Source: a virus
Virus record (IMG/VR): IMGVR_UViG_3300023174_000262
Coordinates: 1 to 46,892 of that record
Reading direction: 5' to 3' (one strand)
DNA: 46,892 nucleotides
In this document: piece after piece, positions 1 through 46,892 of the stretch
Layout: every line of letters begins with the position of its first letter
Position numbering within the stretch: position 1 is the stretch's first letter
Translations under genes and position numbers: made by a program
The notes under the pieces: generated by a model
Told to the model about the DNA's origin: nothing
The model's input: only the letters and a program-made list of their open reading frames with translations
The model's database searches: none

Positions 1-127
1 CGCGACCGTTACGGTTCTTGGTATCCGATTCCATGAATACACCCTTAATGAAATAATTCTTCTGACCGTTCTTTTCTTCGGTCAAGACTTGAATTTCACT
101 CTGGGTTGTTTCGGTGATGAGTTTCAT
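1..127 (-). CDS. 21: Prohead core protease gp21, N-terminal fragment
   Basis: The window edge cuts this gene, leaving the first 42 codons. The N-terminus contains EKNGQKNYFIKGVFM followed by ESDTKNRNGR, the signature start of T4-type prohead protease gp21. That enzyme is a serine protease that matures the capsid by cleaving the core and major capsid proteins. The catalytic residues lie beyond the window and cannot be checked. Its ATG overlaps the stop of the preceding core-protein gene (TAATG), so translation is probably coupled. The position after gp20 and the small core protein is exactly that of T4. Identification rests on the N-terminal motif and synteny. Confidence 0.88.
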   Translation of the reverse strand, partial: MKLITETTQSEIQVLTEEKNGQKNYFIKGVFMESDTKNRNGR

Positions 128-387
128 TAGTTGCCTTCAGCCTCTTCGTACATGGACGGCTTTTCGCTCTTGGTCTTCTTCTTCTTGGTTTCTTTCTTGT
201 CTTCATCAGCGTCGTGGCTGTACATGCCCATCGCCTTGTCTTCATTAAACACGGCTTCAGCCACGGCTACACGCTGCTCGTCTAGCAGGAGGGAAGCCTT
301 GGCGTACAGGGCATTGAATACATGCTCCTTGGCATCGGCGTAGTTCTTTTCCAGTAGGGCTTTTGCAATCTTTTTGTTGTTGTCCAT
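127..387 (-). CDS. 67: Prohead core protein, gp67/gp68-like
   Basis: This 86-aa protein lies between portal gp20 and protease gp21, the place T4 uses for core proteins gp67 and gp68. The first 50 residues look helical and carry the pattern FNALYAKASLLLDEQRVAVA, which resembles core proteins of this group. The remainder is highly charged (KKETKKKKTK, then EEAEGN), also typical of these scaffold components. In T4 they help shape the prohead and are cut by gp21. Only one such gene is present where T4 has two, so assignment to gp67 rather than gp68 is uncertain. A clear GGAG ribosome site precedes the ATG, and the stop overlaps the gp21 start. Confidence 0.72.
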   Translation of the reverse strand: MDNNKKIAKALLEKNYADAKEHVFNALYAKASLLLDEQRVAVAEAVFNEDKAMGMYSHDADEDKKETKKKKTKSEKPSMYEEAEGN

Positions 388-407
388 TGGTTCTCCTTGT
401 CAGACCT

Positions 408-415
408 TATTTATT
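408..415 (-). promoter_or_regulatory. Putative late promoter before the gp67-like gene
   Basis: On the minus strand this reads AATAAATA, one base from the T4 late octamer TATAAATA, within CTAAATAAATAAGG. It sits in the 71-base gap after gp20 and ends 20 bases before the ATG at 387. No -35 element is visible, as expected of sigma-gp55-type late promoters. The call rests on sequence and position only. Confidence 0.45.
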
Positions 416-458
416 TAGTATCCGCTATATTTCTCGTAAAATAGTGGAGTTTAAAGCA

Positions 459-2153
459 TCATTCCTTGGGGTTGCCAAACTCGTCTTCTTCATCGTCTCC
501 CCCGACTATTTCACCAATTGTCACATTGGGAGCAGAGGGGGCTTGGGGTGCGTCTCCACCCATAGCAGCCTCCGGAGGTGCGCCTTCGGCTCCAGCGGGT
601 GTCATCTGCCCTTCGGGGGGTAGAATCTTGCCCTCTGCCATTTCACTCTTGATAGCGTTGTCAATCTCCTCAATGTCTTCCGCAGTCTGCTTTAAAATAT
701 GCCGACGCACAAAATCGCGGGAGTAGTACTTGCCCACAAAGTCTTCCGCATCTCGTGCGCTCTGTAGACGATCCTTGAGCACTTCGCTTTCCTTGAGTTC
801 GCTGAAGTGGGAGTCCATGTTGAACTTGAACGCAATCTTGGGTTCAATGTCTGCCCACTCGTCTTCACGAATAACTCCCTTAAGAACCAGTTGTACGCGC
901 AGCAGGTTCAGGAATACTTCAGAGAACTTCATGCGAAGTCGTTCCACAAACTTGAAGAACTTTACTTCGTCACGGCTAATTTCAGACGCACGACCAATAT
1001 TAAAGCCTGTGTTTTCCTCTAGACGAGAGGTGGGCACATTGAGTGACTGATACAGTTTCTTTTGGAAGTACTTGACATCTTCCATTTCGCCAAGATTCTG
1101 ACCGCCCTGTAGAGTGCTGACTTCTGTGCCCTTACCGCCTTCACGACGGGGCATCCAAAAGTCTTCCAGCATGGACAGGTGCTTGCGGCTGTCAGTCATT
1201 TCTCCTGTAGTGGGATCGTACATGAGTTTGCTACGATACCGCTGCATAAGTCCGCGCACATACTCTTCAGCCTTTTGCTTGGGCAGATTACCCACATCCA
1301 CATAGAAAATACGGCGTTCAGGTGCGCGAGCCAGACGATAGATTACCACTGCGTCTTCAATCATACGCAACTGGTTGAGTGACTTGATTGCCTTGTGCAG
1401 ATAACCCAGAATCTTCTTGCGGCGTGAATCAAACAAACCGCTGTGGATAAAGCAAATAGCGTCAGGATTAATCTTGAGTCCGTCCAAGGTCATGCTGGTA
1501 GAAGCCTGATCCTGTTCAGCGTAAATGTAGAACTCTTCAATTTCTGATACCAGTGAAACGCTCATGGGCACATTACCCATGTTGCTGCCGCTTGTGGTTG
1601 CGTTGAGTGGCTTCTTCTTTACTCTGCGAACCTTGCGAATTTTCACAGGATCAATAGGACGCAGTTCAAGAATACCCTTCTTGCGGTTCTTCTCGTCAAT
1701 AATAATGTGGTAATACAGGCGGCTTTCCACATACCACTTGCGGAACACTTCGTAACCACGACGAGTGAAGTCTAAAAGATTCAGCACCTCGTGGAACTCG
1801 TCCTCAATCTTGTCCTTGATGGCTTTGGACTGCTTGACCGAAGACACATCAATCTTGACTGCATCCAGTGTGTCGTTGTATACGATGCTCTCGTTGCAAA
1901 TATCTGCAATGGCACTTTCACATTCAGGGTGTAGTGCCATCTCGCGGTACTTGTAGATGAGTTCAATGTCTGACTTTACTGAACCGTCAAAGTCAACATA
2001 CGCTCCGAAATATCCACCCACTTCAACAGGGGTTGCACCGTCATCGTAATCAGGAGGGACAAAAGAAACCGGCTTCTTGAGGAGTTCCTCAGCAGAAGCC
2101 GGTTCTTTACCGTCCTTTTTTCCGATACTAAAACCGAACAGGTTGATTGCCAT
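459..2153 (-). CDS. 20: Portal vertex protein gp20
   Basis: At 564 aa (T4 gp20 is 524) this is the dodecameric portal through which DNA is packaged and to which the neck attaches. Close matches to T4 gp20 run through the protein: the early stretch LIYKYREMALHPECESAI, then REMALH-type helices, DAVVIYRLARAPERRIFYVD, GEMEDVKYFQKKLYQSLNVP and SRDEVKFFKFVERLRMKF. The C-terminus adds about 60 residues rich in Pro, Ala and Glu, ending in an acidic tail (GGDDEEDEFGNPKE), longer than in T4. The start is ATG at 2153 with AAAAAGG upstream. It is followed by the core-protein and protease genes, the T4 order. The identification is secure. Confidence 0.97.
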   Translation of the reverse strand: MAINLFGFSIGKKDGKEPASAEELLKKPVSFVPPDYDDGATPVEVGGYFGAYVDFDGSVKSDIELIYKYREMALHPECESAIADICNESIVYNDTLDAVKIDVSSVKQSKAIKDKIEDEFHEVLNLLDFTRRGYEVFRKWYVESRLYYHIIIDEKNRKKGILELRPIDPVKIRKVRRVKKKPLNATTSGSNMGNVPMSVSLVSEIEEFYIYAEQDQASTSMTLDGLKINPDAICFIHSGLFDSRRKKILGYLHKAIKSLNQLRMIEDAVVIYRLARAPERRIFYVDVGNLPKQKAEEYVRGLMQRYRSKLMYDPTTGEMTDSRKHLSMLEDFWMPRREGGKGTEVSTLQGGQNLGEMEDVKYFQKKLYQSLNVPTSRLEENTGFNIGRASEISRDEVKFFKFVERLRMKFSEVFLNLLRVQLVLKGVIREDEWADIEPKIAFKFNMDSHFSELKESEVLKDRLQSARDAEDFVGKYYSRDFVRRHILKQTAEDIEEIDNAIKSEMAEGKILPPEGQMTPAGAEGAPPEAAMGGDAPQAPSAPNVTIGEIVGGDDEEDEFGNPKE

Positions 2154-2178
2154 AATGTAAGTACCTTTTTAGAAAGGA

Positions 2179-2793
2179 TTAGAAGCCAATACCGATGTTG
2201 ATGCCCAAGTTCTGTAGTAGCCCGTTCAGGTTGATACCTGTACCGCTGCCAACCGCAGGAACCGCAGCACCCGGAGCAGCCTCCCACCACGAGTAGTTCA
2301 GAGTCACAGGGAATTCAGCAATCTGATCGTTGTTTTCATACGACAGATCAATGGTTCCTACTTCCGAGGGGAAGCAGCCAACGAAACTGTAACTACGCAG
2401 CGGCTCACCGTCACGATGGAGTTGAGTCACCGACCAAGTAGGCATGAACTCCATGAAGTTGCGGGGAGCAACATTGGAGGTGTGTGAGTTGAAGATTGCA
2501 CTCCAGTTCTCAAATGCCGAGCGTAGCGCAAGGTTGGCATCAGAGATAATGGTGAGCGACCAGTCTTGGAAGGTACGGTCGCCGGGTAGTTTGATTCGGC
2601 GACCACGGTACGGAACCTCAATGGTTCCTAGTGACGAAGCAGGAATCTGAGCAGCCTTGCACAAAAACGAGATGGCTCGGTTATTTGAGTATCCCGGAAT
2701 TGTGCCGTTGACCACGAACAGGTTTGTGCGTACACCACCACCTGCAAAGGCGTTCACAAATCCTGAAATGTTATTGCTTGGATCTACTGGCAT
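2179..2793 (-). CDS. 19: Tail tube protein gp19
   Basis: This 204-aa protein (T4 gp19 is 163) has the two-sheet tail-tube architecture. Recognisable features are the RTNLFVVNGTIPGY start, AAQIPASSLGTIEVPYRGR, the FQDWSLTIISDANLALRSAF helix region and the closing beta strands ending in FPVTLNYSWWE. About 35 residues after that tryptophan pair are Gly, Ala and Val-rich and extend beyond the T4 protein. It polymerises as hexameric rings inside the gp18 sheath. The gene lies between sheath and portal as in T4, with AAAGGAG upstream and a putative late promoter at 2820. A second protein with a related pattern is encoded at 42817. Confidence 0.95.
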   Translation of the reverse strand: MPVDPSNNISGFVNAFAGGGVRTNLFVVNGTIPGYSNNRAISFLCKAAQIPASSLGTIEVPYRGRRIKLPGDRTFQDWSLTIISDANLALRSAFENWSAIFNSHTSNVAPRNFMEFMPTWSVTQLHRDGEPLRSYSFVGCFPSEVGTIDLSYENNDQIAEFPVTLNYSWWEAAPGAAVPAVGSGTGINLNGLLQNLGINIGIGF

Positions 2794-2819
2794 TTATTTG
2801 CTCCTTTTGTTGTCCGTAG

Positions 2820-2827
2820 TATCTATA
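2820..2827 (-). promoter_or_regulatory. Putative late promoter before gp19
   Basis: The minus strand reads TATAGATA, one mismatch from the T4 late octamer TATAAATA, in the 37-base gap between gp18 and gp19, ending 26 bases before the gp19 ATG. The identical octamer occurs 28 bases before gp48. A separate promoter here would boost tube protein above read-through from gp18. Confidence 0.5.
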
Positions 2828-2830
2828 CGA

Positions 2831-4849
2831 TCAGCCGCCAACTTCTGTGAAGTTTACGCCAGTCTTGGTGGCGATAAAGTTCAACTGGATGAAGTTGATG
2901 CTGCGGGTTGGCTTCACGAAGATATCGGCTACAAACTCGTTGCGGTCGATTACTTCGCCTGTGTTGTTGGTGTCATCGCACACCACCTTGAAGTCGGTGA
3001 TGCCACGACGCTGTTGCACGGTCTTGAGGAACGGAACCACCAAGTTCTTGAACTGCGCTCGGGTGAACGCATCGTTCTGTTCAAACAGGAAGAACTTGCT
3101 TGCGGTGGCGATTGCCTTCTCAAGAATGATGAACAGGCGACGCACATTGATACGGTCAAATGCGCTTGGGCGGGTCTGTGCGGTCTTGTCACCGTACAGG
3201 ATTACGCCTTCGCCGGGGAACGACACCACAGGATTGATCTGACGGGTGTACAGTTCGTCGCGGTGTGCTTCGGTTGACGGGTTGTACGCCAACTTGACCA
3301 CATTCTTGACCTGTCCACGGTTGAATCCTGCGGGCGAGAACCACGCTTCGTTAGTGAACTCGGTGCGAGCCACTAGACCTGCAATATCTGCGTTTAGTGG
3401 CACGGTGCGAATCACATTGTTGTAGGTGTCTAGTTGGTACTTCCAACCGCTGTCTAGAACTGCGTAAGACGAGTTGATGTTGAAAGTGCTGTCGCGGAAA
3501 GTCTTGAGTGAGTTCAAGGCTTCGTATGGCAGTTTGCTGACCACATCGGTGGATGCGGGAGACGCAAATGCCATGCAGTCTAGACGCTTTTCGCAAATGT
3601 TGTTTACGACCAGTTTGGCTAGAGTGGCAGAAGCGTTGCCTAGCGGCAGCAGAGACACATCCACGGTTTCTGCGTCAGCAAAGTAACTCCAACCGTCGTT
3701 CCAACGCTCTCCGTCTGATGGTGTGCCGTCTGCACCCTGAGTAAGACCTAAAGAGATTACATTGTGACCCACAAGACGAGCACCAGCGATTCCGTTTAGA
3801 GTAGTCCAATTGGTCTTGGTGGAAACTCCACCAGTGTTATCTGCCAAATCTGCCTGAATAGCGTAGATGTAGTCGGACTGATCTCGGATCACATTCTTGT
3901 AGTAGTTGCTTGATCCGTCTGTGTTTCGTGCATCGCTTGCACGAGACACGGCTTCGTATTTCTCCAGTAGTGTTCCGGGAGTTCCTGTCCACTTGCCGTC
4001 GTTGTCAATCACCAACACGCTAATCATGTCACCGGAACCGCCTTGAGCCGCTGCGTAGTTTGTAGTGGTTGCAACAGTATTTACATAGTTGCTGTACACA
4101 CTCTTTACTTGGAAAGTCATACCAGAAGCCTGTGCCTTTGGCAATCCGTTTTGGAAAGACAGTTTAATATTGCCAGAAGAAGTTAGTCCACTAAATTCGT
4201 TGTTTACTCCTGTTACTCCTACTACACTATCAAGCAATACTGTGGTTCCATCGTTGAATATAATGGAATCGCCTTTGGTGAAATGGTATTTATAAGTGCT
4301 ATTCACAGCAGCAAATGTCAATCCAGTTGCACCAAAATCCAAAGCAGCACTGATTGTCATTCCGGTGCTCACTCCAGCATTGGCGTATCCTGTGAGTCCG
4401 TTACCAGCAACAACAACCACCTTGAGGCTGTTACCAAGCGCACCGGGATATTTGGCTGCAAATACTAGACCATTAGCCGCAGCAGTAGTTACAGCGGCAA
4501 TAGGAGCATCGTATTCGCTTTCGTTGTTGATATCAAAAGTACCACCACTAAATCCACCGGTGATTCCAACAGCAGCATTGGAGGCACTAGCACCAACCAC
4601 ACGCACAACCTGAATGTTGTTGCCGTACTGTAGGAAGTTGGCAGGGGTAAAGAAATCCACAAAGTTGGTGCTGTCTGGCTTTCCGAAGATGTCAGCCAGT
4701 TCGCGTTCAGATGTAACTGTCACGATTTCTTTGCATGGTCCCCAGTAGAAGTACCCAGCGTAACCGCCGGGAGTGGTTGCTACTGCGGGTACAACTGTGG
4801 TCAGGTCAATTTCTTTGATGCTTACGCCGGGGCTTACTCTAAATGCCAT
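2831..4849 (-). CDS. 18: Contractile tail sheath protein gp18
   Basis: At 672 aa (T4 gp18 is 659) this is the contractile sheath subunit. The N-terminus MAFRVSPGVSIKEIDLT with VPAVATTPGGYAGYFYWGP is the sheath family start. The conserved C-terminal domain carries NPVVSFPGEGVILYGDKT, FDRINVRRLFIILEKAI and the closing strands FVKPTRSINFIQLNFIATKT. The middle (about residues 110-300) is Gly, Ser and Thr-rich and variable, matching the surface-exposed domains of the family. GGAG precedes the ATG and a putative late promoter lies upstream. Base composition is richer in G+C than the fibre genes (31 of 60 in the line at 3061). The identification is secure. Confidence 0.97.
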   Translation of the reverse strand: MAFRVSPGVSIKEIDLTTVVPAVATTPGGYAGYFYWGPCKEIVTVTSERELADIFGKPDSTNFVDFFTPANFLQYGNNIQVVRVVGASASNAAVGITGGFSGGTFDINNESEYDAPIAAVTTAAANGLVFAAKYPGALGNSLKVVVVAGNGLTGYANAGVSTGMTISAALDFGATGLTFAAVNSTYKYHFTKGDSIIFNDGTTVLLDSVVGVTGVNNEFSGLTSSGNIKLSFQNGLPKAQASGMTFQVKSVYSNYVNTVATTTNYAAAQGGSGDMISVLVIDNDGKWTGTPGTLLEKYEAVSRASDARNTDGSSNYYKNVIRDQSDYIYAIQADLADNTGGVSTKTNWTTLNGIAGARLVGHNVISLGLTQGADGTPSDGERWNDGWSYFADAETVDVSLLPLGNASATLAKLVVNNICEKRLDCMAFASPASTDVVSKLPYEALNSLKTFRDSTFNINSSYAVLDSGWKYQLDTYNNVIRTVPLNADIAGLVARTEFTNEAWFSPAGFNRGQVKNVVKLAYNPSTEAHRDELYTRQINPVVSFPGEGVILYGDKTAQTRPSAFDRINVRRLFIILEKAIATASKFFLFEQNDAFTRAQFKNLVVPFLKTVQQRRGITDFKVVCDDTNNTGEVIDRNEFVADIFVKPTRSINFIQLNFIATKTGVNFTEVGG

Positions 4850-4887
4850 TGTGGAATCTCCTTAGTCTGTGAAGCACGGGGTGTGTG

Positions 4888-4895
4888 TATCGATA
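4888..4895 (-). promoter_or_regulatory. Putative late promoter before gp18
   Basis: TATCGATA lies inside a 10-base palindrome (GTATCGATAC, 4887-4896) in the 91-base gap between gp17 and gp18, the largest gap on the left arm. It is two mismatches from the T4 octamer and one from the TATAGATA copies, and ends 38 bases before the gp18 ATG. Because it is palindromic it could instead be a protein-binding site. The rest of the gap holds only a weak inverted repeat over the gp17 stop. Confidence 0.35.
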
Positions 4896-4940
4896 CTTCT
4901 ACCTGTATGTATTATTTGGTGTTTTCCTGTAAACTGCGGT

Positions 4941-6587
4941 TTAACCCCGCTCGTCGCCCCAATTCCATGCTGTTCCGCTGTCGTCTACGGCGGTTGTTGA
5001 GTCAGAACCGTCGTCCACGAACCCAAAAGGGGTCATTTCTTCTTCCAAATTTTTCATTTGGTCTTCGTACAGGTCTTTACGAATATCACTGCCTGTAATG
5101 TCCTTGAAATACGCTTGGGTAGTTAGCCACGAAAACAGCACCAGCGTCATGGCTAAATCGTCGTGGTGGTTGTCTTCGGCTTCAAACGAGTCGCCTTTAG
5201 CCACAAAAGTACATAACTCGTCCACCACACCAAAATCTTCAACTATGAGTTTGGTGTCCTCAATTAAATTTTTGAGAATGGAGCACCCAATACGCTTCAC
5301 GGCTGTGGAGGTTTTTACCCCCTTCATAGCCGAGCCGCCCTTGCCGAAACCACCGTTCACTATCTGTCCCTTGCGCCCCTGCATCTGCACATAGATCAGA
5401 TTGTCGTACTCTAAATCGTCGTGCAGAATGTCGGCTACCTGTTGACCAATATCGTTGATTTCCACCAGCACATACGCATTGTTGTACTGCCGTGCCACAG
5501 GATAGATGGCATTAGGGTACAACATGGGAGCCAACTGGTTGTTTCGGAATGTGGCAACCACTCGGTACGGGATTTGGGACACATCCACAACGCTGAAAGC
5601 GTGGTAGTCTTGCCCCTGACCACGAGAAGTGTCCACCACAAGCACATACTTGTGATTGGGCTGTGGTCGGGCGTACACACGCAACCCCTCATTATTGAAA
5701 TATTCGGGAGTGCGGTACACCATGCACTTGAGTTTTTCAGGATGTATAAGTGTGTGAACCGAACCCAAGAATTCGGTTTCAAACTCCGTGCGGAACTGCT
5801 CAAGACTAGTATTAGAAATGGTTTGCTTTTTCCACTCGTCGTCACGACCGGGTACATCGCTCCAGTGCACCTCAATAGGGTAGTACTCGTTCTTGCCTTC
5901 TTCGCCCGTTCGCTTGTTGGCGTTTACCCATATGCGGTAGAACATGTTCAAGCCTTTGGGCGTTGACACAATAATCACTTTGGTTTCTTTGCCGCTAGTA
6001 ATCGTGGGATACACGGACGAGAAAAACTCTTCGGCTACATTCTGCGGCACATACGCAAACTCGTCCAACATGATGCAGTTGAATGATCCACCGCGAACAG
6101 CCGAAGACGAAGTGGCTGCTGCCAGCACTTTTGAGCCGTTTTCAAGCACAATAGAGCCTTTGTTCCACTCCACTACACCCTGCTGCAACCATATGGGCAG
6201 GTACTCGTAGGCTAGTTTCAAGCGTCCCAGCAGTTCACGCGCTGTGGCTAGTTTGTTGGCTAGGATAGCCACGCTCATGTTCTGATTGAACAGGATATAG
6301 TGCAGAAGAAACGACACCATTGTGGTGGACTTACCGCTTTGTCGAGGCATCTTACAGATCACGAAACGGTTGGTGTGTACTGCTTCGATCATTTCTTCCT
6401 GAAACTCATACGGATCAAAAGGAACCAATCCCTTGTCAAGCGATACAATTTTCACATAATGCTTGATGAAATACAGGGGGTCTTGAGAGCATTTCACATA
6501 CTCTTCAATCTGCTTTTCAGAAAAGTTTATATTTACTCCAGCCGCCTTCAGGTTGGAGTTACCCAAATACTTTTGACTCTTATTCAC
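4941..6587 (-). CDS. 17: Terminase large subunit gp17 (packaging ATPase-nuclease)
   Basis: This 548-aa protein (T4 gp17 is 610) pumps DNA into the prohead through the portal and cuts it. The ATPase has Walker A PRQSGKST (81-88), Walker B CIMLDE (171-176) and coupling motif STP (208-210). The RNase H-like nuclease shows acidic residues matching the T4 triad: D319 in VLVVDTSRG, E376 in LVEINDIGQQ and D476/D477 in NHHDDLAMT. The start is GTG at 6587, overlapping the gp16 stop (GTGA) with AGAGGAA upstream, so the two subunits are coupled. The first residues resemble the gp17 N-terminus. The function is secure. Confidence 0.97.
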   Translation of the reverse strand: MNKSQKYLGNSNLKAAGVNINFSEKQIEEYVKCSQDPLYFIKHYVKIVSLDKGLVPFDPYEFQEEMIEAVHTNRFVICKMPRQSGKSTTMVSFLLHYILFNQNMSVAILANKLATARELLGRLKLAYEYLPIWLQQGVVEWNKGSIVLENGSKVLAAATSSSAVRGGSFNCIMLDEFAYVPQNVAEEFFSSVYPTITSGKETKVIIVSTPKGLNMFYRIWVNANKRTGEEGKNEYYPIEVHWSDVPGRDDEWKKQTISNTSLEQFRTEFETEFLGSVHTLIHPEKLKCMVYRTPEYFNNEGLRVYARPQPNHKYVLVVDTSRGQGQDYHAFSVVDVSQIPYRVVATFRNNQLAPMLYPNAIYPVARQYNNAYVLVEINDIGQQVADILHDDLEYDNLIYVQMQGRKGQIVNGGFGKGGSAMKGVKTSTAVKRIGCSILKNLIEDTKLIVEDFGVVDELCTFVAKGDSFEAEDNHHDDLAMTLVLFSWLTTQAYFKDITGSDIRKDLYEDQMKNLEEEMTPFGFVDDGSDSTTAVDDSGTAWNWGDERG

Positions 6588-7075
6588 TTGTTTTCCTCTG
6601 GCTGTACATCAATAAACGCTTTGGTACTTGATCGTGCACTATTAATAATATCTTGTAGTTCACGGGTAGATCCCACATAGATGGAATTTGTTGTGGTATT
6701 ATTGGTTGTGGTCTTGTTCTCTGTTTTTCGTATTCCCTTGATCTTGTCGTGAATATCCAACAGATCGCGGTTCGTTTCTGAAAGAGTCTTTATCATTTGG
6801 GCTACCACTTCATATGCACGAGGTGAGTCGCCTTCTTGAGCAACTGCAATAACCCCATCTAAAGCATTCTTGCCTGCATCCACAAGTTCACGAAGATTTC
6901 TACGAGCAGTTTCGTAATCGTGCTTTAAGTCTTTTTCAAGATATTCGTCAGTAAGGGGAGGAGTTTCAATCTTGACCATAGGCATAGGAGCAGACTTTAC
7001 TACTGCCTGTGGTTCGCTGTCTCCTGTATTTCCAATTCCTAGAACACTTTCAATATGTGAAAACCCATCACCCAT
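6584..7075 (-). CDS. 16: Terminase small subunit gp16
   Basis: This is the DNA-recognition and regulatory partner of gp17. From the ATG at 7075 the product is 163 aa, nearly identical in length to T4 gp16 (164). That start has AAAGGA eight bases upstream. A longer frame back to TTG at 7126 would overlap gp15 by 40 bases and is rejected. The central coiled coil matches the family: DYETARRNLRELVDAGKNAL, then SPRAYEVVAQMIKTLSETNR and LLDIHDKIK. The C-terminus has IYVGSTRELQDIIN, equivalent to the VFMGSPTEL region of T4 gp16. An NKTTTNNTTTN linker separates the two. The gp17 GTG overlaps its stop. Confidence 0.93.
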   Translation of the reverse strand: MGDGFSHIESVLGIGNTGDSEPQAVVKSAPMPMVKIETPPLTDEYLEKDLKHDYETARRNLRELVDAGKNALDGVIAVAQEGDSPRAYEVVAQMIKTLSETNRDLLDIHDKIKGIRKTENKTTTNNTTTNSIYVGSTRELQDIINSARSSTKAFIDVQPEENK

Positions 7076-7086
7076 ATGTTTTTCCT

Positions 7087-7941
7087 TTATCCTGTAGTGC
7101 CTGTGACTCCTGTTGTGCCTAACCAACCAACTGTTACACCTGCTGCAAGAGTAGATCCAGTTTGATACTCATAAATCTTAGCATATGGGGTGTAGTTATA
7201 CTTCGCAGAACTTGCCCCGCTTGGGCCAGTAATTCCAACAAACACCTTTGAATCTGTTCCTGTCACCCCACCAAGTGTGTTTCCTGCGGTGAAACTTGGA
7301 AAGTAGTTGAAATCATAAATCTTCGCATTCACTTTGCGAATCTCGTTGTAACTACGAACATTACCAAAGATATAAGACTTCATTGTAAAGTTCAGAGTAA
7401 AAATAATACTACGGCGGTTTTGAAAATCACCTTCGTAATCTTCTTCTGATGACACAGAGTTGAGATAGATAGGCACATCCACTTTAGTGTTCACGGCATC
7501 AAAATTTATAGTGGCTACAAATTCAGGAGCAAAATACGGAAGAATCTGCTCAATGATCTGCAAGCCGTCGTCCATGTTTCGCGTATACACATACAACCCA
7601 AAGTCAATATTGTAAGGAACTTCAGAAAAGGTATACTTTACACCAGACGAAGTGCTGTCTCGCACAATGTTTCGCTGGCTACTGTTTCGTTTTCGTGATG
7701 GATCGTATGCAAATCCCGTGATTTCAAATGCCATGCGCGGCAGGGTGATCTGCATGGGATTCTGTAGATACGGATCGCCTGCAAGACGAACCTTATATTT
7801 TTCTTTGGGTGCATATGCCAGAGGAACCTCAATATATTTGGTTCCGCTACTTTCAGTTCGTGATATCTTGATTTGGTTGAATATTCCACCAAATGCAACC
7901 ACCATTCGCCTGATGGACTGATTGTAGAACTGTGTAAACAT
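7087..7941 (-). CDS. 15: Tail terminator / sheath-completion protein gp15
   Basis: This 284-aa protein (T4 gp15 is 272) caps the finished tail and joins it to the neck. The N-terminus MFTQFYNQSIRRMVVAFGGI matches MF.YFYN.S.RR of T4 gp15. Further hallmarks are SSGTKYIEVPLAYAPKEKY, PRMAFEITGFAYDPSRK, IDFGLYVYTRNMDDGLQIIE and EQILPYFAPEF. The last 60 residues are unlike T4. They are rich in Gly, Thr and Val and end in GTTGVTGTTG. The ATG overlaps the gp14 stop by one base (TGATG). The gene sits between gp14 and gp16 as in T4. Confidence 0.95.
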   Translation of the reverse strand: MFTQFYNQSIRRMVVAFGGIFNQIKISRTESSGTKYIEVPLAYAPKEKYKVRLAGDPYLQNPMQITLPRMAFEITGFAYDPSRKRNSSQRNIVRDSTSSGVKYTFSEVPYNIDFGLYVYTRNMDDGLQIIEQILPYFAPEFVATINFDAVNTKVDVPIYLNSVSSEEDYEGDFQNRRSIIFTLNFTMKSYIFGNVRSYNEIRKVNAKIYDFNYFPSFTAGNTLGGVTGTDSKVFVGITGPSGASSAKYNYTPYAKIYEYQTGSTLAAGVTVGWLGTTGVTGTTG

Positions 7942-8834
7942 CAGTACTGCCCTTCAGAGAACGGATCTCGTTCGGTAAAATCAAAGATATTGTCGCGGTT
8001 GGCTTCAAGATCAATGGCTTCGTTGTCCTGAATATTGGAGTTGGTTGTGCGGGTATCGGTATCACTAATAGCAGTTATGGTGTATGCAACAGTACTAGTA
8101 ACACCACGAACCACATCTCCTATTTCAAAGTTGCCCTTGTTTACATTAACCACCAAATAATACGGAGCATTTCCAGTTGGATCAAACTTGGCATCCACTC
8201 TACCAATAGCGTGCTTGTTGTCGCTTGTTCCTGCGTACACTTCTTCACCGACCACATAACTTCCACTACCACTACTAATGTTAATAGTGAATTGTTTTTT
8301 ATAAGTGGCAACAGCCTGAACCGCCGAATCCATATCGCTTTCGCCTGTGTCGATTTCTTCTTGAGTATATTTGAAGGCTTCGCAATACAGTTTGAAAGAG
8401 TAACGCTGACCCAACGGATAGAATGGATTGTCGTGTTCCACAAATTTAATTTCAAACAAATTATATGGATAGTCAAAGTAAACCAAATCACCTTCACGGG
8501 GGCGACCAAGATCACGAATGGTTGGATTGTGCGACATAACTTCTATGAATCGTCGTTTTGACACAATGAAAGTGCAGTTTTCTCGGATATCCAAACCAAA
8601 CCGAGTCATGTCACTTTCTCCATCAAATCCCTCTGCATTCTCCATGTACATCTCAATACGATTAGCGTCTTTAAACTTGGAAATCTCTTCTCCAAGAATC
8701 TTGTCTTCTGTGACTGTTTCTCGTGGAATGTATATCATCTCGTGACCGTGAATCTTGATGGCTTCGGTCGTGAGTGATTCAAGTAGGTTCTGCTCGCCTA
8801 CATTATTCCTACGAAAATACGGGTTTACTGCCAT
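7941..8834 (-). CDS. 14: Neck protein gp14
   Basis: This 297-aa protein (T4 gp14 is 256) forms the head-tail connector with gp13. The N-terminus MAVNPYFRRNNVGEQNLLES followed by EAIKIHGHEMIYIPRE is characteristic of gp14. REGDLVYFDYPYNLFEIKFV and YPLGQRYSFKLYCEAFKYT are also typical. Relative to T4 there is an extra beta-rich segment (about residues 180-265, GSGSYVVGEEVYAGTSDNKH and following), resembling small carbohydrate- or capsid-surface modules. Its function there is not known. The C-terminus DNIFDFTERDPFSEGQY is conserved in the family. It is coupled to gp15 and lies 3 bases from gp13. Confidence 0.93.
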   Translation of the reverse strand: MAVNPYFRRNNVGEQNLLESLTTEAIKIHGHEMIYIPRETVTEDKILGEEISKFKDANRIEMYMENAEGFDGESDMTRFGLDIRENCTFIVSKRRFIEVMSHNPTIRDLGRPREGDLVYFDYPYNLFEIKFVEHDNPFYPLGQRYSFKLYCEAFKYTQEEIDTGESDMDSAVQAVATYKKQFTINISSGSGSYVVGEEVYAGTSDNKHAIGRVDAKFDPTGNAPYYLVVNVNKGNFEIGDVVRGVTSTVAYTITAISDTDTRTTNSNIQDNEAIDLEANRDNIFDFTERDPFSEGQY

Positions 8835-8837
8835 GTT

Positions 8838-9593
8838 TTATCCTGTGATGAAATCGGGTGGCAACTGGTAGCGTGTCTCAATTTCTTCTTCCAGTTTGGC
8901 AATGGTTTCTTGTGCTTCTTCGTAAATCTTTGTGCCATTGAATGTCACATTACCGGGTAATGGCATTCCCTCGTATTTGGACAGATTGGCTCCCCATTGC
9001 CGCTTGATAAGAGCAGTGGAGTACTTCTTGAGCCAAATATCGTCGTAGATGTCTTTTGCGTTTTCAGGATCAATCAGGCTGTACGCTTCAATCATTAGGT
9101 AAACGCCTTCAGTCATGTCTGTGGTCGTGGCATCAATATACAATTTATTGTTTACCCGATTGAAACGAATCTGCTTTTCGGGATCAAGCAACTGCTCCAA
9201 CATCTCAATATACTGCATAGTGGACACATAGTAATTCAGGTTGGTTTGTCCTGTACGCAATCCGTAAAAATCGTTTAGTGCCAACTGGTAGCGAATATTA
9301 AAAATATTATGGGTTGTAAGATTAAAACCCATGTGAAAAATACGATTAATAGTCAGGATAGACGGATCAATGGGATCAGTATTGATCCATTTACGGGCAA
9401 TATCTGTAGCCGTCAACTGGTAGGTATAGTACATCTTTTGCCCACCGTCGTGATGGAAATTGCCAAAATATTCTAGAGCCTCGTCTATGCGATCTTCAAC
9501 CTGTGAGTCTTCAACATTGACTTCAATAACAGGTTGTCCGAGTGCTCGTAGGCAGTAGTCTTTTAGTTCTTGTCGGGAATGTGGGCGAGCCAT
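8838..9593 (-). CDS. 13: Neck protein gp13
   Basis: This 251-aa protein (T4 gp13 is 309) binds the portal and begins the neck on filled heads. The N-terminus MARPHSRQELKDYCLRALGQ, with PVIEVNVEDSQVEDRIDEAL and FGNFHHDGGQKMYYTY, is the gp13 family start. NRIFHMGFNLTTHNIFNIRY and the C-terminal KKYSTALIKRQWGANLSKYE also fit the family. A good AAAAGGAG site precedes the ATG. It stands at the start of the unbroken run gp13 to gp17. Confidence 0.94.
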   Translation of the reverse strand: MARPHSRQELKDYCLRALGQPVIEVNVEDSQVEDRIDEALEYFGNFHHDGGQKMYYTYQLTATDIARKWINTDPIDPSILTINRIFHMGFNLTTHNIFNIRYQLALNDFYGLRTGQTNLNYYVSTMQYIEMLEQLLDPEKQIRFNRVNNKLYIDATTTDMTEGVYLMIEAYSLIDPENAKDIYDDIWLKKYSTALIKRQWGANLSKYEGMPLPGNVTFNGTKIYEEAQETIAKLEEEIETRYQLPPDFITG

Positions 9594-9610
9594 GCAGTCT
9601 CCTTTTCAAG

Positions 9611-9617
9611 TATTTAG
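9611..9617 (-). promoter_or_regulatory. Possible late promoter before gp13
   Basis: The minus strand reads CTAAATA (inside CCTAAATACTTG) in the 40-base gap before gp13, ending 17 bases from its ATG. The same heptamer occurs at 412-418 before the gp67-like gene. It resembles T4-type late promoter variants but the match to TATAAATA is partial, so this is tentative. Confidence 0.3.
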
Positions 9618-9633
9618 GAGCGTAGCACTTTGC

Positions 9634-9906
9634 CTATTCTCCGTTTTCCATTCGTAGTCTTTGTAGCAGTAAAGCAAGTTCAGGTTCTCTGGCACATATT
9701 CGATCACAATACATATCATTTTTTGGCAAATATAATGTGTTTTGCCCATCGCTAATGTAATGTGCTATTCCTTTTTCATATACTCGTATATAAAATCCAT
9801 AAGGAACCGAGTAGTCTCCAAACACTTTTAAAAAATCACACCAAGAGTACTCTCGTCCATTTAAAAGTACAGTATTCTGCCCATAATGAATTAAAGAATT
9901 TGACAT
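9634..9906 (-). CDS. Hypothetical 90-aa protein with an internal repeat
   Basis: This product is not recognised. It is 90 aa, has no signal peptide or membrane segment, and contains three cysteines (C23, C67, C71). Two segments resemble each other, HYGQNTVLLNGREYSWCD (7-24) and HYISDGQNTLYLPKNDMYCD (49-68), suggesting an internal duplication of a beta-rich unit. The gene starts 3 bases after the 623-aa LamG protein stop without an obvious Shine-Dalgarno, so it is probably translated by re-initiation. Its place between the adhesin block and gp13 suggests a small virion or fibre-assembly protein, but nothing in it shows this directly. Confidence 0.7.
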   Translation of the reverse strand: MSNSLIHYGQNTVLLNGREYSWCDFLKVFGDYSVPYGFYIRVYEKGIAHYISDGQNTLYLPKNDMYCDRICAREPELALLLQRLRMENGE

Positions 9907-9909
9907 GGA

Positions 9910-11781
9910 TTAGTACACAGCAGTAGCAAGAGGTGTCGATTCCGCACTCAAATTATATCCGTCTTCAGGATTTCTACTGAATCCAGTAATAGCAGCAACA
10001 GCAGGAATCATTACAGATGGATTTCCTCCCTGTGCAAGACGAGAAATAATTGCTTGTTTTGTATATCCTTGAACCTGTTTCAATGCCAAGAAAGAATTTT
10101 TACTGTCTATTGTGTTGTTGACACTTAAACGATCTGTGTTTATGTTGTTGTAATAGGTCAAAACATCTTTATACACATTAACTGCACCAGCAGTTGCAAA
10201 AGAATAGTACACCCCATTCGCGTCTTCTATTCCAACAGACAGCGTGCTACCACACACCACTATTGCGTTGTATATGTTTGCCAAATAATTCAGATTAGAT
10301 TCGGTTGGAAGATAAGTGAATGATGTGGGGAAAGTGGTTCCGCTATACAGATTCACAAAATCTCCACTGGCTCCGCTGCTTCCACGCATAGCAGTGAAAC
10401 CCAAGTAGTAACGCATGGTGTAATCCATTAGGTCTTTTCGGTACTGTTTGGCAGCAGTCAATCCAGAAACCAAATCAGTAACAGCGGTTGGAATAAAACA
10501 CGCTCCACTATTGTAACCAAAAATATAACCAGTAGAATTACCTGCTGTATAACCTCCACAAACTCCATTTATGAACGAAGTCCACATACGCGAAGATGTG
10601 ACACCTATTGTGCCGTACACATACATTTTACTTTGGTTTCCAAATGCCAAATTGCTGACCACTTTGTTTGTAGTATCACATGGAAAATAAGAAGTTCCAA
10701 TAGGGCCATCCATACTCATATAGTAAACAGTATAAAATCCTGCATCCTGTTGTAAAGTTGGAACAGGTGCAGTAGTTCCATGAAGGAATCCACGAAGAAC
10801 ATCACCAGTAGTTCCTGCACTAATAATCAAATCATCCAACCATCCCTTGAACGATTTCTTTCCTGTTCCACTACATCCAATATAGAGAGAAGATCTAGAT
10901 CCACGAAGAGAACCAGTTTTACCAGCATCATAACCTATTTGATTTCCGTTCCAATAAGAACTAACATATGCAGTATTTCCTGCTGATGGCTTGCTATAAG
11001 CCACCGCAAAGTGATTCCACTGATTCAGCGTGACTCCACTTGGAGACACATTTATTGTATAATCAAATCCCGTGGTGGTGGTATTTGCTGTAGTGGAAAA
11101 ATTAAATTGAAAACGAGCACTAGAACGATCATATTCTAAACGGAAAGAGTCACTAGTAGTACCAATACCATCAACACCATCTGGACTACGAGTAATGATA
11201 ATTGGATCGTAAGCACTAGGAGTGCTTTCCATATACACCCAACCAGAAATCAAGAAATACGAAGCAGTTGTAAATCCTGGCAAAGAAATGCCTGCGGCAG
11301 CGGTATCTGTATCTAAATACGAACCTTTGAACTGTGCTGCTCGACCTCCAACATATCCAGTTACCCCAATAGAACCAACGGTTGGATTGTAATCAGAAGC
11401 AGTAACCCCGCTCAACGACAGATAGTTGATTATCTCGGGTCTGATATTAGACTGAAACACCAATTCCGTGGGACTAAATGTTCCGTATGCTGTTCCGTCC
11501 ATCTGCTGTTCGGCAAGACCAAAAATATTAGCAGAAATAGAAGATGTAGTGGTTGATGGAGGGATCGTAGAAAAAGATCCGATACCATCTGCAACAGGTT
11601 GGTTTGGAGTTGTGAACCCAGTGTATATTGTGCCTTCAAATGATTGAATATTAGAACGAACAATAAACACATTAGATGGATTTGGATAATCGGAAGGAAC
11701 AAAAGTTTCAGGCGAAATGTTTCGTTGTAAAACAGTTACTTGTCCGTTGCTTGGATCTATTTGTACCAATGATTTGGGCAT
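9910..11781 (-). CDS. LamG-domain virion protein, putative fibre or adhesin
   Basis: This 623-aa protein contains a concanavalin-like (LamG) jelly roll at about residues 125-330. Signs are the alternating strands ISGWVYMESTPSAYDPIIIT, the NQWNHFAVAYSKP strand typical of LamG, and the closing SLYIGCSGTGKKSFKGWLDD. The first 120 residues are probably an attachment domain. The last 290 carry conserved aromatic and Gly-rich segments and a helical stretch (AAKQYRKDLMDYTMRYYLGF). LamG domains often bind sugars, so a role in host-surface binding is an inference. It has AAAGGA before its ATG and sits in the position where T4 has wac fibritin, but it is not fibritin-like (no long coiled coil). Confidence 0.8.
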   Translation of the reverse strand: MPKSLVQIDPSNGQVTVLQRNISPETFVPSDYPNPSNVFIVRSNIQSFEGTIYTGFTTPNQPVADGIGSFSTIPPSTTTSSISANIFGLAEQQMDGTAYGTFSPTELVFQSNIRPEIINYLSLSGVTASDYNPTVGSIGVTGYVGGRAAQFKGSYLDTDTAAAGISLPGFTTASYFLISGWVYMESTPSAYDPIIITRSPDGVDGIGTTSDSFRLEYDRSSARFQFNFSTTANTTTTGFDYTINVSPSGVTLNQWNHFAVAYSKPSAGNTAYVSSYWNGNQIGYDAGKTGSLRGSRSSLYIGCSGTGKKSFKGWLDDLIISAGTTGDVLRGFLHGTTAPVPTLQQDAGFYTVYYMSMDGPIGTSYFPCDTTNKVVSNLAFGNQSKMYVYGTIGVTSSRMWTSFINGVCGGYTAGNSTGYIFGYNSGACFIPTAVTDLVSGLTAAKQYRKDLMDYTMRYYLGFTAMRGSSGASGDFVNLYSGTTFPTSFTYLPTESNLNYLANIYNAIVVCGSTLSVGIEDANGVYYSFATAGAVNVYKDVLTYYNNINTDRLSVNNTIDSKNSFLALKQVQGYTKQAIISRLAQGGNPSVMIPAVAAITGFSRNPEDGYNLSAESTPLATAVY

Positions 11782-11791
11782 GATTTTTCCT

Positions 11792-14700
11792 TTAGTATCC
11801 TGACGGCATTATCAAACCGTTAATAACAACTTTTCCTAGTGGTGATCCCCATGTGTATCCGGCAGCCATAGTTATACCAGTAATAAATGTTCCAGCATCT
11901 GCCTGACTGGTTGGAGCAGAACGCATTGCAGGAATGCGTGTATACAGAGATCCGCTACCACCAGATGATGGACTTCCAGACGGTGCGGCTCGTCCAAGTC
12001 TACCAATCTTGCTCCTAAATCCTTTCCACCATTCGTAATGAGCAGTATCGTCACTGCGAACATTGTATAGGGGCTGTAGAGCCGAATACGAGGTATTATT
12101 TGGTTGCCAAGTTCTACGAGTAGCCAAAAGCCCGTGAATAGCACCAGATTGAGTAATACCAGCAGAAATGCCTGTTAATAGAGATGTTGTGTAGGTTGTA
12201 TTTGTTCCTTCATACCCGTAGATGGAATCGTCCGTGCTTTCGTATGGCACAGTTTGACTACCACTCCAAGCAGGCTGACCAACTCCCATTACACCAGTAA
12301 TCTTTCCGCCATACCTTGCGTGTATTATTCCGCCATCCGATCCGGTATACAAGTAATCGTTATACACTCCACCATCGTCTGCATAACAATAAGAAGAGGC
12401 TACCCCATACGATTCTATTTTTGAATTGTAACTTGCAGAGAACAAATTGTGGAGTTCTCTTTTAGCACTCAACGAAACTCCTGTTCCGGTTGCTATCATT
12501 CCATACGCACCACCGTCTGCACCGTTGTGAGCACGATCCGCACCTTGGGGCCATCCAATAGCCACGACGGTATTATACGATGATAATCTAATAGTTCCAC
12601 CCGCAGCAGCACCAAGAGCACAAGCAGAACCAGTCAAATACGGGTAATCGGTGGCGTTAGCACGAACCCCCGCAAACGGATATCCAAAACCTGGATTTTT
12701 AATAGCAACACTAGCAGATGGTTGAATATCAATCACACCACGATAAGCACCAATTCCAGTGTGATTGTATGATTTTATGGAAACGCTTTCGTCCACACTT
12801 ATCAAATCAGTTGAAAAGTTTGTAGCCATTGCAACATAACCACCATCAAGCACAGCGTTTCGTAAACAGATTTTACTGTTTACCTGAGTCGATATATTGG
12901 AGTCAGTTCTTTTTTCAGCGTTATAGTATCCGCCGTCTTTCTCTGGCCCACTGATACCAAAAGTCAAACCGTTATTACTAGTAGTAGTTCCTGCAACAGT
13001 TGCTCCGTTGAAACCTTGCAGATATACAATATTTTTACCAATGGTTATTCCACTCACAAAACCTGTTTCATCAGAATTGGAATACGCACGAAATTCAAAA
13101 GGATCTTGTACGGGTGCGCTGGTTAACCAAATATTACGAGTAGCAAGAGTGTAGTTGTCTAATTTGTATCCGTACAGGTCAAATCGCTGTGTGTATTGTG
13201 GTCCATTCTGTCCAGCAGTCATTCCACCTGCCCATGTGGCATTGGCATTTGTCCACGCAGTAAGAGTTGGCCCAGCAACAACATTAACAACTCTTCCAAT
13301 TTTAATCCCTGCTGATGTAAAAACAGCAGCACCACCCTTATAAGTCGATGTGTTCCACGAATTATAGAATCCTGCGGTGTTTCCGGCAGTACTGCCAGCA
13401 AAAATTGGAAGATTTAAACTTATTCTAAAATACGGTATGTTGCCTATTGCCACACTAGAATATAGGTCTTCTAAATGGATTTCAGATCCACTCTGTGCAA
13501 CAACACCTCTCCTTTCACTTTGAATATAAACATTGTAACAATAGTTTAATGGAGTTGTGTCAAACACTCCAAATTTAATATATCCATTATCATAACATTG
13601 AATGCCGTCTTGTCTAACATGTGAAGCCATGAATACTGGAGTTCTTCTAAAATATGTGTGAGCACTGTCCATGACGGCATACGGGCTGTAATCGTAAACC
13701 TTTGCTCCCTTGCTAACATGCAAACCGGTATGATATCCCAAAACACCAATGTGGCGTATGCTAGTTTCCACATTACCAAACAAATTTATTGCGGCAATGT
13801 CTGTATCAGTCAAACCAACAGAATTCGCAAGATTGGTTCTTGCCAATCCGTTCACAAGAGGTTGTGAACCGTAGGTAGCACCGTCGTATTCTGCACGAAC
13901 AAACATTAAGTTTCGTATGGCTCGTATTCTAGCACCCGGAGTAATCATTTGTATCGGGGAAGATGTGGCAGCACCAGAACTTCTAATGATTACGGGATAG
14001 TTCACCACCGAAATCACATCATCTGAAATATAAGTAAGCCCACTTGGTTGTGCAGGGAAAGCGGTTGTTCCTGCTCCAGCAGACCATCCAGGATTTCCGT
14101 AGTAGCCAATAGGTTCGCTGTATTGTGCTTCAGGATAATTATTTGCCACGCCACACCAAGTGTTGTTAATATTTCGTAATCCGCCTGTAATTTTTCCGTT
14201 TGGGTGATCCGTACCATTAGCAAGTGTACCAACAAACCCAACCAATCGGGTGTCCATATTGATGTTTCGAAATGCCAAACCTAGTGTTTGTCCGGCAGCA
14301 GTAGCAGACACAATCTTGGCAAGCCCAAGAATTCCATCACCCTCTTCATACGGATATCCGTGGTTAAAGGCGTGGCGTAAAACATAGTTTCTGTCCCATT
14401 TAGTATCAGTAACACCGTCTCCAAAATTAGGAACAGCAAAACTACCTTTGCTGATTGTTTGGTTCACAATGGCTACATAACCGCCAACATCTTCACCCGT
14501 GAATCCGTGTGTAACACCCAAAGCAGAACTCCACAGGTTTACTTCACCTGTGTGTCCGTAGAAAGACATGGGAGCCAAATCCCAGTTGTACGATCCCACT
14601 TTCCACAAGTACCGCTCTTTAATAGCGGTTGGATCGCCTTGAATAATAATATTTCCACCCTGTGGGTGATACAGATCAGTAGGAAAGAATGCAGAGTGAT

Positions 14701-14926
14701 TGGTTACGCTATAAATGCCTTTTTGAAATTGAATATACAGAACAGCAGCACCAACGATTGTATAAGTTTGAGCAGTTTCCCATGCTTTTTTAAAGGTGGC
14801 AAACGGTGTAGATGGGGTCAATCCGTCATAACCATCGCTTCCTGTAGCCCCCACATAAATGGTGGTATCTGAAGAGATAATATTTGTTTGTGGGTACGCG
14901 GGATTTGGTAGTGCTGAATATGGCAT
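11792..14926 (-). CDS. Large beta-helix tailspike-like protein
   Basis: This 1044-aa protein begins like pectate-lyase-type parallel beta-helix proteins: TTIYVGATGSDGYDGLTPST then PFATFKKAWETAQTY, the usual opening of such domains. Repeating short strands with Gly, Asn and Ser turns continue for most of the length. This fold is used by tailspikes that bind or cut surface polysaccharide. No catalytic residues could be assigned, so enzyme activity is unknown. The C-terminus (GFRSKIGRLGRAAPSGSPSS and TAAGYTWG-like strands) is probably a trimerisation or tip domain. The 54-base gap upstream includes AGGA 14 bases before the ATG and a weak TATAAAC. Confidence 0.8.
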   Translation of the reverse strand: MPYSALPNPAYPQTNIISSDTTIYVGATGSDGYDGLTPSTPFATFKKAWETAQTYTIVGAAVLYIQFQKGIYSVTNHSAFFPTDLYHPQGGNIIIQGDPTAIKERYLWKVGSYNWDLAPMSFYGHTGEVNLWSSALGVTHGFTGEDVGGYVAIVNQTISKGSFAVPNFGDGVTDTKWDRNYVLRHAFNHGYPYEEGDGILGLAKIVSATAAGQTLGLAFRNINMDTRLVGFVGTLANGTDHPNGKITGGLRNINNTWCGVANNYPEAQYSEPIGYYGNPGWSAGAGTTAFPAQPSGLTYISDDVISVVNYPVIIRSSGAATSSPIQMITPGARIRAIRNLMFVRAEYDGATYGSQPLVNGLARTNLANSVGLTDTDIAAINLFGNVETSIRHIGVLGYHTGLHVSKGAKVYDYSPYAVMDSAHTYFRRTPVFMASHVRQDGIQCYDNGYIKFGVFDTTPLNYCYNVYIQSERRGVVAQSGSEIHLEDLYSSVAIGNIPYFRISLNLPIFAGSTAGNTAGFYNSWNTSTYKGGAAVFTSAGIKIGRVVNVVAGPTLTAWTNANATWAGGMTAGQNGPQYTQRFDLYGYKLDNYTLATRNIWLTSAPVQDPFEFRAYSNSDETGFVSGITIGKNIVYLQGFNGATVAGTTTSNNGLTFGISGPEKDGGYYNAEKRTDSNISTQVNSKICLRNAVLDGGYVAMATNFSTDLISVDESVSIKSYNHTGIGAYRGVIDIQPSASVAIKNPGFGYPFAGVRANATDYPYLTGSACALGAAAGGTIRLSSYNTVVAIGWPQGADRAHNGADGGAYGMIATGTGVSLSAKRELHNLFSASYNSKIESYGVASSYCYADDGGVYNDYLYTGSDGGIIHARYGGKITGVMGVGQPAWSGSQTVPYESTDDSIYGYEGTNTTYTTSLLTGISAGITQSGAIHGLLATRRTWQPNNTSYSALQPLYNVRSDDTAHYEWWKGFRSKIGRLGRAAPSGSPSSGGSGSLYTRIPAMRSAPTSQADAGTFITGITMAAGYTWGSPLGKVVINGLIMPSGY

Positions 14927-14980
14927 ATGAGTATGTATTCCTGTTTATTCTGTGTTGCCCTGCGGTTTATATTACAGCCA

Positions 14981-17671
14981 TCATGCTCCTGCGTACATCA
15001 AAACAATATTTGCTCCCTTAGAAGTGCAAACAGCAGTATTACTTGGTAAACCTATACTGAGAGTATAAGTGCCAGCGGGTACGGTAATTTCATGTGTGGT
15101 TTTTCTGAAAGTATTGATGGCTCGTCCATAACCCGCACCACCTGATTTGGTGTAGTAGTGACTGTGGTTAATTTGAGTTTTGGGGATGCTAGACGAATGG
15201 GTAATTGTTGCACTTTGGGTAATAGTATAAGTAGTAACATTATCTGCAAATTGTAAGATACTATCGTACATCACAACCCATTTACCTGCTTTCAAAGTTA
15301 CACTTTTTGAGACTGCTATTGAAGAACCGTCTGTCATATTCAAAAATACTACATTACCGAGTACATTACCGTCCACATAATCTTTTGTGACAAGAGTTTT
15401 ATCATTAGATGTGGAAACGGTTGAAACTGAAGAACGAGCCTCGCCAACCACATCAAGTGCCACGGCAGGAGCAGCAGTTCCAGCACCCACCCGTCCATCC
15501 TTAAGAATATACAGCCCCTTTCCGGTTACCCAAGGACTAGACCCCCATGCCATATATAAAATATTTGGTGTGTTTACGCTATTTGTTACCGCTCCGTACA
15601 TACCAATACCACCAGTCACTCCATTATAAGAACCGGTTTGTGCAGGACTAAATCCGTCAGTAAACAGCAATCCTCTTGCCCATGTACCATTTGCTCGTGT
15701 TCGGAAATCAACATTCATTATTACATTAGATTCACGAATAGTCAAATCGCCGTTAATTCCCACAGCAGTGGTTGGATCGCCACTAAAAGTACTAGCAGTT
15801 GCACCAATATAGAGTCGTCCACCCATAGGCTGTATTGCTAGTGTATGACCACCAAAACCATTCAACCAACCCATGATCCACGCACAGTTATGGGTATCAC
15901 TTACACCAAACTGTAGTTGTCGTGAACCGCTGACTATTCCATTACCAACAACCAAGTTTGCTCGGTTGGCTGCTCCAAAATCTGTGGACGCAGAGGTAAA
16001 GTTGACTCTGCCGTTCACATCAAGTGATGCTCCTGGAACTGTATTACCAATTCCAACATTTCCGTCTTCTGTTATAATGAATCTACTGGTTCCCGCATCC
16101 CCATCAGCAGAGCCACTCTCTACAGCAAAAGCGTAGCCGTCACGAGCAGCCCACCACGAATACCTGTTTATTATACTATCTGGGTTGTATGTTTTTACAT
16201 ATGGTATGGTGGTGCTTGCTGCACCATTAAAATTTATTGCAGAAGTAACACCACTAATCTGATTGAAAAGTAGTGCACCCTTATTAGTCAACCGCATCCG
16301 CTCTGTGCCTGTCTTGGATGCTTCACCACTGTTGGTGTAGAACACCAAGTCTCCACCACTCAAACCACCCAACAGTTCAGTTTGTAGTCCATTACTAACA
16401 CTATCACGAACAAGGAGTTGATCGTATGGAATGTCTACTCCGTCAATAATGGCTGCACGGGTGTACGGCTTGGCTTTAATGATGTATTGCACCGCTGTGT
16501 AGGGCGGCATATTAGCAGTAAGGTTGTTGGTGTATTGACCAGTAACATTTGCACCTGCTCCAGAACCTGTAGCAATAGTAATAGTAGGAGCAACCACGCT
16601 TTCTTGTCCACCCTCCGAACCAAGCGAGTAGATAGCAGAAATGGCAGAACTATTTGTGGCATCGGTTTCCATCTCACCCAACGCCGATGTGTTAATACCC
16701 AGCGCAAACCGCCCACGCATATCGGGAGTATTGAAGTGAGTGATTGCAATTGCTGTAATAGTAAGAGAAACCGATTTAAACGCCGATGTGGAACTGTACG
16801 CTCGGTAGTTTCCTGTGCCAGTTTCACTGCCAACAAATCCACCACCACCAAACACCGTATTGTTTACGGTGAAATTCTTGTTTCCCGAAGAGTAGATGGG
16901 AAGCACCTGAACCACCGCAGTTGTGGGGGTAACACTAATTACCTGTGCCAACAATTCTGCGTTTGAAGTGGTGAGCGGACTGCCTGTTCCTGACCACGAT
17001 CCTGATCCTGTCTTGTATTGGATGTAATCATTAACAGACAACACACTGCTCACCTGGGTTCCTGTAAGAACAGCAACATGTCCGTAAATAGGAGCACGAC
17101 TGCCTGTGGTGTATTGGAGTTTAGAGTACAATTCAGTATAATCTGCAACAGCATAAGAAGCACCTGAACACGCCAACCATGTGTCAGGAATCACAGAACC
17201 AGCATACGGCATGATTGTGCCTACAGGCTGAATCTGGTCAATAGCCACAGTGGACGAACCACCAATCTGTGTTCCCAAGAAATTGTTTACCACATACTCT
17301 TGTGAAGATTGATTGCGAATCAAGATGGGCTTGATGACTGCGCCTATTGCACTTGGTGGGGTAACAGACAGTCCACCTGCTGTGGTTCCACTCAAGAATA
17401 AAACTGGAGCAGTTATTCCCGACAAAGCACTAACGCTGGTTAGATTAATTGCGCCAGACATAATCATAGTGAATTGAGTTGCAGTTACGGCACTAACAAC
17501 ACCCACCACTTCAGAATTTATGGCATTGTCGGCTTGTGCTTTTTTGTAACTATTAGTAATAATATCCCAACGAATAGCATCACCAATAGCAAAAGTATTG
17601 CTTTGCGAAACAGTTTTAACCAATTGGTCAGTGCTTTGTACGCCACCTGAAAGATATAGTGATGATCCCAT
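14981..17671 (-). CDS. Tail fibre protein with tail-collar domain
   Basis: This 896-aa fibre protein has three recognisable parts. Residues 20-130 form a beta module (KKAQADNAINSEVVGVVS, then LFLSGTTAGGLSVTPP, then KPILI) also found twice in the neighbouring 1120-aa protein. Residues 148-405 form a phage tail-collar domain, opening with PVGTIMPYAGSVIPDTWLAC, with NTPDMRGRFALG in the middle and NMPPYTAVQYIIKAKPY at the end. A variable insert lies near 200-300. Beyond that are GNVGIGNTVPGASLDVNG and GRVGAGTAAPAVALDVVG, repeats typical of receptor-binding fibres. A short beta-sandwich closes the protein. Collar domains occur in T4 gp12, so this may play the short-tail-fibre role. Confidence 0.85.
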   Translation of the reverse strand: MGSSLYLSGGVQSTDQLVKTVSQSNTFAIGDAIRWDIITNSYKKAQADNAINSEVVGVVSAVTATQFTMIMSGAINLTSVSALSGITAPVLFLSGTTAGGLSVTPPSAIGAVIKPILIRNQSSQEYVVNNFLGTQIGGSSTVAIDQIQPVGTIMPYAGSVIPDTWLACSGASYAVADYTELYSKLQYTTGSRAPIYGHVAVLTGTQVSSVLSVNDYIQYKTGSGSWSGTGSPLTTSNAELLAQVISVTPTTAVVQVLPIYSSGNKNFTVNNTVFGGGGFVGSETGTGNYRAYSSTSAFKSVSLTITAIAITHFNTPDMRGRFALGINTSALGEMETDATNSSAISAIYSLGSEGGQESVVAPTITIATGSGAGANVTGQYTNNLTANMPPYTAVQYIIKAKPYTRAAIIDGVDIPYDQLLVRDSVSNGLQTELLGGLSGGDLVFYTNSGEASKTGTERMRLTNKGALLFNQISGVTSAINFNGAASTTIPYVKTYNPDSIINRYSWWAARDGYAFAVESGSADGDAGTSRFIITEDGNVGIGNTVPGASLDVNGRVNFTSASTDFGAANRANLVVGNGIVSGSRQLQFGVSDTHNCAWIMGWLNGFGGHTLAIQPMGGRLYIGATASTFSGDPTTAVGINGDLTIRESNVIMNVDFRTRANGTWARGLLFTDGFSPAQTGSYNGVTGGIGMYGAVTNSVNTPNILYMAWGSSPWVTGKGLYILKDGRVGAGTAAPAVALDVVGEARSSVSTVSTSNDKTLVTKDYVDGNVLGNVVFLNMTDGSSIAVSKSVTLKAGKWVVMYDSILQFADNVTTYTITQSATITHSSSIPKTQINHSHYYTKSGGAGYGRAINTFRKTTHEITVPAGTYTLSIGLPSNTAVCTSKGANIVLMYAGA

Positions 17672-17686
17672 GTTTGTTTTCTCGTA

Positions 17687-20600
17687 TTAGACGGGGTATG
17701 TGATTGTTAAACCAGTCATTTCACTGTCGCTGTATTCAGGTAATATAGTCGGAAAATAAGAACCGGCTCTGGCTTCAAATCTAACGGACAATACATTAGT
17801 ACCGCCTCCAACAATACACATCAAATACTCGTCAACACTCTGTGACGACAAAGCAGAACCGTATCTTCCAGCAAGTCTGTATCCACGCGCACTTCCTACT
17901 GCTGTCGCTGCGGCTGTAAACGGAAGAGTTACTGTACTGATGAGTGCTGTTCCAGTACCGGCAAGCCCAAGCGTGGTTTTTGTTATAGTAGGAATCCACA
18001 CAGTAACGGTATTTCCAATTCGGGTATATTTTGCAGTTACGGATTTATCTGCTGTTGCTGGTGCAGTATCCGTAGTTGTTCCCGAGTAAACAATGGTTGA
18101 AGTGTATGTGCCTTCTTCGTAATACTGTAGAGTGTTTGCAGCAGCAGTATTGGCTCCAAAAAGTATTCCGTCTTTTGCACGAACCGATCCGTTTACATCA
18201 AGCAGAGCAGTGGACGGACCAGTTGTTCCGATTCCCACCTTTCCGTTAACTATCGTCATGGGAACACTGTTGATACCCTGTGCATATATAGAAGAAGTAC
18301 CAAAGTTGATGGATGTGCCTGCTCCTTGACCACCGATGAATATTCCCGCAAACGGGTAAGTGTCGTTTGCAGTGGATTTCCAGAAAACACCAGGACCGTA
18401 TATTGGTGAACCTAAACCGTTAAGAACGGATTCAATAACGATTCCAGAATTTGCCAGAGATCCAGTTATTCCACCCATCGTGGTGTACGGATTCGCATAA
18501 ACCGTCAGTAGTCCTTTGGGTGTTGTTGTTCCAATTCCAAGATATCCGTCTGCGGTAATCCTGACCCTTTCAGTTTCACTACCATTCCATGTAGAAAATA
18601 CAAATCCTCCAGTACCACCACTACTATTGTACAGTGTTACACTTGAATTTCCGGTGTAGTGTTTGATTTGCAGATTGCTTGATGGGCCTCCAAGAATGGC
18701 AGATGTACCATTATCAAACCTTTCTGCTCGTAGTGAACCACCGTAAACATGAAGTTTTTCAGATGGCCCAGCGATTCCAATACCCACATTTCCACCCATA
18801 TACACCATATTAGATGTATTCACATAGAATGTATCGGTAGTACTCAACGCAGTTCCAATAGCGGAATTTGTTGCTGATGTGGTTTTCAGAATTAATCCAG
18901 CGCCACCAGTTGTAGAACCAACTTCTAGTGCAGCACGAGGAATATTTGACAATCCTGTTGTGGACTCGTATCCCGCGCTTCCACTCTTTGGTCGTATACC
19001 ATATGAAATAACAGAGTTTCCGCTACTGAACTGGGTTCCAAAAACATTAAGGGTTTCAGGATACGAACTGTTGTTACCGCTACCGCTTTCGTTGTAGCGA
19101 CTAACAATAATGTCTCCACCGTTAGTGGCGGTGCTTCTTCCTCCACGAAGCACACCACGAACATCAAGAGAAGCACCAGCACTTCCAGGAGTTCCTGTAT
19201 ATCCTATTTCTACAGAACCCGGACGGGTGTGTGGGAAACGCATAACAGGAATTCCGCCTGCTGTTCCGTTTCCATCACGAACACCAAACACCAACGGCTC
19301 TGCTGATCCGCAAGACCCAAGATTTGCAATCAGTAGACTTTCAAGAGGTATACTGGCACTCAAGCCACCAACATCCAATTGATCTCCACGATACGAAAAC
19401 AGGTATCCACTAAACTGCGATTCATCGCTGGTTGTGCACATAAAGAGCGGTTTACGAATCTTGCCAGCACCCACAGGGAAACTAGAGTTGAATGGCGTTG
19501 TGATACCTTCAAGACATCCTGTAGTTCCTGCACAATTCGTGTTTAAAAAATACACTGTTCCACTATCAATTTGCCCGTAATATGCGGGCAAACTCAAACC
19601 AGAAAAAAATCCGTCCATCAGCACATCAAAAGATTCATTAATACCTGTTGGATTATTAGGATCTAGATCGTTTGTACGAACAACCATGCCAGCAACTTCT
19701 GCTTCTGCTGAACTGTTTGCCTGTGCTTTAACATAAATTCCATCAGTATATGTTCCAGAAGTAGAACCATAAGCGATGGTAATAGGTCCAGGTTTCCATC
19801 GCACAAAATCACCAACTTGAAACCGATTTAATTGCGGATAACGAACTCCTAATGATGAAGCAGTAACAGTACTAATAGGAGAAGCGAGAATTCCTCCAGT
19901 GAACGGATAAACAATAGCAGAATTGGTTCCTGTTGCAATCAGTACTGCTTTATGAACCTGACCAGTAGCAATTGGATTCGTTGGAGATAATTTACCAGCA
20001 GTAAAAGGACTCAAGTAATACACAGATCCCGGTGTTAAGGACGATCCTGTTTCAAGAACACCAGAAAAATCTCCGTATATTTCTCCGATAAAAGTTAGTT
20101 CAAATGTATTTGAATCAATATATTTGGAAACCAAACCAACAACTTCCGATTTAGAAACAGAATTTGCCTGTGCAGAAGCGTAGTTACTTCCATTCAGATA
20201 TATCGGTTGACCAAAAATAAATCCATGTGATGATTGATTTACTATTTTTTTGTTTACACCATTCGGAATGGATGTGAATGGATACGAACCGTAAGTGGTT
20301 CCGTTAAACACTTCAAGGAATGCAGTAGAGCCGTTTGGATAGGTTCTCAAGAACTGAACGGTTCGGTTACTGGTTGATCCTGCAACACCGCTGTTAGTCA
20401 TGGCAATCTCAAAACCGTGATCGGTTGTGGAGCCGCCTTCAAGACCTAATCGTAATCCGTAAACAGGAAGAATATCGCTATTGTGTGGAATGATTCCGTA
20501 AGTCTGACCACTAATACCAATATGTGCGTTTCCACTCCAAACACCAGTAACTCCTACAGTATTTGAAGGATTCCACAACCACGAAGCAGTGTTTCCACTG

Positions 20601-21049
20601 CCACGCTTGATTAGCAGACCACCACCACCAGCCGTGCTAATATTTGCATCACTAGCGGCAGCAGTATCACCAAGAATCAGATTGTAGTCGTCAATAGTTA
20701 CAATGTTGGCGTTTACAGTAAAAGTACTGGCATTGAATGTAACATCACCATTGAATGTTACTCCACTTTGAAACACTACGGCATCATTAAAACTAACGCC
20801 TGCACCAAAACCAACACCGTAATTAAAGGTGACTCCTTTGTTTATATTGTCTGCCAATTCAGCAGATAGAGTTCCACCAGTACTCACAGACATGCTGATA
20901 GAAGAAGAACTCACACCATCGTAGACTTTTACTTTATTGAGTTTGTAGATACCAGTGTTAGTGGTATCACGCCACAGGTTAAAAGTATCCCCCAACTGTA
21001 CTTCAGGGATTTGGAAAGTGTTCAGGTCTGGTCCTGTGCTTCCTGGCAT
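17687..21049 (-). CDS. Large tail fibre protein with GxVGIGTxxP repeats
   Basis: This 1120-aa protein has a beta-repeat shaft near residues 70-125 with VTFN-type strands. Two copies of the KAQANS...EVVG...KPL module follow (about 270-385 and 408-555), then fibre repeats GNVGIGIAGPSEKLHVYG, GYLGIGTTTPKGLLTVY and GKVGIGTTGPSTALLDVNG. A C-terminal jelly-roll-like domain begins at TYTSTIVYSGTTTD with AKYTRIGNTVTVWIP. The order (shaft, modules, repeats, tip) is that of a trimeric tail fibre. It lies directly after a 59-aa coiled-coil ORF and before the collar-domain fibre, so these proteins probably assemble together at the baseplate edge. The receptor is unknown. Confidence 0.85.
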   Translation of the reverse strand: MPGSTGPDLNTFQIPEVQLGDTFNLWRDTTNTGIYKLNKVKVYDGVSSSSISMSVSTGGTLSAELADNINKGVTFNYGVGFGAGVSFNDAVVFQSGVTFNGDVTFNASTFTVNANIVTIDDYNLILGDTAAASDANISTAGGGGLLIKRGSGNTASWLWNPSNTVGVTGVWSGNAHIGISGQTYGIIPHNSDILPVYGLRLGLEGGSTTDHGFEIAMTNSGVAGSTSNRTVQFLRTYPNGSTAFLEVFNGTTYGSYPFTSIPNGVNKKIVNQSSHGFIFGQPIYLNGSNYASAQANSVSKSEVVGLVSKYIDSNTFELTFIGEIYGDFSGVLETGSSLTPGSVYYLSPFTAGKLSPTNPIATGQVHKAVLIATGTNSAIVYPFTGGILASPISTVTASSLGVRYPQLNRFQVGDFVRWKPGPITIAYGSTSGTYTDGIYVKAQANSSAEAEVAGMVVRTNDLDPNNPTGINESFDVLMDGFFSGLSLPAYYGQIDSGTVYFLNTNCAGTTGCLEGITTPFNSSFPVGAGKIRKPLFMCTTSDESQFSGYLFSYRGDQLDVGGLSASIPLESLLIANLGSCGSAEPLVFGVRDGNGTAGGIPVMRFPHTRPGSVEIGYTGTPGSAGASLDVRGVLRGGRSTATNGGDIIVSRYNESGSGNNSSYPETLNVFGTQFSSGNSVISYGIRPKSGSAGYESTTGLSNIPRAALEVGSTTGGAGLILKTTSATNSAIGTALSTTDTFYVNTSNMVYMGGNVGIGIAGPSEKLHVYGGSLRAERFDNGTSAILGGPSSNLQIKHYTGNSSVTLYNSSGGTGGFVFSTWNGSETERVRITADGYLGIGTTTPKGLLTVYANPYTTMGGITGSLANSGIVIESVLNGLGSPIYGPGVFWKSTANDTYPFAGIFIGGQGAGTSINFGTSSIYAQGINSVPMTIVNGKVGIGTTGPSTALLDVNGSVRAKDGILFGANTAAANTLQYYEEGTYTSTIVYSGTTTDTAPATADKSVTAKYTRIGNTVTVWIPTITKTTLGLAGTGTALISTVTLPFTAAATAVGSARGYRLAGRYGSALSSQSVDEYLMCIVGGGTNVLSVRFEARAGSYFPTILPEYSDSEMTGLTITYPV

Positions 21050-21052
21050 GGG

Positions 21053-21232
21053 TTACGCTCTCTCTTGCTGGTTCTTAATCATTTCCTCTATCAACTCACG
21101 CAACTTATGTATTTCAGATTCCATATGGTGTAAACGCTCTTCGTTTCTAATTTCTTCGTTTCTGCGACTAATCAAAGACGAGTCTTTTAAAAATACTGCT
21201 CTGGTTTTAGTGTCACGAATGTACCTGTGCAT
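21053..21232 (-). CDS. Small 59-aa coiled-coil protein
   Basis: A 59-codon frame fits exactly between the DUF4815-type protein and the 1120-aa fibre. Its ATG overlaps the upstream stop by one base (TGATG), and the next ATG follows 3 bases after its TAA. The product starts MHRYIRDTKTRAVFLKDSSL and continues as a charged helix rich in Glu and Arg (EEIRNEERLHHMESEIHKLR), probably a coiled coil. Small proteins beginning YxRDxKTxAV are familiar beside structural genes in marine T4-like phages, but no function is known to me. A role as a fibre-attachment or chaperone-like helix is conceivable. Exact fit and coupling argue for a real gene. Confidence 0.7.
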   Translation of the reverse strand: MHRYIRDTKTRAVFLKDSSLISRRNEEIRNEERLHHMESEIHKLRELIEEMIKNQQERA

Positions 21233-24200
21233 CAGCGATAACTCACAACTTGTAGATTACGGATAGCAGGAGTGTTTCTATACGCAGATGTAGACGGTGC
21301 TAGCAACTGCATCTTTATCTGATACGCTCTAATATTTGAAGCAGTTCCAATCCATCTTGCTGAACGGAAATCCAACTCGGTCGAACTTATGAATGTGTTT
21401 TTAGCGGTCATGGTTATCCACGGTTGGTCAAAAAGATCAGCCTCTCCGTTGGTGCTGTATCTGTAAGAAGCAATCACACTAGAACCTGTAGGAATACACG
21501 CCTCTGAAATCACAACCAATCCATTTGAAATATTTTCTTCAGGCAAAACTACTGCCTTAGTGATATAACTGCTAGTCGGTGAATCTGTAGTCGGAGCCGA
21601 TTGGATTACCATCTTCGCTGCTATGCCAAAAACAGCACCCATGTCCACAACTGGAGAAACTGCCGAATCCAAACCTCTTCTCATGGTGTATTGTATTGTT
21701 GTGCTATTTCCTGTTGTTATTGGAGTATTGGGCCATAAATTTTGATTATTCTGTATAGTTTTTCCGTCCAATATTCTAGAAATGGAACAGGTAGTTGGTG
21801 CAATTTCAGGGGTATAAATTTTTGCTACTTGTGCTCCACCCCACCCATTGACAGGATACGAGAATGTTCCTGATGAGTTTACTGCAAAGTTGCACCGTTC
21901 TATGGCAAAACAAATATCTGTTACATTGTCTTGAACTGCTGATCCAATAGTTTGAGGAACATAAAGGTTGCCAAGCAGAGACGATCCACCTGCTCTTCCG
22001 CCTGTGGAAACAGCCAATCCATTATCAGCAGCATACAATTGGTAATCAGAACTGTTTGTGATTACTGTTATTGCATACTCTCCCGGTTCAAGGTATATTG
22101 GAGACGAAAAACTAAACTTGGTTGGCAAAGGGAGACTGCTTGCGTTTCGTCCAACCGTAACCCCCGATGGTGTTTTTACAACCGTGGAGAACGGAATAAC
22201 CACAGACGGGGACGGATAGCCATTAACCGTTGGTCGTAGTTGAACCGCAACAGGAAGTGTTGCAGATTTTGCTGAAAAATACAGACTTACACTCTTTACA
22301 AATATTCCATTAGGATTAGTCTTTTTGTCAACTAGGAATGTCTGTGCAAGAGGGTCAATCCATTGCAGATTTTCAACAGTATCTACTAGCGAATCGTAAG
22401 AAACATCTCGGTTGAATGGATCTTTGATGACTCCTTCGCTGGTTACTGTCTGGCGGCGGAAATGAGGAGGTCTAGTAGAATACGAACCAGAATCTCTCTG
22501 CAAGAACGATCCACCGCAGTAATAAACTGTTTCTGCTGCCGTGCTTGCATTTTGTGGATCAATATTATCAGAAATGCGAACGAGTTTTTCACCTGCCAAG
22601 AAAGTGTTTGGTGGTATGGTAAAGGTAATAGAAACCGAACCGTTAGAATCAGTGGTTGCAGTATTTCCTATTGCCACCCCATCAAAATAAAGATAAACAG
22701 TAGTAGCAGGTTTCAATCCATATGCAGAAACCGTAAGTGTAGTAGTTGGGATGAAAGGAATTACGGTTTTATCAATAACTCGGGTTCCAACTCTGGTCTT
22801 TATGTGATTTCGCAACTGCTTGGAAGCCACAAAAGACTGTAATTGTTCGTCGTCTGGAACTTGGTTGCGATCCACTCCTATCTGTGGATTACCGCTGTTA
22901 ACACTTGGAACTAAAGAAGACGAAGAAGTTCTTGGAGCCTGTAAAAGTTTCTTTTGGTAGATATCTGATTCTTCTTCTTTATCTTCAATACCAGACCACA
23001 TACTCTCCCAATCGTTCCACTGTGTGCCAAAACCTTCTTGTGCATTAGCATTAGACGCAAGCCAATTATCATTCTCGGACAAAGTATTAGTTTTGACTAT
23101 TGGGCGGTATCCTCTATCCCATTGAGTCTCTATTGGTTTGGTAATAAAAGCAAAACCAAGCCAGTTTTTGGTACTGGTCGGATTAGGCTTAATCTTCTTT
23201 GTATAGCCAGCATTAGCCAAATATGTTATGCCGCTATAGTTCAGCGTCCATATTCCATCAGGCGAAACTGTGGTTCCGCTTGGTGTTGGTGTTCCGAGAG
23301 ACAAAGGAAGATGTGTAAAGAATGGGCGCAATTCTCCGTTTTCGTAGTCAACAGAACATATATGTTCGCTAGAAACCACATCACCACCACCATGACCAAA
23401 GAATGTATCACTATAAATGGAAGTCTTTATGGGTTCAGTTGTTGTGTTTAAAATAGGAGCAAGTGCCTTTGCTTCTATTTGAGATTCAGAATAAGACAGT
23501 TTAGCAAAGGTTTCAACTTCGTCTACTCGTTTTTCTATTTTTCCAATGTCTGCCATAGTGTATCGCTTGTTATCAAACGGAGTCACCAACACATCTCGTG
23601 TATTGTGTGTATACGCAGGAACAGTCATAGTATAAAGAGTTAGAGCATTTTCTGAATCTGGTGGAGCAATAGGAGCAAGATCAGGCTCTCCATTCTCAAT
23701 AGTAAATATTGCAGAGTTGTCTGTTGGATCTACAGACAGTTTAATCTTGTCAATTCTCGGCAGATAATTGTTATATGAAGCGTAAGTGTATTCACCACTA
23801 AACTGCGAATCACCATATGGTTTAGCGATTGCTGATGGATTCAATGGGCCAGAATGACGGAAATCAATACAGTTAGCAAGAGACACAGTTTTACCCGTTC
23901 TCTTACTCGTATAAAGAGGAATGCTTCCGTATTCAGGATATGAATTTGAACCAACAAACGGAGCAAAACTATAGCCACCGTGTGAATAATATTTGTAATT
24001 TACTTTTATACCATTCGTTGGGAATACAGTATATAAACTAGCCTTTGATGGTTTTAGATATAAACGAGAATAATCGTAGTGTGTATCTTTCTGTCCGTCG
24101 TCAAACTCCCAATCACTTGCTATATTTACACCATCAGAAACTCGTGTAACAGCATCAATCGAATACACATCCCAGTTAGCAAGACGAACATATTTACGCC

Positions 24201-26193
24201 CATCGTAATCTGTTTGAAGTGTGGTAAATGTCTCTCCAGTAACAACAGTACTTGTTTTTGTTCTGATGTTTGAATTTGAAGGTGTAAAGGTGTTTATTGT
24301 ATAGACATACGGACAAATCACACGAACATCACCCGATGTGTATCCGGGTGCTACATTGTTATTTGGAACAGTTAGGGAGAAAGAATATTTGTCTATGCTG
24401 GATAGGACCACACCAGTTCCAACTCTGTTTGACGGAGAATACACTACTCCATTTTTTACAAGTTGTATGTGCTTTATGATATCAGCACTGGTGGTGTTGG
24501 ACAAGTAGTTCTTGAACGCAAACTCACCAGCCGATAGAGTTCCGGGTATGGTATCAGCAAACAAAGAACTGGTTACAGTATATGTCGTATTGTTGTTTGT
24601 TGCGTTCCAAGAAATATTTGCAGCAGGAAGAACTCCACTTACAGCCTTTCCAGTAAACGAAAGGGATGTAAAATCTTTAATAGCATATCCAGGTTTTATC
24701 TCGTAAACCAAAGAAATATCAGATGATTTTTGCGGTGCTTGGAAAGTTGTTCCCGTTAGTGGGGTAAACACCGTCAAAGTAAAACCAGTAGAGTGTTCTT
24801 TTATGACTCCACTGCTAGCACCTGCTATGATAGATCCGGCAGAAATTCCATAAAGATACAAGTTATATTTGTTGCTGGTTACACCAGTCGTATCAACAAA
24901 TCCTGTTCCGATTAGCCCGTGGACTCTTGCTTCTCCAACGATAACACCTGTGTTATTTCTAAACTGAACCGATGCAGACCCATTTGAAATTATGGGCAAT
25001 TTAGAAGAAAGAGTTGTTCCGTAGTTAGCAAAATCAAGAGAAATGCCGATATAGTTGCCAACAGTTTGTGAATAGGTTCCGATATACACCTCATTAGGTG
25101 TTGTTCTTGCTTTTGGCACAATCAGCGTTTGCGGATATACCGTTTCTATTTCATGCCCGTAAACATATGCTTTTCCGGGAGAAAGAGTAACATTCAAATC
25201 GGATGGTACTGTTGAAGGAGAAATACTAATCTCAAATGGCTTAGCAATATAAGAACCAGACTCATCGTATGTTCTGGCTGCTAGAGTTTTTTCTATTTCC
25301 CCGTAAGTGATACGCTCAGATTTCTTTGTGATCTTTCCGCTTTCAAATCGTAACAGTTCTATAAAATTATCTGGAGTATCATCTACTGTTTCGGTTTGTG
25401 CCAGTGTAAGAGAAACACTGTAACGGTCAGCACCGGGTGCATTGTAGTTGTACGAACCTATTGCCGGATCCCTTAAAGTAGGATCTTCATTCTCTGTAAC
25501 AGAATCACCGCTAATAGTAAATCCTATTTTTGTGCTCAACAGATCAAATTTTGTATTTTCTGTAAACGAAAGATCACGATGCCCATCAACGATTCTATAT
25601 GGAGAATAATATTGTTCTGTATTTTGAACAAAAAATCCATTGATATAAAAAATACCCGGAGAGATATAAACCAACTTGCAAGAACCATATGTCCAAAGTT
25701 CAGAACCAGTCGTGAGCGAATATGGAGTGGTTGGATTATCCACAGTAGTAATATACACGGTAGTGTTTGATATAAAAGAAGAACCCGCCTCAAAATCAAC
25801 GATCAATATCAAGTATCCATCTGTCGCGGTATCTGGTTTTATGTAATGAGAAATTGTTCCATAAACCGTTGAATTAGATAGTGCATTATCTATTTTAGCA
25901 CCCACAACAAAAGAATAATCCACTATACCTTCAAATGCAGTTCCCGTCCCCACTTTTACCATAACAAATGCAGTATTTCTTACACCAATAGCACCACCAA
26001 CAATACGAGAACCATCTTTAAACAGATGATCTCCTATTTTTGAAACTTGATCCTGTAGTATGGACTGTGCGGTGGTTAGTTCTCTTGCCTGAACTGCATA
26101 TCCGGGCTTAAACAGAACACGCAAAAATGCTTTTTCAGGATCAAAATCGTCGTAGTATGGAGATGTATTGAAAATGCTTGGATCGTAAGCCAT
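21232..26193 (-). CDS. DUF4815-type baseplate/fibre-network protein (gp10 position)
   Basis: This is the longest gene here (1653 aa). The N-terminus YYDDFDPEKAFLRVLFKPGY followed by AVQARELTTAQSILQDQVSK is the DUF4815 signature found in large virion proteins of T4-like phages of aquatic bacteria. An Ig-like segment occurs near LTVSAYGLKPATTVYLYFDG. A second conserved region begins DPLAQTFLVDKKTNPNGIFV and includes RPTVNGYPSPSVVIPFS. The C-terminus ends in beta strands (AYQIKMQLLAPSTSAYRNTP). It lies after gp8, where T4 encodes gp9-gp12. It is probably the baseplate-edge protein that anchors fibres, an inference from position. AGAGGAAAAT precedes the ATG. Confidence 0.82.
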   Translation of the reverse strand: MAYDPSIFNTSPYYDDFDPEKAFLRVLFKPGYAVQARELTTAQSILQDQVSKIGDHLFKDGSRIVGGAIGVRNTAFVMVKVGTGTAFEGIVDYSFVVGAKIDNALSNSTVYGTISHYIKPDTATDGYLILIVDFEAGSSFISNTTVYITTVDNPTTPYSLTTGSELWTYGSCKLVYISPGIFYINGFFVQNTEQYYSPYRIVDGHRDLSFTENTKFDLLSTKIGFTISGDSVTENEDPTLRDPAIGSYNYNAPGADRYSVSLTLAQTETVDDTPDNFIELLRFESGKITKKSERITYGEIEKTLAARTYDESGSYIAKPFEISISPSTVPSDLNVTLSPGKAYVYGHEIETVYPQTLIVPKARTTPNEVYIGTYSQTVGNYIGISLDFANYGTTLSSKLPIISNGSASVQFRNNTGVIVGEARVHGLIGTGFVDTTGVTSNKYNLYLYGISAGSIIAGASSGVIKEHSTGFTLTVFTPLTGTTFQAPQKSSDISLVYEIKPGYAIKDFTSLSFTGKAVSGVLPAANISWNATNNNTTYTVTSSLFADTIPGTLSAGEFAFKNYLSNTTSADIIKHIQLVKNGVVYSPSNRVGTGVVLSSIDKYSFSLTVPNNNVAPGYTSGDVRVICPYVYTINTFTPSNSNIRTKTSTVVTGETFTTLQTDYDGRKYVRLANWDVYSIDAVTRVSDGVNIASDWEFDDGQKDTHYDYSRLYLKPSKASLYTVFPTNGIKVNYKYYSHGGYSFAPFVGSNSYPEYGSIPLYTSKRTGKTVSLANCIDFRHSGPLNPSAIAKPYGDSQFSGEYTYASYNNYLPRIDKIKLSVDPTDNSAIFTIENGEPDLAPIAPPDSENALTLYTMTVPAYTHNTRDVLVTPFDNKRYTMADIGKIEKRVDEVETFAKLSYSESQIEAKALAPILNTTTEPIKTSIYSDTFFGHGGGDVVSSEHICSVDYENGELRPFFTHLPLSLGTPTPSGTTVSPDGIWTLNYSGITYLANAGYTKKIKPNPTSTKNWLGFAFITKPIETQWDRGYRPIVKTNTLSENDNWLASNANAQEGFGTQWNDWESMWSGIEDKEEESDIYQKKLLQAPRTSSSSLVPSVNSGNPQIGVDRNQVPDDEQLQSFVASKQLRNHIKTRVGTRVIDKTVIPFIPTTTLTVSAYGLKPATTVYLYFDGVAIGNTATTDSNGSVSITFTIPPNTFLAGEKLVRISDNIDPQNASTAAETVYYCGGSFLQRDSGSYSTRPPHFRRQTVTSEGVIKDPFNRDVSYDSLVDTVENLQWIDPLAQTFLVDKKTNPNGIFVKSVSLYFSAKSATLPVAVQLRPTVNGYPSPSVVIPFSTVVKTPSGVTVGRNASSLPLPTKFSFSSPIYLEPGEYAITVITNSSDYQLYAADNGLAVSTGGRAGGSSLLGNLYVPQTIGSAVQDNVTDICFAIERCNFAVNSSGTFSYPVNGWGGAQVAKIYTPEIAPTTCSISRILDGKTIQNNQNLWPNTPITTGNSTTIQYTMRRGLDSAVSPVVDMGAVFGIAAKMVIQSAPTTDSPTSSYITKAVVLPEENISNGLVVISEACIPTGSSVIASYRYSTNGEADLFDQPWITMTAKNTFISSTELDFRSARWIGTASNIRAYQIKMQLLAPSTSAYRNTPAIRNLQVVSYR

Positions 26194-26203
26194 ATTTTCC
26201 TCT

Positions 26204-28552
26204 TTAGAAGCCTAATCGCAGTCTAAATTCTTCTTTTTGTCCCTGTACTCTTGAAATTTTCCTTACATTGTTTATGTATATGATTTCTCCAGAGGCGGGC
26301 TGAATATCGGGTAAACTAACACCAGCCACTATAAATGAACTCAAAGTAGAGCCAGATATACCATTTATTGAAACACTATTAAAATTACCTATGACATCTG
26401 TGAGGTACAAATTTCCATATGACGAGTTGACAAAATCCCAATTGTATACTGTACCACTTGCGTAGTTTCCAAATGCACTTGTGCTCACACCCTGCTGAAC
26501 AAAATCTCCAACACTAAAAGAGTTTTGGGTAAGTGCGGCACTGGTGGCATCAATTCCTCCAGTAGCACCACTAACACTTGTCGAGAGTTGAAGAACTGTC
26601 AATCCAGAATATGATGGAGTTTCATTCAAATCAAAATACGGAGAACTAACACTAACAACCCTGAACAGATTTTTGTTGTTATTTTCTGAATAAAACGAAT
26701 CTGTTGCTGTATTAAAAACCCAAACATATTCTCCGTATACAGGAGTTATGCTCGACGGTGTTGTTGTGATTTTGGATTTTGTTCCATAAATCGTAGCAAC
26801 GCTACTGACAAATGAGTTTCGTGTGGTTCTGACCTTTATCGTGCTTCCCAATTTGGATAAAACAATACCCTCGGCAATAATACTGAAACCACGACCAGAT
26901 GCACCAGCAGGAACCGTTTGTGTTATTTTTTCCCCAAGTATAAAAGAGTTTGCAATAGTTTCACTAGGCAAAACAAAAGTGTAATCGTTTTCTCTATCCA
27001 AATATGTAATATAATCTCCACCAACATTTTTTACTTTAATAACAAATCGGATTTCATTATTTACCTGTAGTTGGTTGTTAGTTCCACCAATACTTTTCAG
27101 TTCTGTTATAGAAGAACCCACCGATGTTTCAGTTCCGAGTAAATAGTTTTTCAGAGAACCATTAAAGAGTGCTTTTGCTGCGGCTGGTTCTGTTAAAACC
27201 GATCCACTGTAAGTCAAAGTCACATCACGATAGAATGGATCGTTCTTGCCAGCAATATTGGATGTTCCGTCATTAACTTTTGGATTCTTAATCAAACCAA
27301 ACTGACGATAATCTCCACCGTAAATAAAACTATCAGCATCGTCTTCTGTTAGGTTGACAATGATTATAATGTCTTTGGCATTCAATTCTTTCAAAATATT
27401 ACTGCCGTGTCCTCCCTTGGGCGATAGAACTGCTTTTATAGTTGGATGAACTTTTGTAGACAAATCTTTAGGAGTAGTTACTATAACTACAGCATTAGAA
27501 TATTCAATACCACTGTTTGATAATTTCACATCTGTAATTTTCTTTTGGCTATTCAAAGAAGCAAATCCATATGCTCCAACACCATCTCCAAGTATTCTTA
27601 TATTTGGAGTAATATCAAAAATAGTATACCCTGTTCCAACACTAGGAGAAGCAGTAAAAGACATAGCACTGTCATTTAGCACAAAATAACGAGCACTAAG
27701 ATCCGCTCCAGTATTTCCTGCACCAACAATTACTGCGTAGTTATTGTTGTGTGAGGGATTAACTGTTGATGTTGAAATTCTCAAGGCATAACCAATATAA
27801 TTAGTTGGAGTATTATATTGTGTAAGATATGCCCTAGCATCGTTTGAAGACACATACACAATCTTATCGTTGCCAACCACTTTGTAATCATTTATATTGA
27901 TGGCTTTTCCGATTTCCGAATACTGGTAAACCGCAGCACTATTACCTCCGTTTGTAATCAAATCCAAACGAGTAATTGCACCATCAACTGCTTGTATCTG
28001 TGAAGAGTATTGGTTTGTGGTTTCTGTGTCGGTTTGGCTTACCGCATATTCTATGGGAATATAGTCTGTTAGTCCATATGGAAGATTGGAATCTTTGATT
28101 GTAGCCAAATATTTCCATGTGTATCCGTCTGATAATTGGAAAGAATCAGGATTTATACCCACAGGTTTTACTGTGGATTTTCCGTTTACTGGTCTGGAAA
28201 GACACTTATAAATGTTATTTTGGTCAGTCACCACATAAAATATTGCAGGGTCGTTTTCATCAAACAGATCAACTGAATCGTCGTACACATCATAAACGGT
28301 TCCGCTAGTCCACTCGTAACGAGGAAGAGCAAATAAAATATTTGATGGATTTAATTTTTTGTATCCAATAATGTTTCTGCAAACCTCGTATTCTGATACT
28401 ACCGCATCCACATAAACATCTGGTGAAGTTTCAACAGTCCACGGTGTGCTTTTTGCTACAAATAAGAAATATTGATTTATATTGCTTTCTAGTTCATTCA
28501 AGAACCCTTCAGCATAAGACCGTTTAATTGATGCTTTTAGATAAGCAGGCAT
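26204..28552 (-). CDS. 8: Baseplate wedge protein gp8
   Basis: This 782-aa protein is more than twice T4 gp8 (334). The first 170 residues align with gp8 features: INQYFLFVAKSTPWT, NILFALPRYEWTSGTVYDVY, FYVVTDQNNIYKCLSRPVNG and the diagnostic SDGYTWKYLATI (141-152), followed by the IPIEYAV strand. A cysteine in the YKCL motif is shared with T4. The remaining 600 residues are beta-rich and repetitive, with KTDVKLSNSG-like strands and no recognised enzyme domain. They may form added decorations on the wedge. It follows the gp7-position gene and has GGAG before its ATG. The N-terminal assignment is good; the extension is unexplained. Confidence 0.85.
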   Translation of the reverse strand: MPAYLKASIKRSYAEGFLNELESNINQYFLFVAKSTPWTVETSPDVYVDAVVSEYEVCRNIIGYKKLNPSNILFALPRYEWTSGTVYDVYDDSVDLFDENDPAIFYVVTDQNNIYKCLSRPVNGKSTVKPVGINPDSFQLSDGYTWKYLATIKDSNLPYGLTDYIPIEYAVSQTDTETTNQYSSQIQAVDGAITRLDLITNGGNSAAVYQYSEIGKAININDYKVVGNDKIVYVSSNDARAYLTQYNTPTNYIGYALRISTSTVNPSHNNNYAVIVGAGNTGADLSARYFVLNDSAMSFTASPSVGTGYTIFDITPNIRILGDGVGAYGFASLNSQKKITDVKLSNSGIEYSNAVVIVTTPKDLSTKVHPTIKAVLSPKGGHGSNILKELNAKDIIIIVNLTEDDADSFIYGGDYRQFGLIKNPKVNDGTSNIAGKNDPFYRDVTLTYSGSVLTEPAAAKALFNGSLKNYLLGTETSVGSSITELKSIGGTNNQLQVNNEIRFVIKVKNVGGDYITYLDRENDYTFVLPSETIANSFILGEKITQTVPAGASGRGFSIIAEGIVLSKLGSTIKVRTTRNSFVSSVATIYGTKSKITTTPSSITPVYGEYVWVFNTATDSFYSENNNKNLFRVVSVSSPYFDLNETPSYSGLTVLQLSTSVSGATGGIDATSAALTQNSFSVGDFVQQGVSTSAFGNYASGTVYNWDFVNSSYGNLYLTDVIGNFNSVSINGISGSTLSSFIVAGVSLPDIQPASGEIIYINNVRKISRVQGQKEEFRLRLGF

Positions 28553-28556
28553 ATTT

Positions 28557-31500
28557 TTAGGCTCCTATTGTATCATATGTATCGCCACCAAGAACAGTTC
28601 CGTCAGGCAGTCTGGTATTTGCTGACTTGTATATGGTTTTTGGTAGGGTATAGAAATTGGACAGGGTAATTCCATCAAAAGAAATTCCTGTTCCTATAGT
28701 TGATAATCCCAAGGAATTTGGGTGGTGTGCAATTTGCCAATAGGTAAGCCCTAAAGGATATGCACTAGGATGAGAGTTTACGAACGCATCAGGCAATCCG
28801 CTATCAATTTTGTATTTTCTTGACAGGTATCCGTATACTTTTTGTCTTTCAGTTTCTTCCAATTTACGATTGAATACCAGCACCTCAAACAGCACACCTT
28901 GGAACGAGTACGGAGCATTTGTTACTGCGCTTGTTATAAAACTAGAAGTTCCTTCTCCATAATTAGAAACAAGATCGATCCTCTTGTACGCTCCTATTCG
29001 CCCAATATCAACGGTACATCCGCTATACACTTCTGCACCAGCGTTTTCTGCCACATTGGTGACTTTAGCCACATATAATCCTGTTGATCGTGAATAATTT
29101 GTGGCTTCGTCTCCGTTCAAATAAGCATACAAACGATTGTTAGAATCTCTTGCAACTTCTCCAATATGAGGAGATACAGTTAATCCACCGTAATGTGGAT
29201 CGTATCCGATAGAATTGAGGTTAGTTGTTGGTGTTGCACTTATAAAAGATCCGTATGGTCTAAAAATTAAAGCACCAGTGGTTTCTGCGTATCTACGCAC
29301 AGTGTCTCCAGTCACTACTCCACCAGAAAGTGGTCTGTAGTAATAAGATGAATCTGGGACTGATCCTTGTGATGGGAATGCTGTTGTTCTATCAACATAG
29401 TTCCACGGACGAGTCAACATCACTACATCTTCATTAATGTAACTGGTGTCCCATAGCGGACGATTAGAATGCACTATAAAGCCACGGTCAGTAGAGGAAG
29501 CAGCAGCAGTACTTCGATACACCATAAACCAGTCCATCTCGTCTGTAAATGTTAAGCCTCTAGTAAGATGAATAGAACTTCCAACAAGCAGCGATTCTGC
29601 TGTTCCACCGGGAACAAAAGTTACATTCTGCAAATCTTTAAGATATAGATTGCCGCGAGAAGCAGGTGTTGTACTATTAGTCTTGATGTACGGACGAGGC
29701 TCTTGACCTACTGTTGGTAATACTCTTCCGTTTTCTAGTTGAAGTGCACTAATGTATAAGCCTTTGCCTGCGGTTCCTCCAAAAACGCCATTATTACTGG
29801 AATTGTGTATTCCAATAAAGAAATTTCCACCACTAACATTTGCTGAGGGCTGTCCAGCAATCCAACACCTGTACCAACCACCACCAAGTGCGTATATGCC
29901 AGCGGTTCCACCAGCAAAAGTAGCAACAGTTCCATTAGAAAGGTTAAAAGTTGCACTCGGTGGAGTTGCATTAAATGTACTAGAAAACTGCATTGCCAAT
30001 CTGTCACGATCACCTGATCTGCCGTAAATAGAAGCAATATAAGTTGCTCCAAGAACATAAGAAACACCTGTCATATTTTTTACTATATGATGTGGAGAAG
30101 TTACTTCTGTTTCTTCTAACAGAGTAACAGCAGCATCTCCCCAAGAACCACTATCCAAACTAATTCCCGGTGGTCTTTGAACACCATAACTAATTCCAAC
30201 AGAAACACCTGTCAAGGTGTTATAGTTGGCAATAGTAAAATCTTCAGAATACGGTGCGTAGTTTGTGACCGCAGAATCTCTCCATGCACTATTCTGACCC
30301 CACATAACACCACCATTAAAATTAGCACCAGTTCTTCCGCTAACGCTGCCATCACCAATTACTAGTGTGGGACTGCACTTATAAATCTTGTTTCCTATGA
30401 TGTTTGCCCATGTAATACCTGTAGTTGGGCTTGTTCCATTTTTAGCAGTCCAACCCGGAGCGATAATTTTTGTATCACCATTATACAAGTCTTCAACAGT
30501 TACAGATGTGCCAGAAATATTATATGGACAGAAAATAGCGTAATAGGTGTTTCCTGCTGCCGTGGTTCCGCTCTTGACAACGGTTCCATCAACATAATAT
30601 TTGTAATCGCCTGTTGTTTTGTTGTACTCCATAGTGAACAAAGTATTGTCGTTCCAAGAAGTACCAAAATTGCCGTTATAGGTAGTACCAGAAGCAGTAG
30701 CACCAAAATTTGCCCATTGATACCACCAAATGGTTCTGTTAGAAGAGTAAACGGTGCTATACGATCTGAGAGGATAAAGACCAAAATCCATTTCAGCATA
30801 ATTTGCACCTGTGGTGGTTCCTGGATTTCGGGACAATCCCATCATAAACAGCGCACCATGAAAAGACGGATTTTTTCCTTTTGCTCGGAAAGACACCTTT
30901 GTAACAGCATTGGTTGTGTACGCTTTTGTTGACCAACCACCAACAGTACTAGTAAGGTATAAAGAGGTGGTTCCGCTATTCCACTTGTCCCATGTGGGCG
31001 GAAGTGCGTGATTGGCTTGAGGTGAAGCGTCTGTCCATATATCCAAAGACGCACCATTAGCAACTGCTCCGCACACACCAATATTTTCAGGTTTTAGCCA
31101 CAGCACCATATCACTCATGCCTTGAGGGGTAAATCGCTCTTCAATATTAGAATAAAACGCACCAGTTGAACCAAGAGCAGAACCAATAGGGTTGTGAGAA
31201 GTTTTTCCACTTTCAGGAACATAGCACAAGGTATACCCAAACGAAGTTCCGACGAACACTGTACCGTTGGCAGTAGTCTGTCCATTTGAGCCAACTTCAC
31301 TAGTGCTACCAATATAGGGATTGTAACCTAATGGATACAAGTCACCAGTTGCTCCCAACCAATAGCCAGAAGCAGTGACACCGTTTTTTCGTAAATCTAA
31401 GGTCGTTCCAGATGTGTATGGTGTATACTGACCAACTAATGGAGAAACAGAAATATTGGCTTGTGTTGATGTGCTTATAGTGTTTTCTAATGCACCCTGA

Positions 31501-32642
31501 AGCAAGATAGATCCAAACATTCTCATTCCAGCGGGGTGAATAAGTTCTTTCAATACACCAAAATAAGAAGTGGAATCTATAGAACTCTTCAGTTCATAAG
31601 AAAAATCTTGATAGTAGTTTCCGTCTTGTATTTTCTTGGTAGAAGACAGTTTTCCACTATTGTTTGAGAAGAATCCCGGATACCGAGTAATAGCAGTAGG
31701 ACTCAAATAAACAACAGCACTTTGGTTTACACCATTTTTTGAGATAAATGTGGCATAAACCTTGGTGGCGTAGTTGATACCAGAACTTTTGATGGCTATT
31801 TTTTTAATTGCTCCACCGAGTCCTGTCTGTTCAATAAACGCAAGAGCACCTCTTCCGTTTCCATCCTCAATCAAAACAGTATCTCCGATCACATAGTTGC
31901 TTCCGGGTGTCTCAATATAGTATTCGCCCAAAACACTATAGGTTATTTCTTTCCAACTGTTCTCTCCATTCTGTATCACCACTTCAGAATTTGGCAAAAA
32001 TACACCACTAACATTTTTTATAAAGTATTCTGTTATATCCAATCCCTTATCACTATACTGTATAACATAATCAATATCAGCAGAACCAGTAATATCAGAT
32101 CCTCTGTATTGCAACAACTGACCGTTGGTTCCACCAAAAAGATCGGTTCCGTTAGAAGAAGTACTCTTGACCGATAATGGCTCAATCCATCTTCCGTCAG
32201 ATGTTTTCAAAATATCAGTTTTTGGATAATAGAACTCTACATCGCTATCATACAACATTCGGAACAAAAATTGGTATGCACTTTCTGTTCCTTTGTTTCC
32301 ATAGAAATCCCGAATATGTTTGATTAGAGTCTTTTTGTTTGGTTTATTTCCACTGGTATTAGTGGCAAGTTCTTCGGGGAATCCCTCAAGGTATGTGCTC
32401 TTGAAGTGAGAATAAAACTCATTCAAACTCTGATCTATGTCATAAATGGTATCTAAATTACTCAAAACATATCCGGGATTTCCTTGTTTTTCCATCCACT
32501 CGTAATAGGATTTGATGAACAATACCAATTTTCTATAATCAGTACGAACAAAAGAAGGAAACTGCTGTTCGATAAAGGGAGAAATTATTCCCTCTAGTTC
32601 ATCTGTTGGAGTATTGAGTATTATATTCTTAAGGTATATCAT
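28557..32642 (-). CDS. 7: gp7-position baseplate wedge protein with LamG-like modules
   Basis: This 1361-aa protein lies between gp6 and gp8, the gp7 slot. Residues 1-390 form a conserved structural domain: FPSFVRTDYRKLVLFIKSYY, then the helix KKTLIKHIRDFYGNKGTESA, and FLFRMLYDSDVEFYYPKTDI, a pattern familiar from large virion proteins of aquatic T4-like phages. From about 505 to 1290 it has concanavalin/LamG-like segments, opening MSDMVLWLKPENIGV and closing FEVLVFNRKLEETERQKVYG with YLSRKYKI. Such modules commonly bind glycans. T4 gp7 (1032 aa) lacks them. Whether the N-terminus is a true gp7 homologue or a positional substitute is unsure. No clear ribosome site is seen. Confidence 0.75.
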   Translation of the reverse strand: MIYLKNIILNTPTDELEGIISPFIEQQFPSFVRTDYRKLVLFIKSYYEWMEKQGNPGYVLSNLDTIYDIDQSLNEFYSHFKSTYLEGFPEELATNTSGNKPNKKTLIKHIRDFYGNKGTESAYQFLFRMLYDSDVEFYYPKTDILKTSDGRWIEPLSVKSTSSNGTDLFGGTNGQLLQYRGSDITGSADIDYVIQYSDKGLDITEYFIKNVSGVFLPNSEVVIQNGENSWKEITYSVLGEYYIETPGSNYVIGDTVLIEDGNGRGALAFIEQTGLGGAIKKIAIKSSGINYATKVYATFISKNGVNQSAVVYLSPTAITRYPGFFSNNSGKLSSTKKIQDGNYYQDFSYELKSSIDSTSYFGVLKELIHPAGMRMFGSILLQGALENTISTSTQANISVSPLVGQYTPYTSGTTLDLRKNGVTASGYWLGATGDLYPLGYNPYIGSTSEVGSNGQTTANGTVFVGTSFGYTLCYVPESGKTSHNPIGSALGSTGAFYSNIEERFTPQGMSDMVLWLKPENIGVCGAVANGASLDIWTDASPQANHALPPTWDKWNSGTTSLYLTSTVGGWSTKAYTTNAVTKVSFRAKGKNPSFHGALFMMGLSRNPGTTTGANYAEMDFGLYPLRSYSTVYSSNRTIWWYQWANFGATASGTTYNGNFGTSWNDNTLFTMEYNKTTGDYKYYVDGTVVKSGTTAAGNTYYAIFCPYNISGTSVTVEDLYNGDTKIIAPGWTAKNGTSPTTGITWANIIGNKIYKCSPTLVIGDGSVSGRTGANFNGGVMWGQNSAWRDSAVTNYAPYSEDFTIANYNTLTGVSVGISYGVQRPPGISLDSGSWGDAAVTLLEETEVTSPHHIVKNMTGVSYVLGATYIASIYGRSGDRDRLAMQFSSTFNATPPSATFNLSNGTVATFAGGTAGIYALGGGWYRCWIAGQPSANVSGGNFFIGIHNSSNNGVFGGTAGKGLYISALQLENGRVLPTVGQEPRPYIKTNSTTPASRGNLYLKDLQNVTFVPGGTAESLLVGSSIHLTRGLTFTDEMDWFMVYRSTAAASSTDRGFIVHSNRPLWDTSYINEDVVMLTRPWNYVDRTTAFPSQGSVPDSSYYYRPLSGGVVTGDTVRRYAETTGALIFRPYGSFISATPTTNLNSIGYDPHYGGLTVSPHIGEVARDSNNRLYAYLNGDEATNYSRSTGLYVAKVTNVAENAGAEVYSGCTVDIGRIGAYKRIDLVSNYGEGTSSFITSAVTNAPYSFQGVLFEVLVFNRKLEETERQKVYGYLSRKYKIDSGLPDAFVNSHPSAYPLGLTYWQIAHHPNSLGLSTIGTGISFDGITLSNFYTLPKTIYKSANTRLPDGTVLGGDTYDTIGA

Positions 32643-32645
32643 TTT

Positions 32646-34466
32646 TTAAACAACGCTTCTTGGTTCTAGAGAGATATTCACAGAGTCGGGATATCCTCTG
32701 TTTATTCTGAGTATTCTATTCTCATAAACAAACAAATCTTGAGTATGTGGTTCTGCTGTGACTGTGATTGCATACTCCAGTCCGGTAGGAATAACAGGAA
32801 CAAATTTGGAATTTAGAGTAACTGTCCCGTTCTCATAATCAACAGTTCCCACTCCACTATAAACAGGAGTTTCCATACCATCGGCTTCCATTTTGATTAC
32901 ATCTATGGTTCCCGATCCGTTATCACGAAGAGAACAAGAATATATGGTAGTCCCATCAAAATCTTTATGAGGAAACAGATTAGAAGAAATCACAGATACA
33001 CTGTGCATGGGGTGTGGATGATAGATGGGATTCTTAAAGTTTATAGTAAAGCCCCTATAGGCAATCAAGGTAGAAACATTGACAGCCTTTCGCATCTTGA
33101 CCTTGGTTTGATTGCTCAAAATAGACGAATGAATAGAGTTCAATCCCTGAACAAATTTAGAATAGTAAAAATTAGAACCAAAACCGTTTAATTGGTTGTT
33201 GGAGTAAGAAAAAACATAAGCAACTGCAACTGCCTTTAGCGTTCCGCTAGAAATGTTTATAGAAGCAGGGTTGTATGTAATCTTTGAATCCACCACTAAA
33301 TCAATATAATCCGTATCTGTTATTTCTGGAATGATACCAACAACCGAATATGTTGTTTTCAAAGTATTCAACAAACTTGCTTTTTCCGACTCGGAAAGAG
33401 AAGAACCAGACTTGGGTTTAACTGCTATAAACACCTTTCCATATTGTGGTGGTGTTGTGGTTTCTCCACCATAAACATAAACAGAACTAGCATTTGGATA
33501 CTCACGAAAAATAGTGGCTTTGTAATCGTTTTCTGTTACTGCTCGGTGTTGTGATTTATAGTATTTTGGTGCTAAGAATTTGATGCGTGTAGAACTTTCT
33601 GGTTCACCACCACCAGCAGAAGCAGAAGTAACGACGGGGGTTCCAAGATTACCAACACTATGTGTGAATGTAGTTATTTCATTTCCTACAGAACCATTTG
33701 TTTCCATATACTCAATAGACACCACATTTCCGCTTTTGGGTTGCATTCCCAAAAAGTTATCTCCGAAATATAGTTCATACATTCCCATCTCGCGTTCCTG
33801 CAAGAAATACACCTTTGATGTGGGTGTCAAGTTAATGTACGATTCTGCCAAACTCCATGTATCTGTAGCACCACTTGTATCGGTAACTGATGATTGAACA
33901 CGAATGCGAATTGTTGTTGTATCAATCTTATCATTTGGAATCAACAAAACCGAACTTTCTTTTCGGTTTGGATCATAAACATATGTTATTTTACGCAAAC
34001 TGCCTTCGTATACATCCACACCAACAAAAGATCCAGTGCTAACATCTGCATAAACATTATCCAAAAGCATAAATCTGTATTGACTGCCTTGTGTGTCTGT
34101 TCCGGTGAATTCTGTTCCACGAGCCAAATAAGTGTTTGTGTTCACACTTCCGGCTGTGATAGGAATTGTTAGAGTGGCTTTTGCGGAGCGATACGACTGG
34201 GGGGTATACCCTAATTGCTTGGCATGGGAAGCAATAGATGGACGAAGAACAGCACTATCCAAAAACATCTCATTGGCTACCATGTTGGCATAAAAACCTT
34301 GATAGTGAGTGTTGTATGCCAGTACATCCAAAATGGTGCTCAAAACAGAACCATCAAAATTATAGTCTTTGAGTGTATTTTGTGATTGTAAAAAGGTCTT
34401 TAGTGATGCTTTTGCATCAGAGAAATCCAACCCAACCACATTGAAACTGTCTGCGCTTTGAGCCAT
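32646..34466 (-). CDS. 6: Baseplate wedge protein gp6
   Basis: This 606-aa protein (T4 gp6 is 660) forms the inner baseplate ring whose dimers trigger sheath contraction. The N-terminal domain has FSDAKASLKTFLQSQNTLKD, then SVLSTILDVLAYNTHYQGFY and ANMVANEMFLDSAVLRPSIA, hallmark gp6/J-family sequence. The next part reads KQLGYTPQSYRSAKATLTI and the central domain includes RAVTENDYKATIFREYPNAS. The C-terminus is beta-rich (TAEPHTQDLFVYENRILRIN). The ATG overlaps the gp25 stop (TAATG), so gp25 and gp6 are coupled, matching their joint use in the wedge. The identification is secure. Confidence 0.96.
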   Translation of the reverse strand: MAQSADSFNVVGLDFSDAKASLKTFLQSQNTLKDYNFDGSVLSTILDVLAYNTHYQGFYANMVANEMFLDSAVLRPSIASHAKQLGYTPQSYRSAKATLTIPITAGSVNTNTYLARGTEFTGTDTQGSQYRFMLLDNVYADVSTGSFVGVDVYEGSLRKITYVYDPNRKESSVLLIPNDKIDTTTIRIRVQSSVTDTSGATDTWSLAESYINLTPTSKVYFLQEREMGMYELYFGDNFLGMQPKSGNVVSIEYMETNGSVGNEITTFTHSVGNLGTPVVTSASAGGGEPESSTRIKFLAPKYYKSQHRAVTENDYKATIFREYPNASSVYVYGGETTTPPQYGKVFIAVKPKSGSSLSESEKASLLNTLKTTYSVVGIIPEITDTDYIDLVVDSKITYNPASINISSGTLKAVAVAYVFSYSNNQLNGFGSNFYYSKFVQGLNSIHSSILSNQTKVKMRKAVNVSTLIAYRGFTINFKNPIYHPHPMHSVSVISSNLFPHKDFDGTTIYSCSLRDNGSGTIDVIKMEADGMETPVYSGVGTVDYENGTVTLNSKFVPVIPTGLEYAITVTAEPHTQDLFVYENRILRINRGYPDSVNISLEPRSVV

Positions 34467-34876
34467 TAGCGTATCCTTTCAAGGAGGGTGGTAATTCTTT
34501 CCGTTGCCCCCAAAGACTGTACCGTATACTCTACTGTTACCTGATATTCATTTGAATCAGGATTTGCTATAACATCTACTACTATGTTGTTAATACGAGG
34601 CTCATGTTTACGAATAGTTTCAAGAATTCTATCCCGCAATTCAAAAGTAGTAATAGTATCTATAGGTTCAAACAAAAGAGGTCGCAAAGACGCGCCAACC
34701 TGTGGTTGAAATAGCCGCTCACCAAAAGCAGTAGACAATAAGTTCTGAACCGAAACTTTGATGGCTTTATTGTCTTTCAACAACAGCACATCGCTATTTT
34801 TTGGATTTCTTGTAAGAGACGGATCAATATCCGTGTATACGGGTTTTATTGGGGTGGATGGAATTTTTAGGGGCAT
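34466..34876 (-). CDS. 25: Baseplate wedge protein gp25
   Basis: This 136-aa protein (T4 gp25 is 132) is the conserved sheath initiator. It carries the EPR motif (92-94, in HEPRINNIVVDV) shared by T4 gp25, phage W proteins and T6SS TssE. FGERLFQPQVGASLRPLLFE and ELRDRILETIRK are also typical of the family. It sits in the wedge core beside gp6 and gp53. Its start overlaps the stop of the 220-aa membrane protein and its stop overlaps the gp6 start, so all three are coupled. Despite an old annotation as lysozyme, no enzymatic site is seen. Confidence 0.96.
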   Translation of the reverse strand: MPLKIPSTPIKPVYTDIDPSLTRNPKNSDVLLLKDNKAIKVSVQNLLSTAFGERLFQPQVGASLRPLLFEPIDTITTFELRDRILETIRKHEPRINNIVVDVIANPDSNEYQVTVEYTVQSLGATERITTLLERIR

Positions 34877-35538
34877 TAGTGTTTACCTAGAGTTAGATGT
34901 GTATTGATTGTTTTTGCAGATACCGAAACCACCTCGCCCAAAGAATTTTCAGATATTCCTTCAGCGCGTACACTATCCAAATCCCCAATATCACACCAAT
35001 GGCAACACACAAATCCCATAGGGGTCAGCCCGTCTTCGCATTTCAGGGGGCTAACAGAAAAGAACAGTACATTATTTATTTCAAGCCCGTAACGGAAAGA
35101 GCATTGGGGCAGGTCTGAAACCTTGATTATTTGATTTTGTTTAGTATCTAAAATATCAACCAATTCCTTGTATCGTGTCAGCAACACATCCTGCGATTCC
35201 AACAACATGCTTTGTACTCCTGCTCCACACGATTCGTGGGTCACAGAGAACCGTTTAATTGAACTACCGTCTGCAAACTTGCCACCATTATGGAACTGAA
35301 ACACCAACGCCCTAGAACACCTAACCAATATACGCAACTCGGTTAGTGTTTCGTGAACTTGGCTGTGTGCATTTGCTACTTTTTGGTCTTTTTTATTCTC
35401 CATCTTGATGGACAGTTTTCGCTTCTTAATCATGCTCCACAATCCCACCCCTATACCAACAGCAAACACACCAAAAACTTCTCCTATGGAGTATATCGTG
35501 TCAGAATAAGAAGAGACTACGGATACATGTTCGTTCAT
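34876..35538 (-). CDS. Membrane-anchored GAF-like protein in the baseplate operon
   Basis: This 220-aa protein has a short N-terminus, one hydrophobic segment (about 18-37, IGEVFGVFAVGIGVGLWSMI) followed by KKRK, then a charged helix (40-65). A soluble domain (65-200) carries LVFQFHNGGKFADGSSIKRF and FFSVSPL, resembling GAF-like domains of phage and prophage membrane proteins. The positive-inside rule would place this domain in the cytoplasm. It has seven cysteines, including C178, C179 and C182. It overlaps the 277-aa gene (ATGA) and gp25 (TAATG). The function is unknown; a sensor, a holin partner or an injected inner-membrane factor are all possible. Its place inside a virion operon is unusual. 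Confidence 0.75.
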   Translation of the reverse strand: MNEHVSVVSSYSDTIYSIGEVFGVFAVGIGVGLWSMIKKRKLSIKMENKKDQKVANAHSQVHETLTELRILVRCSRALVFQFHNGGKFADGSSIKRFSVTHESCGAGVQSMLLESQDVLLTRYKELVDILDTKQNQIIKVSDLPQCSFRYGLEINNVLFFSVSPLKCEDGLTPMGFVCCHWCDIGDLDSVRAEGISENSLGEVVSVSAKTINTHLTLGKH

Positions 35539-36368
35539 CGGGTAAACCCTCCACCCGTTGTGGTGCTTTGTGTTATAGACGAATTTGCTGCTCCTGCAAG
35601 TTGCTTAAAATCATCGGTTAAAATACTATCTGTTGCAAAAGCAACACTTGCATTATTACACGGATCACCAGAACCACCAAGCAGATTACTGAAAAAATTG
35701 ATCTGGCTGTAGTTTGTTATCAGAGAAGAAGCATTTGCAATAGAAGTTAGACTGTCGTTCACTACACCATTAACAGCAGAAACAGCCGAATCTATTTTAC
35801 TTTTAACACTTTCTAAACCTGCCAAAAAATTCTGTGCTCCATTATTTAAGATTGCACCATTTGAATCTAATGCTATATTGTCTAATATCTTATTTACATC
35901 AACATTAACACCGCCAGCAATGTTTATGGAGTTGATACCTTTGCCACCAATAATACCAACCGACAGATTTACATCTAGTCCTTCTATTCCCAAAGCACAT
36001 CCCAAATTAGCAGCAAAGGTCATTTTTCCTACAACAGCCATAAGAGTTTGTGGATTTGTTAATGCTTCTGCTTGATTTTTAAAAGTATCAACAGATGTTT
36101 TCAAGGTTCCCACTTTAGTAGAAAGTTCAGAAATTTTAGAGGCATCTACTCCGGCTGCTGACAAAGCAGTAGCGGTTGCTATATCCGCAGGAAGTTTACT
36201 AGTAAATATATTTGAAAGAGTAGCCAAACGATTAACAGTGGTAGTCAAAGCACTAGAAGCCCCACTTGCGCCTGTAGCACTTGTATTGTTTACAAAAGTT
36301 TTTCCGTTTTGTGAGTTTATCAACTCTTTTTGTTCGTCTGTTAGTTTGGTTTTACATGGGCATGTCAT
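35535..36368 (-). CDS. Hypothetical 277-aa protein of the spike cassette
   Basis: This product is not recognised. It begins MTCPCKTKLTDEQKELINSQ, with two close cysteines, then is rich in Ala, Ser, Thr, Asn and Val with predicted helices (NRLATLSNIFTSKLPADIAT, STKVGTLKTSVDTFKNQAEA). A Gly-rich hydrophobic segment follows near 125-150 (VNLSVGIIGGKGINSINIAG). No catalytic motif is seen, nor a clear signal peptide. It is located 4 bases after the PAAR gene and overlaps the membrane-protein gene, so it is probably made with the central spike. It could be a spike-bound cargo or a baseplate accessory. A second in-frame start does not exist near the 5' end. Confidence 0.75.
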   Translation of the reverse strand: MTCPCKTKLTDEQKELINSQNGKTFVNNTSATGASGASSALTTTVNRLATLSNIFTSKLPADIATATALSAAGVDASKISELSTKVGTLKTSVDTFKNQAEALTNPQTLMAVVGKMTFAANLGCALGIEGLDVNLSVGIIGGKGINSINIAGGVNVDVNKILDNIALDSNGAILNNGAQNFLAGLESVKSKIDSAVSAVNGVVNDSLTSIANASSLITNYSQINFFSNLLGGSGDPCNNASVAFATDSILTDDFKQLAGAANSSITQSTTTGGGFTR

Positions 36369-36372
36369 GGCT

Positions 36373-36633
36373 TTATCCTATTACTACTCGTGATGATCCT
36401 GTGGGGGTATCACCACAAGACGCTTGGCTGGATTCTGTGCAAACAGGTATACCCCCCACTACCACTCTGGAATTTCCATTTATCATAGTTGCATTGCTGT
36501 GTTCATTTCTGCCGTGATTTTCTACTGGATTTCCTTCAACAGCCACCGGCTGTCCGTCTACAATAACACGACTATCTCCTACTAAAATAAGACCTCCAGC
36601 AGTATCTAGAAAGGCTCGGCAAACTCCTGGCAT
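36373..36633 (-). CDS. 5.4: PAAR-domain spike tip protein (gp5.4-like)
   Basis: This 86-aa protein has the PAAR architecture: short repeated beta strands with the pattern GDSRVIVDGQPVAVEGNPV, then GNSRVVVGGIPVCTES and a final GSSRVVIG. His and Cys residues (C5, H40, H45, C65, C72) could supply the metal site at the point. PAAR proteins form the sharp tip of the central spike in contractile tails and T6SS; T4 gp5.4 does this on gp5. It follows gp5 by one intervening gene, as expected. It overlaps the 77-aa gene stop (TAATG). The exact zinc ligands cannot be assigned from sequence alone. Confidence 0.85.
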   Translation of the reverse strand: MPGVCRAFLDTAGGLILVGDSRVIVDGQPVAVEGNPVENHGRNEHSNATMINGNSRVVVGGIPVCTESSQASCGDTPTGSSRVVIG

Positions 36634-36866
36634 TAGATAGTTCCTCCATCAATAAATGTTGGGTTGGGTGAAGGATCTACTGATAAAGACATCAGGGTAA
36701 ATCCAGATGCAGATTCACTTGGAAGATATCCATACGATTGAGTAACACCACAAACCCAAAACTTTCCATCTCTGCCAACTACATCTCCGTAATAGTAAAT
36801 CTCATACGCAGACGATCCCGGTGCGTATTTTCTATGATCTCCGCGATATGCCATTCCACCCGTCAT
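36633..36866 (-). CDS. Small 77-aa protein, possibly a CBM5/12-like module
   Basis: This 77-aa protein is encoded between gp5 and the PAAR tip and overlaps both. The centre reads AYEIYYYGDVVGRDGKFWVC then GVTQSYGYLPS. This resembles the small chitin-binding pattern Y..GD.V...G..Y.......G..P of CBM5/12 domains. Aromatic residues are dense. The resemblance is short and may be convergent. A protein of this size in the spike operon may sit on the spike or help place the PAAR tip. No cysteine pair or membrane segment is present. Confidence 0.7.
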   Translation of the reverse strand: MTGGMAYRGDHRKYAPGSSAYEIYYYGDVVGRDGKFWVCGVTQSYGYLPSESASGFTLMSLSVDPSPNPTFIDGGTI

Positions 36867-37942
36867 TGTAACTGCACCTTACTAGGATGTAACGGGGCAT
36901 CACCAGAATTCAGTTCAATACGATCACCTATAACAGCAACAGAACCGTTTGATATCAAAGATATTGTACTACCAGAAAAAGCAAGTTCGCCTTCAGAAAA
37001 GAATTCCATCTGTTTACCTGAAGCACGGAACTTGCCTTCGCATTGCAGATTCACTTCAGCCTTTGCAAATATATTAATGTTACCGTCTATTTCAATATTA
37101 CTACCATTTCCAACTACTGTTAAATTAATTGGCCCATCAACCACAACATTCAATCCCTGTTTTCCGCCAATATACACTTTTTTATTTCCCAAACAAATCT
37201 CGTAATCGTCGCCCACTATTTTTTGAACCCTAGTTCCATCTGGCCCAACTTCGTTGAATGTTCCAGACATATGATACTCGTGAATTCTTTCAGCACCGGG
37301 TGTATCATCGTATTCTTTAATGTGTCCGCTTTCTGTAAAAAGCACATGATTTTTAGGATAAACTGCATTATACGGAGTAGCAGGTTCGCTCCAAGACGAT
37401 TTTCCTGATGCTATACCGGGCGTGCTTTGTATATTTTGTTTTACTTCAGAAATTTTCTTTGCAACCACAGTTCCATTCACGGTATCGGATGAATCATTAC
37501 GAGCCAAGCGATTAACATCAGATTCTTTCAAAACCGAAACACCGATAGGAAAATTTCCGGCATCAACTCCATCTACAGTTGCAGGATATTTTGCAGAAGG
37601 ATCACCAAATCCAATACTTGTATCTGCTTCTGCTGTGGGTATTCCTCCAAAAGAACCAATCATAACCGGCTCTTGTGCGTCTTCACCATCTCTAAAAAAT
37701 CCAAACACATGTGAACCGGCAACCAATCCTGTTGGAGACACACCTATTCCCGATACAGCAGCACTTGTCAAAGGCTGCATGGGATACGCCCAAGGTAATG
37801 CTGCGGTTGGAAGTTCTGCGAGATCATCACTATGAAAACCAAAAATACGAACTCGGCAGCGTCCAAGATACAGCGGATCAGCGTTATCTTCTACAACACC
37901 GTGCCACCACACAAATCCTTCTCGTCCTGAAAATCCTTTCAT
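36863..37942 (-). CDS. 5: Baseplate central spike gp5, lysozyme-less
   Basis: This 359-aa protein (T4 gp5 is 575) shows the OB-fold at residues 1-105: WWHGVVEDNADPLYLGRCRV then RIFGFHSDDLAELPTAALPW. The triple-stranded beta-helix spike is at about 235-345, with spaced strands such as KVYIGGKQGLNVVVDGPINL and NLTVVGNGSNIEIDGNINIF. The T4 lysozyme domain, normally between these two, is absent: only about 130 residues of linker are present, without its catalytic motif. So this is a spike without its own peptidoglycan hydrolase. It is coupled to gp27 (TAATG) and to the 77-aa gene. Confidence 0.92.
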   Translation of the reverse strand: MKGFSGREGFVWWHGVVEDNADPLYLGRCRVRIFGFHSDDLAELPTAALPWAYPMQPLTSAAVSGIGVSPTGLVAGSHVFGFFRDGEDAQEPVMIGSFGGIPTAEADTSIGFGDPSAKYPATVDGVDAGNFPIGVSVLKESDVNRLARNDSSDTVNGTVVAKKISEVKQNIQSTPGIASGKSSWSEPATPYNAVYPKNHVLFTESGHIKEYDDTPGAERIHEYHMSGTFNEVGPDGTRVQKIVGDDYEICLGNKKVYIGGKQGLNVVVDGPINLTVVGNGSNIEIDGNINIFAKAEVNLQCEGKFRASGKQMEFFSEGELAFSGSTISLISNGSVAVIGDRIELNSGDAPLHPSKVQLQ

Positions 37943-39273
37943 TACACCCCCATCGCATTTCTAGATAGTTCCATTTTACAACTATACGCCGAATCAAATG
38001 TGTGTCGTATAGAAGTAATTAGGTAATTTCCACTGAAGTTTTTGTCGGATTTATCCTGATGTACTGTCTGATCTGAAGATATCTTTGGGGTATAGAGATT
38101 GATGATTTGCCCAACTCGTTTTGTACTATCACCGTAAATATCAACCGCTATTTTTTGCGTCATCATAGCATTCATCATATACTTTCTTTTCAAAAAATAA
38201 TCTTCCACTCGTACATTATCTTTTATTGGAACAGCATCAGAGTACACACTAAATGTGGTGGCGGGCAGATAATAATAGGCAGACGAATCATTGTAAAAAA
38301 TAGGATCATCTTTGGAAGAAGACTTGTAATGGGGATCACTTCCCAATTTTGCCATTTCAGTAAACACATCCGATTCTTTAAAAATGGACTCCCGTTTTTG
38401 CTTTTGGGTCAAATCGTGAACCACCAATCTTGAAGACACCAATCCCTCCATAATATTTTCTACCATATTGAAACGAGATATTTCTTCTAGATTCTGAATG
38501 CGATGAAACACAGCACTGAATGGGCCATCAACAGGAAGACTTGAAGGAGAACCGTCTGCGTTTGCAGAGTTTTCTTTAATATAATAATAGTTTTGTATAT
38601 TTGATGAAGCATCCTTTATAATGCTAGACAAACTCTTAAAAGCGTAACCGTCCATAGTCTCATAGAAAAAAAATGGGCTGTAATCATTTGCGGATGAATT
38701 TATTGCCTTTCCAGATAACCAAGATATCGCTTTGAATGGGGTATACGATTTTGGCAAAACAAACATGTAATTGTCATTAGAAGATTCAACCTGAAATTTG
38801 TTTTCCCACACATACGAAGGGAAATGTTTGGACACAACCGTTTTTACCATTTCAGAAACAGAACCACCCACATAATAGCCACATCTCTGTGTGTAGTTTA
38901 TCATACCACCTTCACTAATCATGTGAATACTGTACTGCTGTCCCTTTCCGTTTTGGTCAGTTACTTGCCTGTCTAACTTGTAGACGCGAAATATTTTGTT
39001 TATAGGTTTGGTATTTTCTATTGCAGTCTTGAATTCTATTTCAATTTTTTCTTGACCCGTAAGAGGCAATACTTCAGGAACATTAAAGGAATCATCCATA
39101 CGAATGGTTCCTGTCATATAAGGAGAGAAAAGGTCTTCAAACAACTCAATCTTGGTATACAGATTGATTATGTCTATGCTTTTATTGTTAACTGTGGATG
39201 AAAGTAACAACTTGGTTAGATAATAATCTCCAGCCTTCAGTAAATTATTACCATCACCCAAATAATCTGGCAT
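37942..39273 (-). CDS. 27: Baseplate hub protein, gp27-like
   Basis: This 443-aa protein (T4 gp27 is 391) is likely the trimeric hub ring that holds the gp5 spike. It begins with a strand-rich domain (IELFEDLFSPYMTGTIRMDD, LTGQEKIEIEF). In the middle are RCGYYVGGSVSEMVKTVV and SYTPFKAISWLSGKAI, both typical of hub proteins of the gp27/VgrG-N type. The C-terminus has KIAVDIYGDSTKRVGQIINL and GNYLITSIRHTFDS, a classical closing motif of hub proteins. It is immediately upstream of gp5 and overlaps it. gp53 ends 2 bases before its start codon. Sequence agreement with T4 is limited, hence less than full certainty. Confidence 0.87.
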   Translation of the reverse strand: MPDYLGDGNNLLKAGDYYLTKLLLSSTVNNKSIDIINLYTKIELFEDLFSPYMTGTIRMDDSFNVPEVLPLTGQEKIEIEFKTAIENTKPINKIFRVYKLDRQVTDQNGKGQQYSIHMISEGGMINYTQRCGYYVGGSVSEMVKTVVSKHFPSYVWENKFQVESSNDNYMFVLPKSYTPFKAISWLSGKAINSSANDYSPFFFYETMDGYAFKSLSSIIKDASSNIQNYYYIKENSANADGSPSSLPVDGPFSAVFHRIQNLEEISRFNMVENIMEGLVSSRLVVHDLTQKQKRESIFKESDVFTEMAKLGSDPHYKSSSKDDPIFYNDSSAYYYLPATTFSVYSDAVPIKDNVRVEDYFLKRKYMMNAMMTQKIAVDIYGDSTKRVGQIINLYTPKISSDQTVHQDKSDKNFSGNYLITSIRHTFDSAYSCKMELSRNAMGV

Positions 39274-39274
39274 A

Positions 39275-40186
39275 TTATACTCTCAAAAGACTTTCTAATT
39301 CTCGTTTTACTGTATCCAAATATCGTGGATGGAGTACACGAATCAATCGTTTTGAATCGTTTACAGTATTTTCATATGTAAAATTAGATACAGCATATGT
39401 GTTTACTGCGCTTCCTGATATTCCCATATATTTGCCGATGTATGTTTCCCAAAGTTCAATATTAGAACCGCTTGGTGTTGTGGTTTGTCGTATACCTGTT
39501 TCGGGTGGAGGCGATCCAACCATTCCCAAATCACTATACTGGTTATATTGATTTGTTTGTTTGCTTAAAGGATCAACTGTTGGAGTGTCGAGTGCTCCAA
39601 TTTTATGCCCATCGGCTGTGGGCCCCTGAATCTCAAAATGATGGACTGCTGTATACGACGGAAGAATTCTTTGAATTTTTATGGTCAAATTTCCACCACC
39701 AGATAAACCAATCGTTGCAGTTCCATTAGAGAATGAAGGTGATGCCACAATAAGTTTACAAAGGGTTGGATGGTATTCCGTTATAGACGAAGAATTTCCA
39801 CTCTGCGTCAGAGTGCAACCAGAAAACAAATTGGTGTTATATGAAAATGTGTTGCCTGTATTGGTAAAAAATACAGAATACCCACTATATTTTTTATTGA
39901 TGTACTCTTCTATTACAGAACCAGACTTATACCATCCGTGATACGGATCAATTATTTCATTAGAAAGCAAAACCACCCAATGTTCTTCAGGATTGCCGTA
40001 TACTCTATCCGCTATGTGCTCTGGACGCTCGCCGTCTTTGACGCTGTATTCCAAAAACGCACCGCTTGCAGATTTTGTATCTTCAGAAAAACCAATTCTC
40101 CGAATAATATTTCTAGCCAAAACATACTTTTTCTCATCAGTGATGTTTGACGGATACGATACTATTGGAAATTTAGAAAAATACAT
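39275..40186 (-). CDS. 53: Baseplate wedge protein gp53 with an inserted domain
   Basis: This 303-aa protein (T4 gp53 is 196) carries the LysM-like core: GERPEHIADRVYGNPEEHWV and LLSNEIIDPYHGWYKS align with T4 gp53 PRPEELANAIYGNPQLYWV and DPYYGW. The C-terminus has NDSKRLIRVLHPRYLDTVKR, also characteristic. Between them, residues 108-230 are an extra Ser, Thr and Gly-rich segment not in T4, with two cysteines (C124, C143). gp53 joins wedges into the hexagonal baseplate. The start overlaps the gp48 stop (TGATG). Confidence 0.93.
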   Translation of the reverse strand: MYFSKFPIVSYPSNITDEKKYVLARNIIRRIGFSEDTKSASGAFLEYSVKDGERPEHIADRVYGNPEEHWVVLLSNEIIDPYHGWYKSGSVIEEYINKKYSGYSVFFTNTGNTFSYNTNLFSGCTLTQSGNSSSITEYHPTLCKLIVASPSFSNGTATIGLSGGGNLTIKIQRILPSYTAVHHFEIQGPTADGHKIGALDTPTVDPLSKQTNQYNQYSDLGMVGSPPPETGIRQTTTPSGSNIELWETYIGKYMGISGSAVNTYAVSNFTYENTVNDSKRLIRVLHPRYLDTVKRELESLLRV

Positions 40187-41748
40187 CAGTAACCTTTCTC
40201 TACCATTTCACGAGTCATCTGGCTGACTTCGCTTATACTCAATGTGAATGTAATGGCAGTTGGTGCGTTGTTTTCCAAAGTAGAAAATACACCATTTGGC
40301 GTATAGTCAACATTAATATTGTCTATCACACATCTTCCTATCTTGGGGATATACGGATTCTCTTGATATCCAACCGATCCAGAATCAACCGAAGAAGACA
40401 AAAATCGTATTTCAAATTCTGCTGGTACGCGAAGCATAATTTTAGTTGACGCTACTGCTTCTTCCTGTGATGTGTCTTTTCCAGAATCGGAAGATTTAGA
40501 CAAAGCAGGATGTGCATGGTATCTGAAAGTTTCAATTATGTCTTTAATATTTGCAACCTCATCAGCGTTTCTGGGATAAAAATCCCAAGAAAAATTAAAC
40601 CGTCTAATGCCTTTTGATTGAAATAATTTTTCAAGACGAGGATTCAAAACTCGTCCACTTACTGCACCAACTGCATCACCCAATCCTTTTTGTTCTGCCA
40701 TTTTGGTGGCAAGCCCCAAAGCCGCTTGTTTTAATCCCTCCCCCATAGCACCACCAAGTAAGTCAGCAGCACCTCCTGCTACAGACATACTAGCGTCTTT
40801 ATACTGAAAAGTATCCTCTTGATTTATTTTTGTACAGGTGGGCAGATAGATTGAAACCATCTGATCATATACTGGAGCCGCTTGACCAAATTTTAATGCA
40901 CTTGTTGCTACACCAGCAACAACACCAGATGCCGCACCAATTCCAACAGATTTGAGGGCTTCTTTTCCTAGTGTGGACCATCCAACTTTACCACCCTTGG
41001 TTCTAGCAGTATTTAGAATATCTCCTGCTTTTTGAGCAAGACTACCCAAAGCAACAGCAGCACCAACTCTAGTTCCAACAGTAGTGGGATCAATATTAAC
41101 AATTTCTTCGTTTAACCCTGCTCGTTGTGCTAGTCTTTCGTCTTCATCAAGACCCACTCTGCCAATCATGTCTTGTCCATCACTGTCTATTGTGTCAACA
41201 TTTGCTTTTTCTGCCTTGATAATTTGTTCTATTACAGATTTGGCTCGTTGTGGATCGGTTTTCAACATTCCACTAATATCTGCATTTCCATTAGTATCCA
41301 CTATGGTTCCAAGTCCCTTATCGCTCAAAATTTGGTTGATGCCACCGATTCTAGCACCATATGGACTTTTTAATAATTCTTCAACAGAAAAATTACCGTT
41401 TTCATCGGTTCCGTAAACACTGAGATCGTTCAAGTATTCTTGTGTTTTGTAACTTTCTGCTCTGGCACTCTCCAAAGCATTTTTTAAGTCAGGGCGTTCC
41501 CATCTCCAAAATATCTTGAACTGCATAACATGAGGGACTTCTGAAAATCCAATTTCTTTTGGATATTTCATAACAGATGGTTGTTTTCTTGAACCACGCT
41601 TAATGGATGGAGTGCCTTCTAGTCTAGCAATAGCGTCATCACCACTATTTGGACCAAGCAACCGATCTCGTATTTGATTGTAGTTGTCTGGGCGATTACT
41701 GGCTCTAATCGGCAGAGACGACTGGTTTTGGGGTGTAGATTCAGCCAT
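40186..41748 (-). CDS. 48: Baseplate tail tube cap gp48, enlarged
   Basis: This 520-aa protein (T4 gp48 is 364) is recognised by its C-terminal half: GIRRFNFSWDFYPRNADEVA then IIETFRYHAHPALS, EFEIRFLSS, NPYIPKIGRCVIDNINVDYT and NAPTAITFTLSISEV, all of the tube-cap family. In T4 it caps the hub, binds the tape measure and starts the tube with gp54. Residues 110-230 are unusual, with three acidic loops (D115, D151, D188) of the form Dx[ND]G[NQ]. A Gly and Ala-rich region near 225-350 may interact with the tape measure. The ATG at 41748 is the first gene of the left arm, with AAAGGA and a late-promoter-like octamer upstream. Confidence 0.88.
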   Translation of the reverse strand: MAESTPQNQSSLPIRASNRPDNYNQIRDRLLGPNSGDDAIARLEGTPSIKRGSRKQPSVMKYPKEIGFSEVPHVMQFKIFWRWERPDLKNALESARAESYKTQEYLNDLSVYGTDENGNFSVEELLKSPYGARIGGINQILSDKGLGTIVDTNGNADISGMLKTDPQRAKSVIEQIIKAEKANVDTIDSDGQDMIGRVGLDEDERLAQRAGLNEEIVNIDPTTVGTRVGAAVALGSLAQKAGDILNTARTKGGKVGWSTLGKEALKSVGIGAASGVVAGVATSALKFGQAAPVYDQMVSIYLPTCTKINQEDTFQYKDASMSVAGGAADLLGGAMGEGLKQAALGLATKMAEQKGLGDAVGAVSGRVLNPRLEKLFQSKGIRRFNFSWDFYPRNADEVANIKDIIETFRYHAHPALSKSSDSGKDTSQEEAVASTKIMLRVPAEFEIRFLSSSVDSGSVGYQENPYIPKIGRCVIDNINVDYTPNGVFSTLENNAPTAITFTLSISEVSQMTREMVEKGY

Positions 41749-41776
41749 TGACTATTTTTCCTTTTGGGCTTCTACA

Positions 41777-41784
41777 TATCTATA
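41777..41784 (-). promoter_or_regulatory. Putative late promoter for the left (minus) arm
   Basis: The minus strand reads TATAGATA, one mismatch from T4 TATAAATA and identical to the copy before gp19. It ends 28 bases before the gp48 ATG in the 35-base divergent gap. Its far end overlaps the first base of the gp4 start codon. It would drive gp48, gp53, gp27, gp5 and the coupled genes behind them. Confidence 0.55.
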
Positions 41785-42224
41785 TGCCCTACAAAGGATA
41801 TTTTTCACCTACCAACCCATCCAAGTACATGGGAAACCCAACTCAAATCGTATATCGTTCTTTATGGGAACGACGATTTATGAAATTCTGTGACTTGAGT
41901 GAAACGGTGCTTCGGTGGGGTTCAGAAGAGATAGTGATTCCATATATCAGTCCATTGGATCGCAAACCACACCGCTATTTTGTGGATTTCATAGTAGAGA
42001 TGAAAACTATGGACGGAGCAATCAAGACCATGCTGATAGAAGTAAAACCAAAAAAACAGACACGAGAACCCAAAAAACCCAAGAGGCAGTCCAGAAACTA
42101 CCTGTACGAAGCCCAAACATGGATCACCAACAAGGCTAAATGGGCAGCAGCCAAAACCGCTGCGGAGTCTCGTGGGTGGGAGTTCAGAGTGCTTACTGAA
42201 GACGATCTGTTCAGGAACAAGTAA
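41784..42224 (+). CDS. 4: Head completion protein gp4 (nuclease-fold)
   Basis: From ATG 41784 the product is 146 aa (T4 gp4 is 150), beginning MPYKGYFSPTNPSKYMGNPT, parallel to T4 MKYSGKFIPKNPSKYKGNP. The match continues in VYRSLWERRFMKFCD, SEEIVIPYISPLDRKPHRYF and FVDF...IEVKPKKQ. A PD-(D/E)xK-like nuclease fold is suggested by D68, E86 and K88. T4 gp4 acts after packaging to make heads competent for tail joining. An upstream TTG (41748) would add 12 residues without family support. No Shine-Dalgarno is seen before 41784. It is the first gene on the plus arm, divergent from gp48; in T4 these are not divergent. Confidence 0.95.
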   Translation: MPYKGYFSPTNPSKYMGNPTQIVYRSLWERRFMKFCDLSETVLRWGSEEIVIPYISPLDRKPHRYFVDFIVEMKTMDGAIKTMLIEVKPKKQTREPKKPKRQSRNYLYEAQTWITNKAKWAAAKTAAESRGWEFRVLTEDDLFRNK

Positions 42225-42817
42225 TGATAGACAAGGATCAGGTTAAAGAGTTACAGGAAATCCTAACAGAAACCATTGCCGGATTGGGTGGAACAGACCA
42301 ATCGTATCTGCAACTTTTAAAATATCTCAACAGTATAGACGAACTGCGAATCCCATCTCGGCTAATGGCAGGGCAGATGGTATTTTTCAAATACAAACCA
42401 CAAGATGACCGATTTTTAAATTCATATAAAGCCTACGATGTGTTTCCGTTGGTAATCATTACAAAGGTTCATAATGATGGATTTGAAGGATTAAATCTGC
42501 ATTACATTGCCCAAAAATGGAGACGGCAACTATTCACAGCGATTGAAAAAACACTACCAATGCGTAAAAATGGAGACAAGTCACTTACCCGTTTGGGGGT
42601 TTCATATGATCGGTTAAGTGGGCCAAGAAGATTTCAGTTTTTTAAGCCTTGCTACAGACGATATGTAATGGGTGGGCTTCGCAAAAGACCAATACAAATA
42701 CCGATGGAATTTTGGGATGTGTTAGTAGATGTTGATCTTGCCCTGTTTGTGAAGGGGCGAAAGATGGGAATTCGTCGTATGTCTTACAACGCTTCTATAC
42801 AGTCAGGAAACCTATAA
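42224..42817 (+). CDS. Conserved T4-like phage protein of unknown function (197 aa)
   Basis: The 197-aa product contains AYDVFPLVIITKVHNDGFEG followed by LNLHYIAQKWRRQLFTAIEK, and later FQFFKPCYRRYVMGGLRKRP with PMEFWDVLV. These are familiar motifs (FPL...DGF.GLNLHY, FKPC..RY) of a family found beside gp4 or tail genes in T4-like phages of aquatic bacteria. I know of no assigned function. It is basic and without membrane segments. The ATG overlaps the gp4 stop and the TAA overlaps the next ATG, so it is made with gp4 and the tube initiator. Head-tail joining or tail assembly is a reasonable guess from context. Confidence 0.82.
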   Translation: MIDKDQVKELQEILTETIAGLGGTDQSYLQLLKYLNSIDELRIPSRLMAGQMVFFKYKPQDDRFLNSYKAYDVFPLVIITKVHNDGFEGLNLHYIAQKWRRQLFTAIEKTLPMRKNGDKSLTRLGVSYDRLSGPRRFQFFKPCYRRYVMGGLRKRPIQIPMEFWDVLVDVDLALFVKGRKMGIRRMSYNASIQSGNL

Positions 42818-43563
42818 TGGCAGACATCCCATCAAACATTAATGAAATGATGAGCGAAATATATCGGGACAGCCTGATATACGCTAATCGGTTTGAAGTG
42901 GTTATAAACACCCCAATGGTTTTTAATACAAGACCCACATCTACAAAATCTTTAACATTAAGATGTAATTCGGTTTCTGTTCCTGGACGCTCACTAACAA
43001 CTCAAAACTACAGATTTTATGGCCCACAGAGACAATTTCCAATAGAACCTTTATACTCGGGAGATTTATCTCTATCGTATATTTTGTCTAATGATTTGAA
43101 AGAACGAGTATTCTTTGAAGAGTGGCTAAATTTTGTGTGCAATCCAAACAACTATAAGTTCTCATTTTATGATAACTATACAACAAACATAACTGTAAAT
43201 ATTCTAAACAAAACAGATGAAGTGGTATATTCTGCTATTGTAGAAGAAGTATATCCAAAACAGTTAGGCGATCTTGCTATGGGTTATGAAAGAGATGAAT
43301 TTTTAACACAAGATATAACTCTTGCATATAGAAAATATACTCCCATGATTGTTAGATCACCAAACACAACAAGAATTAGTCCATCAACACAAAATATGGA
43401 AGGACAAAACAACATATCTGATATGTTTAAGCAGATTCCCGCATCTTCTCCTGTTTCACAAACACAACAACAACCGCGACAGGTTTTTGGAATAAACCCA
43501 AAAACGGGTAGAATAGATCGGTATGGTAGTGATGGAACGGTAAACGGAGTAATAAATGGATAA
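42817..43563 (+). CDS. 54: Tail tube initiator, gp54-like
   Basis: This 248-aa protein has the tail-tube fold pattern: ANRFEVVINTP, LRCNSVSVPGRSLTTQNYRF, YGPQRQFPIEPLYSGDLSLS, then EEWLNFVCNPNNYKFSFYDN and VYSAIVEEVYPKQLGDL. This resembles both gp19 (tube) and T4 gp54 (the first tube ring, placed on gp48). Here gp19 is encoded elsewhere, and this gene lies just before gp26 and gp29, so gp54 is the better choice. The final 55 residues are Gln, Ser and Pro-rich and likely flexible. AGGA precedes the ATG, which overlaps the preceding TAA. Confidence 0.8.
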   Translation: MADIPSNINEMMSEIYRDSLIYANRFEVVINTPMVFNTRPTSTKSLTLRCNSVSVPGRSLTTQNYRFYGPQRQFPIEPLYSGDLSLSYILSNDLKERVFFEEWLNFVCNPNNYKFSFYDNYTTNITVNILNKTDEVVYSAIVEEVYPKQLGDLAMGYERDEFLTQDITLAYRKYTPMIVRSPNTTRISPSTQNMEGQNNISDMFKQIPASSPVSQTQQQPRQVFGINPKTGRIDRYGSDGTVNGVING

Positions 43564-43568
43564 AGTAG

Positions 43569-43576
43569 TATAAATA
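43569..43576 (+). promoter_or_regulatory. Late promoter before gp26, perfect T4 octamer
   Basis: An exact TATAAATA lies in the 42-base gap after the gp54-like gene, ending 29 bases before the gp26 ATG. It is within a small inverted repeat (TAGTAT-AA-ATACTA). This is the T4 late promoter consensus. It would drive gp26, its frameshift product and the tape measure. Confidence 0.7.
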
Positions 43577-43605
43577 CTATTACTCTTTATTGAAATGGAG
43601 ACACA

Positions 43606-44316
43606 ATGAACAAACTGAAACTGACTTCTTCGCAATTGCCCATGTATACCATGACACTTCCCATATCAGGAATTGTGGCAAAGTATCGACCATTCGTGGT
43701 AAAAGAAGAAAAAATTTTGTTGGTCGCAGCACAATCTGGAGATATGAACCAGATAGTAGATGCAATGCGTAACATCATATCTGCTTGCACAGATGGGCTT
43801 TTGGACACTAAAAAAATGTGCACGGCTGATGCAGAGTACGCATTTCTACAAATACGAATGAAGTCGGTTGGAGAAGATGTAAAACCACAAATTACCTGTT
43901 CCAAGTGCAAAGAAAAGACATCAATAAAGATAAATCTTCAAAATGTAAAAGTGAAACAGGTAGAGAAGGAAGTGGTTGATTCTAATATAAAGATAACAGA
44001 TTCGTTATCAATCGTTCTAAAATATCCATCAATGCACGATGTGGACTACAGCAAAACCGAAATAGAAGCAATTTTTAGTGTAGCCAAAGACTGCATAGAG
44101 TCTGTGATTATGAACGATGAAGTGTACACAAAAAATGATATAGACCCCAAGGAATTGTCAGACTTTGTAGACAATCTCCTACCAGAACAGTTTGAACAGA
44201 TAATGAAATATGTGAAAACCACACCAGAACTATACTATCAATTTGCCTACACCTGCCCGTCTTGTAAAGAAAAGGTTGAAGTGGAGGTCAAAACGGTAGC
44301 CGATTTTTTTCAATAG
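43606..44316 (+). CDS. 26: Baseplate hub / tail assembly chaperone gp26
   Basis: This 236-aa protein (T4 gp26 is 208) matches the T4-type gp26 family: LPMYTMTLPISGIVAKYRPF followed by VVKEEKILLVAAQSGDMNQI and FLQIRMKSVGEDVKPQITCS. It has two CxxC pairs (C98/C101 and C217/C220), a possible zinc ribbon. In T4 gp26 helps build the hub around gp29. The frame ends ADFFQ-stop. A run of seven T at its end permits a -1 shift into a 61-codon extension, giving a longer form as in tail-assembly chaperones. GGAG precedes the ATG, and TATAAATA lies upstream. Confidence 0.9.
   Translation: MNKLKLTSSQLPMYTMTLPISGIVAKYRPFVVKEEKILLVAAQSGDMNQIVDAMRNIISACTDGLLDTKKMCTADAEYAFLQIRMKSVGEDVKPQITCSKCKEKTSIKINLQNVKVKQVEKEVVDSNIKITDSLSIVLKYPSMHDVDYSKTEIEAIFSVAKDCIESVIMNDEVYTKNDIDPKELSDFVDNLLPEQFEQIMKYVKTTPELYYQFAYTCPSCKEKVEVEVKTVADFFQ
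44283..44288 (+). promoter_or_regulatory. Internal Shine-Dalgarno-like stimulator of frameshifting
   Basis: GGAGGT within the gp26 coding sequence lies 15 bases before the T7 slip site. No start codon follows it at a normal distance. In dnaX-type frameshifts a similar internal sequence pairs with 16S rRNA and promotes -1 slipping, so this is a plausible stimulator. This is an inference from spacing and sequence. Confidence 0.45.
44304..44310 (+). other. Programmed -1 ribosomal frameshift site (T TTT TTT)
   Basis: In the gp26 frame the codons are GAT TTT TTT CAA TAG, so the heptamer T-TTT-TTT spans 44304-44310, just before the stop. Shifting back one base continues as TCA ATA GCA and on to TAA at 44493. 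Both tRNAs can re-pair with TTT after the slip. The site has an upstream GGAGGT and a downstream hairpin, the usual parts of a bacterial -1 signal. Confidence 0.82.
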
Positions 44317-44495
44317 CACTCTGCCATAATACACTGGCAGCGTATTACCAGACAAATTTTTCACTAATACACCACCACAAATACTCTCTTGCTGAAGTGG
44401 AGGAGTTGCTACCTTGGGAGCGTGAAGTATACATAAATTTATTGATCCAATTCTTGAAAGAAGAAAAAGAACGAGCCAAGCAGAAAAGGCAATAA
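44310..44495 (+). CDS. 51: Frameshift extension of gp26 (gp51 position, GT-like tail chaperone)
   Basis: The -1 frame is open from 44280 to the TAA at 44493-44495 but has no ATG, GTG or TTG start before about codon 40 of the extension. It therefore makes sense only as a fusion. The fused product would be 235 gp26 residues plus 61, or 296 aa. The added part begins SIALCHNTLAAYYQTNFSLI and has AEVEELLPWEREVYINLLIQ then a charged tail (KEEKERAKQKRQ). The pattern LPWERxxYxxLL is typical of C-terminal parts of phage tail chaperones. It ends 3 bases before the tape measure. The longer form would bind the tape measure as lambda GT does. T4 gp51 is the positional counterpart. Confidence 0.8.
   Translation, partial: SIALCHNTLAAYYQTNFSLIHHHKYSLAEVEELLPWEREVYINLLIQFLKEEKERAKQKRQ
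44321..44340 (+). promoter_or_regulatory. Hairpin downstream of the frameshift site
   Basis: CTGCCA (44321-44326) pairs with TGGCAG (44335-44340) across an 8-base loop, giving a 6-bp stem that starts 10 bases after the slip heptamer. This spacing suits stalling of a ribosome on the slippery site. The stem lacks a following T-run, so it is not a terminator. Confidence 0.6.
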
Positions 44496-44498
44496 TAG

Positions 44499-46667
44499 AT
44501 GGCAAAAAAAGGTCCAGGTAGGGGAAGAAGAAATGCTCCACGAGTGGGCGGTAAATTTGCAAAAATTACACCTATAACTGCTGCCCTACCAGCCGCACCC
44601 AATCCAACCGTTAAAACAACGGTGGAAGAGGCTGATAAAAAAATAGGAATACTAGAAGCCCTTCTAGAAAAACAAAAAGAACTAACAGGCGGTGAAACCG
44701 AACTGTCTATGGCTGTTCTTGGAAAGGGTGGAACTAAAGGCGTTCGTGCCCAAATTGAACAACTTGTACGAGAAAACAGAGAAGGTTTACAAGACCTAGA
44801 CGATCCTAATAATTCTGCTAATTTTGCGATTATTGAGTCTGCTCTTGCACTATCAGAAAGAGCAGTTCGCTCCAAAGACAGAAAAGAACAAGTAGACATC
44901 CACAACAAACTAAAATTTATCCGCGAGACAGCGGAAAAAACCACTGGTGAAAAATCTGAAATAACAAAAAAGATAGCAGAAATAATCAAGCCTGTTGAAT
45001 CGGTACTAAAACAAAAAACTGGTTTTTCTGCTTTTGTCAAAGAAAGATTGACCGAAAAACTAAAAGCAGCACCAGAAGGAATTGTTCGTCAAATTCCATT
45101 GGTTGGTGGGTTGCTGGGAGACTTTCTACAAGAAAAAAGAACGGGTAGGGAAGAACTTGAAGCCTATGCTGGAAGACGAATCGAAAGCATTTCTCAAGCA
45201 GGCAGCAAAACCAACGAACTAGAACGAATCCTAATGGGAAGAGGAATGGGGGGAGCAGGCACAATGCCAACACCACCATTCAGAGGTGCAAGCACAGTAG
45301 GAAATATGGTTGGAGGTGCGGCTGGTGGTAGACTTGCAGGATTTGCCACAGGACAATCCAGTACGCTTGGTCAGATTGCTGCTGATGTTCGTGCCATTAA
45401 AGAACAAATAGTTACTAAAAAATCAGGAACGGACGCACTAAAAGAAAAAGAAAAAGAAATAAAGACTATTGCAGCAGTTGCCAAAGGCGACGAAAAGCAA
45501 AAAGGACTATTCGGTGGATTAGGAAAAACTCTTTCTGGTTTAATGGGTGGTGGAAGTCTGCTTGCTAGTTTGGCTAGCATGTTTGGAATGGGTGGAAGTG
45601 GAACAGCAGCAGAAGCAGCAGAATCACAACCGGGATTATTATCACAAGCAACCGATTGGGCAAGTGATAAAGCAACCGATTTCGGACTGAAAAAAGCATG
45701 GCAAGGCACTAAAAATTTAGCATCAAAAGCATGGACAGGTACTAAATCCATGCTTGGATTTGGTGGACAAGCAGCCGAAAGTTCGGCTGGCACTGCTGCA
45801 AAGGGTGCAGTTGGTGCTGCTGAAACAGTTGCAGAAAACAAGTCGTGGTGGAAGAGTGCATGGGAAGGCACGAAGAATATGGCATCCAAAGGATGGGAAG
45901 GTGCTAAATCTGCCGGAAGTGCAGTAGTAGAAGCAGGAAAAGCAGCAGCCAGTGAAGCCGCAGCAATAGCAGAAGCCGTTGCTAATCCCGGTGCGTTCTT
46001 AAAAGGAAACATGGGCAAAATTTTGGGCGGGATGAAGTCTCTTGGCCCAATTACTTCTGCAATTGAAGGCGTAATAGGCGCATTCAATATTTACAGTTTA
46101 AAAAACGATCCAAATCTGTCTCCAGAACAAAAGAAAGAAGCAATAGGAGCAGAAATTTCAAAGCGTTTTGGATCTGCTGTTGGTGGAATAATCGGAGGTG
46201 GATTAGGAACAGCAATAGGGCCAATAGGAACTGTTTTGGGTGGTGTGGCAGGAGCAATGGGTGGCGAATGGGTTGGAAATCAGATAGCCGATCTTATTGG
46301 GCCTAAAGGAATCTACGATTTTGTTTCATCTATTCCATTGATAGGAGATTCCATCAAGGTAGAAGGAACAAGTCCTTCAGCAGAAACCACACAGCCAACA
46401 ACAGGAACAATTTCACCAACACCAACAGCAGCAACTCCTACTGGTCAACAGGCAAATGCTATGGAAATGAATCGCCGTGGCACAGAAGAACTACGAGATT
46501 ACGCGGCAAAGCAGTCTCAAGCACAAGCAGCATTTGTTAATCAACAAAAAACAGCAACAGCAAATATGTACAATCAAAACAATACAGTTGTAAACAACTA
46601 TAATGATGATTTAAGAGTGAGAAATAACGAGGCTACTCTGAAATCTATGGAGCGTGGCACAATATAA
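44499..46667 (+). CDS. 29: Tail tape measure protein gp29
   Basis: This 722-aa protein (T4 gp29 is 590) sets tail length and fills the tube lumen. It begins with a basic segment, then long charged helices (40-240). A Gly-rich hydrophobic region follows, with a glycine-zipper-like stretch (558-600, SAVGGIIGGGLGTAIGPIGT then VLGGVAGAMGGEW). Two similar 19-residue units recur 55 residues apart (399-417 and 454-472, AWxGTKNxASKxWxGxKS). The C-terminus is Asn and Gln-rich (MYNQNNTVVNNYNDDLRVRN), as in gp29-type proteins. Position directly after the chaperone gene is the general rule for tape measures. It is closed by a hairpin terminator. Confidence 0.88.
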   Translation: MAKKGPGRGRRNAPRVGGKFAKITPITAALPAAPNPTVKTTVEEADKKIGILEALLEKQKELTGGETELSMAVLGKGGTKGVRAQIEQLVRENREGLQDLDDPNNSANFAIIESALALSERAVRSKDRKEQVDIHNKLKFIRETAEKTTGEKSEITKKIAEIIKPVESVLKQKTGFSAFVKERLTEKLKAAPEGIVRQIPLVGGLLGDFLQEKRTGREELEAYAGRRIESISQAGSKTNELERILMGRGMGGAGTMPTPPFRGASTVGNMVGGAAGGRLAGFATGQSSTLGQIAADVRAIKEQIVTKKSGTDALKEKEKEIKTIAAVAKGDEKQKGLFGGLGKTLSGLMGGGSLLASLASMFGMGGSGTAAEAAESQPGLLSQATDWASDKATDFGLKKAWQGTKNLASKAWTGTKSMLGFGGQAAESSAGTAAKGAVGAAETVAENKSWWKSAWEGTKNMASKGWEGAKSAGSAVVEAGKAAASEAAAIAEAVANPGAFLKGNMGKILGGMKSLGPITSAIEGVIGAFNIYSLKNDPNLSPEQKKEAIGAEISKRFGSAVGGIIGGGLGTAIGPIGTVLGGVAGAMGGEWVGNQIADLIGPKGIYDFVSSIPLIGDSIKVEGTSPSAETTQPTTGTISPTPTAATPTGQQANAMEMNRRGTEELRDYAAKQSQAQAAFVNQQKTATANMYNQNNTVVNNYNDDLRVRNNEATLKSMERGTI
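45693..45914 (+). repeat. Duplicated coding unit inside the tape measure
   Basis: Codons 399-417 (45693-45749) and 454-472 (45858-45914) encode nearly the same 19-residue unit, AWxGTKNxASKxWxGxKS, with high DNA similarity. Each unit is itself two W-G-K halves. The DNA between them is unrelated. Duplications of this type lengthen tape measures, and thus tails. Confidence 0.7.
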
Positions 46668-46670
46668 AAA

Positions 46671-46700
46671 GAAAAAGGCACGCCGAAGCGTGCCCTTTTC
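46671..46700. terminator. Bidirectional hairpin terminator
   Basis: GGCACGC (46677-46683) pairs with GCGTGCC (46688-46694) across a 4-base loop, flanked by an A-run on the left and CTTTT on the right. On the plus strand it ends the gp29 arm. On the minus strand the loop reads C-TTCG-G, a very stable tetraloop, followed by TTTTT, and would end the convergent right-edge gene. Both stops lie close by (46667 and 46720). Confidence 0.9.
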
Positions 46701-46719
46701 GTGCCGTGAAGGTGAGCGA

Positions 46720-46892
46720 TTACTCGTCGCCTGCCAACTTCTCAAAGTACGACAGCGCGTCCTCCGAGTCATCACTAGACTCCACCACACGCTTCTGCTC
46801 CTTCTTGGGAGCAGGAGCAGCCACAGGCTTGCGCGTCTGGGGACGCGGGGTTTCGTCTTCATCATCAAAAGAGGCAGTTTCCGCACCACCCT
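46720..46892 (-). CDS. 32: C-terminal fragment, probably ssDNA-binding protein gp32
   Basis: Only the last 56 codons are in the window. They encode an acidic stretch (FDDEDETPRPQ), a Pro and Ala-rich linker with Lys (KPVAAPAPKKEQKR), then a second acidic end, ESSDDSEDALSYFEKLAGDE. This layout (linker followed by an acidic tail) is that of T4-type gp32, whose tail contacts replication partners. Base composition is clearly higher in G+C than in the neighbouring genes (34 of 60 in the line at 46741). No DNA-binding domain is visible, so other acidic-tailed proteins are possible. It converges with gp29 on a shared terminator. Confidence 0.5.
   Translation of the reverse strand, partial: GGAETASFDDEDETPRPQTRKPVAAPAPKKEQKRVVESSDDSEDALSYFEKLAGDE

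Follow-up and report, generated by a model that had tools for sequence, protein, structure and literature searches.

A predicted programmed -1 frameshift between gp26 and a gp51-type domain in an uncultured T4-like virus

Does the gp26 gene of this virus give one protein or two? The window (the whole stretch of DNA analysed here, an IMG/VR virus record of 46,892 bases) contains a gp26 gene that ends with GAT TTT TTT CAA TAG, and a frame of 61 codons without a start codon in its first part is open behind it in the -1 register. The first-pass annotation proposed that a programmed -1 frameshift joins them into a G/GT-like pair of 236 aa and 296 aa. We consider it highly probable (about 93%), on the basis of sequence comparison, that gp26 and the -1 frame are a single tail-assembly chaperone gene of the lambda G/GT type, with two products made via a programmed -1 slip.

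The gp26 locus and its neighbours

The gp26 end with its run of seven T, GGAGGT 15 bases before this heptamer, a 6-bp stem beginning 10 bases after it and the end of the -1 frame 3 bases before the tape measure gene, all given in the first-pass annotation, were found at their positions (Table 1). The match of gp26 to PF12322 is nearly full-length (residues 12-235 against profile positions 2-218 of 219), and residues 2-60 of the -1 frame match phrog_634 ('baseplate hub assembly catalyst'). This frame is open from 44280 to 44495, and by shuffling, the chance of 71 open codons in it is P ~0.005. After its TAA at 44493-44495 comes a TAG, and the 722-aa ORF begins with ATG at 44499. The heptamer has the form X_XXY_YYZ in the zero-frame register and overlaps the open -1 frame, as is required of a programmed -1 frameshift. 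Moreover, of the 14,876 codon positions in the window's main ORFs, 6 have in-frame NNT TTT TTN, and the one in gp26 alone is at a gene end.

Table 1. Features of the gp26 locus in the window
Feature	Position	Strand	Evidence or remark
gp26, predicted short chaperone form (TAC-N / lambda G-like), 236 aa	43606..44316	+	PF12322 T4_baseplate E=5e-58; phrog_150 baseplate hub E=2.5e-58
GGAGGT, Shine-Dalgarno-like putative stimulator	44283..44288	+	15 bases 5' of heptamer; invariant in 9 close relatives
Putative slippery heptamer T_TTT_TTT (-1 shift)	44304..44310	+	sequence; T_TTT_TT(T/C/A) in 103/103 loci (95 distinct)
-1 frame, gp51-type C-terminal domain, 61 codons + TAA	44310..44495	+	phrog_634 E=8.2e-27; aligned in 46 relatives; third-position substitutions
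Zero-frame stop TAG of gp26	44314..44316	+	one codon (CAA) past heptamer
6-bp hairpin CTGCCA-8-TGGCAG, possible 3' stimulator	44321..44340	+	stem 44321-44326 with 44335-44340; z ~ -2.6; 8/9 near relatives
Probable tape measure protein (gp29 counterpart), 722 aa	44499..46667	+	phrog_167 tape measure E=5e-9 over part of protein; position after chaperone genes
Intrinsic-terminator-like hairpin, operon end	46677..46694	+	

The proposed products would be made as follows. Most ribosomes would stop at the TAG and release gp26. A minority may pause near T_TTT_TTT, aided by the downstream hairpin and by pairing of the upstream GGAGGT with 16S rRNA, then move back by one base and read through the gp51-type domain, giving the predicted 296-aa fusion (TAC-NC / lambda GT-like). 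By analogy with lambda G/GT, copies of the short form would cover the tape measure protein, whose gene follows directly, a few long ones would bring in tail-tube subunits by means of their extra domain, and both forms together would load the tape measure. We infer the slipping and its rate, as well as the chaperone role, from sequence and by analogy.

The order of genes is of the G/GT type, namely the predicted short and long forms directly before the probable tape measure gene and after a tail tube gene. The upstream neighbours are T4-type by profile matches (head closure, DNA end protector and a tail tube-like protein, the last at 42817-43563), and the other strand carries T4-type portal, sheath, terminase and baseplate genes. 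A strong bidirectional terminator-like hairpin (46671-46700) separates the tape measure gene from an opposite-strand frame at the window end. In addition, the gp5-type baseplate hub protein (36863-37942) has only 359 aa and matches just parts of hub-lysozyme profiles of 850-930 positions; judging from the sequence, its lysozyme part may be missing.

Conservation and selection across relatives

Relatives were collected by a first scan (23 loci) and by a second, alignment-based one (80 loci), and the slip site was used as bait in neither. The 103 loci with both parts comprise the window's own record, viral contigs, S-PM2 and phiM7 and give 95 distinct junctions, for which the counts are descriptive, because the loci are kin and statistics overstate their independence. 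In all 103 loci the tail is in the -1 register behind a heptamer T_TTT_TT(T/C/A), with gp26 identity down to 25%, and thus the comparison that the first-pass annotation had suggested found both slip site and frame kept. The last base of the heptamer is T in 58 loci, C in 36 and A in 9. The gp26 stop follows at 0-9 codons in every locus and at 0-3 codons in 100 of them; L051, L082 and L087 have 8-9 zero-frame codons there. Two loci without the tail both end inside gp26.

Codon usage at the junction is strict. The codon before the two Phe codons is NNT at 95 of 95 junctions, compared with a T-ending share of 57-70% among D, S and N codons in the rest of gp26, and the first Phe codon is always TTT, compared with 74% elsewhere. 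At other places in the gp26 genes, in-frame NNT TTT TTN was found at 14 of 22,003 positions.

Ten additional named phages, whose hosts are very diverse, also have the slip site (Vibrio, Pseudomonas, Nitratidesulfovibrio, Aeromonas, Stenotrophomonas, Variovorax, Pseudoalteromonas, Methylophilales and Synechococcus). In the Stenotrophomonas and Variovorax phages, the slip site is accompanied by an open -1 frame with a tail profile match below significance. The gp26 relative of Vibrio phage K393 (L113, 3064-3270) ends with TCA CTT TTC AAG TAA, without the canonical heptamer, and is followed by a weak gp51-like -1 frame (E=0.097). The annotated genes after this frame in K393 are not tape-measure-like. 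As far as sequences tell, the slip site is conserved in nearly all distant relatives examined. The best named relative among the matches listed is 41% identical.

Within the tail, variable columns among near relatives number 35, 10 and 4 at codon positions 3, 1 and 2 of the -1 frame, and comparison with L003, L004, L013 and L014 gave more synonymous than replacement changes in the -1 frame only. Because third codon positions in the -1 frame take most of the changes, this frame is likely to be translated, and the pattern points to purifying selection acting on it. The same data bear on whether the locus is an assembly error or a decayed gene, formerly a single frame that lost one base. The window is a single contig, which would leave room for such an error, but another contig (L002) encodes an identical protein pair, and a mere error would fit neither the purifying selection in the -1 frame nor the same frame break in all relatives. 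For the latter reason this explanation was rejected, and its probability is negligible.

On the other hand, gp51 could be a separate small protein, started within the 3' end of gp26 by reinitiation or at a non-standard start codon. Most databases annotate it in this way, with its own CDS in S-PM2, phiM7, Milchi, S-SM1, R10Z and others, and GGAGGT is readable as its ribosome-binding site. However, there is no ATG, GTG or TTG before 44397 in the -1 frame of the window, and the first candidates, GTG at 44397 and TTG at 44406, are both in the middle of the conserved tail domain. Across the relatives, the region where a start would be required has no ATG, GTG or TTG in 50 of 95 loci and no ATG in 79 of 95. 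The annotated starts are not the same in different phages, and some fall inside the conserved domain, as in Melnitz, where the CDS begins at 2555 and the tail at ~2500. Moreover, an independent start leaves unexplained the invariant T_TTT_TT(T/C/A) and the matching full-length gp51 of T4. We rejected this alternative for the missing start codon at the required place and consider it very improbable.

Signals flanking the slip site

The programmed slip is further supported by the sequences on both sides of the heptamer. Upstream, GGAGG is enriched ~90-fold at 3-20 bases before the slip site relative to positions 40-199 upstream (95 loci). Its spacing is mostly ~10 bases across loci and 16 bases in the clade of the window, where GGAGGT stands 15 bases before the heptamer of the window itself. 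Glu codons in the last eight positions of gp26 are GAG rather than GAA at 48:31, compared with 465:1557 elsewhere (odds ratio 5.2). Downstream, RNA folding peaks in the 55 bases starting 5 bases past the slip site, with a mean z of -1.14 over 95 loci and z < -2 in 26 of them, while the means at other offsets range from +0.06 to -0.33. In S-PM2 (L026, 2499-2558), the slip site is directly followed by a perfect hairpin of 14 bp (z -5.5), and the hairpin of the window is much weaker. The window hairpin is kept in eight of nine near relatives, though no compensatory double change was found among the nine. Thus, a Shine-Dalgarno-like sequence and a downstream structure are enriched across the 95 loci, and the window itself has a long spacing and a non-covarying hairpin; the hairpin is the weakest element of the proposed frameshift signal.

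These signals also bear on the possibility that the fusion arises when RNA polymerase, rather than the ribosome, slips on the T run. The window has seven Ts, and L030 (GAT TTT TTT TTA) even has nine, which would suit a slipping polymerase. However, the heptamer is TTTTTTC or TTTTTTA in 45 of 103 loci, nearly all with only six Ts, and the kept NNT TTT TTN register together with GGAGG upstream and structure downstream is what is expected for the ribosome. Polymerase slippage was rejected for the many loci with T runs of only six, and we regard it as even less probable than a separate gp51 start. Since the frame, the slip site, the 5' GGAGG and the 3' structure are conserved in very distant relatives, a programmed -1 shift and a G/GT-like pair of the proposed lengths are supported.

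T4, known chaperone pairs and the annotation of gp51

In T4, gp26 and gp51 are encoded by separate genes on opposite strands. Both match PF12322, and gp51 additionally matches phrog_634. In hhalign, the alignment of the fusion profile to T4 gp51 covers residues 6 to 244 and passes through the junction, and that to T4 gp26 extends as far as the end of gp26. By these alignments, T4 gp51 is a full-length paralogue of gp26 with the same tail as the fusion. T4 gp26 ends with EFFELL (GAG TTC TTT GAG TTA CTA TAA), keeping the two Phe residues without the slip site, and JD18 has gp26 and gp51 arranged as in T4. Therefore, two genes appear to replace the slip in that lineage: T4 gp26 is homologous to the short form of the window and T4 gp51 to its fusion over nearly their full lengths, whereas the window has one locus predicted to be joined by slipping.

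Lambda gpG/gpGT and HK97 gp13/gp14 resemble the predicted window pair: a short form and a minor -1 long form are encoded before the tape measure gene. On the other hand, gp26 of the window is about twice as long as lambda gpG or HK97 gp13 and has no detectable sequence relation to the latter, and the slip sequence of lambda is G GGA AAG, unlike T_TTT_TTT. We modelled gp26 (pLDDT 91.6) and the 61-residue domain (four helices), leaving two rows from named database records out of the alignment for structure prediction. Foldseek of the gp26 model against the PDB gave no significant match, the HK97 chaperone gp13 (2ob9) being at rank 9 (E=1.5, TMt 0.37). No match was obtained in the fold comparison of the 61-residue domain, in the PDB sequence search or in the profile comparison of gp26 with HK97 gp13.

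With regard to novelty, the abstract of the 2022 study by Vladimirov and colleagues reportedly mentions genes 26 and 51 of T4 and states that several other T4-like groups keep the frameshifting. The first-pass annotation knew of no description of this mechanism for T4-like gp26/gp51, but it had already been described: the chaperone genes of T4-like phages were identified by Vladimirov, Gautam and Davidson (Virology 2022;566:9-15), as relayed by PMC12846349 and PMC10885494. The former cites that study on the poly-T -1 signals that T4-like phages have in their TAC-N genes, and the latter on a short copy and a long fusion copy in some of these phages. The T4-like gp26/gp51 frameshift is thus not new and, according to these citing papers, has been established in outline since 2022. 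As relayed there, its loci are of the same kind as ours, with the same poly-T slip where the short form ends and a short/long pair, and nothing essential differs; the window is an uncultured and fairly divergent member. A poly-T -1 slip (GTTTTT site) at the TAC-N end, upstream of the tape measure, is also found in Vandenendeviridae and Andersonviridae, which are different phage families from that of the window (PMC12846349).

The window contributes a divergent example and clear counts. Four points could jointly go beyond the 2022 report, although we hold this to be rather doubtful: the co-conservation of GGAGG with the slip site (upstream at a distance of mostly 10 bases, or of 16 in the clade of the window), the lineage-specific 3' structure, the use of T_TTT_TTA, and the different or lost slip in the K393 group.

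The frameshift also explains the short 'gp51' as a mere C-terminal part of the fusion, which T4 encodes as its own gene. An earlier paper had reported, without saying why, that some 200 residues are missing from the N-terminus of cyanophage gp51 (PMC3037559), and gp51 is probably annotated with a false start in many cyanophage records. In records of cyanophages and relatives, gp51 stands as a free gene with inconsistent starts (e.g. L026, 2507-2680; L115, 2555-2698), and these free-standing records are probably misannotated C-terminal parts of the fusion.
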